From IMG/VR virus record IMGVR_UViG_3300046777_000513, positions 1 through 42,192 of that record: a stretch of 42,192 nt of DNA. One strand, given 5' to 3'. Under the pieces are notes generated by a model that was not told where the DNA came from, ran no database searches, and saw only the letters and a list, made by a program, of their open reading frames with translations. The position numbers and the translations under genes are program-made. Below, one piece after another: positions 1 through 42,192 of the stretch (position 1 is the first letter of the stretch; every line of letters starts with the position of its first letter). The DNA is from a virus.

Positions 1-127
1 GTCTTTTTCTCACTCGTTGGGTCACTCTTATGGACACTGGCAGGATTTCTCCAACGAGATCCTCCGCTGTTCTTAGTCGAAGCAGTGGCAGTCATTATTT
101 ATTTTGCAGGAGTTATTTCATGGCTAT
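1..127. repeat. Terminal overlap of a circular contig (left copy)
   Basis: These 127 bases are identical to the last 127 bases of the window. A perfect end overlap of exactly 127 bases is what a de Bruijn assembler with k=127 leaves on a circular contig, so it is probably an assembly overlap and not the phage's biological terminal repeat. A coding frame runs through the junction, which supports correct closure. Confidence 0.95.
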
Positions 128-135
128 CTCTTTAA
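1..135 (+). CDS. Small membrane protein, 3' part (gene split by contig junction)
   Basis: This is the C-terminal part of the gene that starts at 41985. Joined through the circular overlap it encodes 71 residues ending in a TAA at 133-135. The protein is very hydrophobic, with about two membrane segments separated by a short turn containing LQRDPP, and has no enzymatic motif. Its end overlaps the start of the next gene (ATG at 120), which is typical of this tightly packed early series. I do not recognise a named family with certainty. Its role is unknown; membrane location is inferred from hydrophobicity only. Confidence 0.7.
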   Translation, partial: VFFSLVGSLLWTLAGFLQRDPPLFLVEAVAVIIYFAGVISWLSL

Positions 136-341
136 AAACCAAAGCCCTGTGTGCTGTCTGTTTCGTTGCAGGGATGTGGTTCAGCCTCCAACTTGCGGTG
201 TTTAATAATTACTTTCACCGCATCTCGTGCGGAGATCAGACGGGTTACACCACACTCACGAGCTACGAGCATGACGAATTGATCTGTGTCTGGAGACAGA
301 ACAGCTATCCATTCAAAACTCTATCAGGGAGGAAAGTATGA
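120..341 (+). CDS. Small protein with N-terminal membrane anchor or signal, unknown function
   Basis: A 73-residue protein. I chose the ATG at 120 because AGGAG lies just upstream; a longer in-frame ATG at 30 lies inside the preceding gene and has no ribosome-binding site. Residues about 7-27 form a hydrophobic segment after a basic start (MAISLKTK), like a signal peptide or membrane anchor. The rest is polar and contains two cysteines, so it may lie in the periplasm. The stop overlaps the next start as ATGA at 338-341, which suggests coupled translation. No family recognised. Confidence 0.7.
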   Translation: MAISLKTKALCAVCFVAGMWFSLQLAVFNNYFHRISCGDQTGYTTLTSYEHDELICVWRQNSYPFKTLSGRKV

Positions 342-442
342 ACGAGAACCAAAAGAAGAACACTGATCAATACCGCAACGGTTGGGATCAGATCTTTGGC
401 AAGAAGAAGGATGAGAAATCACAGGAAAAGGATCAAAAATGA
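338..442 (+). CDS. 34-residue hydrophilic phage protein
   Basis: A very short gene held between its neighbours by ATGA overlaps on both sides (338-341 and 439-442), with a GGAGG ribosome-binding site at 328-332. The product is rich in lysine, glutamine and asparagine and contains the stretch DQYRNGWDQIFGKKK. Double translational coupling and an ideal binding site argue that it is real. Function unknown; probably cytoplasmic. Confidence 0.65.
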   Translation: MNENQKKNTDQYRNGWDQIFGKKKDEKSQEKDQK

Positions 443-645
443 AAGTTCTTATTATCTTGGAGGACACCCCTAACGGGATCTACCCAGAGATCAGGTGGCG
501 GGATAACGGGTGCTGTGATCATGCAGCTGACTCAATTTGTATGCACCTCGCAACATTCTTGGCAAAGCACATCGAAGAATTGGCTAAATCACATACGTTG
601 AAAGTAGATAAGCAGGGTATGCAGAAGCTTACCGATTGGCAATAG
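439..645 (+). CDS. Hypothetical 68-residue early protein
   Basis: Starts within an ATGA overlap with the preceding gene. The product begins with a beta-strand-like stretch (MKVLIILED), then a WRDNGCCDHAAD segment with two adjacent cysteines and a histidine, then a helical C-terminal half. No family recognised and no membrane segment. The gene closes the run of small early genes before the regulator and integrase. Confidence 0.7.
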   Translation: MKVLIILEDTPNGIYPEIRWRDNGCCDHAADSICMHLATFLAKHIEELAKSHTLKVDKQGMQKLTDWQ

Positions 646-653
646 TCGTTGAC

Positions 654-688
654 GTGGGAATCTGACTAGTTCAGAATCCATCTCCCAC
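654..688 (+). promoter_or_regulatory. Stem-loop just upstream of the MarR-like gene
   Basis: GTGGGA (654-659) pairs with TCCCAC (683-688), enclosing a second stem TCTGA (661-665) with TCAGA (671-675). It ends directly before the AAGGAGG ribosome-binding site of the gene at 702. There is no T-tract, so it is not a classical terminator; it could be a leader structure or operator. Moderate support. Confidence 0.4.
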
Positions 689-701
689 AAGGAGGTGGCT
701 T

Positions 702-1019
702 ATGGATGCTTGGAATGCCTTACGGCTTCTCACAGAAGCACAGAAGATAGACCCTGACATGCCTTTGCAGCAGCTCATGTGTCTTCTCGTGGTCTCTGAG
801 AACCCAGACGGAATGTCTCTAACCGATCTAGCTAGTGCCGTTGGTGTGACCTTGGCTTCTGCGTCTCGTTACGTGGGAGCACTGGGGAAGATCAATCGCA
901 GGAAAGAGGAAGGTCTCAACTTCCTTGAGGCCTTTGAGGATCCTCTAGAGAGACGGAAAAAGATCATTCGTCTGACACCAAGAGGAAGGACTGCAGTGAA
1001 GAAAATTCTAGGAGCCTAA
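702..1019 (+). CDS. MarR-like winged-helix transcriptional regulator
   Basis: A 105-residue protein with a strong AAGGAGG binding site. Residues about 22-60 read as the helices and helix-turn-helix of a MarR-type winged helix (PLQQLMCLLVV, then MSLTDLASAVGVTLASASRY). The end (EDPLERRKKIIRLTPRGR) matches the basic wing and last strand of MarR proteins, where an aspartate-arginine wing is followed by LTPRG. It is shorter than typical MarR proteins (about 140 residues), mostly lacking outer dimerisation helices. It lies one base upstream of the integrase gene, so the two are likely co-transcribed. Inference: a regulator of lysogeny or an excision factor. Ligand and operator unknown. Confidence 0.75.
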   Translation: MDAWNALRLLTEAQKIDPDMPLQQLMCLLVVSENPDGMSLTDLASAVGVTLASASRYVGALGKINRRKEEGLNFLEAFEDPLERRKKIIRLTPRGRTAVKKILGA

Positions 1020-1020
1020 T

Positions 1021-2049
1021 ATGCCTATCTACAATCGAGGTAAGAAGTTTATGGTCTCTATTGGCAGTGGTGCCAATCGTTACCGTGCAACTTTCAGCAG
1101 CTACAGTGAGGCTGTTTTAGACGAGAAGAAGCAGGAACTGATCAGAAGTGGTGCTCAGCTCCCTGCAGAGTTCCTCCCCCAGGAGAACCGCAAGCCTACC
1201 CTTCAAGATGCCTTTGACATCACCCTGCGTGAGGTCTGGTCACAGAAGAAGAGCAACCATGGCAAGCGTTCGGCTGAGTTCGTCCTTAAGCTTCTTGGTA
1301 AGGACAAGCTGATCGAAGAGGTCAACACTAGTCTCATCCGTGAGCTGGTGGCTGAGCTGGAGGAGGACTTTGGTAATGCGGGGTCAACCGTCAATGCCAA
1401 GCTCTCGTCCCTGTCTATGATGCTCAAGACTGCAGCTGATGAAGGGTGGCTAGAGAGCCTACCCCGTATCAAGAGACGCAAGCCAGGTGATCACCGTATC
1501 CGTTGGCTTGATGGTGAAGAGGAAATGCTAGTCCTCAACGCTTGCACCAAGTTCGACTTCATGGATCTCCGTGACTTCGTGATCTGTGCAATCGATACGG
1601 GCTTTCGTCGGATGGAACTCCTCAAGTTTAAATACAAGGAGTACCGGAACGGGATGCTTCACCTGCACCCTGATCAGACGAAGACAAGTAAGGCTAGGGC
1701 AGTTCCTGCGACTGCTAGGGTTCACGATATCCTCGTGTCTCGTAGCAACTCAGAGAGTGTCTTTGCTGGGCTGTCAGAGAAGCAACTCTATCGCCAGTGG
1801 GATGAGGTTCGGGCTTTCCTAGGGAAGACCAATGATCCTCAATTCGTGATCCACATGCTGAGACATACATGTGCTTCTCGACTGGCAATGCAGGACAAGA
1901 GTGCTCAGTTCATCCAAGCATGGATGGGTCATTCTACTCCGATCACCACTGCACGGTACATGCACCTTGCACCTGGTAAACTGAAGGAGGGAGTTGAAGC
2001 ACTCGAACAATACAGGACAAGTAATGCTCCTGTTTTGAGGACTGCATAA
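1021..2049 (+). CDS. int: Tyrosine integrase
   Basis: A 342-residue site-specific recombinase of the phage integrase family. The N-terminal third holds arm-binding and core-binding regions. The catalytic domain occupies about 160-330. The expected catalytic residues are visible: Arg196 in GFRRMEL, Lys224 in the beta-hairpin KTSKARAVP, His278-x-x-Arg281 in HMLRHT, His304 in WMGHS and the nucleophile Tyr313 in ARYMHL. It starts one base after the MarR-like stop. Immediately downstream is a 3' fragment of a tRNA-Leu gene, the presumed attP, so the protein should integrate the genome into a host tRNA-Leu gene. All catalytic residues are intact, so it is presumably active. Confidence 0.96.
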   Translation: MPIYNRGKKFMVSIGSGANRYRATFSSYSEAVLDEKKQELIRSGAQLPAEFLPQENRKPTLQDAFDITLREVWSQKKSNHGKRSAEFVLKLLGKDKLIEEVNTSLIRELVAELEEDFGNAGSTVNAKLSSLSMMLKTAADEGWLESLPRIKRRKPGDHRIRWLDGEEEMLVLNACTKFDFMDLRDFVICAIDTGFRRMELLKFKYKEYRNGMLHLHPDQTKTSKARAVPATARVHDILVSRSNSESVFAGLSEKQLYRQWDEVRAFLGKTNDPQFVIHMLRHTCASRLAMQDKSAQFIQAWMGHSTPITTARYMHLAPGKLKEGVEALEQYRTSNAPVLRTA

Positions 2050-2053
2050 AGAG

Positions 2054-2093
2054 TTGTCACAGGCTGTCACAGCAGGTGTTTTAACTGTGACAG
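2054..2093 (+). promoter_or_regulatory. Cluster of integrase arm-type site candidates (three GTCACAG repeats)
   Basis: TTGTCACAG (2054-2062), CTGTCACAG (2064-2072) and CTGTGACAG (2085-2093). The first two are direct repeats 10 bp apart, one helical turn. The third is the exact reverse complement of the second. Such repeats beside an attP core are typical arm sites for a tyrosine integrase or an excision factor. Function inferred. Confidence 0.6.
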
Positions 2094-2113
2094 ATCATTG
2101 ATTGACCAAAAAT

Positions 2114-2254
2114 AATCCGTAGGGATTTCAATTGGTTATGTGGCTGATGGCTGAGAGATTGAGGCTTAAAATCCCTCGGCCGCAAGGCTGTCCGGGTTCG
2201 ACCCCCGGTGTCCGCACCACCTCTAACCTCTTGAAATTCCTACGGAATTAGAGG
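2114..2254 (+). repeat. Inverted and direct repeats flanking the attP core
   Basis: The 16 bases at 2116-2131 and the reverse complement of 2231-2246 match at 15 of 16 positions (TCCGTAGGGATTTCAA against TTGAAATTCCTACGGA). CCTCTAA (2220-2226) and TTAGAGG (2248-2254) form a further local stem. GACCAAAAA also occurs directly repeated at 2104-2112 and 2256-2264, just outside. The arrangement is centred on the tRNA fragment. Confidence 0.6.
2165..2219 (+). other. attP: attP core: 3' part of a tRNA-Leu(UAA) gene
   Basis: The sequence runs from an anticodon loop CTTAAAA (anticodon TAA) through a variable arm, a T arm (CCGGG, TTCGACC, CCCGG) and the 3' acceptor strand TGTCCGC followed by ACCA. It resembles bacterial tRNA-Leu(UAA) 3' halves. 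Upstream bases do not supply the 5' acceptor strand (GCGGACA needed) or a paired anticodon stem, so this is not a complete tRNA gene. Phages integrating in tRNA genes carry such a 3' part to restore the host tRNA. The crossover is expected in the anticodon-loop region. Confidence 0.88.
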
Positions 2255-2313
2255 CGACCAAAAAGCCCCTAGGCAACCCTTTCAAACAGGCAATTAAAAG
2301 TTGGCACAAAAAA

Positions 2314-2322
2314 CTGTGACAA
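2314..2322 (+). promoter_or_regulatory. Distal arm-type site candidate
   Basis: CTGTGACAA is the exact reverse complement of the first copy at 2054-2062 and lies on the other side of the tRNA fragment, giving arm sites on both flanks of the presumed core. Confidence 0.55.
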
Positions 2323-2379
2323 CTTTGCTTATTTTTGTGCATAAATAGAACAAAGCCAGTACAAACTGTGGCTAAGTTT

Positions 2380-2403
2380 CTATAGTCCTACAATTGGATA
2401 ACC
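2380..2403 (+). promoter_or_regulatory. Phage-type promoter motif, copy 1 (upstream of RNA polymerase gene)
   Basis: Contains CTATAGTCCTACAATTGGAT, shared nearly exactly with copies at 5018, 14521 and 37901. By analogy with T7 promoters, 16-17 conserved bases are followed by the GG-purine start, here GGATA with a start near 2396. It lies about 75 bases upstream of the polymerase ATG. Inference: recognised by the phage RNA polymerase (autoregulation). Confidence 0.7.
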
Positions 2404-2408
2404 TAAGG

Positions 2409-2426
2409 GTAAAACTATAGTTTTAC
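2409..2426 (+). promoter_or_regulatory. 18-bp perfect palindrome, candidate operator of the RNA polymerase gene
   Basis: GTAAAACTATAGTTTTAC equals its own reverse complement over all 18 bases. It lies about 13 bases after the presumed start of promoter copy 1 and 43 bases before the polymerase ATG. A perfect palindrome of this length is the size of a dimeric winged-helix operator. A possible host-type promoter (TTGGAT, 16 bp, TATAGT at 2395-2422) overlaps it. Regulatory role inferred. Confidence 0.6.
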
Positions 2427-2469
2427 TTATAAGGTTATATACATAGGTATAAATAAACTAGAGAGAACT

Positions 2470-4986
2470 ATGACTATACATCAAGTTACACAAGAAGACG
2501 ACTTAATGACGACCCAACTTAGACTTGAAGAAGAGATGACTAAGCGTGGTCAGGAACGTTATTTGCGTGACATTTCCAAAGCCAAGTCTTCACAACGGGA
2601 AGAAGGTACTGCCTACGGACAGGCAATCTTGGCTCATCGTCTTGAATTGCTCTCAGACGGCATCCGTCAGTGGGTCGAGGAGACTTCTAAGGGTGTCGCG
2701 GGTAACCGTAACCTAGCCTTCAAGAAAATCAGGGATATGGATCCAAATACCTTAGCGTTCCTAACCCTGAAGCATGTTCTCTCTGGGGTATCTTCCATCC
2801 GTACGGTTCAATTCGTCGGGGTAGCCATTGGCACTGCCGTCGAGGATGAGCTGAGATTCGCTAAGATCCGTGAGACGGAGAAGAAGAAGTACGAGAAGCT
2901 TGTGACGGGGGCTAAGAAGCGTTCCAGCTACCACTACAAGCACATCTATGCCGTCCGTCAGGCACAACGTGTGGATAACTGGGAAAAGTGGACACGGACT
3001 GATCGTCTCCACGTAGGGGTCAAACTCCTAGACATCTGCATGGCAACCGTGGGCATCGTTGAGATCACCCACCAGCGTGTCGAGAAGGATCAGGCTCTCA
3101 AATACGTCCGTGCCTTGCCTGAGACCATCGAATGGATCGAACGTAAGAACGAGATCACTCAGTTCCTCCGTCCTGTCTATGAACCCATGGTTGTCCAGCC
3201 AAGGGACTGGGAAGACCCGTTCACAGGTGGCTACATCAGCTCCAACATCAAGCCCCTGAAGCTCGTGAAGACCAAGAACAGGGCTTACCTGGACGAGCTG
3301 AAGAACATGGACATGCCGATTGTCTATGAGGCTGTGAACGCCATTCAGAGAACCCCATGGCAGATCAATAGTCAGGTCATGGAGGTCATGAGCAGCCTTT
3401 GGGACAATGGCTCTGTCCTAGGTGGCCTTCCTCCTCGTGAGGGGATCCCTATGCCTCAGGTTCCGTTCGACATTGAGACGAACGAGCAAGCCAAGAAGGA
3501 GTATCGGATCCAAGCAGCAAAGACCCACATGCAGAACCTATCAATTCTAGGACAAAGGATTGGGTTCTCGATTGCATTGGGTATCGCCAAACGCTTCGAG
3601 CCTTATCGAAAGATCTTCTTTCCCTACCAGTTGGACTTCAGGGGTCGGATCTATGCGGTGCCACACCTGAACCCTCAGGGATCTGACTATCAGAAGGCAC
3701 TCTTGCGTTTCGCAAACGGCAAACCACTCGGTGAAGAGGGGTGGAAATGGTTGGCTATCCACGGTGCAAACGTGGCTGGCTATGACAAAGCGTCCCTAGA
3801 GGACAGAGTGAATTGGGTACAAGACAATGAAGAGGAAATTATCCGTATTGCAACTGATCCCTTCAATCACAGAGGCTGGGCAAGTTCTGTTGGTGGGGTT
3901 GAGATTGACAAGCCCTGGCAGTTCTTGGCTTTTTGTTTCGAGTGGAAGGGTTACTGCGAGTATGGTGATACGTTCGTATCGAAACTGCCCGTGGCTATGG
4001 ACGGTTCATGCTCTGGCATCCAACACTTCTCAGCAATGCTCAGGGACAAAACCGGTGGCTCAGCAGTTAACTTGGTTCCGCAAGATCTTCCAGCAGATGT
4101 GTACCAGCTGGTTGCCAACAAAGTCCTCGAACAAATCAACGAAGACATCGTCTCTGGGACAGAAGACGGATTGGGACACACTGACGAAGGTACAGCATAC
4201 GTGGTCGAAGGGACGAAGACCCTTGCCGCCCAGTGGCTGCGATTCGGAATTACGAGAAAAGTAACCAAGCGTTCGGTGATGACGCTGGCCTATGGATCGA
4301 AGGAGTACGGATTCAAAGAGCAATTGATGGAGGACATCATTCGTCCTGCCAAACAATCGGGGAAAGAGTTTCCATTCTCGGGGGATGGTTATCGTGCTGC
4401 AGCTTACATGGCCAAGGCCATTTGGGTTGCCGTGAATAAGACACTCGTAAAAGCTTCGGAAGCCATGAAGTGGCTCCAACACGCTGCATCTCTAGCTGCA
4501 GGAGAACAGTTGCCAGTTCGCTGGACAACACCTGTCGGTTTCCCTGTGATGCAAGCGTATCCAGATCTAGCCATTCGTACCGTCAAAACAGCTATCAACG
4601 GAAAGACCGTGAAGCTGACGATGTACAAAGAGCAGGACAAGCTAGATCGTCGAAAGCAATCCCAAGGTATAGCACCCAACTATGTTCACTCATGCGATGC
4701 AGCACACATGATGCTGACCGTTGTTCGAGCGAAACAAGCTGGGATCAATAACTTCGCAATGATCCATGATTCCTTTGGAACAACTGCTGGTGATGTTGAA
4801 GATCTCTACCACGTAGTGAGAGAGAGCTTTGTCGAGATGTATGAAGACATCCCTGTCTTAGAAAACTTCAGGGACGATATTGTTCAGCAATTAAGTGACG
4901 ATGCGAAGTTAAACTTAGAACCGTTACCTGCACGTGGCGAACTGGATTTGAGTAAGGTGTGCCAGTCACGCTACTGCTTTGCCTAG
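2470..4986 (+). CDS. T7-like single-subunit DNA-directed RNA polymerase
   Basis: An 838-residue enzyme (T7 gp1 has 883) that transcribes phage genes in the cytoplasm. Motif A is VAMDGSCSGIQHF with catalytic Asp511. Motif B is VTKRSVMTLAYGS with Lys600 and Tyr608 at the spacing of T7 K631 and Y639. Motif C is AMIHDSFG with His766 and Asp767. The C-terminus ends in CFA, comparable to the T7 terminal FAFA foot. A GAGAGAA sequence precedes the ATG at 2470. The gene is preceded by a phage promoter copy and an 18-bp palindrome, suggesting both autoregulation and repression, and is followed by a hairpin. Placing it after an integrase and attP is usual in temperate T7-like phages. Confidence 0.98.
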   Translation: MTIHQVTQEDDLMTTQLRLEEEMTKRGQERYLRDISKAKSSQREEGTAYGQAILAHRLELLSDGIRQWVEETSKGVAGNRNLAFKKIRDMDPNTLAFLTLKHVLSGVSSIRTVQFVGVAIGTAVEDELRFAKIRETEKKKYEKLVTGAKKRSSYHYKHIYAVRQAQRVDNWEKWTRTDRLHVGVKLLDICMATVGIVEITHQRVEKDQALKYVRALPETIEWIERKNEITQFLRPVYEPMVVQPRDWEDPFTGGYISSNIKPLKLVKTKNRAYLDELKNMDMPIVYEAVNAIQRTPWQINSQVMEVMSSLWDNGSVLGGLPPREGIPMPQVPFDIETNEQAKKEYRIQAAKTHMQNLSILGQRIGFSIALGIAKRFEPYRKIFFPYQLDFRGRIYAVPHLNPQGSDYQKALLRFANGKPLGEEGWKWLAIHGANVAGYDKASLEDRVNWVQDNEEEIIRIATDPFNHRGWASSVGGVEIDKPWQFLAFCFEWKGYCEYGDTFVSKLPVAMDGSCSGIQHFSAMLRDKTGGSAVNLVPQDLPADVYQLVANKVLEQINEDIVSGTEDGLGHTDEGTAYVVEGTKTLAAQWLRFGITRKVTKRSVMTLAYGSKEYGFKEQLMEDIIRPAKQSGKEFPFSGDGYRAAAYMAKAIWVAVNKTLVKASEAMKWLQHAASLAAGEQLPVRWTTPVGFPVMQAYPDLAIRTVKTAINGKTVKLTMYKEQDKLDRRKQSQGIAPNYVHSCDAAHMMLTVVRAKQAGINNFAMIHDSFGTTAGDVEDLYHVVRESFVEMYEDIPVLENFRDDIVQQLSDDAKLNLEPLPARGELDLSKVCQSRYCFA

Positions 4987-4993
4987 AATATTA

Positions 4994-5018
4994 CCAGAGG
5001 GCAAGATTTGCCCTTTGG
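4994..5018 (+). terminator. 11-bp hairpin after the RNA polymerase gene
   Basis: CCAGAGGGCAA (4994-5004) pairs fully with TTGCCCTTTGG (5008-5018) with one G-T pair and a 3-base loop. There is no long T-tract, so it may act as a terminator or as an RNA processing site. Its last base is the first base of the conserved part of promoter copy 2. Confidence 0.55.
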
Positions 5019-5036
5019 TCCTACAATTGGATAACC
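5018..5036 (+). promoter_or_regulatory. Phage-type promoter motif, copy 2 (upstream of replication module)
   Basis: GTCCTACAATTGGATAACC matches copy 1 exactly over these 19 bases. The upstream CTATA part of the motif is replaced by the preceding hairpin. Presumed start at GGATA near 5029, giving a leader of about 32 bases to the ATG at 5061. Confidence 0.65.
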
Positions 5037-5060
5037 AGCCGCATATTATGAGGAGACTTA

Positions 5061-5171
5061 ATGTTCAATGTGGTAATGCCCGACGGAACTGTTCGGGTTT
5101 GTAAGACGAAGGCAGAAGCCTTTCGAGTTATTTCAGAAATGAAAGAAGCCTATCAGGGCTATTTTAAATAA
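5061..5171 (+). CDS. 36-residue hypothetical protein
   Basis: A short gene with a perfect GAGGAG binding site, first in the transcript from promoter copy 2. The product starts with a beta-like stretch (MFNVVMPDGTVRVCKTK) and ends in a helix (AEAFRVISEMKEAYQGYF). This looks like a minimal strand-helix fold found in several small phage proteins. No function assigned. It ends 8 bases before the SSB start. Confidence 0.6.
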   Translation: MFNVVMPDGTVRVCKTKAEAFRVISEMKEAYQGYFK

Positions 5172-5179
5172 GGACTTTT

Positions 5180-5800
5180 ATGAGCAAGAAACCAAAGCTC
5201 CCCCGCTATGTAACACCTATGGGGGTTGCACAATATCCATACCTCACAAAGCCCGACACTAAGTTCAATCCAGACGGAGAGTACAAAGTAAACCTCGAGA
5301 TTCCAGCTGAGGAAGCTTCAGAAATCATGTCCTTCTTGGATGAACAGTTGGAAGCTTCTGTGGCCAAGGCAAAGGAAGAGAACAAAGGCAAGAAGATCAA
5401 GGAAGGCGACGCCCCTTATTCAGTGAATGAGGACACAGGCAAGGTAACCTTGAAGTTCAAACTGAAAGCCAAAGTCACAACTAAGAGTGGTGATGAGTGG
5501 GAACAAAAGGTTGCAGTCTTTGATGCCAAAGGAACACCTGTAACTAAAACACCTAACATTGGTGGTGGTTCAAAGATGAAGGTCTCTTACGAGGTCATTC
5601 CTTTTTACACCTCTCTAGTAGGTGCAGGGATCTCCCTACGTATGCGAGCTGTGCAAGTGATTGAGCTTGTAGAGTTCAGTGGTGGGGCTAGTGCCGATTC
5701 ATTCGGCTTCGGTAAAGAAGACGGTTACGAAGCAGATAATTCTGCTGAAGAGAATAATGAGTTCAAAGACGAAAGCGACAGCGAAGCGGAAGACTTCTAA
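5180..5800 (+). CDS. Single-stranded DNA-binding protein (T7 gp2.5-like)
   Basis: A 206-residue protein (T7 gp2.5 has 232). The N-terminal about 165 residues look like an OB-fold domain beginning PRYVTPMGVAQYPYL. The end is highly acidic, from about 180 to 206, and finishes in DSEAEDF. An acidic tail closing with phenylalanine is the hallmark of gp2.5, where it contacts DNA polymerase and primase-helicase. The protein coats single strands during replication and recombination. Its 3' end overlaps the endonuclease gene by 44 bases in another frame. Confidence 0.88.
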   Translation: MSKKPKLPRYVTPMGVAQYPYLTKPDTKFNPDGEYKVNLEIPAEEASEIMSFLDEQLEASVAKAKEENKGKKIKEGDAPYSVNEDTGKVTLKFKLKAKVTTKSGDEWEQKVAVFDAKGTPVTKTPNIGGGSKMKVSYEVIPFYTSLVGAGISLRMRAVQVIELVEFSGGASADSFGFGKEDGYEADNSAEENNEFKDESDSEAEDF

Positions 5801-6194
5801 GTCGTTATCGTCAAAACAAGTGGGACTTAAATATGGGTTCCGCTCAGGTTTGGAAGAAGCAATAGCGAATAGGCTCACCTCGAAAGGGGTGGGCTTTTCA
5901 TTTGAAGAGCTGACTATCAACTACACGAAGCCAGCGAGGGTTTCCAAATACACACCTGACTTTGTTTTAGAAAACGACATTATCATAGAATCTAAGGGTC
6001 GGTTCCTCACTGAGGATCGACAAAAACATTTATTAGTGAAGGCACAACACCCTGAATTAGATATCAGGTTTGTCTTCAGCAACTCCAAGACCAAGATCAG
6101 CAAGAGGTCAAAGACTACCTATGCTGACTGGTGCATCAAGAACGGGTTTCAGTATGCAGATAAGGAAATCCCTGATGCGTGGTTGAAGGAATAA
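5757..6194 (+). CDS. Endonuclease I, Holliday-junction resolvase (T7 gp3-like)
   Basis: A 145-residue protein (T7 gp3 has 149) that resolves branched DNA and degrades host DNA. The PD-(D/E)xK nuclease core is clear: Glu33 in FRSGLEEAIA, Asp68 in YTPDFVL, and Glu78 with Lys80 in IIESKGRF. The following HLL..AQHPELDIRFVFS is close to T7 gp3. I chose ATG 5757, inside the end of the SSB gene, since it restores the basic lysine-rich N-terminal arm; upstream starts would only add residues encoded by the SSB acidic tail. A weak GAAGAG precedes it. Confidence 0.93.
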   Translation: MSSKTKATAKRKTSKSLSSKQVGLKYGFRSGLEEAIANRLTSKGVGFSFEELTINYTKPARVSKYTPDFVLENDIIIESKGRFLTEDRQKHLLVKAQHPELDIRFVFSNSKTKISKRSKTTYADWCIKNGFQYADKEIPDAWLKE

Positions 6195-6195
6195 T

Positions 6196-6648
6196 ATGAG
6201 TTATATTTCAAATACAAAAAAGAGGACTAAGACAGATTACATTGTCGTTCATTGTTCTGCCACAGGCGATAACACCGATGTTGGTGCAGCCGATATTGAT
6301 AAGTGGCACCGTAAGAATGGATGGGCTTGTATCGGATACCACTTCGTCATCCGTCGAAACGGAGTAGTCGAAGAAGGCCGACAAGTTGATGTGATTGGTG
6401 CTCACGTAGCTGGGTACAACGAACACTCCGTAGCAATCTGCATGGTGGGTGGCGTTGATGCCAACGATGTGAACAAAGCTAAGAACAACTTCACTGAAGC
6501 ACAGTTCACAGCCCTTAAGATGCTCCTAGCGTCTCTTAAAAACAAATACCCTGAAGCCAAGATCCAAGGACATCGAGATTTCCCTGATGTCAAAAAGGCA
6601 TGTCCATCTTTTGATGTGGCAAAATGGTTGAAGGAAAATAACATGTAG
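6196..6648 (+). CDS. N-acetylmuramoyl-L-alanine amidase, lysozyme (T7 gp3.5-like)
   Basis: A 150-residue enzyme (T7 lysozyme has 151) of the amidase_2/PGRP fold that cleaves the amide bond between muramic acid and the stem peptide. The zinc ligands are His19 (IVVHCSAT), His126 (GHRDFP) and Cys136 (KKACPSF). Tyr48 and Lys134 are the catalytic partners. It starts directly after the endonuclease stop. In T7 this protein also binds and inhibits the phage RNA polymerase to control transcription and packaging; that second role is plausible but not shown here. There is no signal peptide, so export depends on the holin. A strong terminator follows. Confidence 0.95.
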   Translation: MSYISNTKKRTKTDYIVVHCSATGDNTDVGAADIDKWHRKNGWACIGYHFVIRRNGVVEEGRQVDVIGAHVAGYNEHSVAICMVGGVDANDVNKAKNNFTEAQFTALKMLLASLKNKYPEAKIQGHRDFPDVKKACPSFDVAKWLKENNM

Positions 6649-6681
6649 TGATTTTCATGTGATCTCCTAGTTGTAACTTAT

Positions 6682-6709
6682 GGGTGGGCTTCGGCTCACC
6701 CTCTTTTTT
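6682..6709 (+). terminator. Intrinsic terminator after the lysozyme gene
   Basis: GGGTGGGC (6682-6689) pairs with GCTCACCC (6694-6701) around a TTCG tetraloop and is followed by TCTTTTTT. It ends 13 bases before the primase-helicase ATG, within the leader of that gene. Confidence 0.88.
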
Positions 6710-6721
6710 CTCAAGGATATA

Positions 6722-8335
6722 ATGGAACAAACGAACGAATCTGAATTTCTAAGACACATACCTTGTGACAACTGCGGATCATCTGATGCTAACAGCCTTT
6801 ACTCAGACGGGCACACATTCTGTTTCAGCTGCAACACTCACAAGAACGGTGATGGAACTGTATCTGAGTCTCCTAAAAAGAAAGCTAGTGGTTTGATCTC
6901 TGGTGAATACCAAGACCTGATTAAACGAAAGATCAACGAAACAACCTGTCGTAAGTTTGGCTATCAAGTAGGAAATCACAACGGAAAGATTGTTCAGATT
7001 GCACCTTACTATGACGAAGGTGGAAACCTTGTAGCTCAGAAGGTGAGAGGTGCTGATAAAAGTTTCACCGTTCTAGGTGACATCTCAAAGGCACGTTTGT
7101 TCGGTGCCAACCTTTGGAATGGTGGCAAAAAGATTGTCATTACTGAAGGAGAGATCGATGCACTTACCGTATCGCAGATACAAAACAACAAGTGGCCCGT
7201 GGTCTCCATCCCCAACGGTGCGTCGGGTGCTCTCAAAGCACTTAAGAAAAACCTCGACTACCTCCATTCGTTTGACGAAGTCGTACTCATGTTCGACATG
7301 GACGAACCAGGACAAAAGGCAGCGAAGGAATGTGCTGAACTATTTGAGGCAGGCAAAGCAAAGATCGCAAGTCTTCCATTCAAGGATGCGAATGAATGCC
7401 TTCAAAATGGGAAGCCTGAAGATGTCGTTCAAGCGATATGGAACGCTAAGACCTACCGTCCTGATGGTGTCATCTCTGGAGAAGAACTCTGGGATCAAGT
7501 CACCAGTGAAGAAGTCATCCAAAGCATCTCGTATCCGTGGCAATCACTCAACGATCTCACAAAAGGTGCAAGGCAGGGCGAACTGGTTACGCTCACTGCA
7601 GGCAGCGGGGTTGGGAAGTCTGCTGTGGTCCGTGAGATTGCACACCATCTCTTGGCTATGGGGGAGACGGTGGGTCTCCTCATGCTTGAAGAGAACCCAA
7701 AGCGTACCGCCCTTGGCCTTATGGGAATTGAGCTTAGCAAGCCATTGCACATTCATAAGGAAGGGGTAACGCAAGATGATCTACGTAAAGCTTTTGATAA
7801 TACTGTCGGCAGTGGTCGCCTGTATTTGTACAATCACTTTGGCTCCACTGACATTGATAACCTTCTTAGTCGGGTCAGATATCTGGCTAAGGGTTGCGGC
7901 TGCAAGTGGATTATCCTCGACCATCTTTCTATTGTTGTTAGTGGTCTTGGGGACGGTGATGAACGAAGACTTATCGACAATGCTATGACGGCATTACGTA
8001 CGCTCGTCGAAGAGACAGGCGTAGGTATGTTCCTGGTATCGCACCTTCGTAGACCTGAAGGTGACAAGGGACACGAGCAGGGAGCTAAGACATCTTTGTC
8101 ACAGCTTCGAGGCTCACACTCAATCGCCCAGCTCAGTGACATGGTCATTGGCTTGGAGCGAAACCAGCAAGGAAATAATCCAAACGTAACGACACTGAGA
8201 GTCCTGAAGAACAGGTTCTCTGGTGAGACAGGCACGGCTGGGTGTCTTTCCTATGACAGGGATACTGGACGGCTGAAGGAATGCTCTCCAGATTTCCAAG
8301 ACGAAACATCAAACAATTTTAAATCGGAGTTCTAA
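6722..8335 (+). CDS. Primase-helicase (T7 gp4-like)
   Basis: A 537-residue bifunctional replication protein (T7 gp4A has 566). The N-terminal zinc-binding domain has Cys15, Cys18, Cys34 and Cys37. A Toprim primase domain follows with Glu142 in VITEGEID and an acidic pair in LMFDMDEPGQ near 190-197. The hexameric RecA-type DnaB-like helicase has Walker A AGSGVGKS at 293-300, a Walker B-like KWIILDHLSI and a late LRGSHSIAQLSD segment. I chose ATG 6722 with AAGGA upstream; the longer frame from 6680 would translate the terminator stem. It overlaps the next gene by one base (TAATG). Confidence 0.96.
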   Translation: MEQTNESEFLRHIPCDNCGSSDANSLYSDGHTFCFSCNTHKNGDGTVSESPKKKASGLISGEYQDLIKRKINETTCRKFGYQVGNHNGKIVQIAPYYDEGGNLVAQKVRGADKSFTVLGDISKARLFGANLWNGGKKIVITEGEIDALTVSQIQNNKWPVVSIPNGASGALKALKKNLDYLHSFDEVVLMFDMDEPGQKAAKECAELFEAGKAKIASLPFKDANECLQNGKPEDVVQAIWNAKTYRPDGVISGEELWDQVTSEEVIQSISYPWQSLNDLTKGARQGELVTLTAGSGVGKSAVVREIAHHLLAMGETVGLLMLEENPKRTALGLMGIELSKPLHIHKEGVTQDDLRKAFDNTVGSGRLYLYNHFGSTDIDNLLSRVRYLAKGCGCKWIILDHLSIVVSGLGDGDERRLIDNAMTALRTLVEETGVGMFLVSHLRRPEGDKGHEQGAKTSLSQLRGSHSIAQLSDMVIGLERNQQGNNPNVTTLRVLKNRFSGETGTAGCLSYDRDTGRLKECSPDFQDETSNNFKSEF

Positions 8336-8541
8336 TGTCTCAAACTCAAACACTTTTGAAGCACCTGCGTACTACAAAGTCACATGGCATTTCGCAGCGT
8401 GAGGCTCTTATCGATCACGGTATCCAGTCTCTAACTAAACGTATTAGCGAGCTACGTGCAGCAGGTTACAATATCAAAACGGTACATAAGAAGCATCCTA
8501 TCACTGGGCAGCGTTATGCCCGATACGTGATGGGACGATAA
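8335..8541 (+). CDS. Small helix-turn-helix-like protein
   Basis: A 68-residue protein coupled to the primase-helicase gene through TAATG. Residues about 5-45 (TLLKHLRTTKSHGISQREAL, then ITKRISELRAAGY-like spacing) match the small winged helix-turn-helix that many phages encode, in which the recognition helix is followed by a wing (YNIKTVHKKHPITGQRYARY). It is basic, which suits DNA binding. Target unknown. It lies between primase-helicase and DNA polymerase genes. Confidence 0.65.
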   Translation: MSQTQTLLKHLRTTKSHGISQREALIDHGIQSLTKRISELRAAGYNIKTVHKKHPITGQRYARYVMGR

Positions 8542-8684
8542 TGCGTATCACAGAAATTATGTTCGAGGCTATCTTTGGTGTGTCCGTTGGTATCAACGTG
8601 GCACCCATTGGTTATGCTGATGACGATGAAGGATTTGTAATTATCGACCTATTCATTTTCAGGTTGATCATTGCGTATGAATAA
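8541..8684 (+). CDS. 47-residue hypothetical protein
   Basis: Starts within the stop of the preceding gene (TAATG). The C-terminal half is hydrophobic (FVIIDLFIFRLIIAY), preceded by an acidic ADDDEG turn, so it may be a short membrane-associated protein. No family recognised; the coupled start is the main evidence that it is translated. Confidence 0.5.
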   Translation: MRITEIMFEAIFGVSVGINVAPIGYADDDEGFVIIDLFIFRLIIAYE

Positions 8685-8705
8685 TAGCTAGTCGAAAGGG
8701 ACAGC

Positions 8706-10499
8706 GTGGCACTTATATTTGACTTAGAGACTAATGGATTATTGGACGATGTAACTAAGATCCATTGCATGGTAATCAAAGATACTGAAACAGGATCGAT
8801 TACTGAATACGATAACACCACAAGTGGTAGACGAATTGAGAACGGCCTTAAGTGGCTTGAAAAAGCAGACCGGATTGTAGGTCACAACATTGTTAAGTTC
8901 GACGTTCCTGTAATTGAAAAGCTCTACCCTTGGTTCACAGTAGATAAGGCAAAGGTATTTGACACGCTTGTCGCTACACGATTGATCTGGTCTAACGTCA
9001 AAGACCACGATGGAAAACTTATGAGAGAAGAGAAGCTCCCCAAGAAATACTTTGGGAGCCACTCTCTAGCCGCTTGGGGTTATCGCCTTGGGAATTACAA
9101 GGGTGATTACGATGGTGGCTGGGAGACATTCTCTAAAGAGATGTTGGAATACAACGTCCAAGACGTAGAGGTGACACATACCCTCTATGAGAAAATCCTC
9201 AGTAAAGAATACGCACTAACTGCACTTGAGCTAGAGCACCAGGTTGCTTGGTTGATGGCAAAGCAAGAGCGTAATGGGTTCTGTTTTGACACCCAAAAGG
9301 CAGCGGCTCTGTATTCAAAGCTCGTGCAGCGTAGGGGGGAGCTGGAAAGAGAACTCAAGGATTACTTCGGATCCTGGGTAGTCCAGCTCCCTGACTTCAC
9401 ACCTAAGGTGAACTCAAAGAAATATGGGTACGTCAAAGGTGTGCCAGTCAAGAAGTCTAAGACGATTGAGTTTAATCCTTCGTCTCGTGATCACATCGCA
9501 GATCGATTGATCAATCTCTACGGGTGGAAGCCTGTAGATTTCACTGAGGGTGGCAAGCCCATGGTGGATGAAGATGTCCTAAGCAAGCTTGAGTACCCAC
9601 CATGCAAACTACTGACCGAGTATCTACTCATCCAGAAGAGGTGTGGTCAGTTATCTGAGGGACAACAAGCATGGCTTAAGTGTGAAACAAAAGGAAAGAT
9701 CCATGGATCTATTAATCCCAATGGTGCTGTTACTGGTCGTGCCACCCATGCTTACCCTAACATTGCACAAGTACCCTCAGGTGGAAGTCAGTATGGCCCT
9801 GAGTGCCGTGAGTTGTTCACTGTTCCTACTGGTTGGGTTTTGGTTGGGGCAGATGCAAGCGGCCTTGAACTTCGTTGCCTTGCTCACTTCATGGCTAAGT
9901 ACGATGGAGGTAAGTATGGAGATGTGCTCTTAACAGGAGACATCCATACGGAGAACCAAAAGGCTGCAGGTCTCGATAACCGAAACCAAGCAAAGACATT
10001 TATTTATGCGTTCTTATATGGAGCAGGTGATGCAAAGATTGGTACCATTGTTGGTGGAGATGCAGCTGATGGACGGAGACTCAAGTCTAAGTTTCTACGC
10101 TCATTGCCCGCCCTCGGAAGACTTGTCGAAGCTGTGCAGTCTGCTGCGAAAAGAGGCTTTCTCATCGGGTTGGACGGCAGACAGCTTCACGTTAGAAGTT
10201 CACACGCTGCACTAAACACCCTTTTACAATCAGCTGGTGCTTTGATCTGCAAGAAGTGGCTCCTCGTTCTAGAGGAAGACCTTCAAGCTGCAGGTTACAA
10301 ACACGGATGGGACGGAGACTATGCGTTCTGTGCGTGGGTACACGATGAAGTTCAGATTGCTGCACGTACACCAGAGGTAGCTGAGGCCATTGCAAAGATG
10401 GCAACTGATGCAGTTCGTAAGGCTGGTGAACATTTTGATTTCCGTTGCCAACTAGCAGGTGAGGCAAAGATTGGAAACAACTGGTCGCAAACTCACTAA
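8706..10499 (+). CDS. Family A DNA polymerase (T7 gp5-like)
   Basis: A 597-residue replicative polymerase (T7 gp5 has 704), using GTG as start with GAAAGGGA upstream. The 3'-5' exonuclease domain begins at once with Asp6 and Glu8 in IFDLET, continues with GHNIVKFDVPV and ends with YNVQDVEVT. Polymerase motif A is VGADASGLELR with Asp383. Motif B (O helix) is RNQAKTFIYAFLYG with Arg426, Lys430 and Tyr434. Motif C is VHDEV with His546, Asp547 and Glu548. Tyr434 occupies the position of T7 Tyr526 and E. coli Phe762. It probably works with the primase-helicase and SSB; the processivity partner is unknown. Confidence 0.97.
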   Translation: MALIFDLETNGLLDDVTKIHCMVIKDTETGSITEYDNTTSGRRIENGLKWLEKADRIVGHNIVKFDVPVIEKLYPWFTVDKAKVFDTLVATRLIWSNVKDHDGKLMREEKLPKKYFGSHSLAAWGYRLGNYKGDYDGGWETFSKEMLEYNVQDVEVTHTLYEKILSKEYALTALELEHQVAWLMAKQERNGFCFDTQKAAALYSKLVQRRGELERELKDYFGSWVVQLPDFTPKVNSKKYGYVKGVPVKKSKTIEFNPSSRDHIADRLINLYGWKPVDFTEGGKPMVDEDVLSKLEYPPCKLLTEYLLIQKRCGQLSEGQQAWLKCETKGKIHGSINPNGAVTGRATHAYPNIAQVPSGGSQYGPECRELFTVPTGWVLVGADASGLELRCLAHFMAKYDGGKYGDVLLTGDIHTENQKAAGLDNRNQAKTFIYAFLYGAGDAKIGTIVGGDAADGRRLKSKFLRSLPALGRLVEAVQSAAKRGFLIGLDGRQLHVRSSHAALNTLLQSAGALICKKWLLVLEEDLQAAGYKHGWDGDYAFCAWVHDEVQIAARTPEVAEAIAKMATDAVRKAGEHFDFRCQLAGEAKIGNNWSQTH

Positions 10500-10507
10500 G
10501 GAGGAAT

Positions 10508-10729
10508 ATGCACCGGAGTAAACTAAACGATGTGCTCTTCAAATCCTACAGTGAGGGGTTTGCAGTTCAATCAAACTACGCAAGAGCACATGCCCAAGAA
10601 GTAGGTGCGTTAGCATCGATGGGCTTTATCACAACAAAAGTAGTTAGAGGTAACCTCCCAGTCTTCGGACGTATGTGGAGGGTTACATTAGACGGAATGA
10701 AATTACTTTCAGAAGAAGGAATTGTATGA
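10508..10729 (+). CDS. 73-residue hypothetical protein
   Basis: Preceded by a perfect AAGGAGG. The product is basic in the middle (FITTKVVRGNLPVFGRMWRV) and ends with a helix (TLDGMKLLSEEG). The pattern of helix, helix, beta-hairpin wing and helix resembles a degenerate winged helix, but no family is certain. It lies between DNA polymerase and the HExxH gene, where T7 has small host-interaction genes, and overlaps the next gene as ATGA. Confidence 0.65.
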   Translation: MHRSKLNDVLFKSYSEGFAVQSNYARAHAQEVGALASMGFITTKVVRGNLPVFGRMWRVTLDGMKLLSEEGIV

Positions 10730-11070
10730 AGCACGTAAAGCTACGACCGGAAAAAGTCCGTGTCATGGGTAAAGACCACGCCATTATATGGGTGGAACCT
10801 AACCCACTAGATGTGCAGCGTGTCGGTCAATACCACCCAGCTCAGATAGTCATCCATGTATTGGATAAGCAGCACCCAATTGAAGAGGGTGACACACTGC
10901 TTCACGAGATTCTTCATGCAATCTGGTCAAGCATGGGTATGCACCACGGTCCACTTGAAGAAGAGGCTATTATCCATCGACTCTCTACAGGATTATTCCA
11001 AGTGTTCTTGGATAACCCAGAAGTCCTTCGATATTTAGCAAGCATCAAGAACATTCCTTTTAAGGAGTAG
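10726..11070 (+). CDS. Putative small zinc metallopeptidase-like protein (HExxH)
   Basis: A 114-residue protein translationally coupled to its predecessor (ATGA). The region 56-66 (DTLLHEILHAIW) contains His60-Glu61-x-x-His64, the zinc-binding signature of gluzincin-type peptidases, and is followed by a glutamate-rich helix (LEEEAIIHRLS) that could give a third ligand. The N-terminal half is beta-rich. Several T7-like phages carry proteins of this type in the replication region; substrate unknown. It could also be a catalytically silent zinc fold. I started at 10726; a longer frame from 10675 overlaps the previous gene. Confidence 0.7.
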   Translation: MKHVKLRPEKVRVMGKDHAIIWVEPNPLDVQRVGQYHPAQIVIHVLDKQHPIEEGDTLLHEILHAIWSSMGMHHGPLEEEAIIHRLSTGLFQVFLDNPEVLRYLASIKNIPFKE

Positions 11071-11072
11071 TT

Positions 11073-11246
11073 ATGAATGGGTTTAGTACCGCAATTGAAA
11101 CTGCAAAAGTTTGTATTGAAATATGTGAACGTAACGGTGACTTCACCTCTGCCTTCCTGATCCGTGAACGGTTTCATTTAGGTCAGCCAAAACAAACATG
11201 TGCTCTATTGGAACCAAAGGATAAGAATGAAGACAGCTCTAATTGA
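11073..11246 (+). CDS. 57-residue hypothetical protein
   Basis: Has a strong AAGGAG binding site and lies between the HExxH gene and exonuclease, overlapping the latter by 20 bases in another frame. The sequence is helical (STAIETAKVCIEICERNGDF) with three cysteines. No family recognised. Confidence rests on the ribosome-binding site and the fit between neighbours. Confidence 0.55.
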   Translation: MNGFSTAIETAKVCIEICERNGDFTSAFLIRERFHLGQPKQTCALLEPKDKNEDSSN

Positions 11247-12012
11247 TGCAGACATTATTGCCTACCAAGCAGCATCAACAGTCGAACAAGCAACAGAATG
11301 GGAAGATGGTCTTTGGACGCTTCACGCTTGGGAATCTGATGGTGAAGCTAAGTTTGATAATATGATTGCAGGTATCAAGGATAAGGTAGAAGCCGATAAG
11401 GTTGTCCTTGCCCTTACTGACAGCACCAACTGGCGTAAGGATGTTCTCCCTACCTACAAATCAAATCGATCTACAACCCGTAAGCCAATGCTGCTGAAGC
11501 ATCTTATGGCCTATGCTGCTGAGAACTACGATACCTATCAACGTCCAACCCTAGAGGGTGACGATTGCTTAGGGATCTTGGCCACCATGGAACACCAAGG
11601 TGACCGTATCATCTGCTCCATCGATAAGGACTTCAAGACGATCCCTGGTTATCACTACAACTTCGGGAAGGATGAACACTTCCAGATTACCCTACATGAG
11701 GCCGACTACTGGCACATGGTGCAGACCCTCACAGGGGATGCCACAGATGGGTATGCAGGTTGTCCTGGTATTGGTCCTAAGACAGCTGAGAAGATCCTCA
11801 AAGCTGCGTTAGACGAGGGAACACCTTGGGCTAACCGACAGCAGCTCAATGAGTTGTATTGGAAGCACGTTGTCAAAGCCTACGAGAAGGCTGGGTTCTC
11901 TGAAGAAGAGGCTCTGGTTCAAGCTCGTGTGGCTCGTATCTGCCGTGCTGAGGATTACGACTTCAAGACTAAGCAAGTGAAACTATGGGAGCCTTATGGA
12001 AGTCATGAATAA
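11227..12012 (+). CDS. 5'-3' exonuclease (T7 gp6-like, FEN family)
   Basis: A 261-residue nuclease (T7 gp6 has 300) that removes RNA primers and degrades host DNA. It begins with the FEN-family aspartate (TALIDADIIAY) and has a middle acidic cluster (TLEGDDCLG, then CSIDKDFKTIPG). A helix-hairpin-helix-like DNA-binding segment follows (GCPGIGPKTAEKIL). These are the expected metal-binding aspartates and H3TH arch. ATG 11227 has AAAGGA upstream; an upstream in-frame ATG at 11200 lacks one. The 3' end overlaps the DUF3310 gene. Confidence 0.92.
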   Translation: MKTALIDADIIAYQAASTVEQATEWEDGLWTLHAWESDGEAKFDNMIAGIKDKVEADKVVLALTDSTNWRKDVLPTYKSNRSTTRKPMLLKHLMAYAAENYDTYQRPTLEGDDCLGILATMEHQGDRIICSIDKDFKTIPGYHYNFGKDEHFQITLHEADYWHMVQTLTGDATDGYAGCPGIGPKTAEKILKAALDEGTPWANRQQLNELYWKHVVKAYEKAGFSEEEALVQARVARICRAEDYDFKTKQVKLWEPYGSHE

Positions 12013-12217
12013 ACAAGTGGGAGGAACCCACTACAAAAAAGCTATCCAACCTTGGGACATCATCAATGCTTGGAAGCTGGATTACTGGCGAGGTAACTGC
12101 GTCAAGTATGTCCTACGTGCACCGTACAAGAATGGTCGAGAAGATATCGAGAAGGCCATTCACTATCTAGAGTACCTTTTAGAAAACTGGGATGAGGTAA
12201 TTGATGACGTTCGATGA
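11996..12217 (+). CDS. DUF3310 family protein
   Basis: A 73-residue protein with the DUF3310 pattern: VGGTHYKKAIQPWDII near the start, then WRGNCVKYVLRAPYK and EDIEKAIHYLEYLLE. The family is common in phages, sometimes labelled nucleotide kinase without firm evidence; I assign no activity. The start may be 11996 (GGGAG just upstream) or the internal ATG at 12005. It overlaps both neighbours, so it is co-translated with exonuclease and the MazG-like gene, a context of nucleotide metabolism. Confidence 0.88.
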   Translation: MEVMNKQVGGTHYKKAIQPWDIINAWKLDYWRGNCVKYVLRAPYKNGREDIEKAIHYLEYLLENWDEVIDDVR

Positions 12218-12518
12218 ATACCAATTCAAATGTGAGCTTACACGTTTGAAAAGTTCTTCTGACTTATATTGTTTTTTAAACCTCGCTGCAGAAGTGGGTG
12301 AGGTTATGTCCCTAGAAGCAAAACTAATTAGAGACGGTGCCAACATGGAAACATACCGACAGAACCTCAAGAAGGAACTGGGTGATGTCCTTTGGCACAT
12401 TGCTATGATTGGTAAAGATCATGGCTTCTCACTGTCTGAGATTGCACAAACAAACATTGATAAACTAACTAGCCGCAAGGCACGAAATACTATTTCAGGA
12501 AATGGCGATAACAGGTAA
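12204..12518 (+). CDS. MazG-like nucleotide pyrophosphohydrolase
   Basis: A 104-residue all-helical protein. It carries the two-part MazG metal site: LAAEVGEVMSLEAKLIRD (ExxE(x)n) and LKKELGDVLWHIAMIG (ExxD). The family hydrolyses (d)NTPs to monophosphates and PPi and is frequent in phages, where it may adjust nucleotide pools or ppGpp. GAGG precedes ATG 12204. It overlaps the reductase gene by 17 bases, so pyrophosphohydrolase and reductase are likely made together. Confidence 0.85.
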   Translation: MTFDEYQFKCELTRLKSSSDLYCFLNLAAEVGEVMSLEAKLIRDGANMETYRQNLKKELGDVLWHIAMIGKDHGFSLSEIAQTNIDKLTSRKARNTISGNGDNR

Positions 12519-14481
12519 CCCAAGCCTACGGGCACAACTCATTACGAGACGAACATATAATAGACCCACCGATGAATCGGGGAAAAACTTTGAAACTTGG
12601 GAACAGACCGTAGACCGTGTGATGGGTCACCAGTTGTGGTTGTGGGAGCGAGCCTCCAACAACAAGGTGTCTTACGAAGGTCTAGAGGAGCTACGTGAAT
12701 TACGTCAGCTCATGCTTGATCGAAAGGTTCTAACTTCAGGTCGAACCCTTTGGCTGGGAGGTACTTCCGTTGCTCGTCAACGTGAAGCCTCACAGTTCAA
12801 CTGTAGCTTTACCCATGTGGAATCCATCTACGATGTAGTGGATGTCCTATGGCTTCTTTTACAAGGCTGTGGTGTTGGCTTCCGTCCTATCATTGGACAG
12901 CTCACTGGTTTTCAAAAGCCTATCAAGGATCTCGAAGTGATCCGATCCACTCGTACCTCAAAGGGAGGGGATGAACTTAATAAGGAAACTTTTGAAAATG
13001 GTATTTGGACAATTCAAGTTGGTGACTCTGCTGAAGCGTGGGCAAAGTCTATTGGTAAGCTTATGGCTCACCCTTACGCAGCCGACAAGCTGGTCTTGGA
13101 CTTCTCTCAGATCCGTCCTGCGGGGGAGCGACTTAAAGGCTACGGCTGGATCTCTTCAGGAGACGCAGCCATCGCCAAAGCGTACACGGAAATCTTCAAA
13201 ATCCTCAACAAAAGAGCAGGTAGTCTCCTCACAAGGATCGACATCCTCGACATCGTCAACTGGCTTGGCACCGTCCTCTCGTCGAGGAGGTCAGCGGAAA
13301 TCGCCCTCTTCAACTACGGGGAAGACGAGTGGCAAGAGTTCGCAGTAGCGAAGAAGGACTTCTGGGTACACAACATCCAACGTGCTCAATCGAATAACTC
13401 ACTTCTATTTAAGAGTAAGCCGAGCCGTGCTGAACTAGAAGAGATCTTCATTATGATGATCAAATCTGGTGGATCAGAACCTGGTTTTATTAACGGCCAG
13501 ACTGCAGTTAAACGTGCTCCGTGGTTCAAGGGTGTAAACCCATGTGCGGAAATTCTTTTAGGAAACAAAAGTTTTTGTAATCTTACAGAGGTAGATGTTG
13601 GGAAATTTAAAGGCGATTCTTCGGGTCTCAGACGGGCAATCCATCTTGCGGCAAGGGCTAACTACAGGCAGACCTGTGTTGATCTCAGAGATGGTATCCT
13701 CCAAGAATCTTGGCATCTCAACAACGAGTTCTTACGATTATGCGGGGTGGGTCTTACGGGTATCGTGCGGAGACCAGACTTGGGTAGTTATGACTTTGTC
13801 GAACTACAGAGAACAGCTACTTCGGGAGCTTACTCAATGGCTGATGAGCTTGGGTTACCACGCCCAAAGAACGTCACGACAGTCAAACCGAGTGGGACAC
13901 TATCGAAGATTATGGACACCACTGAAGGTGTTCACAAGCCGCTTGGAAAGTACATCTTCAACAATGTGAACTTCAGTAAGCATGACCCTCTCGTTCCTCT
14001 TTGCCGTGCCTCAGGTTACCGAGTGTTCGACAACCCAATGGATCCAGAGTCAGTTCTGATTACATTCCCTGTGTCATGGGATGATGTTCCATTTGATCGT
14101 GTATTCAAAGACAACCAAGAACTTGAAGTAAACCTTGAGTCTGCCGTTAGTCAGTTAGAACGTTACCGTATGTTGATGCAGAATTGGTGTCAGCAAAACG
14201 TAAGTGCCACAATCAGCTATTCCACAGACGAAGTTCCAGCAATTATCGACTGGTTACTGAACAACTGGGATAACTATGTTGGTGTAAGCTTCTTGTTCCG
14301 TGCTGATCCAACGAAGACTGCAAAAGACTTAGGTTACCTATATCTTCCGCAAGAGGTTGTTTCTAAAGAAGTTTTTGATGAATACGCTTCTCGTATCCAG
14401 CCCCTAGAGATCGATCAAGCTAACAGCTTTGACGAAATTCAGGGTGAAGAATGTGCTGGTGGAGCTTGCCCAATTCGATGA
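12502..14481 (+). CDS. Class II (adenosylcobalamin-dependent) ribonucleoside-triphosphate reductase
   Basis: A 659-residue monomeric B12-dependent reductase similar in motif order to the Lactobacillus type (739 residues). It makes dNTPs for phage DNA synthesis. Cys101 (SQFNCSF) and Cys359 (KSFCNLTEV) are the reducing pair, and Cys348 and Glu350 (NPCAEILLG) give the thiyl radical and proton acceptor. Cys651 and Cys656 in the tail (ECAGGACP) relay electrons from thioredoxin. LTGI and SGTLSKI loops of the barrel are present. It overlaps the MazG-like gene. It is about 80 residues shorter than the cellular type. No B2-type radical subunit occurs in the window, consistent with class II. Confidence 0.93.
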   Translation: MAITGNPSLRAQLITRRTYNRPTDESGKNFETWEQTVDRVMGHQLWLWERASNNKVSYEGLEELRELRQLMLDRKVLTSGRTLWLGGTSVARQREASQFNCSFTHVESIYDVVDVLWLLLQGCGVGFRPIIGQLTGFQKPIKDLEVIRSTRTSKGGDELNKETFENGIWTIQVGDSAEAWAKSIGKLMAHPYAADKLVLDFSQIRPAGERLKGYGWISSGDAAIAKAYTEIFKILNKRAGSLLTRIDILDIVNWLGTVLSSRRSAEIALFNYGEDEWQEFAVAKKDFWVHNIQRAQSNNSLLFKSKPSRAELEEIFIMMIKSGGSEPGFINGQTAVKRAPWFKGVNPCAEILLGNKSFCNLTEVDVGKFKGDSSGLRRAIHLAARANYRQTCVDLRDGILQESWHLNNEFLRLCGVGLTGIVRRPDLGSYDFVELQRTATSGAYSMADELGLPRPKNVTTVKPSGTLSKIMDTTEGVHKPLGKYIFNNVNFSKHDPLVPLCRASGYRVFDNPMDPESVLITFPVSWDDVPFDRVFKDNQELEVNLESAVSQLERYRMLMQNWCQQNVSATISYSTDEVPAIIDWLLNNWDNYVGVSFLFRADPTKTAKDLGYLYLPQEVVSKEVFDEYASRIQPLEIDQANSFDEIQGEECAGGACPIR

Positions 14482-14486
14482 GTTTT

Positions 14487-14506
14487 GGGGAGGGGTTTCC
14501 CTCCTC
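14487..14506 (+). terminator. Hairpin after the reductase gene
   Basis: GGGGAGGG (14487-14494) pairs with CCCTCCTC (14499-14506), with one G-T pair and a GTTT loop. No T-tract follows, so strength is uncertain. It ends the replication module 14 bases before promoter copy 3. Confidence 0.6.
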
Positions 14507-14520
14507 TAACTTATTGATTT

Positions 14521-14541
14521 CTATAGTCCTTGAATTGGAGA
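14521..14541 (+). promoter_or_regulatory. Phage-type promoter motif, copy 3 (upstream of structural module)
   Basis: CTATAGTCCTTGAATTGGAG agrees with the other copies except for the two bases TG. The presumed start GGAGAG (14537) resembles T7 GGGAGA. It would drive portal, scaffold and capsid genes. The ATG of the first gene is only 8 bases downstream of the presumed start. Confidence 0.7.
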
Positions 14542-14544
14542 GCT

Positions 14545-14733
14545 ATGAAAAAGAAATTTCCTATAGTTACAAAAGAATTGCTTGAGGAGTTGGAAGCACG
14601 GTTTCCAGATAATTGTCCAGATACCAACCTGTCCTTAGATGAAATTCGTATTAAGCAGGGCCAAGTTTCGGTGATCAGATTATTGCGATCAATGTTCGAG
14701 GCTCAAACAAAAAACATTTTGGAGAATAGATAA
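14545..14733 (+). CDS. 62-residue hypothetical protein at the start of the virion module
   Basis: ATG 14545 has GGAGAG 4-9 bases upstream; that binding site is also the presumed first transcribed sequence of promoter copy 3. The product is helical (TKELLEELEARFPDNCPDTN, then IKQGQVSVIRLLRSMFE) with no membrane segment. Many marine T7-like phages have a similar small gene before the portal; function unknown. Overlaps the next gene by one base (TAATG). Confidence 0.75.
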   Translation: MKKKFPIVTKELLEELEARFPDNCPDTNLSLDEIRIKQGQVSVIRLLRSMFEAQTKNILENR

Positions 14734-14936
14734 TGTGTTTGTCCACACCTAAGGCACCCCCGCCACCACCACCTCCAGCTCCAGCAGCACCTATTCCGGT
14801 GCCTGAATTGAACAGAGCTGATCCTTCAATGGATCCAGGTGCAAACGCCCTAAGCAAAAAGGGTCGAAATAAATTGCGTATTGATATGACGAATAACACC
14901 GGTGCTGAAGGTACGGGTCTGAACATTCCACAATAA
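14733..14936 (+). CDS. Proline-rich small virion-associated protein
   Basis: A 67-residue protein beginning MCLSTPKA and followed by a run of seven prolines and further PAPAAP repeats (residues 8-25). Then comes a polar basic segment and a C-terminal GAEGTGLNIPQ. T7-like phages of aquatic bacteria often have such an MC...PPPP protein directly before the portal, thought to be virion-associated; assembly role unproven. The start overlaps the previous stop. Confidence 0.75.
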   Translation: MCLSTPKAPPPPPPPAPAAPIPVPELNRADPSMDPGANALSKKGRNKLRIDMTNNTGAEGTGLNIPQ

Positions 14937-14947
14937 GGAGGTAAGGG

Positions 14948-16522
14948 ATGGAAACAAACCATACCTGTTCGGGCAAGTACGCTAAGTTCGATACAAACCG
15001 TAAACCGTTTTTGGATCGAGCTAGAGAATGTGCCGAGCTGACCATCCCTTCGCTGTTGCCTAAGGACGGACACTCTAACTCATCTCGATTGCCGACACCT
15101 TGGCAGGGCATTGGTGCCCGTGGTGTTAATAACCTAGCGTCAAAACTATTACTGGCACTTCTGCCACCTAACGCTCCATTCTTCCGTCTTGCGATTGATG
15201 ACTTCACACTTGAGAAGTTGACTAAGCAGGAAGGTATGCGAGCAAAGGTCGAAGAAGGCCTAAACCGTATCGAACGTTCTGTCATGAACGAGATCGAGTC
15301 TAATGCTATCCGAGTAGGTGGCTTTGAGGCTCTTAAGCAACTCCTGGTGACAGGCAACGTGCTTGTCTACCTACCTAAAGAAGGAGGTGTTCGTGTCTTC
15401 CGTTTAGACCGCTATGTGGTCAAACGTGATCCTATGGGTAACGTCCTTGAGATCATCGTCAAGGAAAGTGTATCCCGTGCTACGCTTCCTGCTGAGATGC
15501 GTGATTTTCTTTTTCAGTCTGACACTGAATCAAAGTCAGAGGGAGAGACAGCAGCGAATGACTACGACAACGTCGATATGTACACCCACATATACCGCGA
15601 AGGTAATAAGTGGCAGGTGTATCAAGAGATTAAAGGAACTAAGGTTCCAGGCACTGAAGGATCTTATCCCCTAGATAAGTCTCCTTGGATCCCTGTACGT
15701 TTCACCAAGATTGACGGTGAGGACTACGGACGTGGCTATGTTGAGGAATACCTAGGTGACTTGAAGTCACTTGAAGGTTTGTCACAGGCTATCGTTGAAG
15801 GATCTGCAGCAGCCTCTAAAGTTTTATTCATGGTCAACCCTAATGGTGTGACCGATATGGCTCAGTTAGCTGAAGCCGATAATGGTGCATTCGTTGAAGG
15901 TACACAGACGGATGTCTCTACGTTGCAGCTTGAGAAGTTTAATGACTTCCGTGTTGCCCTTGAGACCGTCAATACAATCAATGAGCGTCTATCATTCGCC
16001 TTCCTTCTCAATTCCGCTGTGCAACGCAGTGGGGAGCGAGTGACTGCGGAAGAGATCCGTTACATGGCTAATGAACTTGAGAGTGCCCTTGGTGGTATCT
16101 ACTCAATCCTTAGTCAGGAGTTCCAGCTTCCTCTAGTGAAACGTATTATGTTCTCAATGGAGAGAGCTAAGAAGCTCCCAACCCTACCTGATGGAACAGT
16201 AGAGCCTGTCATTGTGACTGGCTTGGAAGCTCTAGGCAGGGGTAATGATCTTACCCGTTTGGACCAATTCATTTCAGTGGTTCAGCAAGTTCCTGATGCA
16301 GCCTCAATGATCAACTGGGGAGACTACCTAACACGTCGAGGTACCGCACTTGGTATCGACATGAAGGGTCTCGTCAAGTCAGCTGAGCAAGTTCAGATGG
16401 AACAGCAGCAAGCCCAACAAATGGCAATGATGCAGCAAGGTATGAACCCAGCGATCAATGCTGGTGGCAAGATTATTCAAGAAAGAATGAAACAAGATGG
16501 CCAAAACCAAAACGCTGGCTGA
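14948..16522 (+). CDS. Portal (head-tail connector) protein (T7 gp8-like)
   Basis: A 524-residue protein (T7 gp8 has 536) forming the dodecameric ring at one capsid vertex for DNA passage. An ideal AAGGAGG precedes the ATG. Residues about 15-60 contain the conserved start (DRARECAELTIPSLLP) and the NNLASKLLLALLPPNAPFF segment seen in podoviral portals. The C-terminus is glutamine-rich and helical (VQMEQQQAQQMAMM), like the crown or barrel helix. The 3' end overlaps the next small gene by 26 bases. Confidence 0.95.
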   Translation: METNHTCSGKYAKFDTNRKPFLDRARECAELTIPSLLPKDGHSNSSRLPTPWQGIGARGVNNLASKLLLALLPPNAPFFRLAIDDFTLEKLTKQEGMRAKVEEGLNRIERSVMNEIESNAIRVGGFEALKQLLVTGNVLVYLPKEGGVRVFRLDRYVVKRDPMGNVLEIIVKESVSRATLPAEMRDFLFQSDTESKSEGETAANDYDNVDMYTHIYREGNKWQVYQEIKGTKVPGTEGSYPLDKSPWIPVRFTKIDGEDYGRGYVEEYLGDLKSLEGLSQAIVEGSAAASKVLFMVNPNGVTDMAQLAEADNGAFVEGTQTDVSTLQLEKFNDFRVALETVNTINERLSFAFLLNSAVQRSGERVTAEEIRYMANELESALGGIYSILSQEFQLPLVKRIMFSMERAKKLPTLPDGTVEPVIVTGLEALGRGNDLTRLDQFISVVQQVPDAASMINWGDYLTRRGTALGIDMKGLVKSAEQVQMEQQQAQQMAMMQQGMNPAINAGGKIIQERMKQDGQNQNAG

Positions 16523-16649
16523 GGCTTCAAAAGTTGAAGAGGTGGTAGCTCAAGAGGCTACCCCTCAACCACCTCAAGAAGAACCTAAAGTCAAACAGCA
16601 AGCCCCTAAAGTGGCTCCTAAAAAACAATTTAAGATTATTGATTACTAA
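16497..16649 (+). CDS. 50-residue charged small protein between portal and scaffold
   Basis: Begins inside the end of the portal gene and ends in the start of the scaffold gene (TAATG). The product is rich in lysine, glutamate, glutamine and proline (VAQEATPQPPQEEPK) and ends KKQFKIIDY. Low-complexity composition suggests a disordered peptide. No family recognised; the gap between portal and scaffold is exactly filled, which supports it. Confidence 0.6.
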   Translation: MAKTKTLAEASKVEEVVAQEATPQPPQEEPKVKQQAPKVAPKKQFKIIDY

Positions 16650-17449
16650 TGGTAGATACAGTCGTTATTAACGGTACGACACCTACTGAGGATCCAGCTC
16701 ACGCTCAAGCGATGATTGATAAAATCGATCAAGCTAATGGCGTGACACCTCCTCAAGATGGTGAAACACCACCTACAGACAACAAGATCGAAGACCGCCC
16801 ACAGTGGCTACCTGAGAAATTCAAGTCCCCAGAGGATCTAGCTAAGGCATATGCAGAGCTTGAAAGTAAGCTTGGCAAACCTGCTGATGCAAAAGATGCT
16901 CCTACAGATACACCTCCGTCTGATCAGCAAGTTCAAGACGAGTTGGCTTCTAAGGGATTGAACCTCGCAGACTTCTCTACAGAGTTTCGTGAGAAGGGTG
17001 AGTTATCTCAAGAGAGCTATGATGCACTAGAAAAGGCGGGTTACCCACGGAACTACGTTGACCAATTCATTGAAGGTCAGAAGGCACAAAATGCCTTGTA
17101 CGAGTCCGAGATCAAAGCTGCTGCTGGTGGAGATCAACAATTCGCTGAGATGGTAGATTGGGCAAGAGCTAATCTAAGTCCAGAAGAGATTAATGCTTAC
17201 AATGCAGCAATCGATTCAGGTGATAGAGCAAAAGCTAAGCTTGCAGTAGCAGGAGTAGCACAACGCTTCCAGGCTGCACGTCCATCCGAACCAAACCTAT
17301 TTAAGGGTGCTACATCTGCAAACACAACGGTAGAGGCTTACGAGTCTATCGCTCAAATGCAGAAGGATATGGCTCACCCTGACTATGCTAAAGACCCTGC
17401 ATTCCGTGCAAAGGTTGAACGCAAGTTGGCTAACTCCAACATTTTCTAA
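16649..17449 (+). CDS. Capsid scaffolding/assembly protein (T7 gp9-like)
   Basis: A 266-residue acidic protein (T7 gp9 has 307) that guides capsid assembly and then leaves the head. The N-terminus is disordered and rich in Pro, Asp and Thr. It is followed by the typical RPQWLPEKFKSPEDLAKAYAELE segment (about 50-72) of podoviral scaffold proteins, then long helices and a C-terminal helix (DPAFRAKVERKLANSNIF). Position between portal and major capsid genes supports the call. A hairpin with TTCG loop follows. Confidence 0.93.
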   Translation: MVDTVVINGTTPTEDPAHAQAMIDKIDQANGVTPPQDGETPPTDNKIEDRPQWLPEKFKSPEDLAKAYAELESKLGKPADAKDAPTDTPPSDQQVQDELASKGLNLADFSTEFREKGELSQESYDALEKAGYPRNYVDQFIEGQKAQNALYESEIKAAAGGDQQFAEMVDWARANLSPEEINAYNAAIDSGDRAKAKLAVAGVAQRFQAARPSEPNLFKGATSANTTVEAYESIAQMQKDMAHPDYAKDPAFRAKVERKLANSNIF

Positions 17450-17638
17450 GTGATGCCCCTTCGGGGGTATCTCCTCGTTTTGAAGACGATTCACACTGCA
17501 TCTCTATGCGGTGAAATTGCATTTCTAAAGAACTGATAACACTACCTTTGCCTCCTGCGGGAGATAACTTTGTGTGACGTGTGTCGGGTTCCAGGAAGTT
17601 GCATCAAACTTTCTTCAACTCTACACGAGGTATATTTT
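17450..17638 (+). other. Leader region of the capsid gene with hairpins
   Basis: 189 non-coding bases. A hairpin with TTCG loop lies at 17453-17470 (ATGCCCC with GGGGTAT), and a smaller one at 17552-17563 (CTCC, TGCG, GGAG). No exact copy of the phage promoter motif is present. An in-frame upstream ATG at 17570 lacks a binding site. Likely an mRNA processing or leader region. Confidence 0.6.
17453..17470 (+). terminator. TTCG hairpin after the scaffold gene
   Basis: 7-bp stem ATGCCCC/GGGGTAT (one G-T pair) around a TTCG loop, three bases after the scaffold stop. Only TT-poor sequence follows, so it may be an mRNA 3'-end stabiliser or weak terminator. Confidence 0.5.
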
Positions 17639-18580
17639 ATGTCTAACGCAACTCCAAGTCGTCTTGGTGCCATTAATGGTGGCTCAGATAAAGACGCATT
17701 GTTCCTTAAAGTCTTCGCAGGTGAAGTGCTAACAGCTTTCGCTGAGAAGAACGTAATGATGGATAAGCACATGGTGCGTACCATCGCTTCAGGTAAGTCT
17801 GCACAGTTCCCAGTAACTGGCAATTTCTCTGCCGCTTACCACACTCCTGGTAATGAAATCCTTGGCGATTCAATGAACCACGCTGAGCGTATCATCACTA
17901 TTGATGACTTGCTTATCGCTAACACATTCATCGCTAACATTGACGAAGCTAAGAACCACTATGACGTACGTGCTAACTACAGCCGTAAGTTGGGTGAGGC
18001 TTTGGCTGTAACTGCTGACAAGCACTTGTTCCAAGTTGGTATCCAAGCAGCTCGTGCTGCAGCAACTGTAACTGGTGGTAACGGTGGTTCACAAATCGTT
18101 GACGCTGATTTCTTGACTAGCTCTGACGATCTAATCGCTGGCTTCTTTGCTGCTGCTCAGAAGTTGGACGAGAAGGACGTTCCAGAAGATGGTCGTTATG
18201 CTTTCGTACGCCCAGCTCAGTACTACGCTTTGGCACAAAACACTAAAGTCTTGAACAAAGACTGGGGTGGTGCTGGTGCTTATGCTGACGGTAAAGTATT
18301 GCGTATCGCTGGCTTGACTATCGTTGCAACAAATCACTTGCCTTCAAGCAACATCACTACTGGCACAGCTGCAGGTACTTCTGCTCGCTACGCTGTTAAC
18401 GCAACTAACACTGCTGCGTTGGTTCTACAGCAAGAAGCTGTTGGTACAGTTAAGTTGATGGACCTTGCAATGGAATCTGAGTACGACATCCGTCGTCAAG
18501 GTACATTGATGGTTGCTAAGTACGCTATGGGTCACGGTGTACTCCGTCCTGAGTGTGCAATCGAATTGGCAACTGCCTAA
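17639..18580 (+). CDS. Major capsid protein (T7 gp10-like)
   Basis: A 313-residue shell protein (T7 gp10A has 345) that forms the icosahedral head. I chose ATG 17639 with GAGG upstream, giving MSNATPSRLGAINGG. The early stretch LFLKVFAGEVLTAFAEKN and then GKSAQFPVTG are typical of T7-group capsids (N-arm and E-loop region). VDADFLTSSD and the C-terminal domain with DIRRQGTLMVAKYAMGHG follow. Codon use is even and strongly biased, as in highly expressed genes. A strong terminator follows at the position of the T7 T-phi terminator. Confidence 0.96.
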   Translation: MSNATPSRLGAINGGSDKDALFLKVFAGEVLTAFAEKNVMMDKHMVRTIASGKSAQFPVTGNFSAAYHTPGNEILGDSMNHAERIITIDDLLIANTFIANIDEAKNHYDVRANYSRKLGEALAVTADKHLFQVGIQAARAAATVTGGNGGSQIVDADFLTSSDDLIAGFFAAAQKLDEKDVPEDGRYAFVRPAQYYALAQNTKVLNKDWGGAGAYADGKVLRIAGLTIVATNHLPSSNITTGTAAGTSARYAVNATNTAALVLQQEAVGTVKLMDLAMESEYDIRRQGTLMVAKYAMGHGVLRPECAIELATA

Positions 18581-18595
18581 TTGAAGTAACCCCTA

Positions 18596-18632
18596 GGGGA
18601 ACTCTCTGTTTAAGGGGGTTCCCCTTTTTTTT
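18596..18632 (+). terminator. Intrinsic terminator after the capsid gene (T-phi position)
   Basis: GGGGAAC (18596-18602) pairs perfectly with GTTCCCC (18618-18624), followed by eight T residues. T7 has its main late terminator at the same place, after gene 10. Confidence 0.92.
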
Positions 18633-18649
18633 ATTTATTGGTGATATTT

Positions 18650-19243
18650 ATGGCTACTGTAACAACTCCGACTACGGAGCTTGAAGCGATCAATACGATT
18701 TTGTCTGTTATTGGCGAATCTCCCATCTCCACTCTGTCGGAAATCTCGTCAGTAGCTGATGCTGTAACAGCACAATCTATTCTTTCTGAAGTATCTCGCC
18801 AGGTGCAAACCAAAGGCTGGCACTTCAATACCGAAAAGGATTTCACTCTTTATCCTCAAAACACATCAAAAGAGATCTCTGTTCCTCCTAACTGTCTTCG
18901 CATTGACACCGATGGAGATGATAGAGAAGTAGACGTAGTTCAGCGTGGTAATCGTCTCTACAATCGACGTAAGCATTCTTATGCTTTTGACTCGTCAATT
19001 AAGGTTGAGATGGTAATCCTCCTTCCTTTCACAGAGCTTCCACAAGCTGCTCGTCATTACATTACAATCAAGGCAGCACGTGTCTTCCAAGGCCGTACCG
19101 TTGGTTCCGATGCCTTGTACCAATTTACAGCTCTAGACGAAAAGGATGCCCTTCTTGATCTCAAGAGGAACGAAGGCATCACGGGTGACTACAACATCCT
19201 AAAAAGTAATTCGTCTGTTTATAGATCATTGATTAGAGAGTAA
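18650..19243 (+). CDS. Tail tubular protein A (T7 gp11-like)
   Basis: A 197-residue protein (T7 gp11 has 196) that forms the adaptor ring below the portal. It starts MATVTTPTTELEAINTILSV, followed by GESPISTL, a hallmark of the family (LEAVNxxLxxIGExPV). The C-terminal half contains LPQAARHYITIKAARVFQ. I chose ATG 18650; the in-frame ATG at 18638 lies against the terminator T-tract. It ends just before tail tube B, as in T7. Confidence 0.95.
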   Translation: MATVTTPTTELEAINTILSVIGESPISTLSEISSVADAVTAQSILSEVSRQVQTKGWHFNTEKDFTLYPQNTSKEISVPPNCLRIDTDGDDREVDVVQRGNRLYNRRKHSYAFDSSIKVEMVILLPFTELPQAARHYITIKAARVFQGRTVGSDALYQFTALDEKDALLDLKRNEGITGDYNILKSNSSVYRSLIRE

Positions 19244-19245
19244 TT

Positions 19246-21669
19246 ATGCTGATTTCCCAGTCCATCCCAAATTTGGTGAATGGTGTTTCTCAGCAACCCT
19301 TCACCCTTCGCTTGGCTTCACAGGCTGAACTCCAAGAGAACGGTCTGAGCACCACCTCACAGGGGCTGAGGAAACGCCCTCCTACAAAACACTTAAAGAA
19401 GATCCTCACTGGTTCTTATACAAACGCTTACATCCACACGATCAACCGCGATGAGAATGAGCGTTATATCGTTGTGATCACCAACGGTGGTCTTAAGGTC
19501 TTTGACCTAAATGGCAACGAGAAGACCGTGAACTTTCCAAACGGTGCAGGTTATCTTGCAGCTACAGACCCAGCTACATCATTCAGGGCTGTTACCGTTG
19601 CTGACTATACGTTCCTTGTAAATAAGAACATTACGGTCAATACAAGTTCAGCTACTTCTCCAGTTAGAGAGAAGGAAGCGTTAATCAACATTAAAGCCGG
19701 TAACTACGGCAAGACTTATAAGATCATCATCGATGGTATTACGGTTGCTAGTTATCTAACTCCTGACGGTTCTCAACCATCTCACACATCCTACATTGCT
19801 ACAGACTTCATTGCATCAACGCTGATCAATGGTGTTGCTACGGCAGTTGTTGACCCTGTTACAGGTGCAACGACTACAGTGAACGTGGGTGGATTAAACC
19901 AAAGCTCAATCATTGGAGCCAATGGATGGACAGTAACCCAATACGGTTCTGTCATTCACATTAAGAAGGCTTCAGGTGACTTTAGTATTCGTTGCGAAGA
20001 TGGCTTCAACAATGGTGCCATGCTTGCAATCAAGGATCAGATCCAAAAGTTCTCTGACCTACCAGCCAATGCTGGGGTAGAAGGTTTTGCTCTAGAGGTC
20101 GTTGGTGACAAACAAACAGGCTTCGATAACTTCTGGGTACGCTTTGATAGCACCGGATCAGGAAGCTGGCGTGAGACTATTAAACCAGGAACACGCTTGG
20201 GTGTTGATGGTACAACGATGCCTCATACCCTTATTAGAAATTCAGACGGTACATTCACGTTAGCTGCTGCTACTTGGAATAACCGTAAGGTAGGAACTTT
20301 AGAGTCAAACTCAGATCCATCCTTCGTAACGCGTAAGATCACCGATGTGTTCTTCTATAGGAACCGTTTAGGTATCCTAGCGGATGAGGCAGTGATCTTC
20401 TCTGAGGCCTCTGAGTTCTTTAACTTCTATCGAACAACAGTTACCGAGCTATTGGATAGTGACCCCATCGATGTGACCGTAAGTCACACTAAGGTTTCAA
20501 CCCTCCAGTATGCCGTGCCGTTCAACCGTCAGTTGCTTCTCTTCTCAGCTCAAACACAATTCATTGTGGATGCTGGAGAGCTGCTGACCCCTAAGACGAT
20601 CTCAATCAAACAAGCTACTGAGTTTGAGAGTGACATTAAGGTCAAACCACAGGGTATTGGTAAGAACGTTTACTTTGCCGTCCCTAAAGGTGAATACACA
20701 GGTGTCCGTGAATACTTCCCCGTGGATGAAGTCCAAGGTGTGAACGATTCAACCGAGATCACTGGTCATGTACCTAAGTACATCCCAAGCCAAGCATTCA
20801 AGATTGCTCCATGTCTGACTGAGGATCTTATGGTTCTCTTGTCGAAGTCTGAACGTAATGCCCTATGGGTCTATAAGTTCTTCTTCAACAACAACGAGAA
20901 GCTACAAAGCTCTTGGTCTAAATGGACGTTTGAAGCTGGTGATGTGATCCTCAATGTAGACTTCATTTTGTCTGACTTGGTGTTGGTCATCCAGAGATCC
21001 GATGGTGTGTTCCTTGAGAAGCTTTCAGTGTCTCTAGGCGATATCGGAAGTAATGAACCATACAACGTTCATCTCGATAGAAAGATCACGGTAGCTAAGT
21101 CCCATCTTTCATATGCTGCTGGATATACAATTATCCCTCAAGCTTACCTACCTGGTTCTATCAGCGTTGGTTCTTGGGAAGCAATCATTGCAAACGGTCA
21201 GGGTAAAGAAGCAGGTATTAGATTGCCTGTTGAATACATCCCGTCTGGTGCAAGGATAAAAGGTAACTTTACTGATTGTGATCTTATCGTTGGGCGTAAG
21301 TACGTATTCAAGTATGAGTTCAGTGCGATCACAGTTAAGCAGCCAGCAGGTAATGCAATGAAGTCAGATACCATTGGTCGCTTACAGCTCCGTACGATGC
21401 AAATAAATTATTCTGATAGTGGATATTTCAAAGTGTTGGTTACCCCAAGTGGTCGATCAACTTACGAGTACACATTCTCAGGTAAAACACTTGGCCTAGC
21501 CTCATCAACAATTGGCTTGGTCGAATTAGATACAGGTGATTTTCAGTTCCCGATTCTTGCTCAGAACACTGGCGTAACAGTCGAGCTTCTTTCGGATGCT
21601 CCATTGCCGTGTAGTTTCTTATCAGCAGATTGGGAAGGTATGTATGTCAAACGGAGTAAAGGTATGTGA
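19246..21669 (+). CDS. Tail tubular protein B (T7 gp12-like)
   Basis: An 807-residue tail nozzle protein (T7 gp12 has 794). The opening SQSIPNLVNGVSQQPFTLR is nearly diagnostic of gp12, and GLSTTSQGLRKRPPTKHL and a later FYRNRLGILADEAVIFSE are also typical. It is rich in beta-strands, consistent with propeller and nozzle domains. The start follows the tail tube A stop by two bases, and the end overlaps the next gene by 26 bases. Confidence 0.96.
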   Translation: MLISQSIPNLVNGVSQQPFTLRLASQAELQENGLSTTSQGLRKRPPTKHLKKILTGSYTNAYIHTINRDENERYIVVITNGGLKVFDLNGNEKTVNFPNGAGYLAATDPATSFRAVTVADYTFLVNKNITVNTSSATSPVREKEALINIKAGNYGKTYKIIIDGITVASYLTPDGSQPSHTSYIATDFIASTLINGVATAVVDPVTGATTTVNVGGLNQSSIIGANGWTVTQYGSVIHIKKASGDFSIRCEDGFNNGAMLAIKDQIQKFSDLPANAGVEGFALEVVGDKQTGFDNFWVRFDSTGSGSWRETIKPGTRLGVDGTTMPHTLIRNSDGTFTLAAATWNNRKVGTLESNSDPSFVTRKITDVFFYRNRLGILADEAVIFSEASEFFNFYRTTVTELLDSDPIDVTVSHTKVSTLQYAVPFNRQLLLFSAQTQFIVDAGELLTPKTISIKQATEFESDIKVKPQGIGKNVYFAVPKGEYTGVREYFPVDEVQGVNDSTEITGHVPKYIPSQAFKIAPCLTEDLMVLLSKSERNALWVYKFFFNNNEKLQSSWSKWTFEAGDVILNVDFILSDLVLVIQRSDGVFLEKLSVSLGDIGSNEPYNVHLDRKITVAKSHLSYAAGYTIIPQAYLPGSISVGSWEAIIANGQGKEAGIRLPVEYIPSGARIKGNFTDCDLIVGRKYVFKYEFSAITVKQPAGNAMKSDTIGRLQLRTMQINYSDSGYFKVLVTPSGRSTYEYTFSGKTLGLASSTIGLVELDTGDFQFPILAQNTGVTVELLSDAPLPCSFLSADWEGMYVKRSKGM

Positions 21670-22126
21670 ACCTTTCGTACGTCCAGCTAAACTAGTGGAT
21701 GCTCTTATTTTAGGGGCCAACATTAGAGAGTGTGATAGGTGGGAGATATGGCATCTCGCACGTAAAGCACCAGCAGACGCTTTCCTAGACGGATATAGAA
21801 CAAGCGATGATCCTTATGTCATTGAATGGCAGGGGAAGCCCATCGCTATGTTCGGAGTATCAGGCAACAAGGGATCTATAGGGGTCCCTTGGATGCTAGG
21901 TACGGATGACATCAAGAAAATCAAAAAGGCACTTTTAAGTCAGTGCAAAGACTATCTCGAAAGAATGCACGTGGATTATCCCACGCTCACGAACTTCGTA
22001 TGGTCAAAGAACTTAGTACATATTGCATGGTTAAAATGGTTGGGCTTCACGTTTGGTGAAGCTAGGCCGATGGGGCCTGACAATGAATTGTTTATACATT
22101 TTTATAAGGTGAAACAGTATGTGTGA
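21644..22126 (+). CDS. Internal virion protein A (T7 gp13-like, GNAT-like fold)
   Basis: A 160-residue protein (T7 gp13 has 138). The pattern (VRPAKLVDALILGANIRECD, then AFLDGYRTSDDPYVIEW, GKPIAMFGVSG, GVPWMLGT) matches the gp13/DUF2833 group, which resembles GNAT acetyltransferases with the cofactor loop region preserved only in part. The protein is needed in T7 for virion assembly of internal proteins. ATG 21644 lies inside the end of tail tube B; GGAAGG upstream. The end overlaps the next gene by 8 bases. Confidence 0.88.
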   Translation: MSNGVKVCEPFVRPAKLVDALILGANIRECDRWEIWHLARKAPADAFLDGYRTSDDPYVIEWQGKPIAMFGVSGNKGSIGVPWMLGTDDIKKIKKALLSQCKDYLERMHVDYPTLTNFVWSKNLVHIAWLKWLGFTFGEARPMGPDNELFIHFYKVKQYV

Positions 22127-22655
22127 ACCTACTACATTAACAGCTCTGGCCATAGCTTCCGCAGGTGCGGGTCTCTATCAACAAGACCAAATGGCTAAGG
22201 CCACTGCCGATTCTAATCAACGTCAGTACGATAACACTATGACTGCTTATCGTATGAACTTAGCAAATTCAGAGCTGACAAAATCGCAGGAAGCTTCGGC
22301 TACTGCTGACAAGATTATTGCTACAAATGCACAAGTAAGGCGAGATCAAGCAAAAGCTACAGTTGCTGCAGGAGAGGCTGGTGTATCTGGTCTATCCGTA
22401 GATGCACTCTTAGCTGACCTTGGTGGTGCAGGTGGTCGATCTAATGTGAACACTATGACTAACTACGAGAACCGTAGTGCAGCTCTTACAGCTGATGCGT
22501 ACAACGTATGGTCAGGTGCAGCGTCTCAGATCAATTCTCTCAAGACACCTCAAGGACCTGATTGGCTTGGTGCTGGTCTTAAGATTGGTACTGCAATTTA
22601 CGATTACAACAATCCACGTCTCTCTGATGTACGTGGTACACGAAGAACTACTTAA
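22119..22655 (+). CDS. Internal virion protein B (T7 gp14-like)
   Basis: A 178-residue protein (T7 gp14 has 196), starting MCEPTTLTALAIASAGAGLY like many gp14 homologues (MC.P........G....). A long helical central region rich in Ala and Gln follows and contains GEAGVSGLSVDALLADLGG. In T7 this protein is ejected into the cell and forms the outer-membrane part of the DNA channel. Its position between the gp13-like and gp15-like genes supports the call. Confidence 0.9.
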   Translation: MCEPTTLTALAIASAGAGLYQQDQMAKATADSNQRQYDNTMTAYRMNLANSELTKSQEASATADKIIATNAQVRRDQAKATVAAGEAGVSGLSVDALLADLGGAGGRSNVNTMTNYENRSAALTADAYNVWSGAASQINSLKTPQGPDWLGAGLKIGTAIYDYNNPRLSDVRGTRRTT

Positions 22656-22664
22656 GGAGTTTTT

Positions 22665-24752
22665 ATGGCTAGGGTTCCAGTAGAATCCCAAGTACGTGCC
22701 GAGGCACTACAGACAATTGCTGCACCCAAGATCCAAGCTGTCACTGCTAGATTAGATCCTAGGGCAGACTCAGCGTTCCAACTTGCAGAATCTTTAGGTG
22801 CTGCAGGTCCTGCTATTCAAAACCTCAATGAACGAGTGATTGAGCAGCAACGTCAGGACGCTATCTCCTATGCGTCATCTATGACAGCTGATGAACTCCG
22901 TAAGAAGATTGATAACGGGGAACTTCCTGCATGGAAGTCTCCTCTATGGGTTGCCACTGTGCAGCACACCTCTGGTGATAACCAAGCCCGAGCAGTCTTC
23001 CGTGAAGCGGAATCAAAGGTTGCAAATGGTGAGTTCAAAACTCAGGAAGAGCTTGACCAGTTCATCACCAATAGACGCAATGATGCGTTACAAGGAAAGT
23101 CTAGCTACGAGTTAGCTGGCTTTGATCGTCACTACCAAGACCTGAAGGGTCGAGTTCAGTCTCAAATGAACGCTGTTATGACTAAGCGTTATGAGACAGA
23201 GGGTGTTACGATTGCCAATGAAGCAATCAATAACCGTCTATATGAAGTCACTACCCCAGCGTGGAACGGTAAGACGAACCAGGAGAGGATCGATTACATC
23301 CTCCAAGAATATGACAAGCACCGTACAGCTCGTACCATCAACGATGATACAGCCCGTACAGTTCTTGATACGGCAGTCATGAAGTTGGCTGCTAGTGGTC
23401 AGAAGGACTTGGTCAATGAGTTCCTGAATACGAAGCTTCCAAACAATGGTCCATCTATTGAAACCTTCTTGGATGTCCGTAATGGTAACTCTACAGGTCG
23501 AACACTTCAGATCCGTAATACGGCTGAAACTAATTGGAACCGTGTAGCACGTGAGAACGAAGAACGTACTGTAGCAGCTCAACAAGAAGTGATCATCAAC
23601 GCAGCTGGTAACCAAGCCGATGAGCTTGTGTCTCAGCGTAATGGTGGAGCCATGCCTGATGTTACCCTTCCGATGGTTGGTGGTGGCACTAAGGTAGTTA
23701 AGGGTGCTGATATCGTTAAGCAGTCCGTTGAGCGTTTCGTTGCTAACAATAATCTTCCATTTGATGAACAAGTACGCCTCTACAAGAACAATGGCGTAAT
23801 GAACGATGGTTGGAAGAAGGAGATGAACACTGCAGTCTATAACCTTGGCGAGATCTCGATTGATGCTGATGGTAAGGCTAAGGGTGAACTTCTAGATGGC
23901 ACTAAGACAGCTCTAGAGAAGTTCGCAGTGATGCGTCAGGTATCTGAGCAATATGCTAAGGATATCGTTGGTGAAGATAACTACAAGATCTTGAACAAGG
24001 TCCAAGCACTTCGTGAAGTTGGTGTCCCTGATACAGCTCAAGCAGCTGCAATCGTGAACCAAATCAACCGTCATCACTATGAGCCTAAGGCTTGGGGCAA
24101 CATTCAAAAGGATGTGTCTTCAGCTATTGAAGACGTTAAGAACCCAGGGATCTTCACAGGTCGCTTCTGGGGTGAGCTATTCCGCGGTGAGTTCGGTAAT
24201 GGTGATAAGAACATTATCCCTATCGAAAGCCATATGAGAGAGCTTGCCGAATCCTTTGTTGCTGCTCGTATCGCTCCAGACTCTAAGACAGCGGTTAAAC
24301 TTGCTACTGATTATATGAGCAAGTCAGTCGTTCAAATTAATAACACAATGTACATGCGAACAGATCTCCCTAAGGTTCCACAAGGGGAAGACGAAACTGC
24401 ATGGTTTAAGAATTACCTTGATAAAGCTTTGATCCCTAAATTGAGCAAAATGGGCATTGAGCCTAATCGCTCTGATCTCACATTGATCCCTCAGAAGGGT
24501 GGTCAAGAGATGTACATGGTAGCCAACAAAGCACTCCCTATGGCGAGTGACAAAGGCACGTTGATGTACGTCACGAAGGCTGAGATCGAAGAGTGGGTTA
24601 AAGGTCAAATCAATATCCGAGATGAAGCTGCGGCAAACAAAGCGGATAATGTACTTACAATTAAACAAAATTCACGTGGTCCAAATGTAATCGACGCACC
24701 TTCAGGGGCAGCTGTCGTATCACCAAATGGAGTACGCAAACGGAGTAATTAA
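22665..24752 (+). CDS. Internal virion protein C (T7 gp15-like)
   Basis: A 695-residue protein (T7 gp15 has 747), mostly helical and hydrophilic, with TAAGGAG upstream. The N-terminal region has VESQVRAEALQTIAAPKIQA. The rest shows no enzyme motif. In T7 gp15 forms the periplasmic tube with gp16 during DNA ejection. It ends with TAATG, overlapping the start of the gp16-like gene by one base. Confidence 0.88.
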   Translation: MARVPVESQVRAEALQTIAAPKIQAVTARLDPRADSAFQLAESLGAAGPAIQNLNERVIEQQRQDAISYASSMTADELRKKIDNGELPAWKSPLWVATVQHTSGDNQARAVFREAESKVANGEFKTQEELDQFITNRRNDALQGKSSYELAGFDRHYQDLKGRVQSQMNAVMTKRYETEGVTIANEAINNRLYEVTTPAWNGKTNQERIDYILQEYDKHRTARTINDDTARTVLDTAVMKLAASGQKDLVNEFLNTKLPNNGPSIETFLDVRNGNSTGRTLQIRNTAETNWNRVARENEERTVAAQQEVIINAAGNQADELVSQRNGGAMPDVTLPMVGGGTKVVKGADIVKQSVERFVANNNLPFDEQVRLYKNNGVMNDGWKKEMNTAVYNLGEISIDADGKAKGELLDGTKTALEKFAVMRQVSEQYAKDIVGEDNYKILNKVQALREVGVPDTAQAAAIVNQINRHHYEPKAWGNIQKDVSSAIEDVKNPGIFTGRFWGELFRGEFGNGDKNIIPIESHMRELAESFVAARIAPDSKTAVKLATDYMSKSVVQINNTMYMRTDLPKVPQGEDETAWFKNYLDKALIPKLSKMGIEPNRSDLTLIPQKGGQEMYMVANKALPMASDKGTLMYVTKAEIEEWVKGQINIRDEAAANKADNVLTIKQNSRGPNVIDAPSGAAVVSPNGVRKRSN

Positions 24753-27700
24753 TGGAACAAAGTAATGTTGGAAAGTTTTTGGACTTTCTTGGTGCAGCTG
24801 AGGGTGCATCTTATAACACAGTAGTCGGAGGAGGTTCCTTCAACGGCTACGATAAGCATCCAGGTATCGTAGGTTTACGGACCAAAGAAGGTCCTAGTAC
24901 CGCAGCTGGTAAATACCAGATTACTAAAACAACTTATGATGACGTTGCACCATCCCTAGGCATTACTGACTTCTCTCCTGAATCTCAGGATAAAATTGCT
25001 CTTGAATTGATCAGACGAAAGGGTGCCTTGGGCGATGTCCAGTCAGGCAACTTTGATGCTGCTATTAGTAAACTAGGTGGGACTTGGGCTTCACTCCCAA
25101 GTTCCCCTTATAGTCAACCAAAGAGATCCAGTGATTGGGTTAGTGCCTACTTCGGTGGCAACATTAAGCCAGTCCAAAAGGAACTACCTACTCTTCAGAA
25201 CCAAGCTAAGGGAGATATAGCTCCCACCTACAACCCATCCATGATCGATATGGGGATGGAGGAAGCTAGGAACGAAGCTAAGTATGGTGGTGTCCTCAAT
25301 CAAATTAAGAACCTACCAAACGCAGTTGCTGGTGGATTTCAAACTCAGAACTACGTCTACAACTACTTGGTCAATAGCAGTACCGAGCAGGTAGACCGTG
25401 AGTTACGAATTACAAAAGACCTCTACAACGAGGCAACTACAGGGATAAGCCCTGATCACCACGGATACATTATGTCCGGTGTGAATAGGGAAGACATCTT
25501 CAAACGACGTGCTCGTGTTGAGGAAGCCCTAAGAACTCAGCAAGAACTCTCTAAGATGGGAGCTGTGGGTACCATTGGTACACTCACAGGTTCTCTTGTG
25601 GACTTGCCTACACTGATAGGCTTCGTGCCTGGTCTAGGTACTGCATCCATCGTTAGCAAAACTAGCCGCCTTAAGAACGCTGTAGCCACCGGTATGGCCA
25701 TGGCTGCAGGTAACGTTGCTGGTGAAGCGGCCTTGATGAAGTATCGCCCCCTAGCAACCGATAGTGACCTTTACTATGCAGCGGCTGCTGGTCTCGCCTT
25801 TGGCCTTCCTATTGGAGCTTCTGTCCGTCCTGGTGGCAGGGCATTGGCTACTGGGTTCAAGGAAGAAGGTGAGGCACTCGCTAAGTTAGGTCAAAGGACC
25901 CTTAAAGAGATCCAGACAACTGAGATCGAACAGGCTGGTCTTACTCTGACAGAGAAGGGCAAGCGGATCATCGACCCTCAGTATCGCACCAAAGAGGTGC
26001 AGAAGGCTGAGATCGAAGCAATCCGTACGGAATCTAAAGCTATCCCAACTAGTGAGAGAGCTTCAGTCCACACTGAGTACACCCCTAAGAACAGCTCAGG
26101 GAAACCTTATCCAGCTCAGTCCACGAGGGAAGAACTAGGTAAGCTCATTAAGAGTGCTGACCAGTATGTGTCTACATTGGCTAAGAGACTTCTTGACCAA
26201 ATGGGGGATGATATCCCTTGGTTCACAGTCGCTAAGTCAACTGAAGGTGTTGGCTATGGTAAGGCCTTGGGTCGTTACTATGCTGATCCACACATCGTTG
26301 TGCTGTCTAAAGACGCCTCAGAGACAACTAAGGTTCACGAAGTTGCTCACTCTTTGACATGGCATAAGCTGAAATACGGTCAGGCTAATCCTGATACTGC
26401 ACACGGTAAGCTCTACCAAGAGATGAACTCTGTGTATCAGCAAGCTCTTGAGGAAGCTAAGAAGCAAGGCTTCAATAGTTACTACCTTAAGAACCTCGAT
26501 GAGTTCTCTGCAGGATTGTATGGAGGTGCTACCGCCAAGCCGTTCGTTGAGTTCCTCTCAAAGATCAAGGTTGATGGTGATGCAAGCCTTCTAACCCAGT
26601 TCGTACAAACAATTAAAAAGCTTCTTGGTTTTGATGACCAAGAGATGAACCTATTCCTTAAGTCATTGAATATCTCTGATCGTTTGATTGATGAGCCACT
26701 CAATGTTGTAACTAAGGGTAAGAACGGTTCAAAGGATCGTGCCTTCTTGAACGATGCTGATCCTGAATTAAAAGATTATATGTCAGACCAAGGTGGTAAC
26801 GTTGGCTACACATCTTATGGTCCAAGCTTAGAGAACTTCTTTGCCAGATCTTGGGTGCCTCAAGAAGCCCGTGACATCTTTAATAAACTGGCAGGTTCAA
26901 CCACTGGTTATAAAAACCATGCAGTCGTATCACAGTCTGCTTGGGATCAGACCCTAGCATTGGGTGATGGTTGGATTACTAAATTAGATAAGTCCTTCAA
27001 ACCAACCTTCAATAAATACTTTGATGACTTGATGGAGAAGGGCGAAGCAACACGTTGGCAGCGAGCAGAAGTATTTGATCGTTGGGAACGAGACGTTGGT
27101 GACTATGTTCGTGGTGTTGAACGTGAGTTCGATCCATCCGTAGTTAAGGTTGGTAATGATATTCGTGGCCTCATGCGTGAGGCAGTGGATCACATTAATA
27201 ACCCAGGAAAGTTCAATGGTACTGTTAAGCGTGGTCTAACTCAGATTGAAGAGTTGGATGAGGCTGGCAATAAGGTTCTCACAGAGGCCTTACCATACAA
27301 TGAGAACTATCTTCCTCGTCATCCAGACCCATCTAAGTTCAATACGATGGTTGCTCAGTTTGGTCCCGAAACCGTTAAGGATTATCTGGCCAAAGCATTC
27401 AAGTCAGCTAACCCTGATCTTGATATGAAGATGGCTGAACGTTTTGGTAAGTGGTATTTCAATAACCTACAAGATGCGAAACTGAACCGTATCAACGATA
27501 ACATTGAGCACATGCTCCGTGGGTTTGATCGTGAAGGGTTCCGTGAGTCTCTCCAGAAGTTTGGTCAAATGACTGAACAAGAGGCGAATGAGCTTATTAT
27601 GGCTCTATTCCCTGGCAAGAAAGATAAAGCTAATCCACTAACTCGTAACCTAAAGTCACGCTCACAGTTGGACGAGACGTACACCCAGCAGGTTCTATTG

Positions 27701-29233
27701 CCTGATGGTACTAATCACATGATGTCGATCAACGATTTCATTGATACCCGTACGTTCGATGTCCTTGAAGCTTATCTCCGTAGAACAGCTGGAACAGTCT
27801 CTTTGGCTAACCAGATGGATGTCTACAAGATGGCTGATATTGATCGAATGATTAAGCAAGCTACTGAACAATCGTTCGGTACAGCTATGCCAGCAGATCG
27901 TGTCAATAAGCTGAGAGAGAACCTCTACTTCACCTTTGATCGTATCTTAGGTCGCCCTGTAGAGACATTCTCAACGGGCAATAAGATCCTTGAGATGTGG
28001 CGTGGGTTTAACGTGACCCGTCTTATGGGTGGTGCAGTCTATAACCAGATCCAAGAATTATCACAGATCGTTGGCTCTATGGGTTGGAAGACAACCTTAC
28101 GAGCACTTCCTGAACTCCAAGGCCTCATGAGGGACTTGAAGACAGGTAAGGTAAAGAACGAGATGCTTGACCAGTTAGAGAACCTAACAGGTGGAGCTGG
28201 TGCTGATCTCTTGAGACGTACAGACTTTAACCCACGAGATGACTGGGTCAGACAACGTGGTGACACACCGTTGAACCGTTGGTTGGATAGGGCAGATAAT
28301 GCTTTGTCTAATAGTTCTGCAGGTGTCCTTAAGTGGACTGGCATGACAGGAGTTATGATCCAGCAAAAGCGTATTCATGCAATTGCTATGATCAATCATT
28401 TCGTTGAAGCAGCTAATGGCAAAGTCAAGTTAGCTTTCTCCAAGGATCGATTGGCTTGGATGGGTCTTGATGAAGCGGATACTCAAAAGGTATTGGATGG
28501 AATTAAGAGCTATCATACCGATGTCCAAGGATCGAAGGTTGGCAAGGTTGACTTTGAGAAGTGGCAAGCAACCGACCCTGAGACATACTCTAAGTTTATC
28601 GTAGCGTATCAAAGGGAAGCACGAAGAGTTGTACAAGAGAACGACCTAGCAGCCATGGTTCCGATCATGGGTAAGAGCTGGGGTCAGACAATGTTCCAGT
28701 TTATGAACTTCTCATTGCAGGGCTGGAATAAGTCCATGATGTTTGCAATGAACCATAAAGACTACCAAACATTGTCTACGGTTCTCCATGGATCACTCTT
28801 TGCTGCAGCTACCTATCTTGCACGTACTCACTCACAGATGTTGGGTATGTCAGCGGAAGAGAAGGCAGACTTCATTGAGAAGCGTCTATCTGCAAAACAG
28901 ATTGTAGCTAACTCATTCGGACGTATTGCTCAGGTCTCTGTACTACCTACGCTCATTGATTCAACGATTGCTCCTACACCTATCTTCTCAGGTGCCAAGA
29001 CTACATCGAACGTTACAGACTTCGTTGGTTCTAACCCTACGATCTCAGCAATCAGCACTGCTTTGGCTATGCCAAGGAAGATTGCTCAAGCTGCAGCAAG
29101 CAGTGAGACACAGGTTAGTGAGAAGGATGTCCGTTCATGGATGCGTCTATTGCCTATGAACAACGTTGTTGGAATTTCAAACGTATTAAATGCTGTCGCT
29201 GCTGATTACCCTAACAGCAGTAAACAGGAATAA
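24752..29233 (+). CDS. Internal virion protein D with lambda-lysozyme-type muramidase and HExxH segments (T7 gp16-like)
   Basis: A 1493-residue ejection protein (T7 gp16 has 1318). Residues 1-145 match the lambda endolysin (GH104) pattern: FLDFLGAAEGAS with Glu17 at the catalytic position, AGKYQI, DFSPESQDKIALELI, RKGAL and TWASLPSS. T7 instead uses a soluble lytic transglycosylase domain. Residues 250-360 contain two hydrophobic segments. A central His529-Glu530-Val-Ala-His533 (KVHEVAHSLT) with NLDEFSAG (Glu584) downstream resembles a zincin site. The C-terminal half contains helical repeats with AGPTG-free, gp16-like sequence. Expected role: local opening of peptidoglycan and formation of the inner-membrane channel. 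A terminator follows. Confidence 0.92.
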   Translation: MEQSNVGKFLDFLGAAEGASYNTVVGGGSFNGYDKHPGIVGLRTKEGPSTAAGKYQITKTTYDDVAPSLGITDFSPESQDKIALELIRRKGALGDVQSGNFDAAISKLGGTWASLPSSPYSQPKRSSDWVSAYFGGNIKPVQKELPTLQNQAKGDIAPTYNPSMIDMGMEEARNEAKYGGVLNQIKNLPNAVAGGFQTQNYVYNYLVNSSTEQVDRELRITKDLYNEATTGISPDHHGYIMSGVNREDIFKRRARVEEALRTQQELSKMGAVGTIGTLTGSLVDLPTLIGFVPGLGTASIVSKTSRLKNAVATGMAMAAGNVAGEAALMKYRPLATDSDLYYAAAAGLAFGLPIGASVRPGGRALATGFKEEGEALAKLGQRTLKEIQTTEIEQAGLTLTEKGKRIIDPQYRTKEVQKAEIEAIRTESKAIPTSERASVHTEYTPKNSSGKPYPAQSTREELGKLIKSADQYVSTLAKRLLDQMGDDIPWFTVAKSTEGVGYGKALGRYYADPHIVVLSKDASETTKVHEVAHSLTWHKLKYGQANPDTAHGKLYQEMNSVYQQALEEAKKQGFNSYYLKNLDEFSAGLYGGATAKPFVEFLSKIKVDGDASLLTQFVQTIKKLLGFDDQEMNLFLKSLNISDRLIDEPLNVVTKGKNGSKDRAFLNDADPELKDYMSDQGGNVGYTSYGPSLENFFARSWVPQEARDIFNKLAGSTTGYKNHAVVSQSAWDQTLALGDGWITKLDKSFKPTFNKYFDDLMEKGEATRWQRAEVFDRWERDVGDYVRGVEREFDPSVVKVGNDIRGLMREAVDHINNPGKFNGTVKRGLTQIEELDEAGNKVLTEALPYNENYLPRHPDPSKFNTMVAQFGPETVKDYLAKAFKSANPDLDMKMAERFGKWYFNNLQDAKLNRINDNIEHMLRGFDREGFRESLQKFGQMTEQEANELIMALFPGKKDKANPLTRNLKSRSQLDETYTQQVLLPDGTNHMMSINDFIDTRTFDVLEAYLRRTAGTVSLANQMDVYKMADIDRMIKQATEQSFGTAMPADRVNKLRENLYFTFDRILGRPVETFSTGNKILEMWRGFNVTRLMGGAVYNQIQELSQIVGSMGWKTTLRALPELQGLMRDLKTGKVKNEMLDQLENLTGGAGADLLRRTDFNPRDDWVRQRGDTPLNRWLDRADNALSNSSAGVLKWTGMTGVMIQQKRIHAIAMINHFVEAANGKVKLAFSKDRLAWMGLDEADTQKVLDGIKSYHTDVQGSKVGKVDFEKWQATDPETYSKFIVAYQREARRVVQENDLAAMVPIMGKSWGQTMFQFMNFSLQGWNKSMMFAMNHKDYQTLSTVLHGSLFAAATYLARTHSQMLGMSAEEKADFIEKRLSAKQIVANSFGRIAQVSVLPTLIDSTIAPTPIFSGAKTTSNVTDFVGSNPTISAISTALAMPRKIAQAAASSETQVSEKDVRSWMRLLPMNNVVGISNVLNAVAADYPNSSKQE

Positions 29234-29239
29234 TAACAG

Positions 29240-29268
29240 CCCCCAGGTAACACTGGGGGTTTTCTTTT
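29240..29268 (+). terminator. Intrinsic terminator after internal virion protein D
   Basis: CCCCCAG (29240-29246) pairs perfectly with CTGGGGG (29253-29259), loop GTAACA, followed by TTTTCTTTT. It separates the head/ejection genes from the tail-fibre cassette. Confidence 0.93.
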
Positions 29269-29280
29269 GGAGATTTATAA

Positions 29281-31941
29281 GTGGCTTACAGTTACGTTTA
29301 TTACACTGGAACTGGGTCTGCGACCGATTTCACCGTTCCCTTTGACTATCTAGACAAAGCAGACGTGAAGGTGGTGGTGAATGGTAATCTCATTACACCG
29401 ACTTGGCTAAATGACCATAGTGTCACAATCAGCCCCGCACCTGTTCAAGGGTCTATCATCAAGATCTATCGTGAGACTAAAAGAGATTCTCGCATTGTAG
29501 ACTTTGTGGACGGTTCTGTTCTTACAGAGTCGGACCTTGATAAAGCTAATCAGCAATCCTTCTACGTGGCTCAAGAAGCCTTCGAGATTGCTGGAGATGC
29601 AATTAAGAATATAGAAGATTACACCGATCAGGCACGTCAGTATGCTGACTTAGCATTCAAGTATGAACGTCTGTCCTTTGATCATCGAGAGAATGCACGA
29701 GATGCTGAAGACCAGTCAGGTGTCTACAAAGACCTCTCTGGTACTTATGCTGAGCAAGCTCAGTTAGCAGCGATTGATGCTGAAGCGTCAAAGAATGCTT
29801 CAATCAATTTTGCTTCCAGCCTTTCAGTTGGTGTTACAGGTGCTCCTCAGGGATCGCAACCAAGCGTTGCCTATGACCCTGAAACAATCGCAATGAACTT
29901 CTCAATCCCTCCTGGTCCTCAAGGAAGTAAGGGGGATAAGGGTGATACAGGTAATCCTGGACCTGCAGGTGCTGCAGCTACGGTAACAGTTGGTAACGTT
30001 CTTACCGCTGCTCCTAATGCAAACGCTGTAGTTACAAATTCAGGTACAACTTCTGCTGCAGTTCTGAACTTCTCTATCCCACGTGGTGCGGATGGTGTTG
30101 CTGGACCTGCAAACACTCTTTCAATTGGTACGGTTACAGGTGGTACATCTGCAGCTGCTACTCTAAGTGGCTCTGCTCCTAATCAGGTATTGAACCTAAC
30201 TCTTCCTAAGGGAGACAAAGGTGATGCTGGTGATGTTGGACCTGCAGGCCCTGCCAATACGTTGTCTGTAGGAACTGTCTCTTCTGGTACGACTGCTTCT
30301 GCATCGATCACAGGTACAGCACCTAATCAGACACTCAACCTAACACTTCCTAAGGGAGATACAGGTTCAGCCGGACCTACAGGACCTGCTGGTCCTACAG
30401 GTAATGGTATTGCTTCTGTAGTTCGTACGTCAGGTACTGGTGCTGCAGGAACTAGCGATACATACACGATCACCTATACAGACTCTACCACAAGCACGTT
30501 CACAGTATGGAACGGTACGAATGGTACTGGAGCAGGTACTGTAACTTCAGTTGATTTGACTGCACCTACAGGCTTCTCTGTATCAGGGAACCCAGTGACA
30601 TCTTCAGGTTCCTTGGCGTTGTCCTTTGCTTCTGGCTACTCGCTTCCTACGAATGCAAAGCAGACTAACTGGGATACAGCCTATGGTTGGGGCAATCACG
30701 CTTCTGCTGGTTATCTAACAAGCAGTGCAGCTGATGCAGCTTATCAGCCTTTAGACGGTGACTTGACTTCTATCGCTGGCTTGAGTGGAACTTCAGGTAT
30801 CCTCAAGAAGACTGCAGCTAACACTTGGACACTAGACACTTCTAGTTACCTAACGAGCTACACTGAAACAGACCCAGTGTTCAACGCTTCTGCAGCGAAG
30901 AACATTACATCTACCAACATCACTAACTGGAACACAGCTTATGGCTGGGGCAACCATGCGTCAGCAGGTTATCTAACTAGTTCCGCTATTGGTATTACAG
31001 TTCAGGGTTTCAGTTCTAACTTGGCTGGTTGGTCTGGTATTTCCACATCAACTAAGCAGGACACTCTTGTATCAGGAACAAACATCAAGACTGTCAACGG
31101 TACGTCTATCCTTGGATCAGGCAATATCTCTATTGCTTCAGGTTCAGGTGATGTTGTCGGTCCTGCAAGTTCAACTGATAACGCTCTTGTTCGCTTTGAC
31201 GGAACTACTGGTAAGCTGATCCAAGACAGTGCAGTGACAGTTGATGATACAAACGGATCGTTGACTTTCGGTGGTACTGGAACGCGGTTCAAAGCTGACT
31301 TCAGTAATGCTTCGTTTGTAAATCGAGCAATGTTCCAGACGACCACAGCAAACGGTGCGACTGGTGTTGGTGCTATTCCAAACGGAACAAACACGACCGC
31401 CTCGTTCAGAGCGTATGGTAAAGCTGATCCAGATAATTCACCTTACCTCACAATGTCAGGTAATGGAACTACGTATCACACCATTTCTTCATCAAAGAGT
31501 GGAACTGCAACTGCACTTGGTATCCTTTTCTCCGTTGATGGAAATACTGGTACATTCATTGATACTGTCGGTAACGTTGGTGTTGGTACGACTTCTCCAA
31601 CAACTGGTTATAAACTTGATGTTGTGGGTAACACCAAGTTCCAAGGTTCAATTGCTGAGAACGTATTTGCAGTCAGTGGTACAACACCCGCATTAAGCCC
31701 AACTAACGGTACCATCCAAACATGGACTTTGAGTGCAAACTCAACTCCTACAGTTGGTACATGGAATGCTGGTGAGTCTATTACTCTAATGGTTCTTGAT
31801 GGAACTGCTTTCACAATCACTTGGCCAACGATTACTTGGGTTGGTGGATCTGCTCCAACATTAGACACAACTAAATACACTGTTATTGAGTTGTGGAAGG
31901 TTGGTACGGTTATTTATGGTGCTCTTGTAGGAGCTGCATAA
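29281..31941 (+). CDS. Tail fibre protein with T7 gp17-type N-terminus and collagen-like segments
   Basis: An 886-residue fibre with GTG start; GGAG lies 9 bases upstream. Residues 1-150 match the tail-attachment domain of T7 gp17 (TDFTVPFDYL, ESDLDKANQQSFYVAQEAFE). Three Gly-X-Y collagen-like stretches follow (about 211-231, 307-322, 356-373). YGWGNHASAGYLTS is repeated twice near 460 and 550. The C-terminal region has VGVGTTSPTTGYKLDV, a common fibre motif. No intramolecular chaperone peptidase motif is visible. Probable host-recognition fibre, trimeric. Coupled to the next gene by TAATG. Confidence 0.92.
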   Translation: MAYSYVYYTGTGSATDFTVPFDYLDKADVKVVVNGNLITPTWLNDHSVTISPAPVQGSIIKIYRETKRDSRIVDFVDGSVLTESDLDKANQQSFYVAQEAFEIAGDAIKNIEDYTDQARQYADLAFKYERLSFDHRENARDAEDQSGVYKDLSGTYAEQAQLAAIDAEASKNASINFASSLSVGVTGAPQGSQPSVAYDPETIAMNFSIPPGPQGSKGDKGDTGNPGPAGAAATVTVGNVLTAAPNANAVVTNSGTTSAAVLNFSIPRGADGVAGPANTLSIGTVTGGTSAAATLSGSAPNQVLNLTLPKGDKGDAGDVGPAGPANTLSVGTVSSGTTASASITGTAPNQTLNLTLPKGDTGSAGPTGPAGPTGNGIASVVRTSGTGAAGTSDTYTITYTDSTTSTFTVWNGTNGTGAGTVTSVDLTAPTGFSVSGNPVTSSGSLALSFASGYSLPTNAKQTNWDTAYGWGNHASAGYLTSSAADAAYQPLDGDLTSIAGLSGTSGILKKTAANTWTLDTSSYLTSYTETDPVFNASAAKNITSTNITNWNTAYGWGNHASAGYLTSSAIGITVQGFSSNLAGWSGISTSTKQDTLVSGTNIKTVNGTSILGSGNISIASGSGDVVGPASSTDNALVRFDGTTGKLIQDSAVTVDDTNGSLTFGGTGTRFKADFSNASFVNRAMFQTTTANGATGVGAIPNGTNTTASFRAYGKADPDNSPYLTMSGNGTTYHTISSSKSGTATALGILFSVDGNTGTFIDTVGNVGVGTTSPTTGYKLDVVGNTKFQGSIAENVFAVSGTTPALSPTNGTIQTWTLSANSTPTVGTWNAGESITLMVLDGTAFTITWPTITWVGGSAPTLDTTKYTVIELWKVGTVIYGALVGAA

Positions 31942-32567
31942 TGCGTAACAAGTTTTTGAAAGCGGCTAGATATGTAAAGCCTCGGCCGACGTATGTAAGT
32001 ACTGGTGCTGAGTCCTCAGCTGGTTCTGGTTCTGTTGTTATTAGTAAACCATCCGGTTTATTACAAGGTGATCTAATGATTGCGTTTATGGGAGTAGATA
32101 CTAGTGCTCCTTTTACAGTGCCGACTGGATGGACTTTAGCAGCGGAATACACAAGTAGGCCGGGAACGGCAGTGATGTATAAAACTGCAACTTCATCTGA
32201 ACCGGCTACTTATACGTTTAGTGCAACCACAGGTAGTAACTTACTTAGCGGGTGTATTGTTGTATATCGAGGGGCTGCATATGATGTGGCTGGCTCATTC
32301 GCTTCTACCGCTGGCTCAACTCTTGTGACCACCGCAGTAACAGCCTCTGCATCAAATTCAGTTTTGTTAGCTGTGTACTGTGCTTCAGCAACTGGATCAG
32401 CTACGTTTACGGCACCTACTGGAATGACAAATAGATATTCAGATGCAGCCAATAGGCCGCCTTTTGTTGTATATGATCAAGATATTTCGGCTGGTTCGAC
32501 AGGAACAAGAACGCTTGGTACTAATGCAAACACAGTGGGCGTATTGCTAACAATTAAACCTGCATAA
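31941..32567 (+). CDS. Probable tail-fibre-associated adhesin-like protein
   Basis: A 208-residue protein translationally coupled to the tail fibre gene. After a basic start (MRNKFLKAARYVKPRP) it is a beta-rich Thr/Ser/Ala sequence (SGLLQGDLMIAFMG, VPTGWTLAAEYTS, SNSVLLAVYCASATG). These short motifs recur in phage receptor-binding and Ig- or jelly-roll-like accessory domains. Exact fold not recognised. It may cap or extend the fibre tip. Confidence 0.7.
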   Translation: MRNKFLKAARYVKPRPTYVSTGAESSAGSGSVVISKPSGLLQGDLMIAFMGVDTSAPFTVPTGWTLAAEYTSRPGTAVMYKTATSSEPATYTFSATTGSNLLSGCIVVYRGAAYDVAGSFASTAGSTLVTTAVTASASNSVLLAVYCASATGSATFTAPTGMTNRYSDAANRPPFVVYDQDISAGSTGTRTLGTNANTVGVLLTIKPA

Positions 32568-32574
32568 GGAAATT

Positions 32575-33048
32575 ATGTATCTTAAATTAAACAACGGGGT
32601 CATCGAGAAATATCCCTACACAATTGGTGACCTTCGGAAAGATAATCCTCAAACTTCATTCCCTTCAACAATCCCTACAGAGACACTTCAAGCATACGAA
32701 GTATTTCCTGTGGCTGAAGTTGAGCAGCCTAAATACAATTATATGACGGAGACCCTCACGGAGGGTTCTCCTTCATTTGACCAGACAGTTGGTGTTTGGT
32801 CTCAAAATTGGGTTGTTACTTCTAGGACACAAGAAGAGATTGATCAGATTGTTGAGGCAGAATGGGATAACGTCCGTCACGACCGAAACATTAAGCTTTC
32901 AGCGTGTGACTGGACACAACTTGACGATACACCTTTGAGCAACATGAAGAAGCTCGAATGGGCAAACTATCGTCAGGCTTTGCGAGATATTACTTCTCAG
33001 CCTAATCCTTTTGAATTTGTTTGGCCTACACAGCCTTCTAAGGAATAA
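32575..33048 (+). CDS. Tail fibre assembly chaperone-like protein
   Basis: A 157-residue protein. The C-terminal motif (VRHDRNIKLSACDWTQLDDT, then KLEWANYRQALRDIT and FVWPTQP) is the widespread phage tail assembly chaperone pattern (R..RN..L...DWTQL...P, W..YRQ.LRDI, WP..P). The N-terminal half is beta-rich. It probably helps folding or attachment of the adjacent fibre proteins. A weak AAGGAA precedes ATG 32575. Confidence 0.82.
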   Translation: MYLKLNNGVIEKYPYTIGDLRKDNPQTSFPSTIPTETLQAYEVFPVAEVEQPKYNYMTETLTEGSPSFDQTVGVWSQNWVVTSRTQEEIDQIVEAEWDNVRHDRNIKLSACDWTQLDDTPLSNMKKLEWANYRQALRDITSQPNPFEFVWPTQPSKE

Positions 33049-33050
33049 TT

Positions 33051-34688
33051 ATGACTATTGAATCTCAATTAAATAATCTTATTACCCAGACGGATCAGCT
33101 AGACCAAACAGTAAGCACAGAACTTGTAGACGTTAATGACGATATTAGTGCTGTTCGTACACGTGTTACCAACCTAGAGATCCTCCTTGGGGCAGTCGCT
33201 GCAGATGGTGGCGGTGTTGTTAACAGAGTAACTGCAGGTGCTGGTATCTCTATCTCTCCTCCAAGTGGAAAAGGTTATGTAACGATTACAAACCTTAACA
33301 CTGGTACAGGAACTGGTGGTGGTACGGATGGTGGCACTGGTGGTGGCACTGATGGAGGAACAGGTGGTGGAACTGGTGGCGGTACCGATGGTGGTACAAG
33401 CTACATTGAAATCGTCGATATTCTCCCAACTGACGGAAACTATGTTGGACGTACAGTTGTCTATCTAGGTGTTCTTTATGTTTGGGACGGTACGACTTGG
33501 GTTACTCTAAACTCAACACTTACCCCTGATGCACCCGACTCTATTGCAGTTGTAGATACTCTACCTACTGATGCTGCTGACGGTACAGTGGTATTCCTTA
33601 CTCTTGATGGGTTCCTTTATCAGCGTGTGAACGGTGTTTGGGTTCAGGTCGTTGTAAACGTTAATACCTCAACAACAGTAGCTGATGCCTCAATTACAGT
33701 AGCTAAGTTTGCTCAAGGTCTACGCCCAGTAGAAATCCTTAATGCTCTTCCAACAACTGGAAACACAGCTGGTCGCCTTGTATTCTTAACTACAGACAAC
33801 AAGCTTTACCGCTTTGATGGTACTTCGTTCGTAAGCAACGTTAACACTACTGATCTAGTTGGTACTATTGGTGCTGATCAGATTGCAGCCAATGCAATTA
33901 CCACAGGTAAAATCCAGGTTGGTGCAGTGAATGCAGCTCAGATTGCAGCAGGTGCTATTAATACAGCACAGTTAGCAGCTGGTTCTGTAACTGCAGATAA
34001 GATTGTTGTTAACTCAGTCACGGCTGACAAGATTGCAGCTAATGCTATTACCACCGATAAGTTGGCGGCTAATGCTATTACTGCTGGTAAGATCGCAGCT
34101 GGTGCTATTGGTACATCACAGTTAGCAGCACAGGCCATTACGTCTGATAAGCTTGCAACAAATACGTTGATTACAGCTTCTGCTCAGATTGCCTCTGGTA
34201 TTATTACGACAGCAAAGATCAACGATGCTGCAGTGAATACGCTAAAGATTGGTGCAAACGCCGTTACGGTTCCTGTTCGATTTAACTATGGAAACCTCGG
34301 TTCGACAGCGACAACTCTAACTGGTTCATTCACTTTGCCAGATGCTGCTAACTGTCTATTGGTTGTATCGTTCACGTTAAATAACGATAACCAGTATTAC
34401 AATAATGACACATCAAATGGCTATCAGATTGGACTTACAGCTGCTTATCCAGCAACAATGTCAACAAACATTGCAATAACCATTGACGGTACTCAAGTAT
34501 TCTCTGAAATGCCTAACCATGGTTTTGGATATGTTGCAAGTATTGCATCGTCTAAGTTTATTTCTACGGCTGGTACAAAGAGTTTCTCAATTACCTTTAC
34601 TCCTTCTCGTATTGACGGTGTAACTTCTTACCTACCAGGTATGGCACCACGAAATGTTGTTGCATATGTTATTGGAGCTGCACGATGA
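33051..34688 (+). CDS. Second fibre-like protein with glycine-rich linker and decapeptide repeats
   Basis: A 545-residue protein. It opens with a trimeric coiled-coil-like segment (residues 1-45: LNNLITQTDQLDQ...VRTRVTNLEILLG). A Gly/Thr/Asp linker of GGGTDGGT units occupies about 84-117. Two ETVDxLPT-like modules follow (about 124 and 165, also 225). Nine or so 10-residue repeats (ANAITTDKLA type) fill about 281-372. A globular beta-rich C-terminal domain (about 400-545) ends it. Such decad repeats form fibrous shafts in phage tails. Probable second adhesin; it overlaps the next gene as ATGA. Confidence 0.82.
   Translation: MTIESQLNNLITQTDQLDQTVSTELVDVNDDISAVRTRVTNLEILLGAVAADGGGVVNRVTAGAGISISPPSGKGYVTITNLNTGTGTGGGTDGGTGGGTDGGTGGGTGGGTDGGTSYIEIVDILPTDGNYVGRTVVYLGVLYVWDGTTWVTLNSTLTPDAPDSIAVVDTLPTDAADGTVVFLTLDGFLYQRVNGVWVQVVVNVNTSTTVADASITVAKFAQGLRPVEILNALPTTGNTAGRLVFLTTDNKLYRFDGTSFVSNVNTTDLVGTIGADQIAANAITTGKIQVGAVNAAQIAAGAINTAQLAAGSVTADKIVVNSVTADKIAANAITTDKLAANAITAGKIAAGAIGTSQLAAQAITSDKLATNTLITASAQIASGIITTAKINDAAVNTLKIGANAVTVPVRFNYGNLGSTATTLTGSFTLPDAANCLLVVSFTLNNDNQYYNNDTSNGYQIGLTAAYPATMSTNIAITIDGTQVFSEMPNHGFGYVASIASSKFISTAGTKSFSITFTPSRIDGVTSYLPGMAPRNVVAYVIGAAR
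33299..33401 (+). repeat. Glycine-rich coding repeat (GGTGGnACnGATGGn units)
   Basis: In-frame short tandem units encode GGGTDGGT-type linker residues 84-117 of the second fibre protein. Such a repeat can expand or contract in frame and change linker length. Confidence 0.8.
33888..34165 (+). repeat. 30-base coding repeats in the second fibre gene
   Basis: About nine consecutive 10-residue units (ANAITTDKLA, AGAINTAQLA, VNSVTADKIA and relatives) without gaps, corresponding to a degenerate 30-base period. Consistent with a repetitive fibre shaft. Confidence 0.8.
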
Positions 34689-35047
34689 AAGTACTTATTT
34701 ATGATGTTGCTACTGGTGTAATCACCAAACAAATTGAAGGAACACCAGAAAACATTCAGCTAAATATAAGCCCTGAAGAGGGCTTTATTGAAGTTGAAGG
34801 TGAGTACAACCCTTCTGATTACAAAGTTGTGAATGGTGAAATAGTAGACAAACCAGAGATGGAACTTACTGTCTCTGGTTCTGTGGTCACTGGTATCCCT
34901 TACAACACAACTGCGTGTGTCGGTATCGAAGCTCCAGTTGTAGTCAATGACGGAACACTTGAGTTGGTTGGAAACTACACTCAATCGATTCATGTGGAGT
35001 TCATGAACCAACAATTTAAATCTAAGACATTGCAGGTAGCCCTATGA
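34685..35047 (+). CDS. Hypothetical protein of the fibre cassette
   Basis: A 120-residue protein with ATGA overlap to the preceding fibre gene and to the following gene. It is beta-rich throughout (MKVLIYDVATGVITKQIEGT, IEVEGEYNPSDYKVVNGEIV). The NPSDYKVVNGEIVDKPEM stretch resembles small tail-fibre accessory proteins. No catalytic motif. Likely a structural or chaperone partner of the adjacent fibre. Confidence 0.7.
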   Translation: MKVLIYDVATGVITKQIEGTPENIQLNISPEEGFIEVEGEYNPSDYKVVNGEIVDKPEMELTVSGSVVTGIPYNTTACVGIEAPVVVNDGTLELVGNYTQSIHVEFMNQQFKSKTLQVAL

Positions 35048-35232
35048 AAGTAACCGTTAAACAAGATTATCGTGAGCTTCGACAGGCAGACTACCTGCCA
35101 ACAGGCAATCAGCTAGATGCAGTTTTCAAACTTGCAAAAGCTTTGAAAGACACAGGCATGGATCTTCCAGAGGATGTTATCTCTTGGGTAGATCACTGCC
35201 AGTCAGTCAAAGAGAAGTTCCCCAAGGCTTAG
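35044..35232 (+). CDS. Small fibre-cassette protein with QLD motif
   Basis: A 62-residue protein overlapping its predecessor as ATGA. YRELRQADYLPTGNQLDAVF is the short motif (R...YP...QLD..W) found at the end of many phage tail-fibre assembly proteins, here as a stand-alone peptide. The remainder is helical. Function inferred as tail assembly. Confidence 0.68.
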   Translation: MKVTVKQDYRELRQADYLPTGNQLDAVFKLAKALKDTGMDLPEDVISWVDHCQSVKEKFPKA

Positions 35233-35243
35233 TGAGGTGATCG

Positions 35244-35462
35244 ATGGAATTGGAACACCGTATCATTAAGCTGGAACTGCGAGTTGAAGACCATGCAGAA
35301 GACCTAAAGCGTCTTCAAGACATCTCTGACAGCCTAAAGAAGTCTCTTGCCGGAATCGAAAAGACCCTAGCTCAGATCAAATGGATAGCCACAGGAGCAG
35401 TTGTGGCTCTCCTTTGGCAGACTATGGGTGCCGACAAGATTATTAAACTTATATTGTCATGA
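35244..35462 (+). CDS. XhlA-like membrane protein, possible holin partner
   Basis: A 72-residue protein preceded by GAGGTGA. Residues 1-46 form a coiled coil (ELEHRIIKLELRVEDHAEDL, LKKSLAGIEKTLAQIK) and 47-70 a single membrane segment (WIATGAVVALLWQTMG). This coiled-coil-plus-tail-anchor design is that of the haemolysin XhlA family, encoded beside holins and endolysins. The end overlaps the holin gene by 4 bases (ATGA-type). Lysis function is inferred. Confidence 0.75.
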   Translation: MELEHRIIKLELRVEDHAEDLKRLQDISDSLKKSLAGIEKTLAQIKWIATGAVVALLWQTMGADKIIKLILS

Positions 35463-35854
35463 ACCCACTTGCTATCATTGAGATAGGTGCAAGGTTACTC
35501 GACAAAATTATCCCTGACAAAGACGCTCGTGAGAAAGCCCAAGCGGAACTATTACGAGCAGCTCAGGATCAGGACTTTCAGTTGGCTCTTGGTCAAATTC
35601 AGTTGAACACTGAGGAGGCCAAGAACCCCGACTTGTTCGTCTCTGGTTGGAGACCCTTTATTGGATGGGTATGTGGAATAGCTCTCACCTACAACTTTTT
35701 AATCTACCCTTTGATGCTCTGGTCTATTGCGGCCTATGGCTCCGATATCAAGCCCCCACCACTGTTCTCAGACACGTTGATGGAATTAGTGCTTGGTATG
35801 CTTGGCCTCGGTGGCCTCAGAACATTCGAGAAGTGGAAAGGCGTAACTAAATGA
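35459..35854 (+). CDS. Holin of the 3-TM type
   Basis: A 131-residue inner-membrane protein. A cytosolic helical N-terminus (ARLLDKIIPDKDAREKAQAE) is followed by NPDLFVSGWRPFIGWVCGIA, the signature of the Holin_3TMs family. Membrane segments lie at about 66-82 and 83-97 and near 107-120 (LVLGMLGLGG). It should release the amidase from the cytoplasm to the wall at lysis. No spanin gene is recognisable nearby. Overlaps terS as ATGA. Confidence 0.88.
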   Translation: MNPLAIIEIGARLLDKIIPDKDAREKAQAELLRAAQDQDFQLALGQIQLNTEEAKNPDLFVSGWRPFIGWVCGIALTYNFLIYPLMLWSIAAYGSDIKPPPLFSDTLMELVLGMLGLGGLRTFEKWKGVTK

Positions 35855-36114
35855 ACAAAGCTGACGAGAAGGCCCTAGCTGGTCTTCACGGCAAGCTTGC
35901 AGAAGTCCTTCAGGAAGCTCTTAGCAAGGAGTATGTAGACCCAGACACTGGGCTAACCACTGCTCCTCCTGCAGCAATCCTAAACGTTGCCCGTCAGTTT
36001 CTGAAAGACAACAAGATTGAAGCTATTGCAGCTGAAGGATCTCCTTTGCATTCCCTTGCCGATCTCCCTGTGTTTGAAGATGACAACATTGTCCCATTAC
36101 GCAGAAGCTCATAA
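35851..36114 (+). CDS. terS: Terminase small subunit (T7 gp18-like)
   Basis: An 87-residue DNA-recognition subunit (T7 gp18 has 89). Helical N-terminus (ALAGLHGKLAEVLQEALSKE), then PPAAILNVARQFLKDNKIEA, which matches the podoviral small terminase pattern (P..LN.A.KFLKDN.I). The acidic end is DLPVFEDDNIVPLRR. Coupled to the holin gene as ATGA, and directly upstream of the large subunit with a hairpin in between. Confidence 0.9.
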   Translation: MNKADEKALAGLHGKLAEVLQEALSKEYVDPDTGLTTAPPAAILNVARQFLKDNKIEAIAAEGSPLHSLADLPVFEDDNIVPLRRSS

Positions 36115-36136
36115 TTGACCCACAAGGCATTTTCTC

Positions 36137-36166
36137 GGTTTCCTTAGGCTAACCCCTAGGGAGACC
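36137..36166 (+). terminator. 12-bp hairpin between terS and terL
   Basis: GGTTTCCTTAGG (36137-36148) pairs along its full length with CCTAGGGAGACC (36155-36166), two G-T pairs, loop CTAACC. No T-tract follows, so processing or attenuation is as likely as termination. The terL ATG is 38 bases downstream. Confidence 0.6.
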
Positions 36167-36203
36167 CTGAAAACGTCTTCTACACCCCTTAAAATCAATC
36201 TAA

Positions 36204-37871
36204 ATGGATAATAAACATCCCGTATTAAAGGACTTTAGAGTCTTTGCTCACGTGATCTGGCAGCACTTAAACTTGCCAAACCCTACTCCAGTACAAAACG
36301 ACATATGTTTGTACCTACAGAATGGCCCTAAGCGTTCCATCATTGAGGCTTTCCGTGGTGTAGGTAAGTCATTCCTAACCTCAGCCTTCGTTTGTTGGGT
36401 TCTATTAAACGACCCACAGAAGAAGATCTTGGTTGTCTCTGCCTCAAAGGAGCGAGCTGATGCTTTCTCCACCTTCGTCAAGCGATTGATCAATGAAGTA
36501 CCGATCCTTCAGCACTTGCGTCCTAAGGAAGGCCAAAGAGACTCTGTCATTGCCTTTGACGTTGGACCTTCGATTGCCGACCACTCACCCTCAGTGAAGT
36601 CTGTAGGTGTCACAGGTCAGCTTACAGGTTCTCGTGCAGACATTATCGTTGCTGACGATATCGAAACACCTGGTAACTCTGCCACTCAGATGATGCGAGA
36701 TAAGCTCTCAGAGTTGGTCAAGGAGTTCGACTCTATTCTGAAGCCTCTAGATACATCCCGTATCATCTACCTAGGCACTCCACAGCTAGAGATGTCTCTC
36801 TACAATGCTCTTGGAGAACGTGGTTATGAGACCCGTATCTGGCCAGCTCAGTACCCAGAGATCCCTAAGGTTCCATCTTACCAAGGTAAGTTAGCCCCTT
36901 GGATCACTCTGGCACTAGAGCAAGATGCAACGCTTGTAGGAAAACCAACTGATCCCCTTCGATTTGGAGACGAGGATCTCTTGGAACGTAGAGCATCGTA
37001 TGGACGTGCTGGCTTTGCCTTGCAGTTCATGCTCGACACATCTCTTAGTGATGCTGATCGATACCCACTCAAGGTTCAAGACTTGGTTGTGATGAACCTT
37101 AATCCCACCATGGGACACCACAAGATTGCTTGGGCTGCTGCACCAGAGTTGTGCATCAACGATATCCCTAACGTGGCTCTTACAGGTGACAGGTTCTACA
37201 GACCTATGTGGCACTCAGAGGAAATGTCTGAGTACACTGGTTGTGTCATGGCAATCGACCCCTCAGGTAGGGGTACCGACGAGACAGGCTATGCAATCAT
37301 CAAGGTACTAGCAGGTAACATGTTCCTGATGGCCTGTGGTGGTCTAGCAGGTGGATACTCAGATGAGACCTTAGAGACCCTCTCTAGGCTCGCTAAGATG
37401 CACCAAGTGAACCATGTCATTGTCGAAGCTAACTTCGGTGATGGTATGTACACCAAGCTCCTCACACCAGTTATGGCTAGGTTCCATAAGTGTCTCATTG
37501 AGGAAGTGAAACATTCCTCTCAGAAGGAACTTCGTATCATCGATACACTCGAACCAGTGATGTCTACGCACAGGCTCATAGTGGATCAGAAGGTGATCGA
37601 TAGGGACTTTGAGTCAGCTAAGGATCCTAAGTATTCTCTGTTCTATCAGATGACACGTATCACCAAAGACAGAGGTGCATTGATCCATGACGATAGACTA
37701 GATGCTCTCTCAATGGCTGTAGCCTACTGGGTAGAACACATGGCTAGAGACAACGATAAGGCTGTCTATCAAATGAAAGACGATGCTCTAAAGAATGAGC
37801 TAAAGAAATTCATGGGTAGTGTCTTAGGATCAAAACCTAAGAAGTCTGGTTGGATTAATTCAAGTCGTTGA
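36204..37871 (+). CDS. terL: Terminase large subunit (T7 gp19-like)
   Basis: A 555-residue packaging motor (T7 gp19 has 586). The ATPase has Walker A FRGVGKS at 50-56 and Walker B IIVADDIE with Asp151-Asp152. The RNase H-like nuclease has Asp352 (MAIDPSGRGTDETG), Glu408 (IVEANFGDG) and Asp496, Asp497 and Asp500 (HDDRLDALSMAVAYW). It cuts concatemers and pumps DNA into the prohead. No clear Shine-Dalgarno sequence precedes ATG 36204; translation may depend on upstream terS. Phage promoter copy 4 and the presumed genome end follow. Confidence 0.97.
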   Translation: MDNKHPVLKDFRVFAHVIWQHLNLPNPTPVQNDICLYLQNGPKRSIIEAFRGVGKSFLTSAFVCWVLLNDPQKKILVVSASKERADAFSTFVKRLINEVPILQHLRPKEGQRDSVIAFDVGPSIADHSPSVKSVGVTGQLTGSRADIIVADDIETPGNSATQMMRDKLSELVKEFDSILKPLDTSRIIYLGTPQLEMSLYNALGERGYETRIWPAQYPEIPKVPSYQGKLAPWITLALEQDATLVGKPTDPLRFGDEDLLERRASYGRAGFALQFMLDTSLSDADRYPLKVQDLVVMNLNPTMGHHKIAWAAAPELCINDIPNVALTGDRFYRPMWHSEEMSEYTGCVMAIDPSGRGTDETGYAIIKVLAGNMFLMACGGLAGGYSDETLETLSRLAKMHQVNHVIVEANFGDGMYTKLLTPVMARFHKCLIEEVKHSSQKELRIIDTLEPVMSTHRLIVDQKVIDRDFESAKDPKYSLFYQMTRITKDRGALIHDDRLDALSMAVAYWVEHMARDNDKAVYQMKDDALKNELKKFMGSVLGSKPKKSGWINSSR

Positions 37872-37900
37872 TTAGATTCAATATATCCCTCAAATAGACT

Positions 37901-37921
37901 CTATAGTCCTAGAATTGGATA
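37901..37921 (+). promoter_or_regulatory. Phage-type promoter motif, copy 4 (after terL)
   Basis: CTATAGTCCTAGAATTGGAT differs from copy 1 at one base. No gene follows within 900 bases. Position downstream of the large terminase is that of the T7 replication promoter phiOR near the right end, so it may prime end replication or packaging. Confidence 0.7.
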
Positions 37922-38067
37922 GATAACGTCTATTCGGGGGATGATCTCTGAGCACTTCTGGTCTCATGAGGTTCTGGCAATGACCAGGCTAGTCCTTATG
38001 TGTGCTCAGGATGTCTTAGATATTCTAGCTGCATAGGTTTAGTTCACTCCTACATCTCATAACTTAT

Positions 38068-38082
38068 GGGGGGTAGGGGGGG
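38068..38082 (+). other. Double G-run
   Basis: Six G, TA, seven G on the + strand, the only such runs in the window. It could form a G-rich structure or pause site between promoter copy 4 and the repeat blocks. Confidence 0.6.
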
Positions 38083-38139
38083 AAGCTGAGCCTATATGGC
38101 TAGGATATAGGTTATTAGACACTTTAGATAACACTAAAG

Positions 38140-38175
38140 GTTCTCTTCTAGTTTCTCTTAAACATTCTCTCTAGG
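38140..38175 (+). repeat. 12-bp repeat block 1 (TTCTCT units)
   Basis: TTCTCT recurs at 38140, 38152 and 38164, exactly 12 bases apart, followed by CTAG or TTAA. The third unit contains CTCTAGG (38168-38174), the same heptamer as in block 2. Confidence 0.7.
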
Positions 38176-38227
38176 TGAATGTTATCATCGTATATAAAAC
38201 TATCTCAGTCTTTGAGATATCTTCATG

Positions 38228-38261
38228 ACCCCTCCAGTACCCTCTACTGGTTTCTAGGGGT
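38228..38261 (+). other. Long bulged hairpin
   Basis: ACCCCT (38228-38233) pairs with AGGGGT (38256-38261), and CCAGTA (38234-38239) with TACTGG (38245-38250), giving a 12-bp stem with a 5-base bulge and 5-base loop. It lies beside repeat block 2. A smaller perfect hairpin TATCTCA/TGAGATA is at 38200-38218. Confidence 0.6.
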
Positions 38262-38262
38262 G

Positions 38263-38298
38263 ATCTCTAGGAGGCTCTTTAGGAGTCTCTTGAGGGGT
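38263..38298 (+). repeat. 12-bp repeat block 2, inverted CCTAAAG-like heptamers
   Basis: CTCTAGG (38265), CTTTAGG (38277) and CTTGAGG (38289) start exactly 12 bases apart. Their reverse complements are CCTAGAG, CCTAAAG and CCTCAAG, so they are inverted members of the array at 38583-38701. Candidate equivalent of the right short-repeat array of T7. Confidence 0.7.
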
Positions 38299-38460
38299 CG
38301 AAATAATTCAACTCAAAAATCTGAAGTGGCACCTCGATTTAACTAATGTGCCGATACCCCCATGACCCCTCTCGTTTTCCTGATAATTCCCATTGTTTTC
38401 CTTTTGTTGGCACTGAAGTTGTCACTGGGTTCTGTAAGTGATTGATTTTAAATAGGTGGG

Positions 38461-38479
38461 AAGAGATTAAATATCTCTT
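38461..38479 (+). other. Perfect AT-rich hairpin in the presumed terminal-repeat interval
   Basis: AAGAGAT (38461-38467) pairs with ATCTCTT (38473-38479), loop TAAAT. No role established. Confidence 0.5.
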
Positions 38480-38582
38480 TTGCAGTGTTCTGGTAGTGAT
38501 TGAGTGAATACCTGAGTAAATCGCTCGGGCTTGTCTCAGTCTCTATCAGTGGCTTTTTTCCAGTGCACTAAGATGGTGCAGA

Positions 38583-38701
38583 CCTAAAGACAACCTCAAG
38601 TCATCCTCAAGCTCACCTCAAGACACTCACTCTTTTTCCTCAAGTCATCCTCAAGTCATCTTCACGCTCTCTTCAACTCACACTCAAAGATGCACCCAAA
38701 G
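38583..38701 (+). repeat. Phased CCTCAAG heptamer array (T7 SRL-like)
   Basis: Exact CCTCAAG at 38594, 38605, 38616, 38638 and 38649, all multiples of 11 bases apart. CCTAAAG lies at 38583 in the same register. Degenerate copies CTTCACG (38660), CTTCAAC (38671) and ACTCAAA (38682) keep the register, and CCCAAAG is at 38695. T7 and T3 carry arrays of a CCTAAAG-like 7-mer just inside their terminal repeats; this array has the same word, spacing type and place before the early genes. Confidence 0.85.
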
Positions 38702-38704
38702 ACA

Positions 38705-38730
38705 CCACTAATTTAATCGGTGGCTTTTTT
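38705..38730 (+). terminator. Weak terminator-like stem with T-tract before the first early gene
   Basis: CCAC (38705-38708) and GTGG (38720-38723) can pair, followed by C and six T. The 11-mer GTGGCTTTTTT also occurs at 38549-38559, so the two copies bracket the heptamer array. Stem is short, so function is uncertain. Confidence 0.35.
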
Positions 38731-38834
38731 AAGCACTGTATGAATGAACAGTGAACTATTTCACATTGTGAGAACACTTTTTTCTGTTCTTCGACTAAGA
38801 TTCTAATCATCAACAACGAAAGGAGTTTTAAAAA

Positions 38835-38921
38835 ATGATTAAATTATCTACGTTCTTTATGGGTTGCTCATTAGCAATTAGTGCTTGGGCTTTATTAGCG
38901 TTCTACGTTCTTACAAACTAA
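38835..38921 (+). CDS. 28-residue single-pass membrane peptide
   Basis: Has an excellent AAAGGAG site. The peptide is one hydrophobic helix (TFFMGCSLAISAWALLAFYV) after a lysine. It would be the first gene of the early region. Too short for family assignment. T7-like phages often begin with tiny host-takeover genes, but no role can be read here. Confidence 0.5.
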   Translation: MIKLSTFFMGCSLAISAWALLAFYVLTN

Positions 38922-38933
38922 GGGAATTACATA

Positions 38934-39038
38934 ATGAAAAACTTTTTAATGAACTTAATTGATTGGATTGTGGGCTTATTCGTGATGGGTTCGATTGCGT
39001 TTATGTTCGCTTATGCTTTTTTCTACGACACACTTTAA
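38934..39038 (+). CDS. 34-residue single-pass membrane peptide
   Basis: Follows the previous peptide by 12 bases and has AAGGGA upstream. It is mainly a membrane helix (WIVGLFVMGSIA and onward) with an amphipathic start (MKNFLMNLID). The end depends on the reading of a short T-run near 39000, so the C-terminus is less certain than the start. Function unknown. Confidence 0.42.
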   Translation: MKNFLMNLIDWIVGLFVMGSIAFMFAYAFFYDTL

Positions 39039-39059
39039 GATTAACTAGGAGATTACAAA

Positions 39060-39233
39060 ATGACTGATATTCAAAAACTACAACAAGCACAGAGCCTACT
39101 CTCTGACATCTATCACAAGTATGGTGAGCTACTCACGGACAACTATTCAATCTGTTCTCAATTGTCTTGTGCTGATGGTTGCATCATTGACGCTATTGAT
39201 TACCTACAAAAACTAAGCAAGGAGATTGGATAA
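39060..39233 (+). CDS. 57-residue hypothetical early protein
   Basis: TAGGAG precedes the ATG. The product is helical (MTDIQKLQQAQSLLSDIYHK) with a middle stretch carrying three cysteines (SICSQLSCADGC), perhaps a small metal- or disulphide-stabilised fold. Its stop overlaps the next start (TAATG). No family recognised. Confidence 0.6.
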   Translation: MTDIQKLQQAQSLLSDIYHKYGELLTDNYSICSQLSCADGCIIDAIDYLQKLSKEIG

Positions 39234-39400
39234 TGAAAACATTTAAAGTTTATAGTTCGCAGATTGTCTACCATGTAGCAGAAGTAGAGGCTGAAGACGC
39301 AGAGCAAGCGGGAGAGCTAGCCTACAAACAAGACTTAAATTGGAGATGGTTTGATTGTGCAGAGTGGCAAATTGACGAAGTAGAGGAGATTACAGAATGA
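39233..39400 (+). CDS. 55-residue acidic early protein
   Basis: Coupled on both sides (TAATG before, ATGA after). The pattern (MKTFKVYSSQIVYHVAEVEA, then EDAEQAGELAYKQD and ending VEEITE) resembles the small phage proteins of the form strand-strand-helix-strand in which an N-terminal YVxAxxxEEAxxxA motif is followed by a short acidic strand. The whole protein is acidic. Function unknown. Confidence 0.65.
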   Translation: MKTFKVYSSQIVYHVAEVEAEDAEQAGELAYKQDLNWRWFDCAEWQIDEVEEITE

Positions 39401-39858
39401 GAACAAACAACATTACACCTGATGAGGTTCTAGATTCACGAGACATTATCGACAGAGCACAAGAGCTGATTGAGAGCTACTTGCCCACATTCAATGAGCA
39501 CATTCTAGCCACTTACCCTGAGGCTGAAGAGATTGACGAAAGCGACGCTCTACATGATGAGCCTTTCCTCGATTGGTTGAAGAGCAAGGGAGACGACGAA
39601 GAGGCACTAGAGCTGATTGCCCTTATCGAGGTCTGGAGAGAGTGCGAGAACTATTCGGACTGGTCGTATGGTGAGGTGCTTATTCGTGATGACTATTTCA
39701 CGGACTACACCACAGAGATGCTCAAGGATTGCGGATATATCCCTCACGATATGCCCTCATGGATTGAGATTGATTACGAGGCTACCGCAGACAATGTAAA
39801 GGTGGACTATTCACAGGTCGAGTTCATGGATAACACCTACTGGATACGCAACTGCTAA
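39397..39858 (+). CDS. Highly acidic early protein, possible DNA-mimic
   Basis: A 153-residue protein with 40 Asp/Glu against 10 Lys/Arg (net about -30). The C-terminal half (DWSYGEVLIRDDYFTDYTTE, then WIEIDYEATADNVKVDYSQV and TYWIR) is a pattern I associate with conserved early proteins of several podoviruses. Its charge, size and place in the early region resemble T7 Ocr (117 residues), the DNA mimic that blocks type I restriction; sequence similarity to Ocr is not evident, so an antirestriction role is only a hypothesis. The stop codon lies one base before the hammerhead-type element. Confidence 0.72.
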   Translation: MRTNNITPDEVLDSRDIIDRAQELIESYLPTFNEHILATYPEAEEIDESDALHDEPFLDWLKSKGDDEEALELIALIEVWRECENYSDWSYGEVLIRDDYFTDYTTEMLKDCGYIPHDMPSWIEIDYEATADNVKVDYSQVEFMDNTYWIRNC

Positions 39859-39859
39859 A

Positions 39860-39911
39860 GGCTAACTGATGAGACCTGATTGGTCGAAACTGTCGGGAGA
39901 CAGTCTTAGTC
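39860..39911 (+). ncRNA. Hammerhead ribozyme, type I
   Basis: All conserved parts are present in order. Stem I 5' strand GGCTAA (39860-39865) is followed by core CTGATGA (39866-39872). Stem II is GACC/GGTC (39873-39876 with 39882-39885, loop TGATT), then core GAA (39886-39888). Stem III is ACTGTC/GACAGT (39889-39894 with 39899-39904, loop GGGA), which includes the required A-T closing pair. The cleavage-site C is 39905, and stem I 3' strand TTAGTC (39906-39911) pairs with the first strand with one G-T. Only stem I is open, making it type I. Predicted self-cleavage lies between 39905 and 39906, 26 bases before the next ATG. Confidence 0.92.
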
Positions 39912-39931
39912 AAACACTAGGAGAAAACAAA

Positions 39932-40105
39932 ATGACACAAACACAACTCACCCTCTTACAAGAGGTATTCTTTGATATATGCGATTTACTGGATAGCCGA
40001 GAGGTGGACCGCATCAAGTTAAAGTCTTTTGATGAGTTCGAAACCCTTGGGGAGTTCCTACAAGAGCAAAAACAAAAGCTTGCTCAGATTGAGGGGGCGG
40101 TATGA
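39932..40105 (+). CDS. 57-residue hypothetical protein downstream of the ribozyme
   Basis: I chose ATG 39932 because TAGGAG lies 9 bases upstream. An in-frame ATG at 39869 is the ATG of the ribozyme core and has no binding site. The product is helical and acidic (LLQEVFFDICDLLDSREVDR, then EFLQEQKQKLAQIEG). After ribozyme cleavage its message would begin at 39906 with a short leader still carrying the binding site. Overlaps the next gene as ATGA. Confidence 0.65.
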   Translation: MTQTQLTLLQEVFFDICDLLDSREVDRIKLKSFDEFETLGEFLQEQKQKLAQIEGAV

Positions 40106-40374
40106 CCCACAAAGAACGCATAATGACCCTCTTAATTGACAACGGGACAACCAAAACCAAAACCCTAGGAGACCTCTCCGGTCTCTCTCGTAATCTCTGT
40201 CACAATGCCCTCAAGTCACTCTTGCGGGATGGACTGGTGACATACGAACGCAAGGGACTGGATGTCTTTTGGTCTCCTGTCTTTGATGACTTAGAGCCAA
40301 AGCAGATATGGGCTAATTTCGTCCCAACCAAAGCAAAGCACACCCACCCATTGATGACCGCATGGTTTAATTAA
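40102..40374 (+). CDS. Winged-helix DNA-binding protein
   Basis: A 90-residue protein coupled to its predecessor (ATGA). Residues 2-50 read as a winged helix: THKERIMTLLIDNGTTKTKT, LGDLSGLSRNLCHNALKSLL as the helix-turn-helix, and RDGLVTYERKGLDVFW as the wing. The C-terminus is an unassigned tail with WANFVPTKAKHTHP. It could regulate early genes or the host. Alternative: a replication-associated adaptor. Confidence 0.72.
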   Translation: MTHKERIMTLLIDNGTTKTKTLGDLSGLSRNLCHNALKSLLRDGLVTYERKGLDVFWSPVFDDLEPKQIWANFVPTKAKHTHPLMTAWFN

Positions 40375-40383
40375 GGAGAACGC

Positions 40384-40608
40384 ATGAAGAGAAAATATCT
40401 AACCCCACGCAAAGCGATTGGAGAGCTAGTCAAGATTGAAGGGACACCCTACAAGGTGGTTGTGCCCTTCTCCTCGAGTTCCTATGGTGGCTCGGGAGAG
40501 TTCTCCTTAGGTTCAATCAAGTTTCAAGTTCGAGGCTATGGGAAAGGAAAAACCGCACGGGCTATGTCTCCATTACCTGAGAGTTGGCTCGTAAATATCA
40601 ACGAATAA
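40384..40608 (+). CDS. 74-residue basic hypothetical protein
   Basis: AAGGAG precedes the ATG. The sequence is basic and beta-rich, with a serine/glycine loop (PFSSSSYGGSGEFSLG) and KFQVRGYGKGKTARAM. The composition suits nucleic-acid binding, but no family is recognised. It is followed by a terminator, so it closes the first early transcript block. Confidence 0.65.
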   Translation: MKRKYLTPRKAIGELVKIEGTPYKVVVPFSSSSYGGSGEFSLGSIKFQVRGYGKGKTARAMSPLPESWLVNINE

Positions 40609-40628
40609 TCCTCAAACTAACCGCACAG

Positions 40629-40651
40629 GAGAGCCTCTAAAGCTCTCTTTT
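40629..40651 (+). terminator. Intrinsic terminator of the first early block
   Basis: GAGAGC (40629-40634) pairs perfectly with GCTCTC (40642-40647), loop CTCTAAA, followed by TTTT. Confidence 0.85.
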
Positions 40652-40701
40652 GGTATTCCCAATGGGTTAGCCTAGCTCTACCCCTAAAATTCAACCTAAG
40701 C

Positions 40702-40722
40702 CCTCTAGAAGTCTCCTAGAGG
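40702..40722 (+). other. Perfect hairpin
   Basis: CCTCTAG (40702-40708) pairs with CTAGAGG (40716-40722) around a 7-base loop. An outer AAGCC (40697-40701)/GGCTT (40741-40745) pairing could enclose it before the T8 tract. Confidence 0.5.
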
Positions 40723-40835
40723 CATTCCCTTATAAAATAAGGCTTTGCTGGCTCTTTTTTTTAGTCGTCGAAGTCTTGGCCAGCTTTGACCCCGCAAAGT
40801 CATTGCCCGATTGTTTTTCTGATTGTCACCACCCC

Positions 40836-40914
40836 GCCTGAACTTGGCTGTTATACTCAAGCCGTCCTGACACGAGGACACTAAAAAGCGTGGGTCACTG
40901 GCGGACGCTCAGGC
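40836..40914 (+). ncRNA. Candidate structured RNA or multi-stem element, unclassified
   Basis: GCCTG (40836-40840) pairs with CAGGC (40910-40914), enclosing three hairpins. They are GGCT/AGCC (40846-40849 with 40860-40863), GTCCT/AGGAC (40864-40868 with 40875-40879) and AGCGT/ACGCT (40887-40891 with 40905-40909). The arrangement is a closed multi-way junction. It does not fit a tRNA (no T-loop) or a riboswitch I know. Could be chance pairing. Confidence 0.35.
40849..40857 (+). promoter_or_regulatory. Possible extended -10 host promoter
   Basis: TG, one base, TATACT (40852-40857) fits an extended -10 element of sigma-70 type, with no good -35 at 17 bases. It could drive the genes from 40990 toward the MarR-like and integrase genes. 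The start would be near 40864. Confidence 0.35.
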
Positions 40915-40939
40915 AGTATCGAGACAATAGGGACAAACG

Positions 40940-40969
40940 AGAGTGCATTCTCTGAGTGTGCTCTTTTTT
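40940..40969 (+). terminator. Terminator-like hairpin with T6 before the second early block
   Basis: AGAGTGCA (40940-40947) pairs with TGTGCTCT (40957-40964), two G-T pairs, followed by six T (40964-40969). It lies 20 bases before the next ATG, so it may act as an attenuator of that block. Confidence 0.65.
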
Positions 40970-40989
40970 GTCACGACTATGGAGGTTCT

Positions 40990-41289
40990 ATGAACATTTA
41001 TCAGAAGATATTGAGGCAAGCACGTAAACAAATTGCCAATGGCGAAGCTGAATTCATTTGTTGGGCTATTGATGACGTGTCTTATTGGGATGAAGATCCT
41101 GTTGTTGTATACGCTGGAGAACGCATCAAAGAGTTTATTGAGGGGGGTCTAAATGATTGGCACACCCTTGAGATGTGGTTGCGGAGAGATGCAAACATCC
41201 CAGATAGACTACTTACTAGAAAAAATATGAAGGCTTACCGTTTACGGTATATCGATCACCTTATGGAGGTATTTAAAAATGTTAAATGA
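40990..41289 (+). CDS. 99-residue hypothetical early protein
   Basis: ATGGAGG lies upstream with 4-base spacing. The product is helical at the start (MNIYQKILRQARKQIANGEA), then FICWAIDDVSYWDEDPVVVY, and ends with a basic helix. Many phages carry small proteins with such an N-terminal ARKxIxxGxxxFIC motif, of unknown function. It overlaps the next gene by 11 bases. Confidence 0.72.
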   Translation: MNIYQKILRQARKQIANGEAEFICWAIDDVSYWDEDPVVVYAGERIKEFIEGGLNDWHTLEMWLRRDANIPDRLLTRKNMKAYRLRYIDHLMEVFKNVK

Positions 41290-41536
41290 ACACGACATTA
41301 AAGACATGTCTATATTCGAGCAAGCCTACAAGGCGATGCCGAACACCGGCATGGATATAAACGACTTTGTTCAGGAATACGGCAAGACATTGGCTAAGAT
41401 GTTCGCAGAGAAGTGCGACAAGGCTTGGTATTACGATGCAGCCAACCTGATCAGAGCACAGGCGGGGATCCCAGTATCTTGCATGTCCCCTTGTCAAAAG
41501 CATGGAGCCTTGGATGACTACGAAGAAGGCCTATGA
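41279..41536 (+). CDS. 85-residue hypothetical early protein
   Basis: GGAGG lies 9 bases upstream, inside the preceding gene. The middle segment (FAEKCDKAWYYDAANLIRAQ) is helical, and four cysteines occur, two in SCMSPCQKHG near the end, which might bind a metal. No family recognised. It overlaps the next gene by 23 bases. Confidence 0.65.
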   Translation: MLNEHDIKDMSIFEQAYKAMPNTGMDINDFVQEYGKTLAKMFAEKCDKAWYYDAANLIRAQAGIPVSCMSPCQKHGALDDYEEGL

Positions 41537-41693
41537 ACTCTGGGGAGTCTATGACGAGGACAACGAGCTGATCCGCACATTTCACATCAAGAGCTGTGCG
41601 GAAGCTTTTTGCCTGTCAAACTGGACTATCAAACAATTACAGGCAAAAGAGGTGAAGACCCCGTTTGAAAAAGTGGGCGAAGCACCATTTTAG
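41514..41693 (+). CDS. 59-residue hypothetical protein with homeodomain-like pattern
   Basis: I chose ATG 41514 because GGAG lies 6 bases upstream; the ATG at 41502 has none. The sequence (YELWGVYDEDNELIRTFHIK, then SCAEAFCLSNWTIKQLQAKE) suggests a small strand-loop followed by helix-turn-helix, in which SCAEAFCLSNWTIKQLQ could be the recognition unit. Basic C-terminus. Function unknown. Confidence 0.6.
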   Translation: MTTKKAYELWGVYDEDNELIRTFHIKSCAEAFCLSNWTIKQLQAKEVKTPFEKVGEAPF

Positions 41694-41703
41694 AAAGGAA
41701 TAT

Positions 41704-41991
41704 ATGAAACCACATAAACACGCAGAACTAATCAAAGCATGGGCTGATGGATATACCATTCAATATAAAGATGGGTATGGTTGGTGGGACTGGGACTATC
41801 CTGATTGGGACGGTGATGATGAATACCGCATCAAACCTGAAACAAAGCCTGATGTTGTTAAAACTATTTGCGTAATGAATTGTGCTGGTGATGGGGTATT
41901 TATGTGTGAGGGGTTTCATGAAATACCTAATCTAAAACTAACTTTTGATGGCGAAACAGGCAAACTTAAATCAGCAGAGGTTTTATGTTAG
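41704..41991 (+). CDS. 95-residue conserved-type small phage protein
   Basis: AAAGGAA precedes ATG 41704; the longer frame from 41665 starts inside the previous gene without a binding site. The N-terminus (HAELIKAWADGYTIQYKDGY, then WDWDYPDWDGDDEYRIKPE) is a pattern seen in many small phage proteins of unknown function, in which an HAE.IKAWADG helix precedes a W...P.W....YRIKP motif. Rich in tryptophan and aspartate. The C-terminal half is different and carries three cysteines. It overlaps the membrane-protein gene at the contig end. Confidence 0.75.
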   Translation: MKPHKHAELIKAWADGYTIQYKDGYGWWDWDYPDWDGDDEYRIKPETKPDVVKTICVMNCAGDGVFMCEGFHEIPNLKLTFDGETGKLKSAEVLC

Positions 41992-42192
41992 CAATCAAAT
42001 GGTTAGGCACTGGCCTATGTCTCATTGGTATCTGCCTAACTAGCTTCAACATCTACCCAATGAACGTCTTTTTCTCACTCGTTGGGTCACTCTTATGGAC
42101 ACTGGCAGGATTTCTCCAACGAGATCCTCCGCTGTTCTTAGTCGAAGCAGTGGCAGTCATTATTTATTTTGCAGGAGTTATTTCATGGCTAT
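41985..42192 (+). CDS. Small membrane protein, 5' part (continues through circular junction to 135)
   Basis: The start ATG 41985 overlaps the preceding stop (ATGTTAG) and has AGAGG upstream. The frame is open to the end of the window and, through the 127-base overlap, stops at 135, giving 71 residues. Hydrophobic segments cover about 4-22 (WLGTGLCLIGICL) and about 28-44, with a third near the end (VEAVAVIIYFAGVI). Small membrane protein of unknown role. Confidence 0.7.
   Translation, partial: MLAIKWLGTGLCLIGICLTSFNIYPMNVFFSLVGSLLWTLAGFLQRDPPLFLVEAVAVIIYFAGVISWL
42066..42192. repeat. Terminal overlap of a circular contig (right copy)
   Basis: Second copy of the 127-base end overlap. One copy should be removed to give the 42,065-base circular sequence. 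The true packaging ends are more likely in the non-coding region downstream of the large terminase gene. Confidence 0.95.

What the first reader, a model, noticed from the sequence alone, without database searches (positions are those of the whole stretch)
39860..39911. Type I hammerhead ribozyme between two early genes of a T7-like phage
Seen directly: CTGATGA core, stem II with G-C closing pair, GAA, stem III closed by A-T, cleavage-site C at 39905 and a 6-bp stem I all occur with no conserved position violated. Known: hammerheads occur in scattered bacterial and prophage DNA. T7 itself processes early mRNA with host RNase III at intergenic hairpins. Inference: this phage uses self-cleavage to separate the message of the acidic early protein from the downstream genes, leaving a 3' hairpin on one side and a 26-base leader with its binding site on the other.
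Basis: partly seen in the sequence, partly recalled or inferred. Interest (0 to 1): 0.93.

Follow-up and report, generated by a model that had tools for sequence, protein, structure and literature searches.

The report
Self-cutting RNA between phage genes
Between two early genes of a T7-like virus of bacteria lies a complete hammerhead ribozyme, a piece of RNA that cuts itself; hundreds of relatives sit in the same stop–ribozyme–start position in other phages, which suggests that these viruses cut their own messages into separate gene pieces without needing a host enzyme.

Summary
Window 39860-39911 (+) is a complete type I hammerhead with every core position canonical, stems of 6/4/6 bp, and cleavage predicted after C39905. 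A covariance model built without this phage or its kin gives 71 bits, E 2.8e-17, as the only hit in the window. Related phages keep it at the same place between unrelated genes; in one, stem II is wholly replaced but still pairs. In viral contigs, 103 of 105 distinct matches to the bare core-plus-loop pattern form all three stems. Of 301 hammerheads with enough flank, 258 lie between an upstream stop codon and a start codon; the median cleavage-to-start distance is 26 nt, exactly 26 here. Random sites give about 16%. Cultured T7-like Pelagibacter phages carry it in their early regions. Most likely function: self-processing of early mRNA between an ArdA-like antirestriction gene and the next gene. 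Cleavage itself is untested here. Hammerheads between phage genes, even beside ardA, were published in 2011, with cleavage shown in vitro and in vivo. Possibly new: the compact subclass with a covarying loop II–flank contact, missed by current Rfam thresholds, and its stereotyped layout.

The parts
39397..39858 (+). upstream early gene, ArdA-like antirestriction protein, 153 aa, pI 4.05; stop TAA 39856-39858
   Evidence: phrog_25535 2.9e-20; tblastn to proteins annotated antirestriction / ArdA-like; no Pfam hit; pI
39859..39859 (+). A just 5' of stem I (class-conserved; predicted partner of the last U of loop II)
   Evidence: A in 94% of stem-I-of-6 elements; A/U swap covaries with loop II
39860..39865 (+). 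stem I, 5' strand GGCUAA
39866..39872 (+). hammerhead core CUGAUGA
39873..39885 (+). stem II GACC/GGUC with loop UGAUU (fits class motif UNANU)
39886..39888 (+). core GAA
39889..39904 (+). stem III ACUGUC/GACAGU with GNRA loop GGGA; would be the 3'-terminal hairpin of the upstream product
39905..39905 (+). C17, predicted cleavage between 39905 and 39906
   Evidence: hammerhead NUH rule; cleavage itself not tested
39906..39911 (+). stem I, 3' strand UUAGUC = first bases of the downstream product
39912..39913 (+). AA just 3' of stem I (class-conserved)
39906..39931 (+). 26-nt leader left on the downstream mRNA, with Shine-Dalgarno AGGAG 39919-39923
   Evidence: class median 26 nt
39932..40105 (+). 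downstream early gene, 57 aa, unknown
   Evidence: no relatives found
40102..40374 (+). second downstream gene, winged-helix protein; its homologue is also downstream of the ribozyme in L128
   Evidence: PF13412

Best explanation
It is a functional cis-acting type I hammerhead ribozyme of a compact phage subclass: stem I of 6 bp, stem II of 4 bp, pentaloop UNANU, conserved A before and AA after stem I. It folds as the nascent early transcript passes 39913 and cuts after C39905. The cut frees the ArdA-like gene's mRNA with a GNRA-capped hairpin and a 2',3'-cyclic phosphate at its 3' end. The downstream mRNA starts with a 5'-hydroxyl and a 26-nt leader holding its ribosome-binding site. It thus does what host RNase III does between T7 early genes, without the host enzyme. 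Shown here: sequence, structure, conservation, covariation and context. Inferred: cleavage, end chemistry (from hammerhead chemistry in general) and the effect on mRNA stability or expression.
For: Canonical core and stems. Held-out covariance model 71 bits, E 2.8e-17, sole hit in the window. Kin keep it: L128 65 bits, L168 61 bits with stem II replaced GACC-TGATT-GGTC by GGGTT-GAT-GACCC, L177 35 bits with its own stem I. The ribozyme plus leader is an 85-88% identical island; in the window and L128 the upstream genes and the immediate downstream genes have no detectable similarity. Of 105 distinct matches to a pattern that demands no pairing beyond one G-C, 104 pair in stem II and 103 in stems I and III. 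Stems I-III covary, 13 of 15 pairs with double changes. Loop II and the flanks covary, 80 to 4 with no exceptions. 258 of 301 sit between an upstream stop and a start codon within 100 nt, against about 50 of 319 random sites and 33 of 300 antisense; 72 of 72 multi-copy loci use one strand. At transcript ends 39913-39921 the hammerhead is the minimum-energy fold. The same model also hits phage PaP3, where Perreault et al. 2011 reported an active hammerhead.
Against: No cleavage, 5'-end mapping or RNA-seq was available. Once the Shine-Dalgarno region is transcribed, a rival hairpin beats the hammerhead fold by 0.9-1.6 kcal/mol in a model without tertiary energy. Only 3 of 58 relative loci scanned, many of them partial, carry it, so it is dispensable across the clade. 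The benefit of cutting here is not shown.
Confidence: 0.85

Rival explanations
1. Coding coincidence: the gene really starts at ATG 39869 inside the core (SD-like AAAGG upstream), and the ribozyme shape is a by-product of coding sequence.
For: ORF 39869-40105 is open and in frame with the 39932 start; the same holds in L128.
Against: In L168 that frame is closed before the gene start's frame is reached while the ribozyme is intact. Across the class the core-ATG frame meets a stop before the next ATG in 205 of 274 and is open in frame in only 21. Base pairing, not codons, is preserved. A better SD (AGGAG, 8 nt) precedes 39932.
Confidence: 0.03
2. The element is a structural boundary (3' stabilising hairpin, terminator or RNase III substrate) whose hammerhead core is a relic, and it does not cut.
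For: Stem III is a strong GNRA hairpin; T7 uses hairpins at such boundaries (general knowledge).
Against: The catalytic core is strictly kept in the kin while loops and stem II change; no terminator is predicted at the element; the 6-bp stem III is short for RNase III (general knowledge).
Confidence: 0.06
3. The ribozyme mainly serves RNA ligation: released one-gene segments are re-ligated or circularised through shared stem I arms.
For: In multi-copy phages stem I is far more alike within a contig than expected (mean distance 1.00 against 2.63, lowest permutation 2.12), and 54% of copy pairs can swap strands against 10% between contigs; stems II and III are less homogenised.
Against: The window has one copy only. 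Duplication or a constraint on the leader could give the same pattern. Perreault et al. 2011 looked for spliced or circular products and saw none (PMC3088659).
Confidence: 0.05
4. The conserved 77-80 nt ribozyme-leader island is kept chiefly as a joint for swapping early-gene cassettes by homologous recombination.
For: 85-88% identity across the ribozyme and leader in L128 and L168, with neighbouring genes that show no similarity in the tested pair.
Against: Compensatory changes show selection on RNA structure; a joint needs only DNA identity (L168 stem II).
Confidence: 0.05
5. RNA switch: uncut RNA hides the Shine-Dalgarno in a hairpin with the stem I strand, and cutting exposes it.
For: In the window the SD bases are unpaired with probability 0.01, 0.01, 0.03, 0.55, 0.94 in uncut unconstrained RNA and 0.53-0.80 in the cut product; L128 has the same complement.
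Against: The class shows no enrichment (helix 4.21 against 4.12 with swapped leaders; SD accessibility 0.63 against 0.61). The ACTAGGAG context also occurs at 39044 without a ribozyme, and L168 lacks it.
Confidence: 0.04

Closest known systems
Prophage hammerhead arrays of Perreault et al. 2011 (PMC3088659), e.g. Agrobacterium tumefaciens with tail-ardA-marR-integrase, and Legionella ardA
   Same: Hammerheads between short phage genes, adjacent to ardA, near marR and integrase as in this window (ArdA-like 39397, MarR-like 702, integrase 1021); proposed to process phage transcripts; cleavage shown in vitro and in E. coli
   Different: Those are prophage arrays, and their supplementary alignments could not be read here, so identity of subclass is unknown. 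This one is a single copy in a phage contig with T7-like gene content
Rfam RF00163 Hammerhead_1 (type I)
   Same: Same core, same open stem I topology
   Different: Scores 13.9 bits against a cutoff of 34
Rfam RF03152 RAGATH-1 hammerhead
   Same: Best Rfam hit: short stem I, same core, hairpin stem III
   Different: 24.8 bits against a cutoff of 56.3; its model has a 5-bp stem I and only one modelled stem II pair
Type I hammerheads of Pelagibacter phages HTVC019P, HTVC201P, HTVC022P, HTVC131P, HTVC304P, Jormungand (Pelagivirus, T7-like)
   Same: Same 6/4/5 architecture, early region, upstream of MarR-integrase-RNA polymerase
   Different: Stem III of 10 bp; no annotated gene starts 26 nt after the cut; HTVC019P also has a type III hammerhead
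T7 early mRNA processing by host RNase III
   Same: Cuts early polycistronic mRNA between genes, beginning with an anti-restriction gene (0.3 in T7; ArdA-like here)
   Different: T7 uses a host protein enzyme (general knowledge); here the RNA is predicted to cut itself

Membership tests
Hammerhead ribozyme (type I) | Core CUGANGA...GAA with A15.1-U16.1 and an NUH cleavage triplet | tested here: met
Hammerhead ribozyme (type I) | Three stems, stem I open-ended, stems II and III closed by loops | tested here: met
   (minimum-energy fold of the 55-mer)
Hammerhead ribozyme (type I) | Stem pairing conserved through compensatory change | tested here: met
   kin; class; unbiased matches
Hammerhead ribozyme (type I) | Tertiary contact between loop II and the stem I region | tested here: inconclusive
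   Covariation of loop II ends with flanking A/A or U/U supports a contact; no 3D test
Hammerhead ribozyme (type I) | Self-cleavage activity | not testable with these tools
   needs in vitro transcription
Rfam RF00163 Hammerhead_1 | Score at or above the gathering cutoff of 34 bits | tested here: not met
   13.9 bits. PaP3, with a reported active hammerhead, also gives no Rfam hammerhead hit, so this shows the limit of the model, not absence of a hammerhead
Rfam RF03152 RAGATH-1 hammerhead | Score at or above the gathering cutoff of 56.3 bits | tested here: not met
   24.8 bits
Intrinsic terminator | G+C hairpin followed by a T run | tested here: not met
   No terminator-like site at the element

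The most novel reading that the evidence does not exclude
A structurally distinct, previously uncatalogued subclass of phage hammerheads serves as a host-independent, gene-by-gene punctuation of phage mRNA (stop codon, ribozyme, ~26-nt leader, start codon; up to 15 copies per contig), and T7-like phages with the MarR-integrase-RNA polymerase layout use it in place of RNase III sites.
Probability: 0.45. Interest if true: 0.78.

Novelty: new member of a known kind. Interest (0 to 1): 0.62.

Why it matters
The role of prokaryotic hammerheads was called an open question in the 2017 review PMC6155905. The layout found here (a stop codon abutting or inside the ribozyme, a leader of nearly fixed length, same strand always, dissimilar neighbours around a conserved ribozyme) points to mRNA processing. 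Its presence in cultured phages (Pelagibacter HTVC019P group, Flavobacterium elemo phages, Cellulophaga phi19:3) makes that testable in infected cells. Current Rfam thresholds overlook the elements, so annotations of phage genomes miss them.

Tried and rejected
Direct DNA neighbours in named phages: none. Protein search with the ArdA-like gene in viral contigs: no relative; with the gene at 39932 in named phages: no hit. Coding explanation rejected (L168 frame, class-wide frame count). SD-sequestration as a class mechanism rejected. Antisense function disfavoured by context. Other hammerhead permutations in the window (types II, III): none. The two nearest named phages, Bordetella BB8 and Limnohabitans YIMV22061, lack it. 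Literature searches for this compact class in phages found only the general reports; Perreault's Dataset S1 could not be opened, so I do not claim the subclass is unpublished.

Full report
THE OBSERVATION. The sequence at 39860-39911 (+) was read and found independently by a descriptor scan. GGCTAA-CTGATGA-GACC-TGATT-GGTC-GAA-ACTGTC-GGGA-GACAGT-C-TTAGTC satisfies every hammerhead core rule: CUGANGA, G10.1-C11.1, GAA, A15.1-U16.1, U-H17. Stem I is open, so the topology is type I. The 55-mer 39859-39913 folds into exactly this structure at -17.0 kcal/mol. Nothing else on either strand of the 42 kb fits, including types II and III. In 60 first-order Markov genomes of the same size the loose descriptor fired once, and never with 16 or more base pairs.

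WHY RFAM IS SILENT. At gathering scores Rfam 15 reports nothing in the window. On 86 bases alone it lists RAGATH-1-hammerhead (24.8 bits, cutoff 56.3) and Hammerhead_1 (13.9, cutoff 34). This is a limit of the models. Eighteen other loci with dozens of descriptor-perfect hammerheads also give no hammerhead hit, and neither does phage PaP3, in which Perreault et al. 2011 reported an active hammerhead. I therefore built a model (R1) from 45 phage hammerheads, leaving out this window and its kin. It finds the window element at 71 bits, E 2.8e-17, and nothing else. R1 also hits PaP3 (33.5 bits).

THE PHAGE. The window is an IMG/VR record with T7-type RNA polymerase (2470-4986), head-tail adaptor, internal virion protein and terminase (36204-37871), a MarR-like protein (702) and a tyrosine integrase (1021). 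The nearest named phage by RNA polymerase is Bordetella phage vB_BbrP_BB8 at 65%. The ribozyme lies about 2 kb downstream of the terminase, in the early region. Stem I starts two bases after the stop codon of an acidic 153-aa protein (pI 4.05) related to phage proteins annotated as antirestriction/ArdA-like. A leader of 26 bases separates the predicted cut from the ATG of a 57-aa gene.

CLOSE RELATIVES. Three related contigs carry it. L128 (RNA polymerase 82% identical) has four base differences, all in loops or keeping a pair. L168 (terminase 87%) has stem II replaced from GACC/GGTC to GGGTT/GACCC, with a new loop and full pairing. L177 (terminase 81%) has its own stem I and stem II (R1 scores 65, 61 and 35 bits). 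Between the window and L128 or L168 the ribozyme plus leader is an island of 85-88% identity over 77-80 nt. The upstream proteins of the window and L128 share no significant similarity, nor do the immediate downstream proteins; DNA comparison shows only short patches outside the island. In L128 the stop codon of the upstream gene is the UGA of the core itself. Most relatives lack the element: 3 of 58 relative loci scanned have it, and many of those loci cover only part of the early region.

THE WIDER CLASS. Of 114 distinct matches with enough flank, 80 are type I, 33 type III and 1 neither. A second pattern fixing only core, loop positions and two A's in the stem I region, with no pairing demanded beyond G10.1-C11.1, gave 105 distinct viral matches; 104 pair in stem II and 103 form stems I and III. 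The pairs covary strongly; since alignment A1 was selected by a pairing descriptor, one search is the unbiased evidence. In 257 Gb of bacterial genomes the second pattern found only 12 contigs, and 1 of 200 Burkholderiales genomes had an R1 hit. This is a phage element.

A TERTIARY SIGNATURE. In the main architecture (stem I 6, stem II 4, loop II 5; 219 of 319 elements) loop II is UNANU, with A before and A after stem I. In the loci fetched before the second scan, where neither loop nor flank was demanded, 80 elements have A/A flanks with U..U loop ends and 4 have U/U flanks with A..A loop ends; no mixed case occurs (Fisher p 5e-7 ignoring relatedness; pair counts). One contig (L052) holds both kinds. 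I read this as a loop II-flank contact; its geometry is not established. The window has the common form.

GENE CONTEXT. Of 301 elements with flanking sequence, 266 have an upstream reading frame ending near or inside the ribozyme's 5' part, 289 have a start codon within 100 nt after cleavage (median 26, quartiles 23-32), and 258 have both; random sites gave 49-55 of 319 and the antisense 33 of 300. Commonest stop positions relative to the start of stem I are +10 (the UGA of CUGAUGA), 0, +1 and +6 (the UAA closing stem I). All 72 multi-copy loci have all copies on one strand. One contig holds 15 copies and another 9. Of 126 four-base stem III loops in the main architecture, 70 are GNRA and 40 YNCG.

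OTHER T7-LIKE PHAGES. Six cultured Pelagibacter phages and one fosmid genome of the genus Pelagivirus carry the type I element in the early region before MarR-integrase-RNA polymerase; HTVC019P and S35-C6 also have a type III hammerhead, as does Rhizobium phage RHEph01, which has a type I too. Jormungand has annotated ArdA genes about 1.3 kb upstream of its ribozyme. T7 itself has gene 0.3, an anti-restriction gene, first in its early region.

MECHANISM. As the nascent RNA passes 39913 the hammerhead is the minimum-energy fold; from about 39925 a rival hairpin is slightly better in a model without tertiary energy. Cleavage during transcription is therefore the likely mode (inference). Products would be an ardA mRNA ending in a GNRA hairpin with a 2',3'-cyclic phosphate, and a downstream mRNA with a 5'-hydroxyl and 26-nt leader. 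Such ends should resist 3' exonucleases and 5'-monophosphate-dependent RNase E respectively (established biochemistry, applied here by inference).

ALTERNATIVES. Coding by-product: in L168 the frame from the core ATG ends out of frame with the downstream gene, and class-wide 205 of 274 frames are closed before the next ATG. SD switch: seen in the window and L128 but not class-wide, and the same SD context occurs at 39044 without a ribozyme. Ligation or circularisation: stem I is unusually alike among copies of one phage, an unexplained fact that keeps the idea open, though Perreault et al. saw no such products and the window has one copy.

WHAT IS KNOWN. Perreault et al. 2011 (PMC3088659) reported hammerheads flanking single genes in prophages, including three around ardA in A. 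tumefaciens with tail, ardA, marR and integrase, active in vitro and in E. coli, and suggested transcript processing. The 2017 review PMC6155905 notes the phage link and calls the role open. So this is a new member of a known kind. What may go beyond is the subclass definition with its covarying contact, the stereotyped stop-ribozyme-leader-start layout, and its presence in cultured T7-like phages; prior cataloguing could not be excluded because the paper's alignments were not readable here.

Noticed in passing
L360:971-1028, L388:11-67, L391:661-712: Type III hammerheads occur in the same T7-like phages (HTVC019P, S35-C6, Rhizobium phage RHEph01) a few kb upstream of the type I element.
   Followed up: partly
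multi-copy loci such as L067, L007, L023, L034, L059: Stem I sequence is much more alike among copies within one phage (mean distance 1.00) than between phages (2.63), more so than stems II and III. Unexplained.
   Followed up: partly
window 38583-38681: 11-nt direct repeats (CCTCAAGTCAT-like) between the terminase and the first early genes, possibly the terminal repeat or a replication region.
   Followed up: no
window 2133-2215: tRNA-Phe with the unusual anticodon AAA directly between the integrase and RNA polymerase genes, possibly an attachment site.
   Followed up: no
L389:44033-44113 and Rfam 15: The hammerhead that R1 finds in phage PaP3, where Perreault et al. reported an active one, is not found at Rfam gathering thresholds; Rfam under-reports phage hammerheads.
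   Followed up: yes
L247 (Aliivibrio MAG contig, G014:C748): Eight compact hammerheads in about 4 kb on one contig binned as Aliivibrio; probably a phage contig.
   Followed up: no
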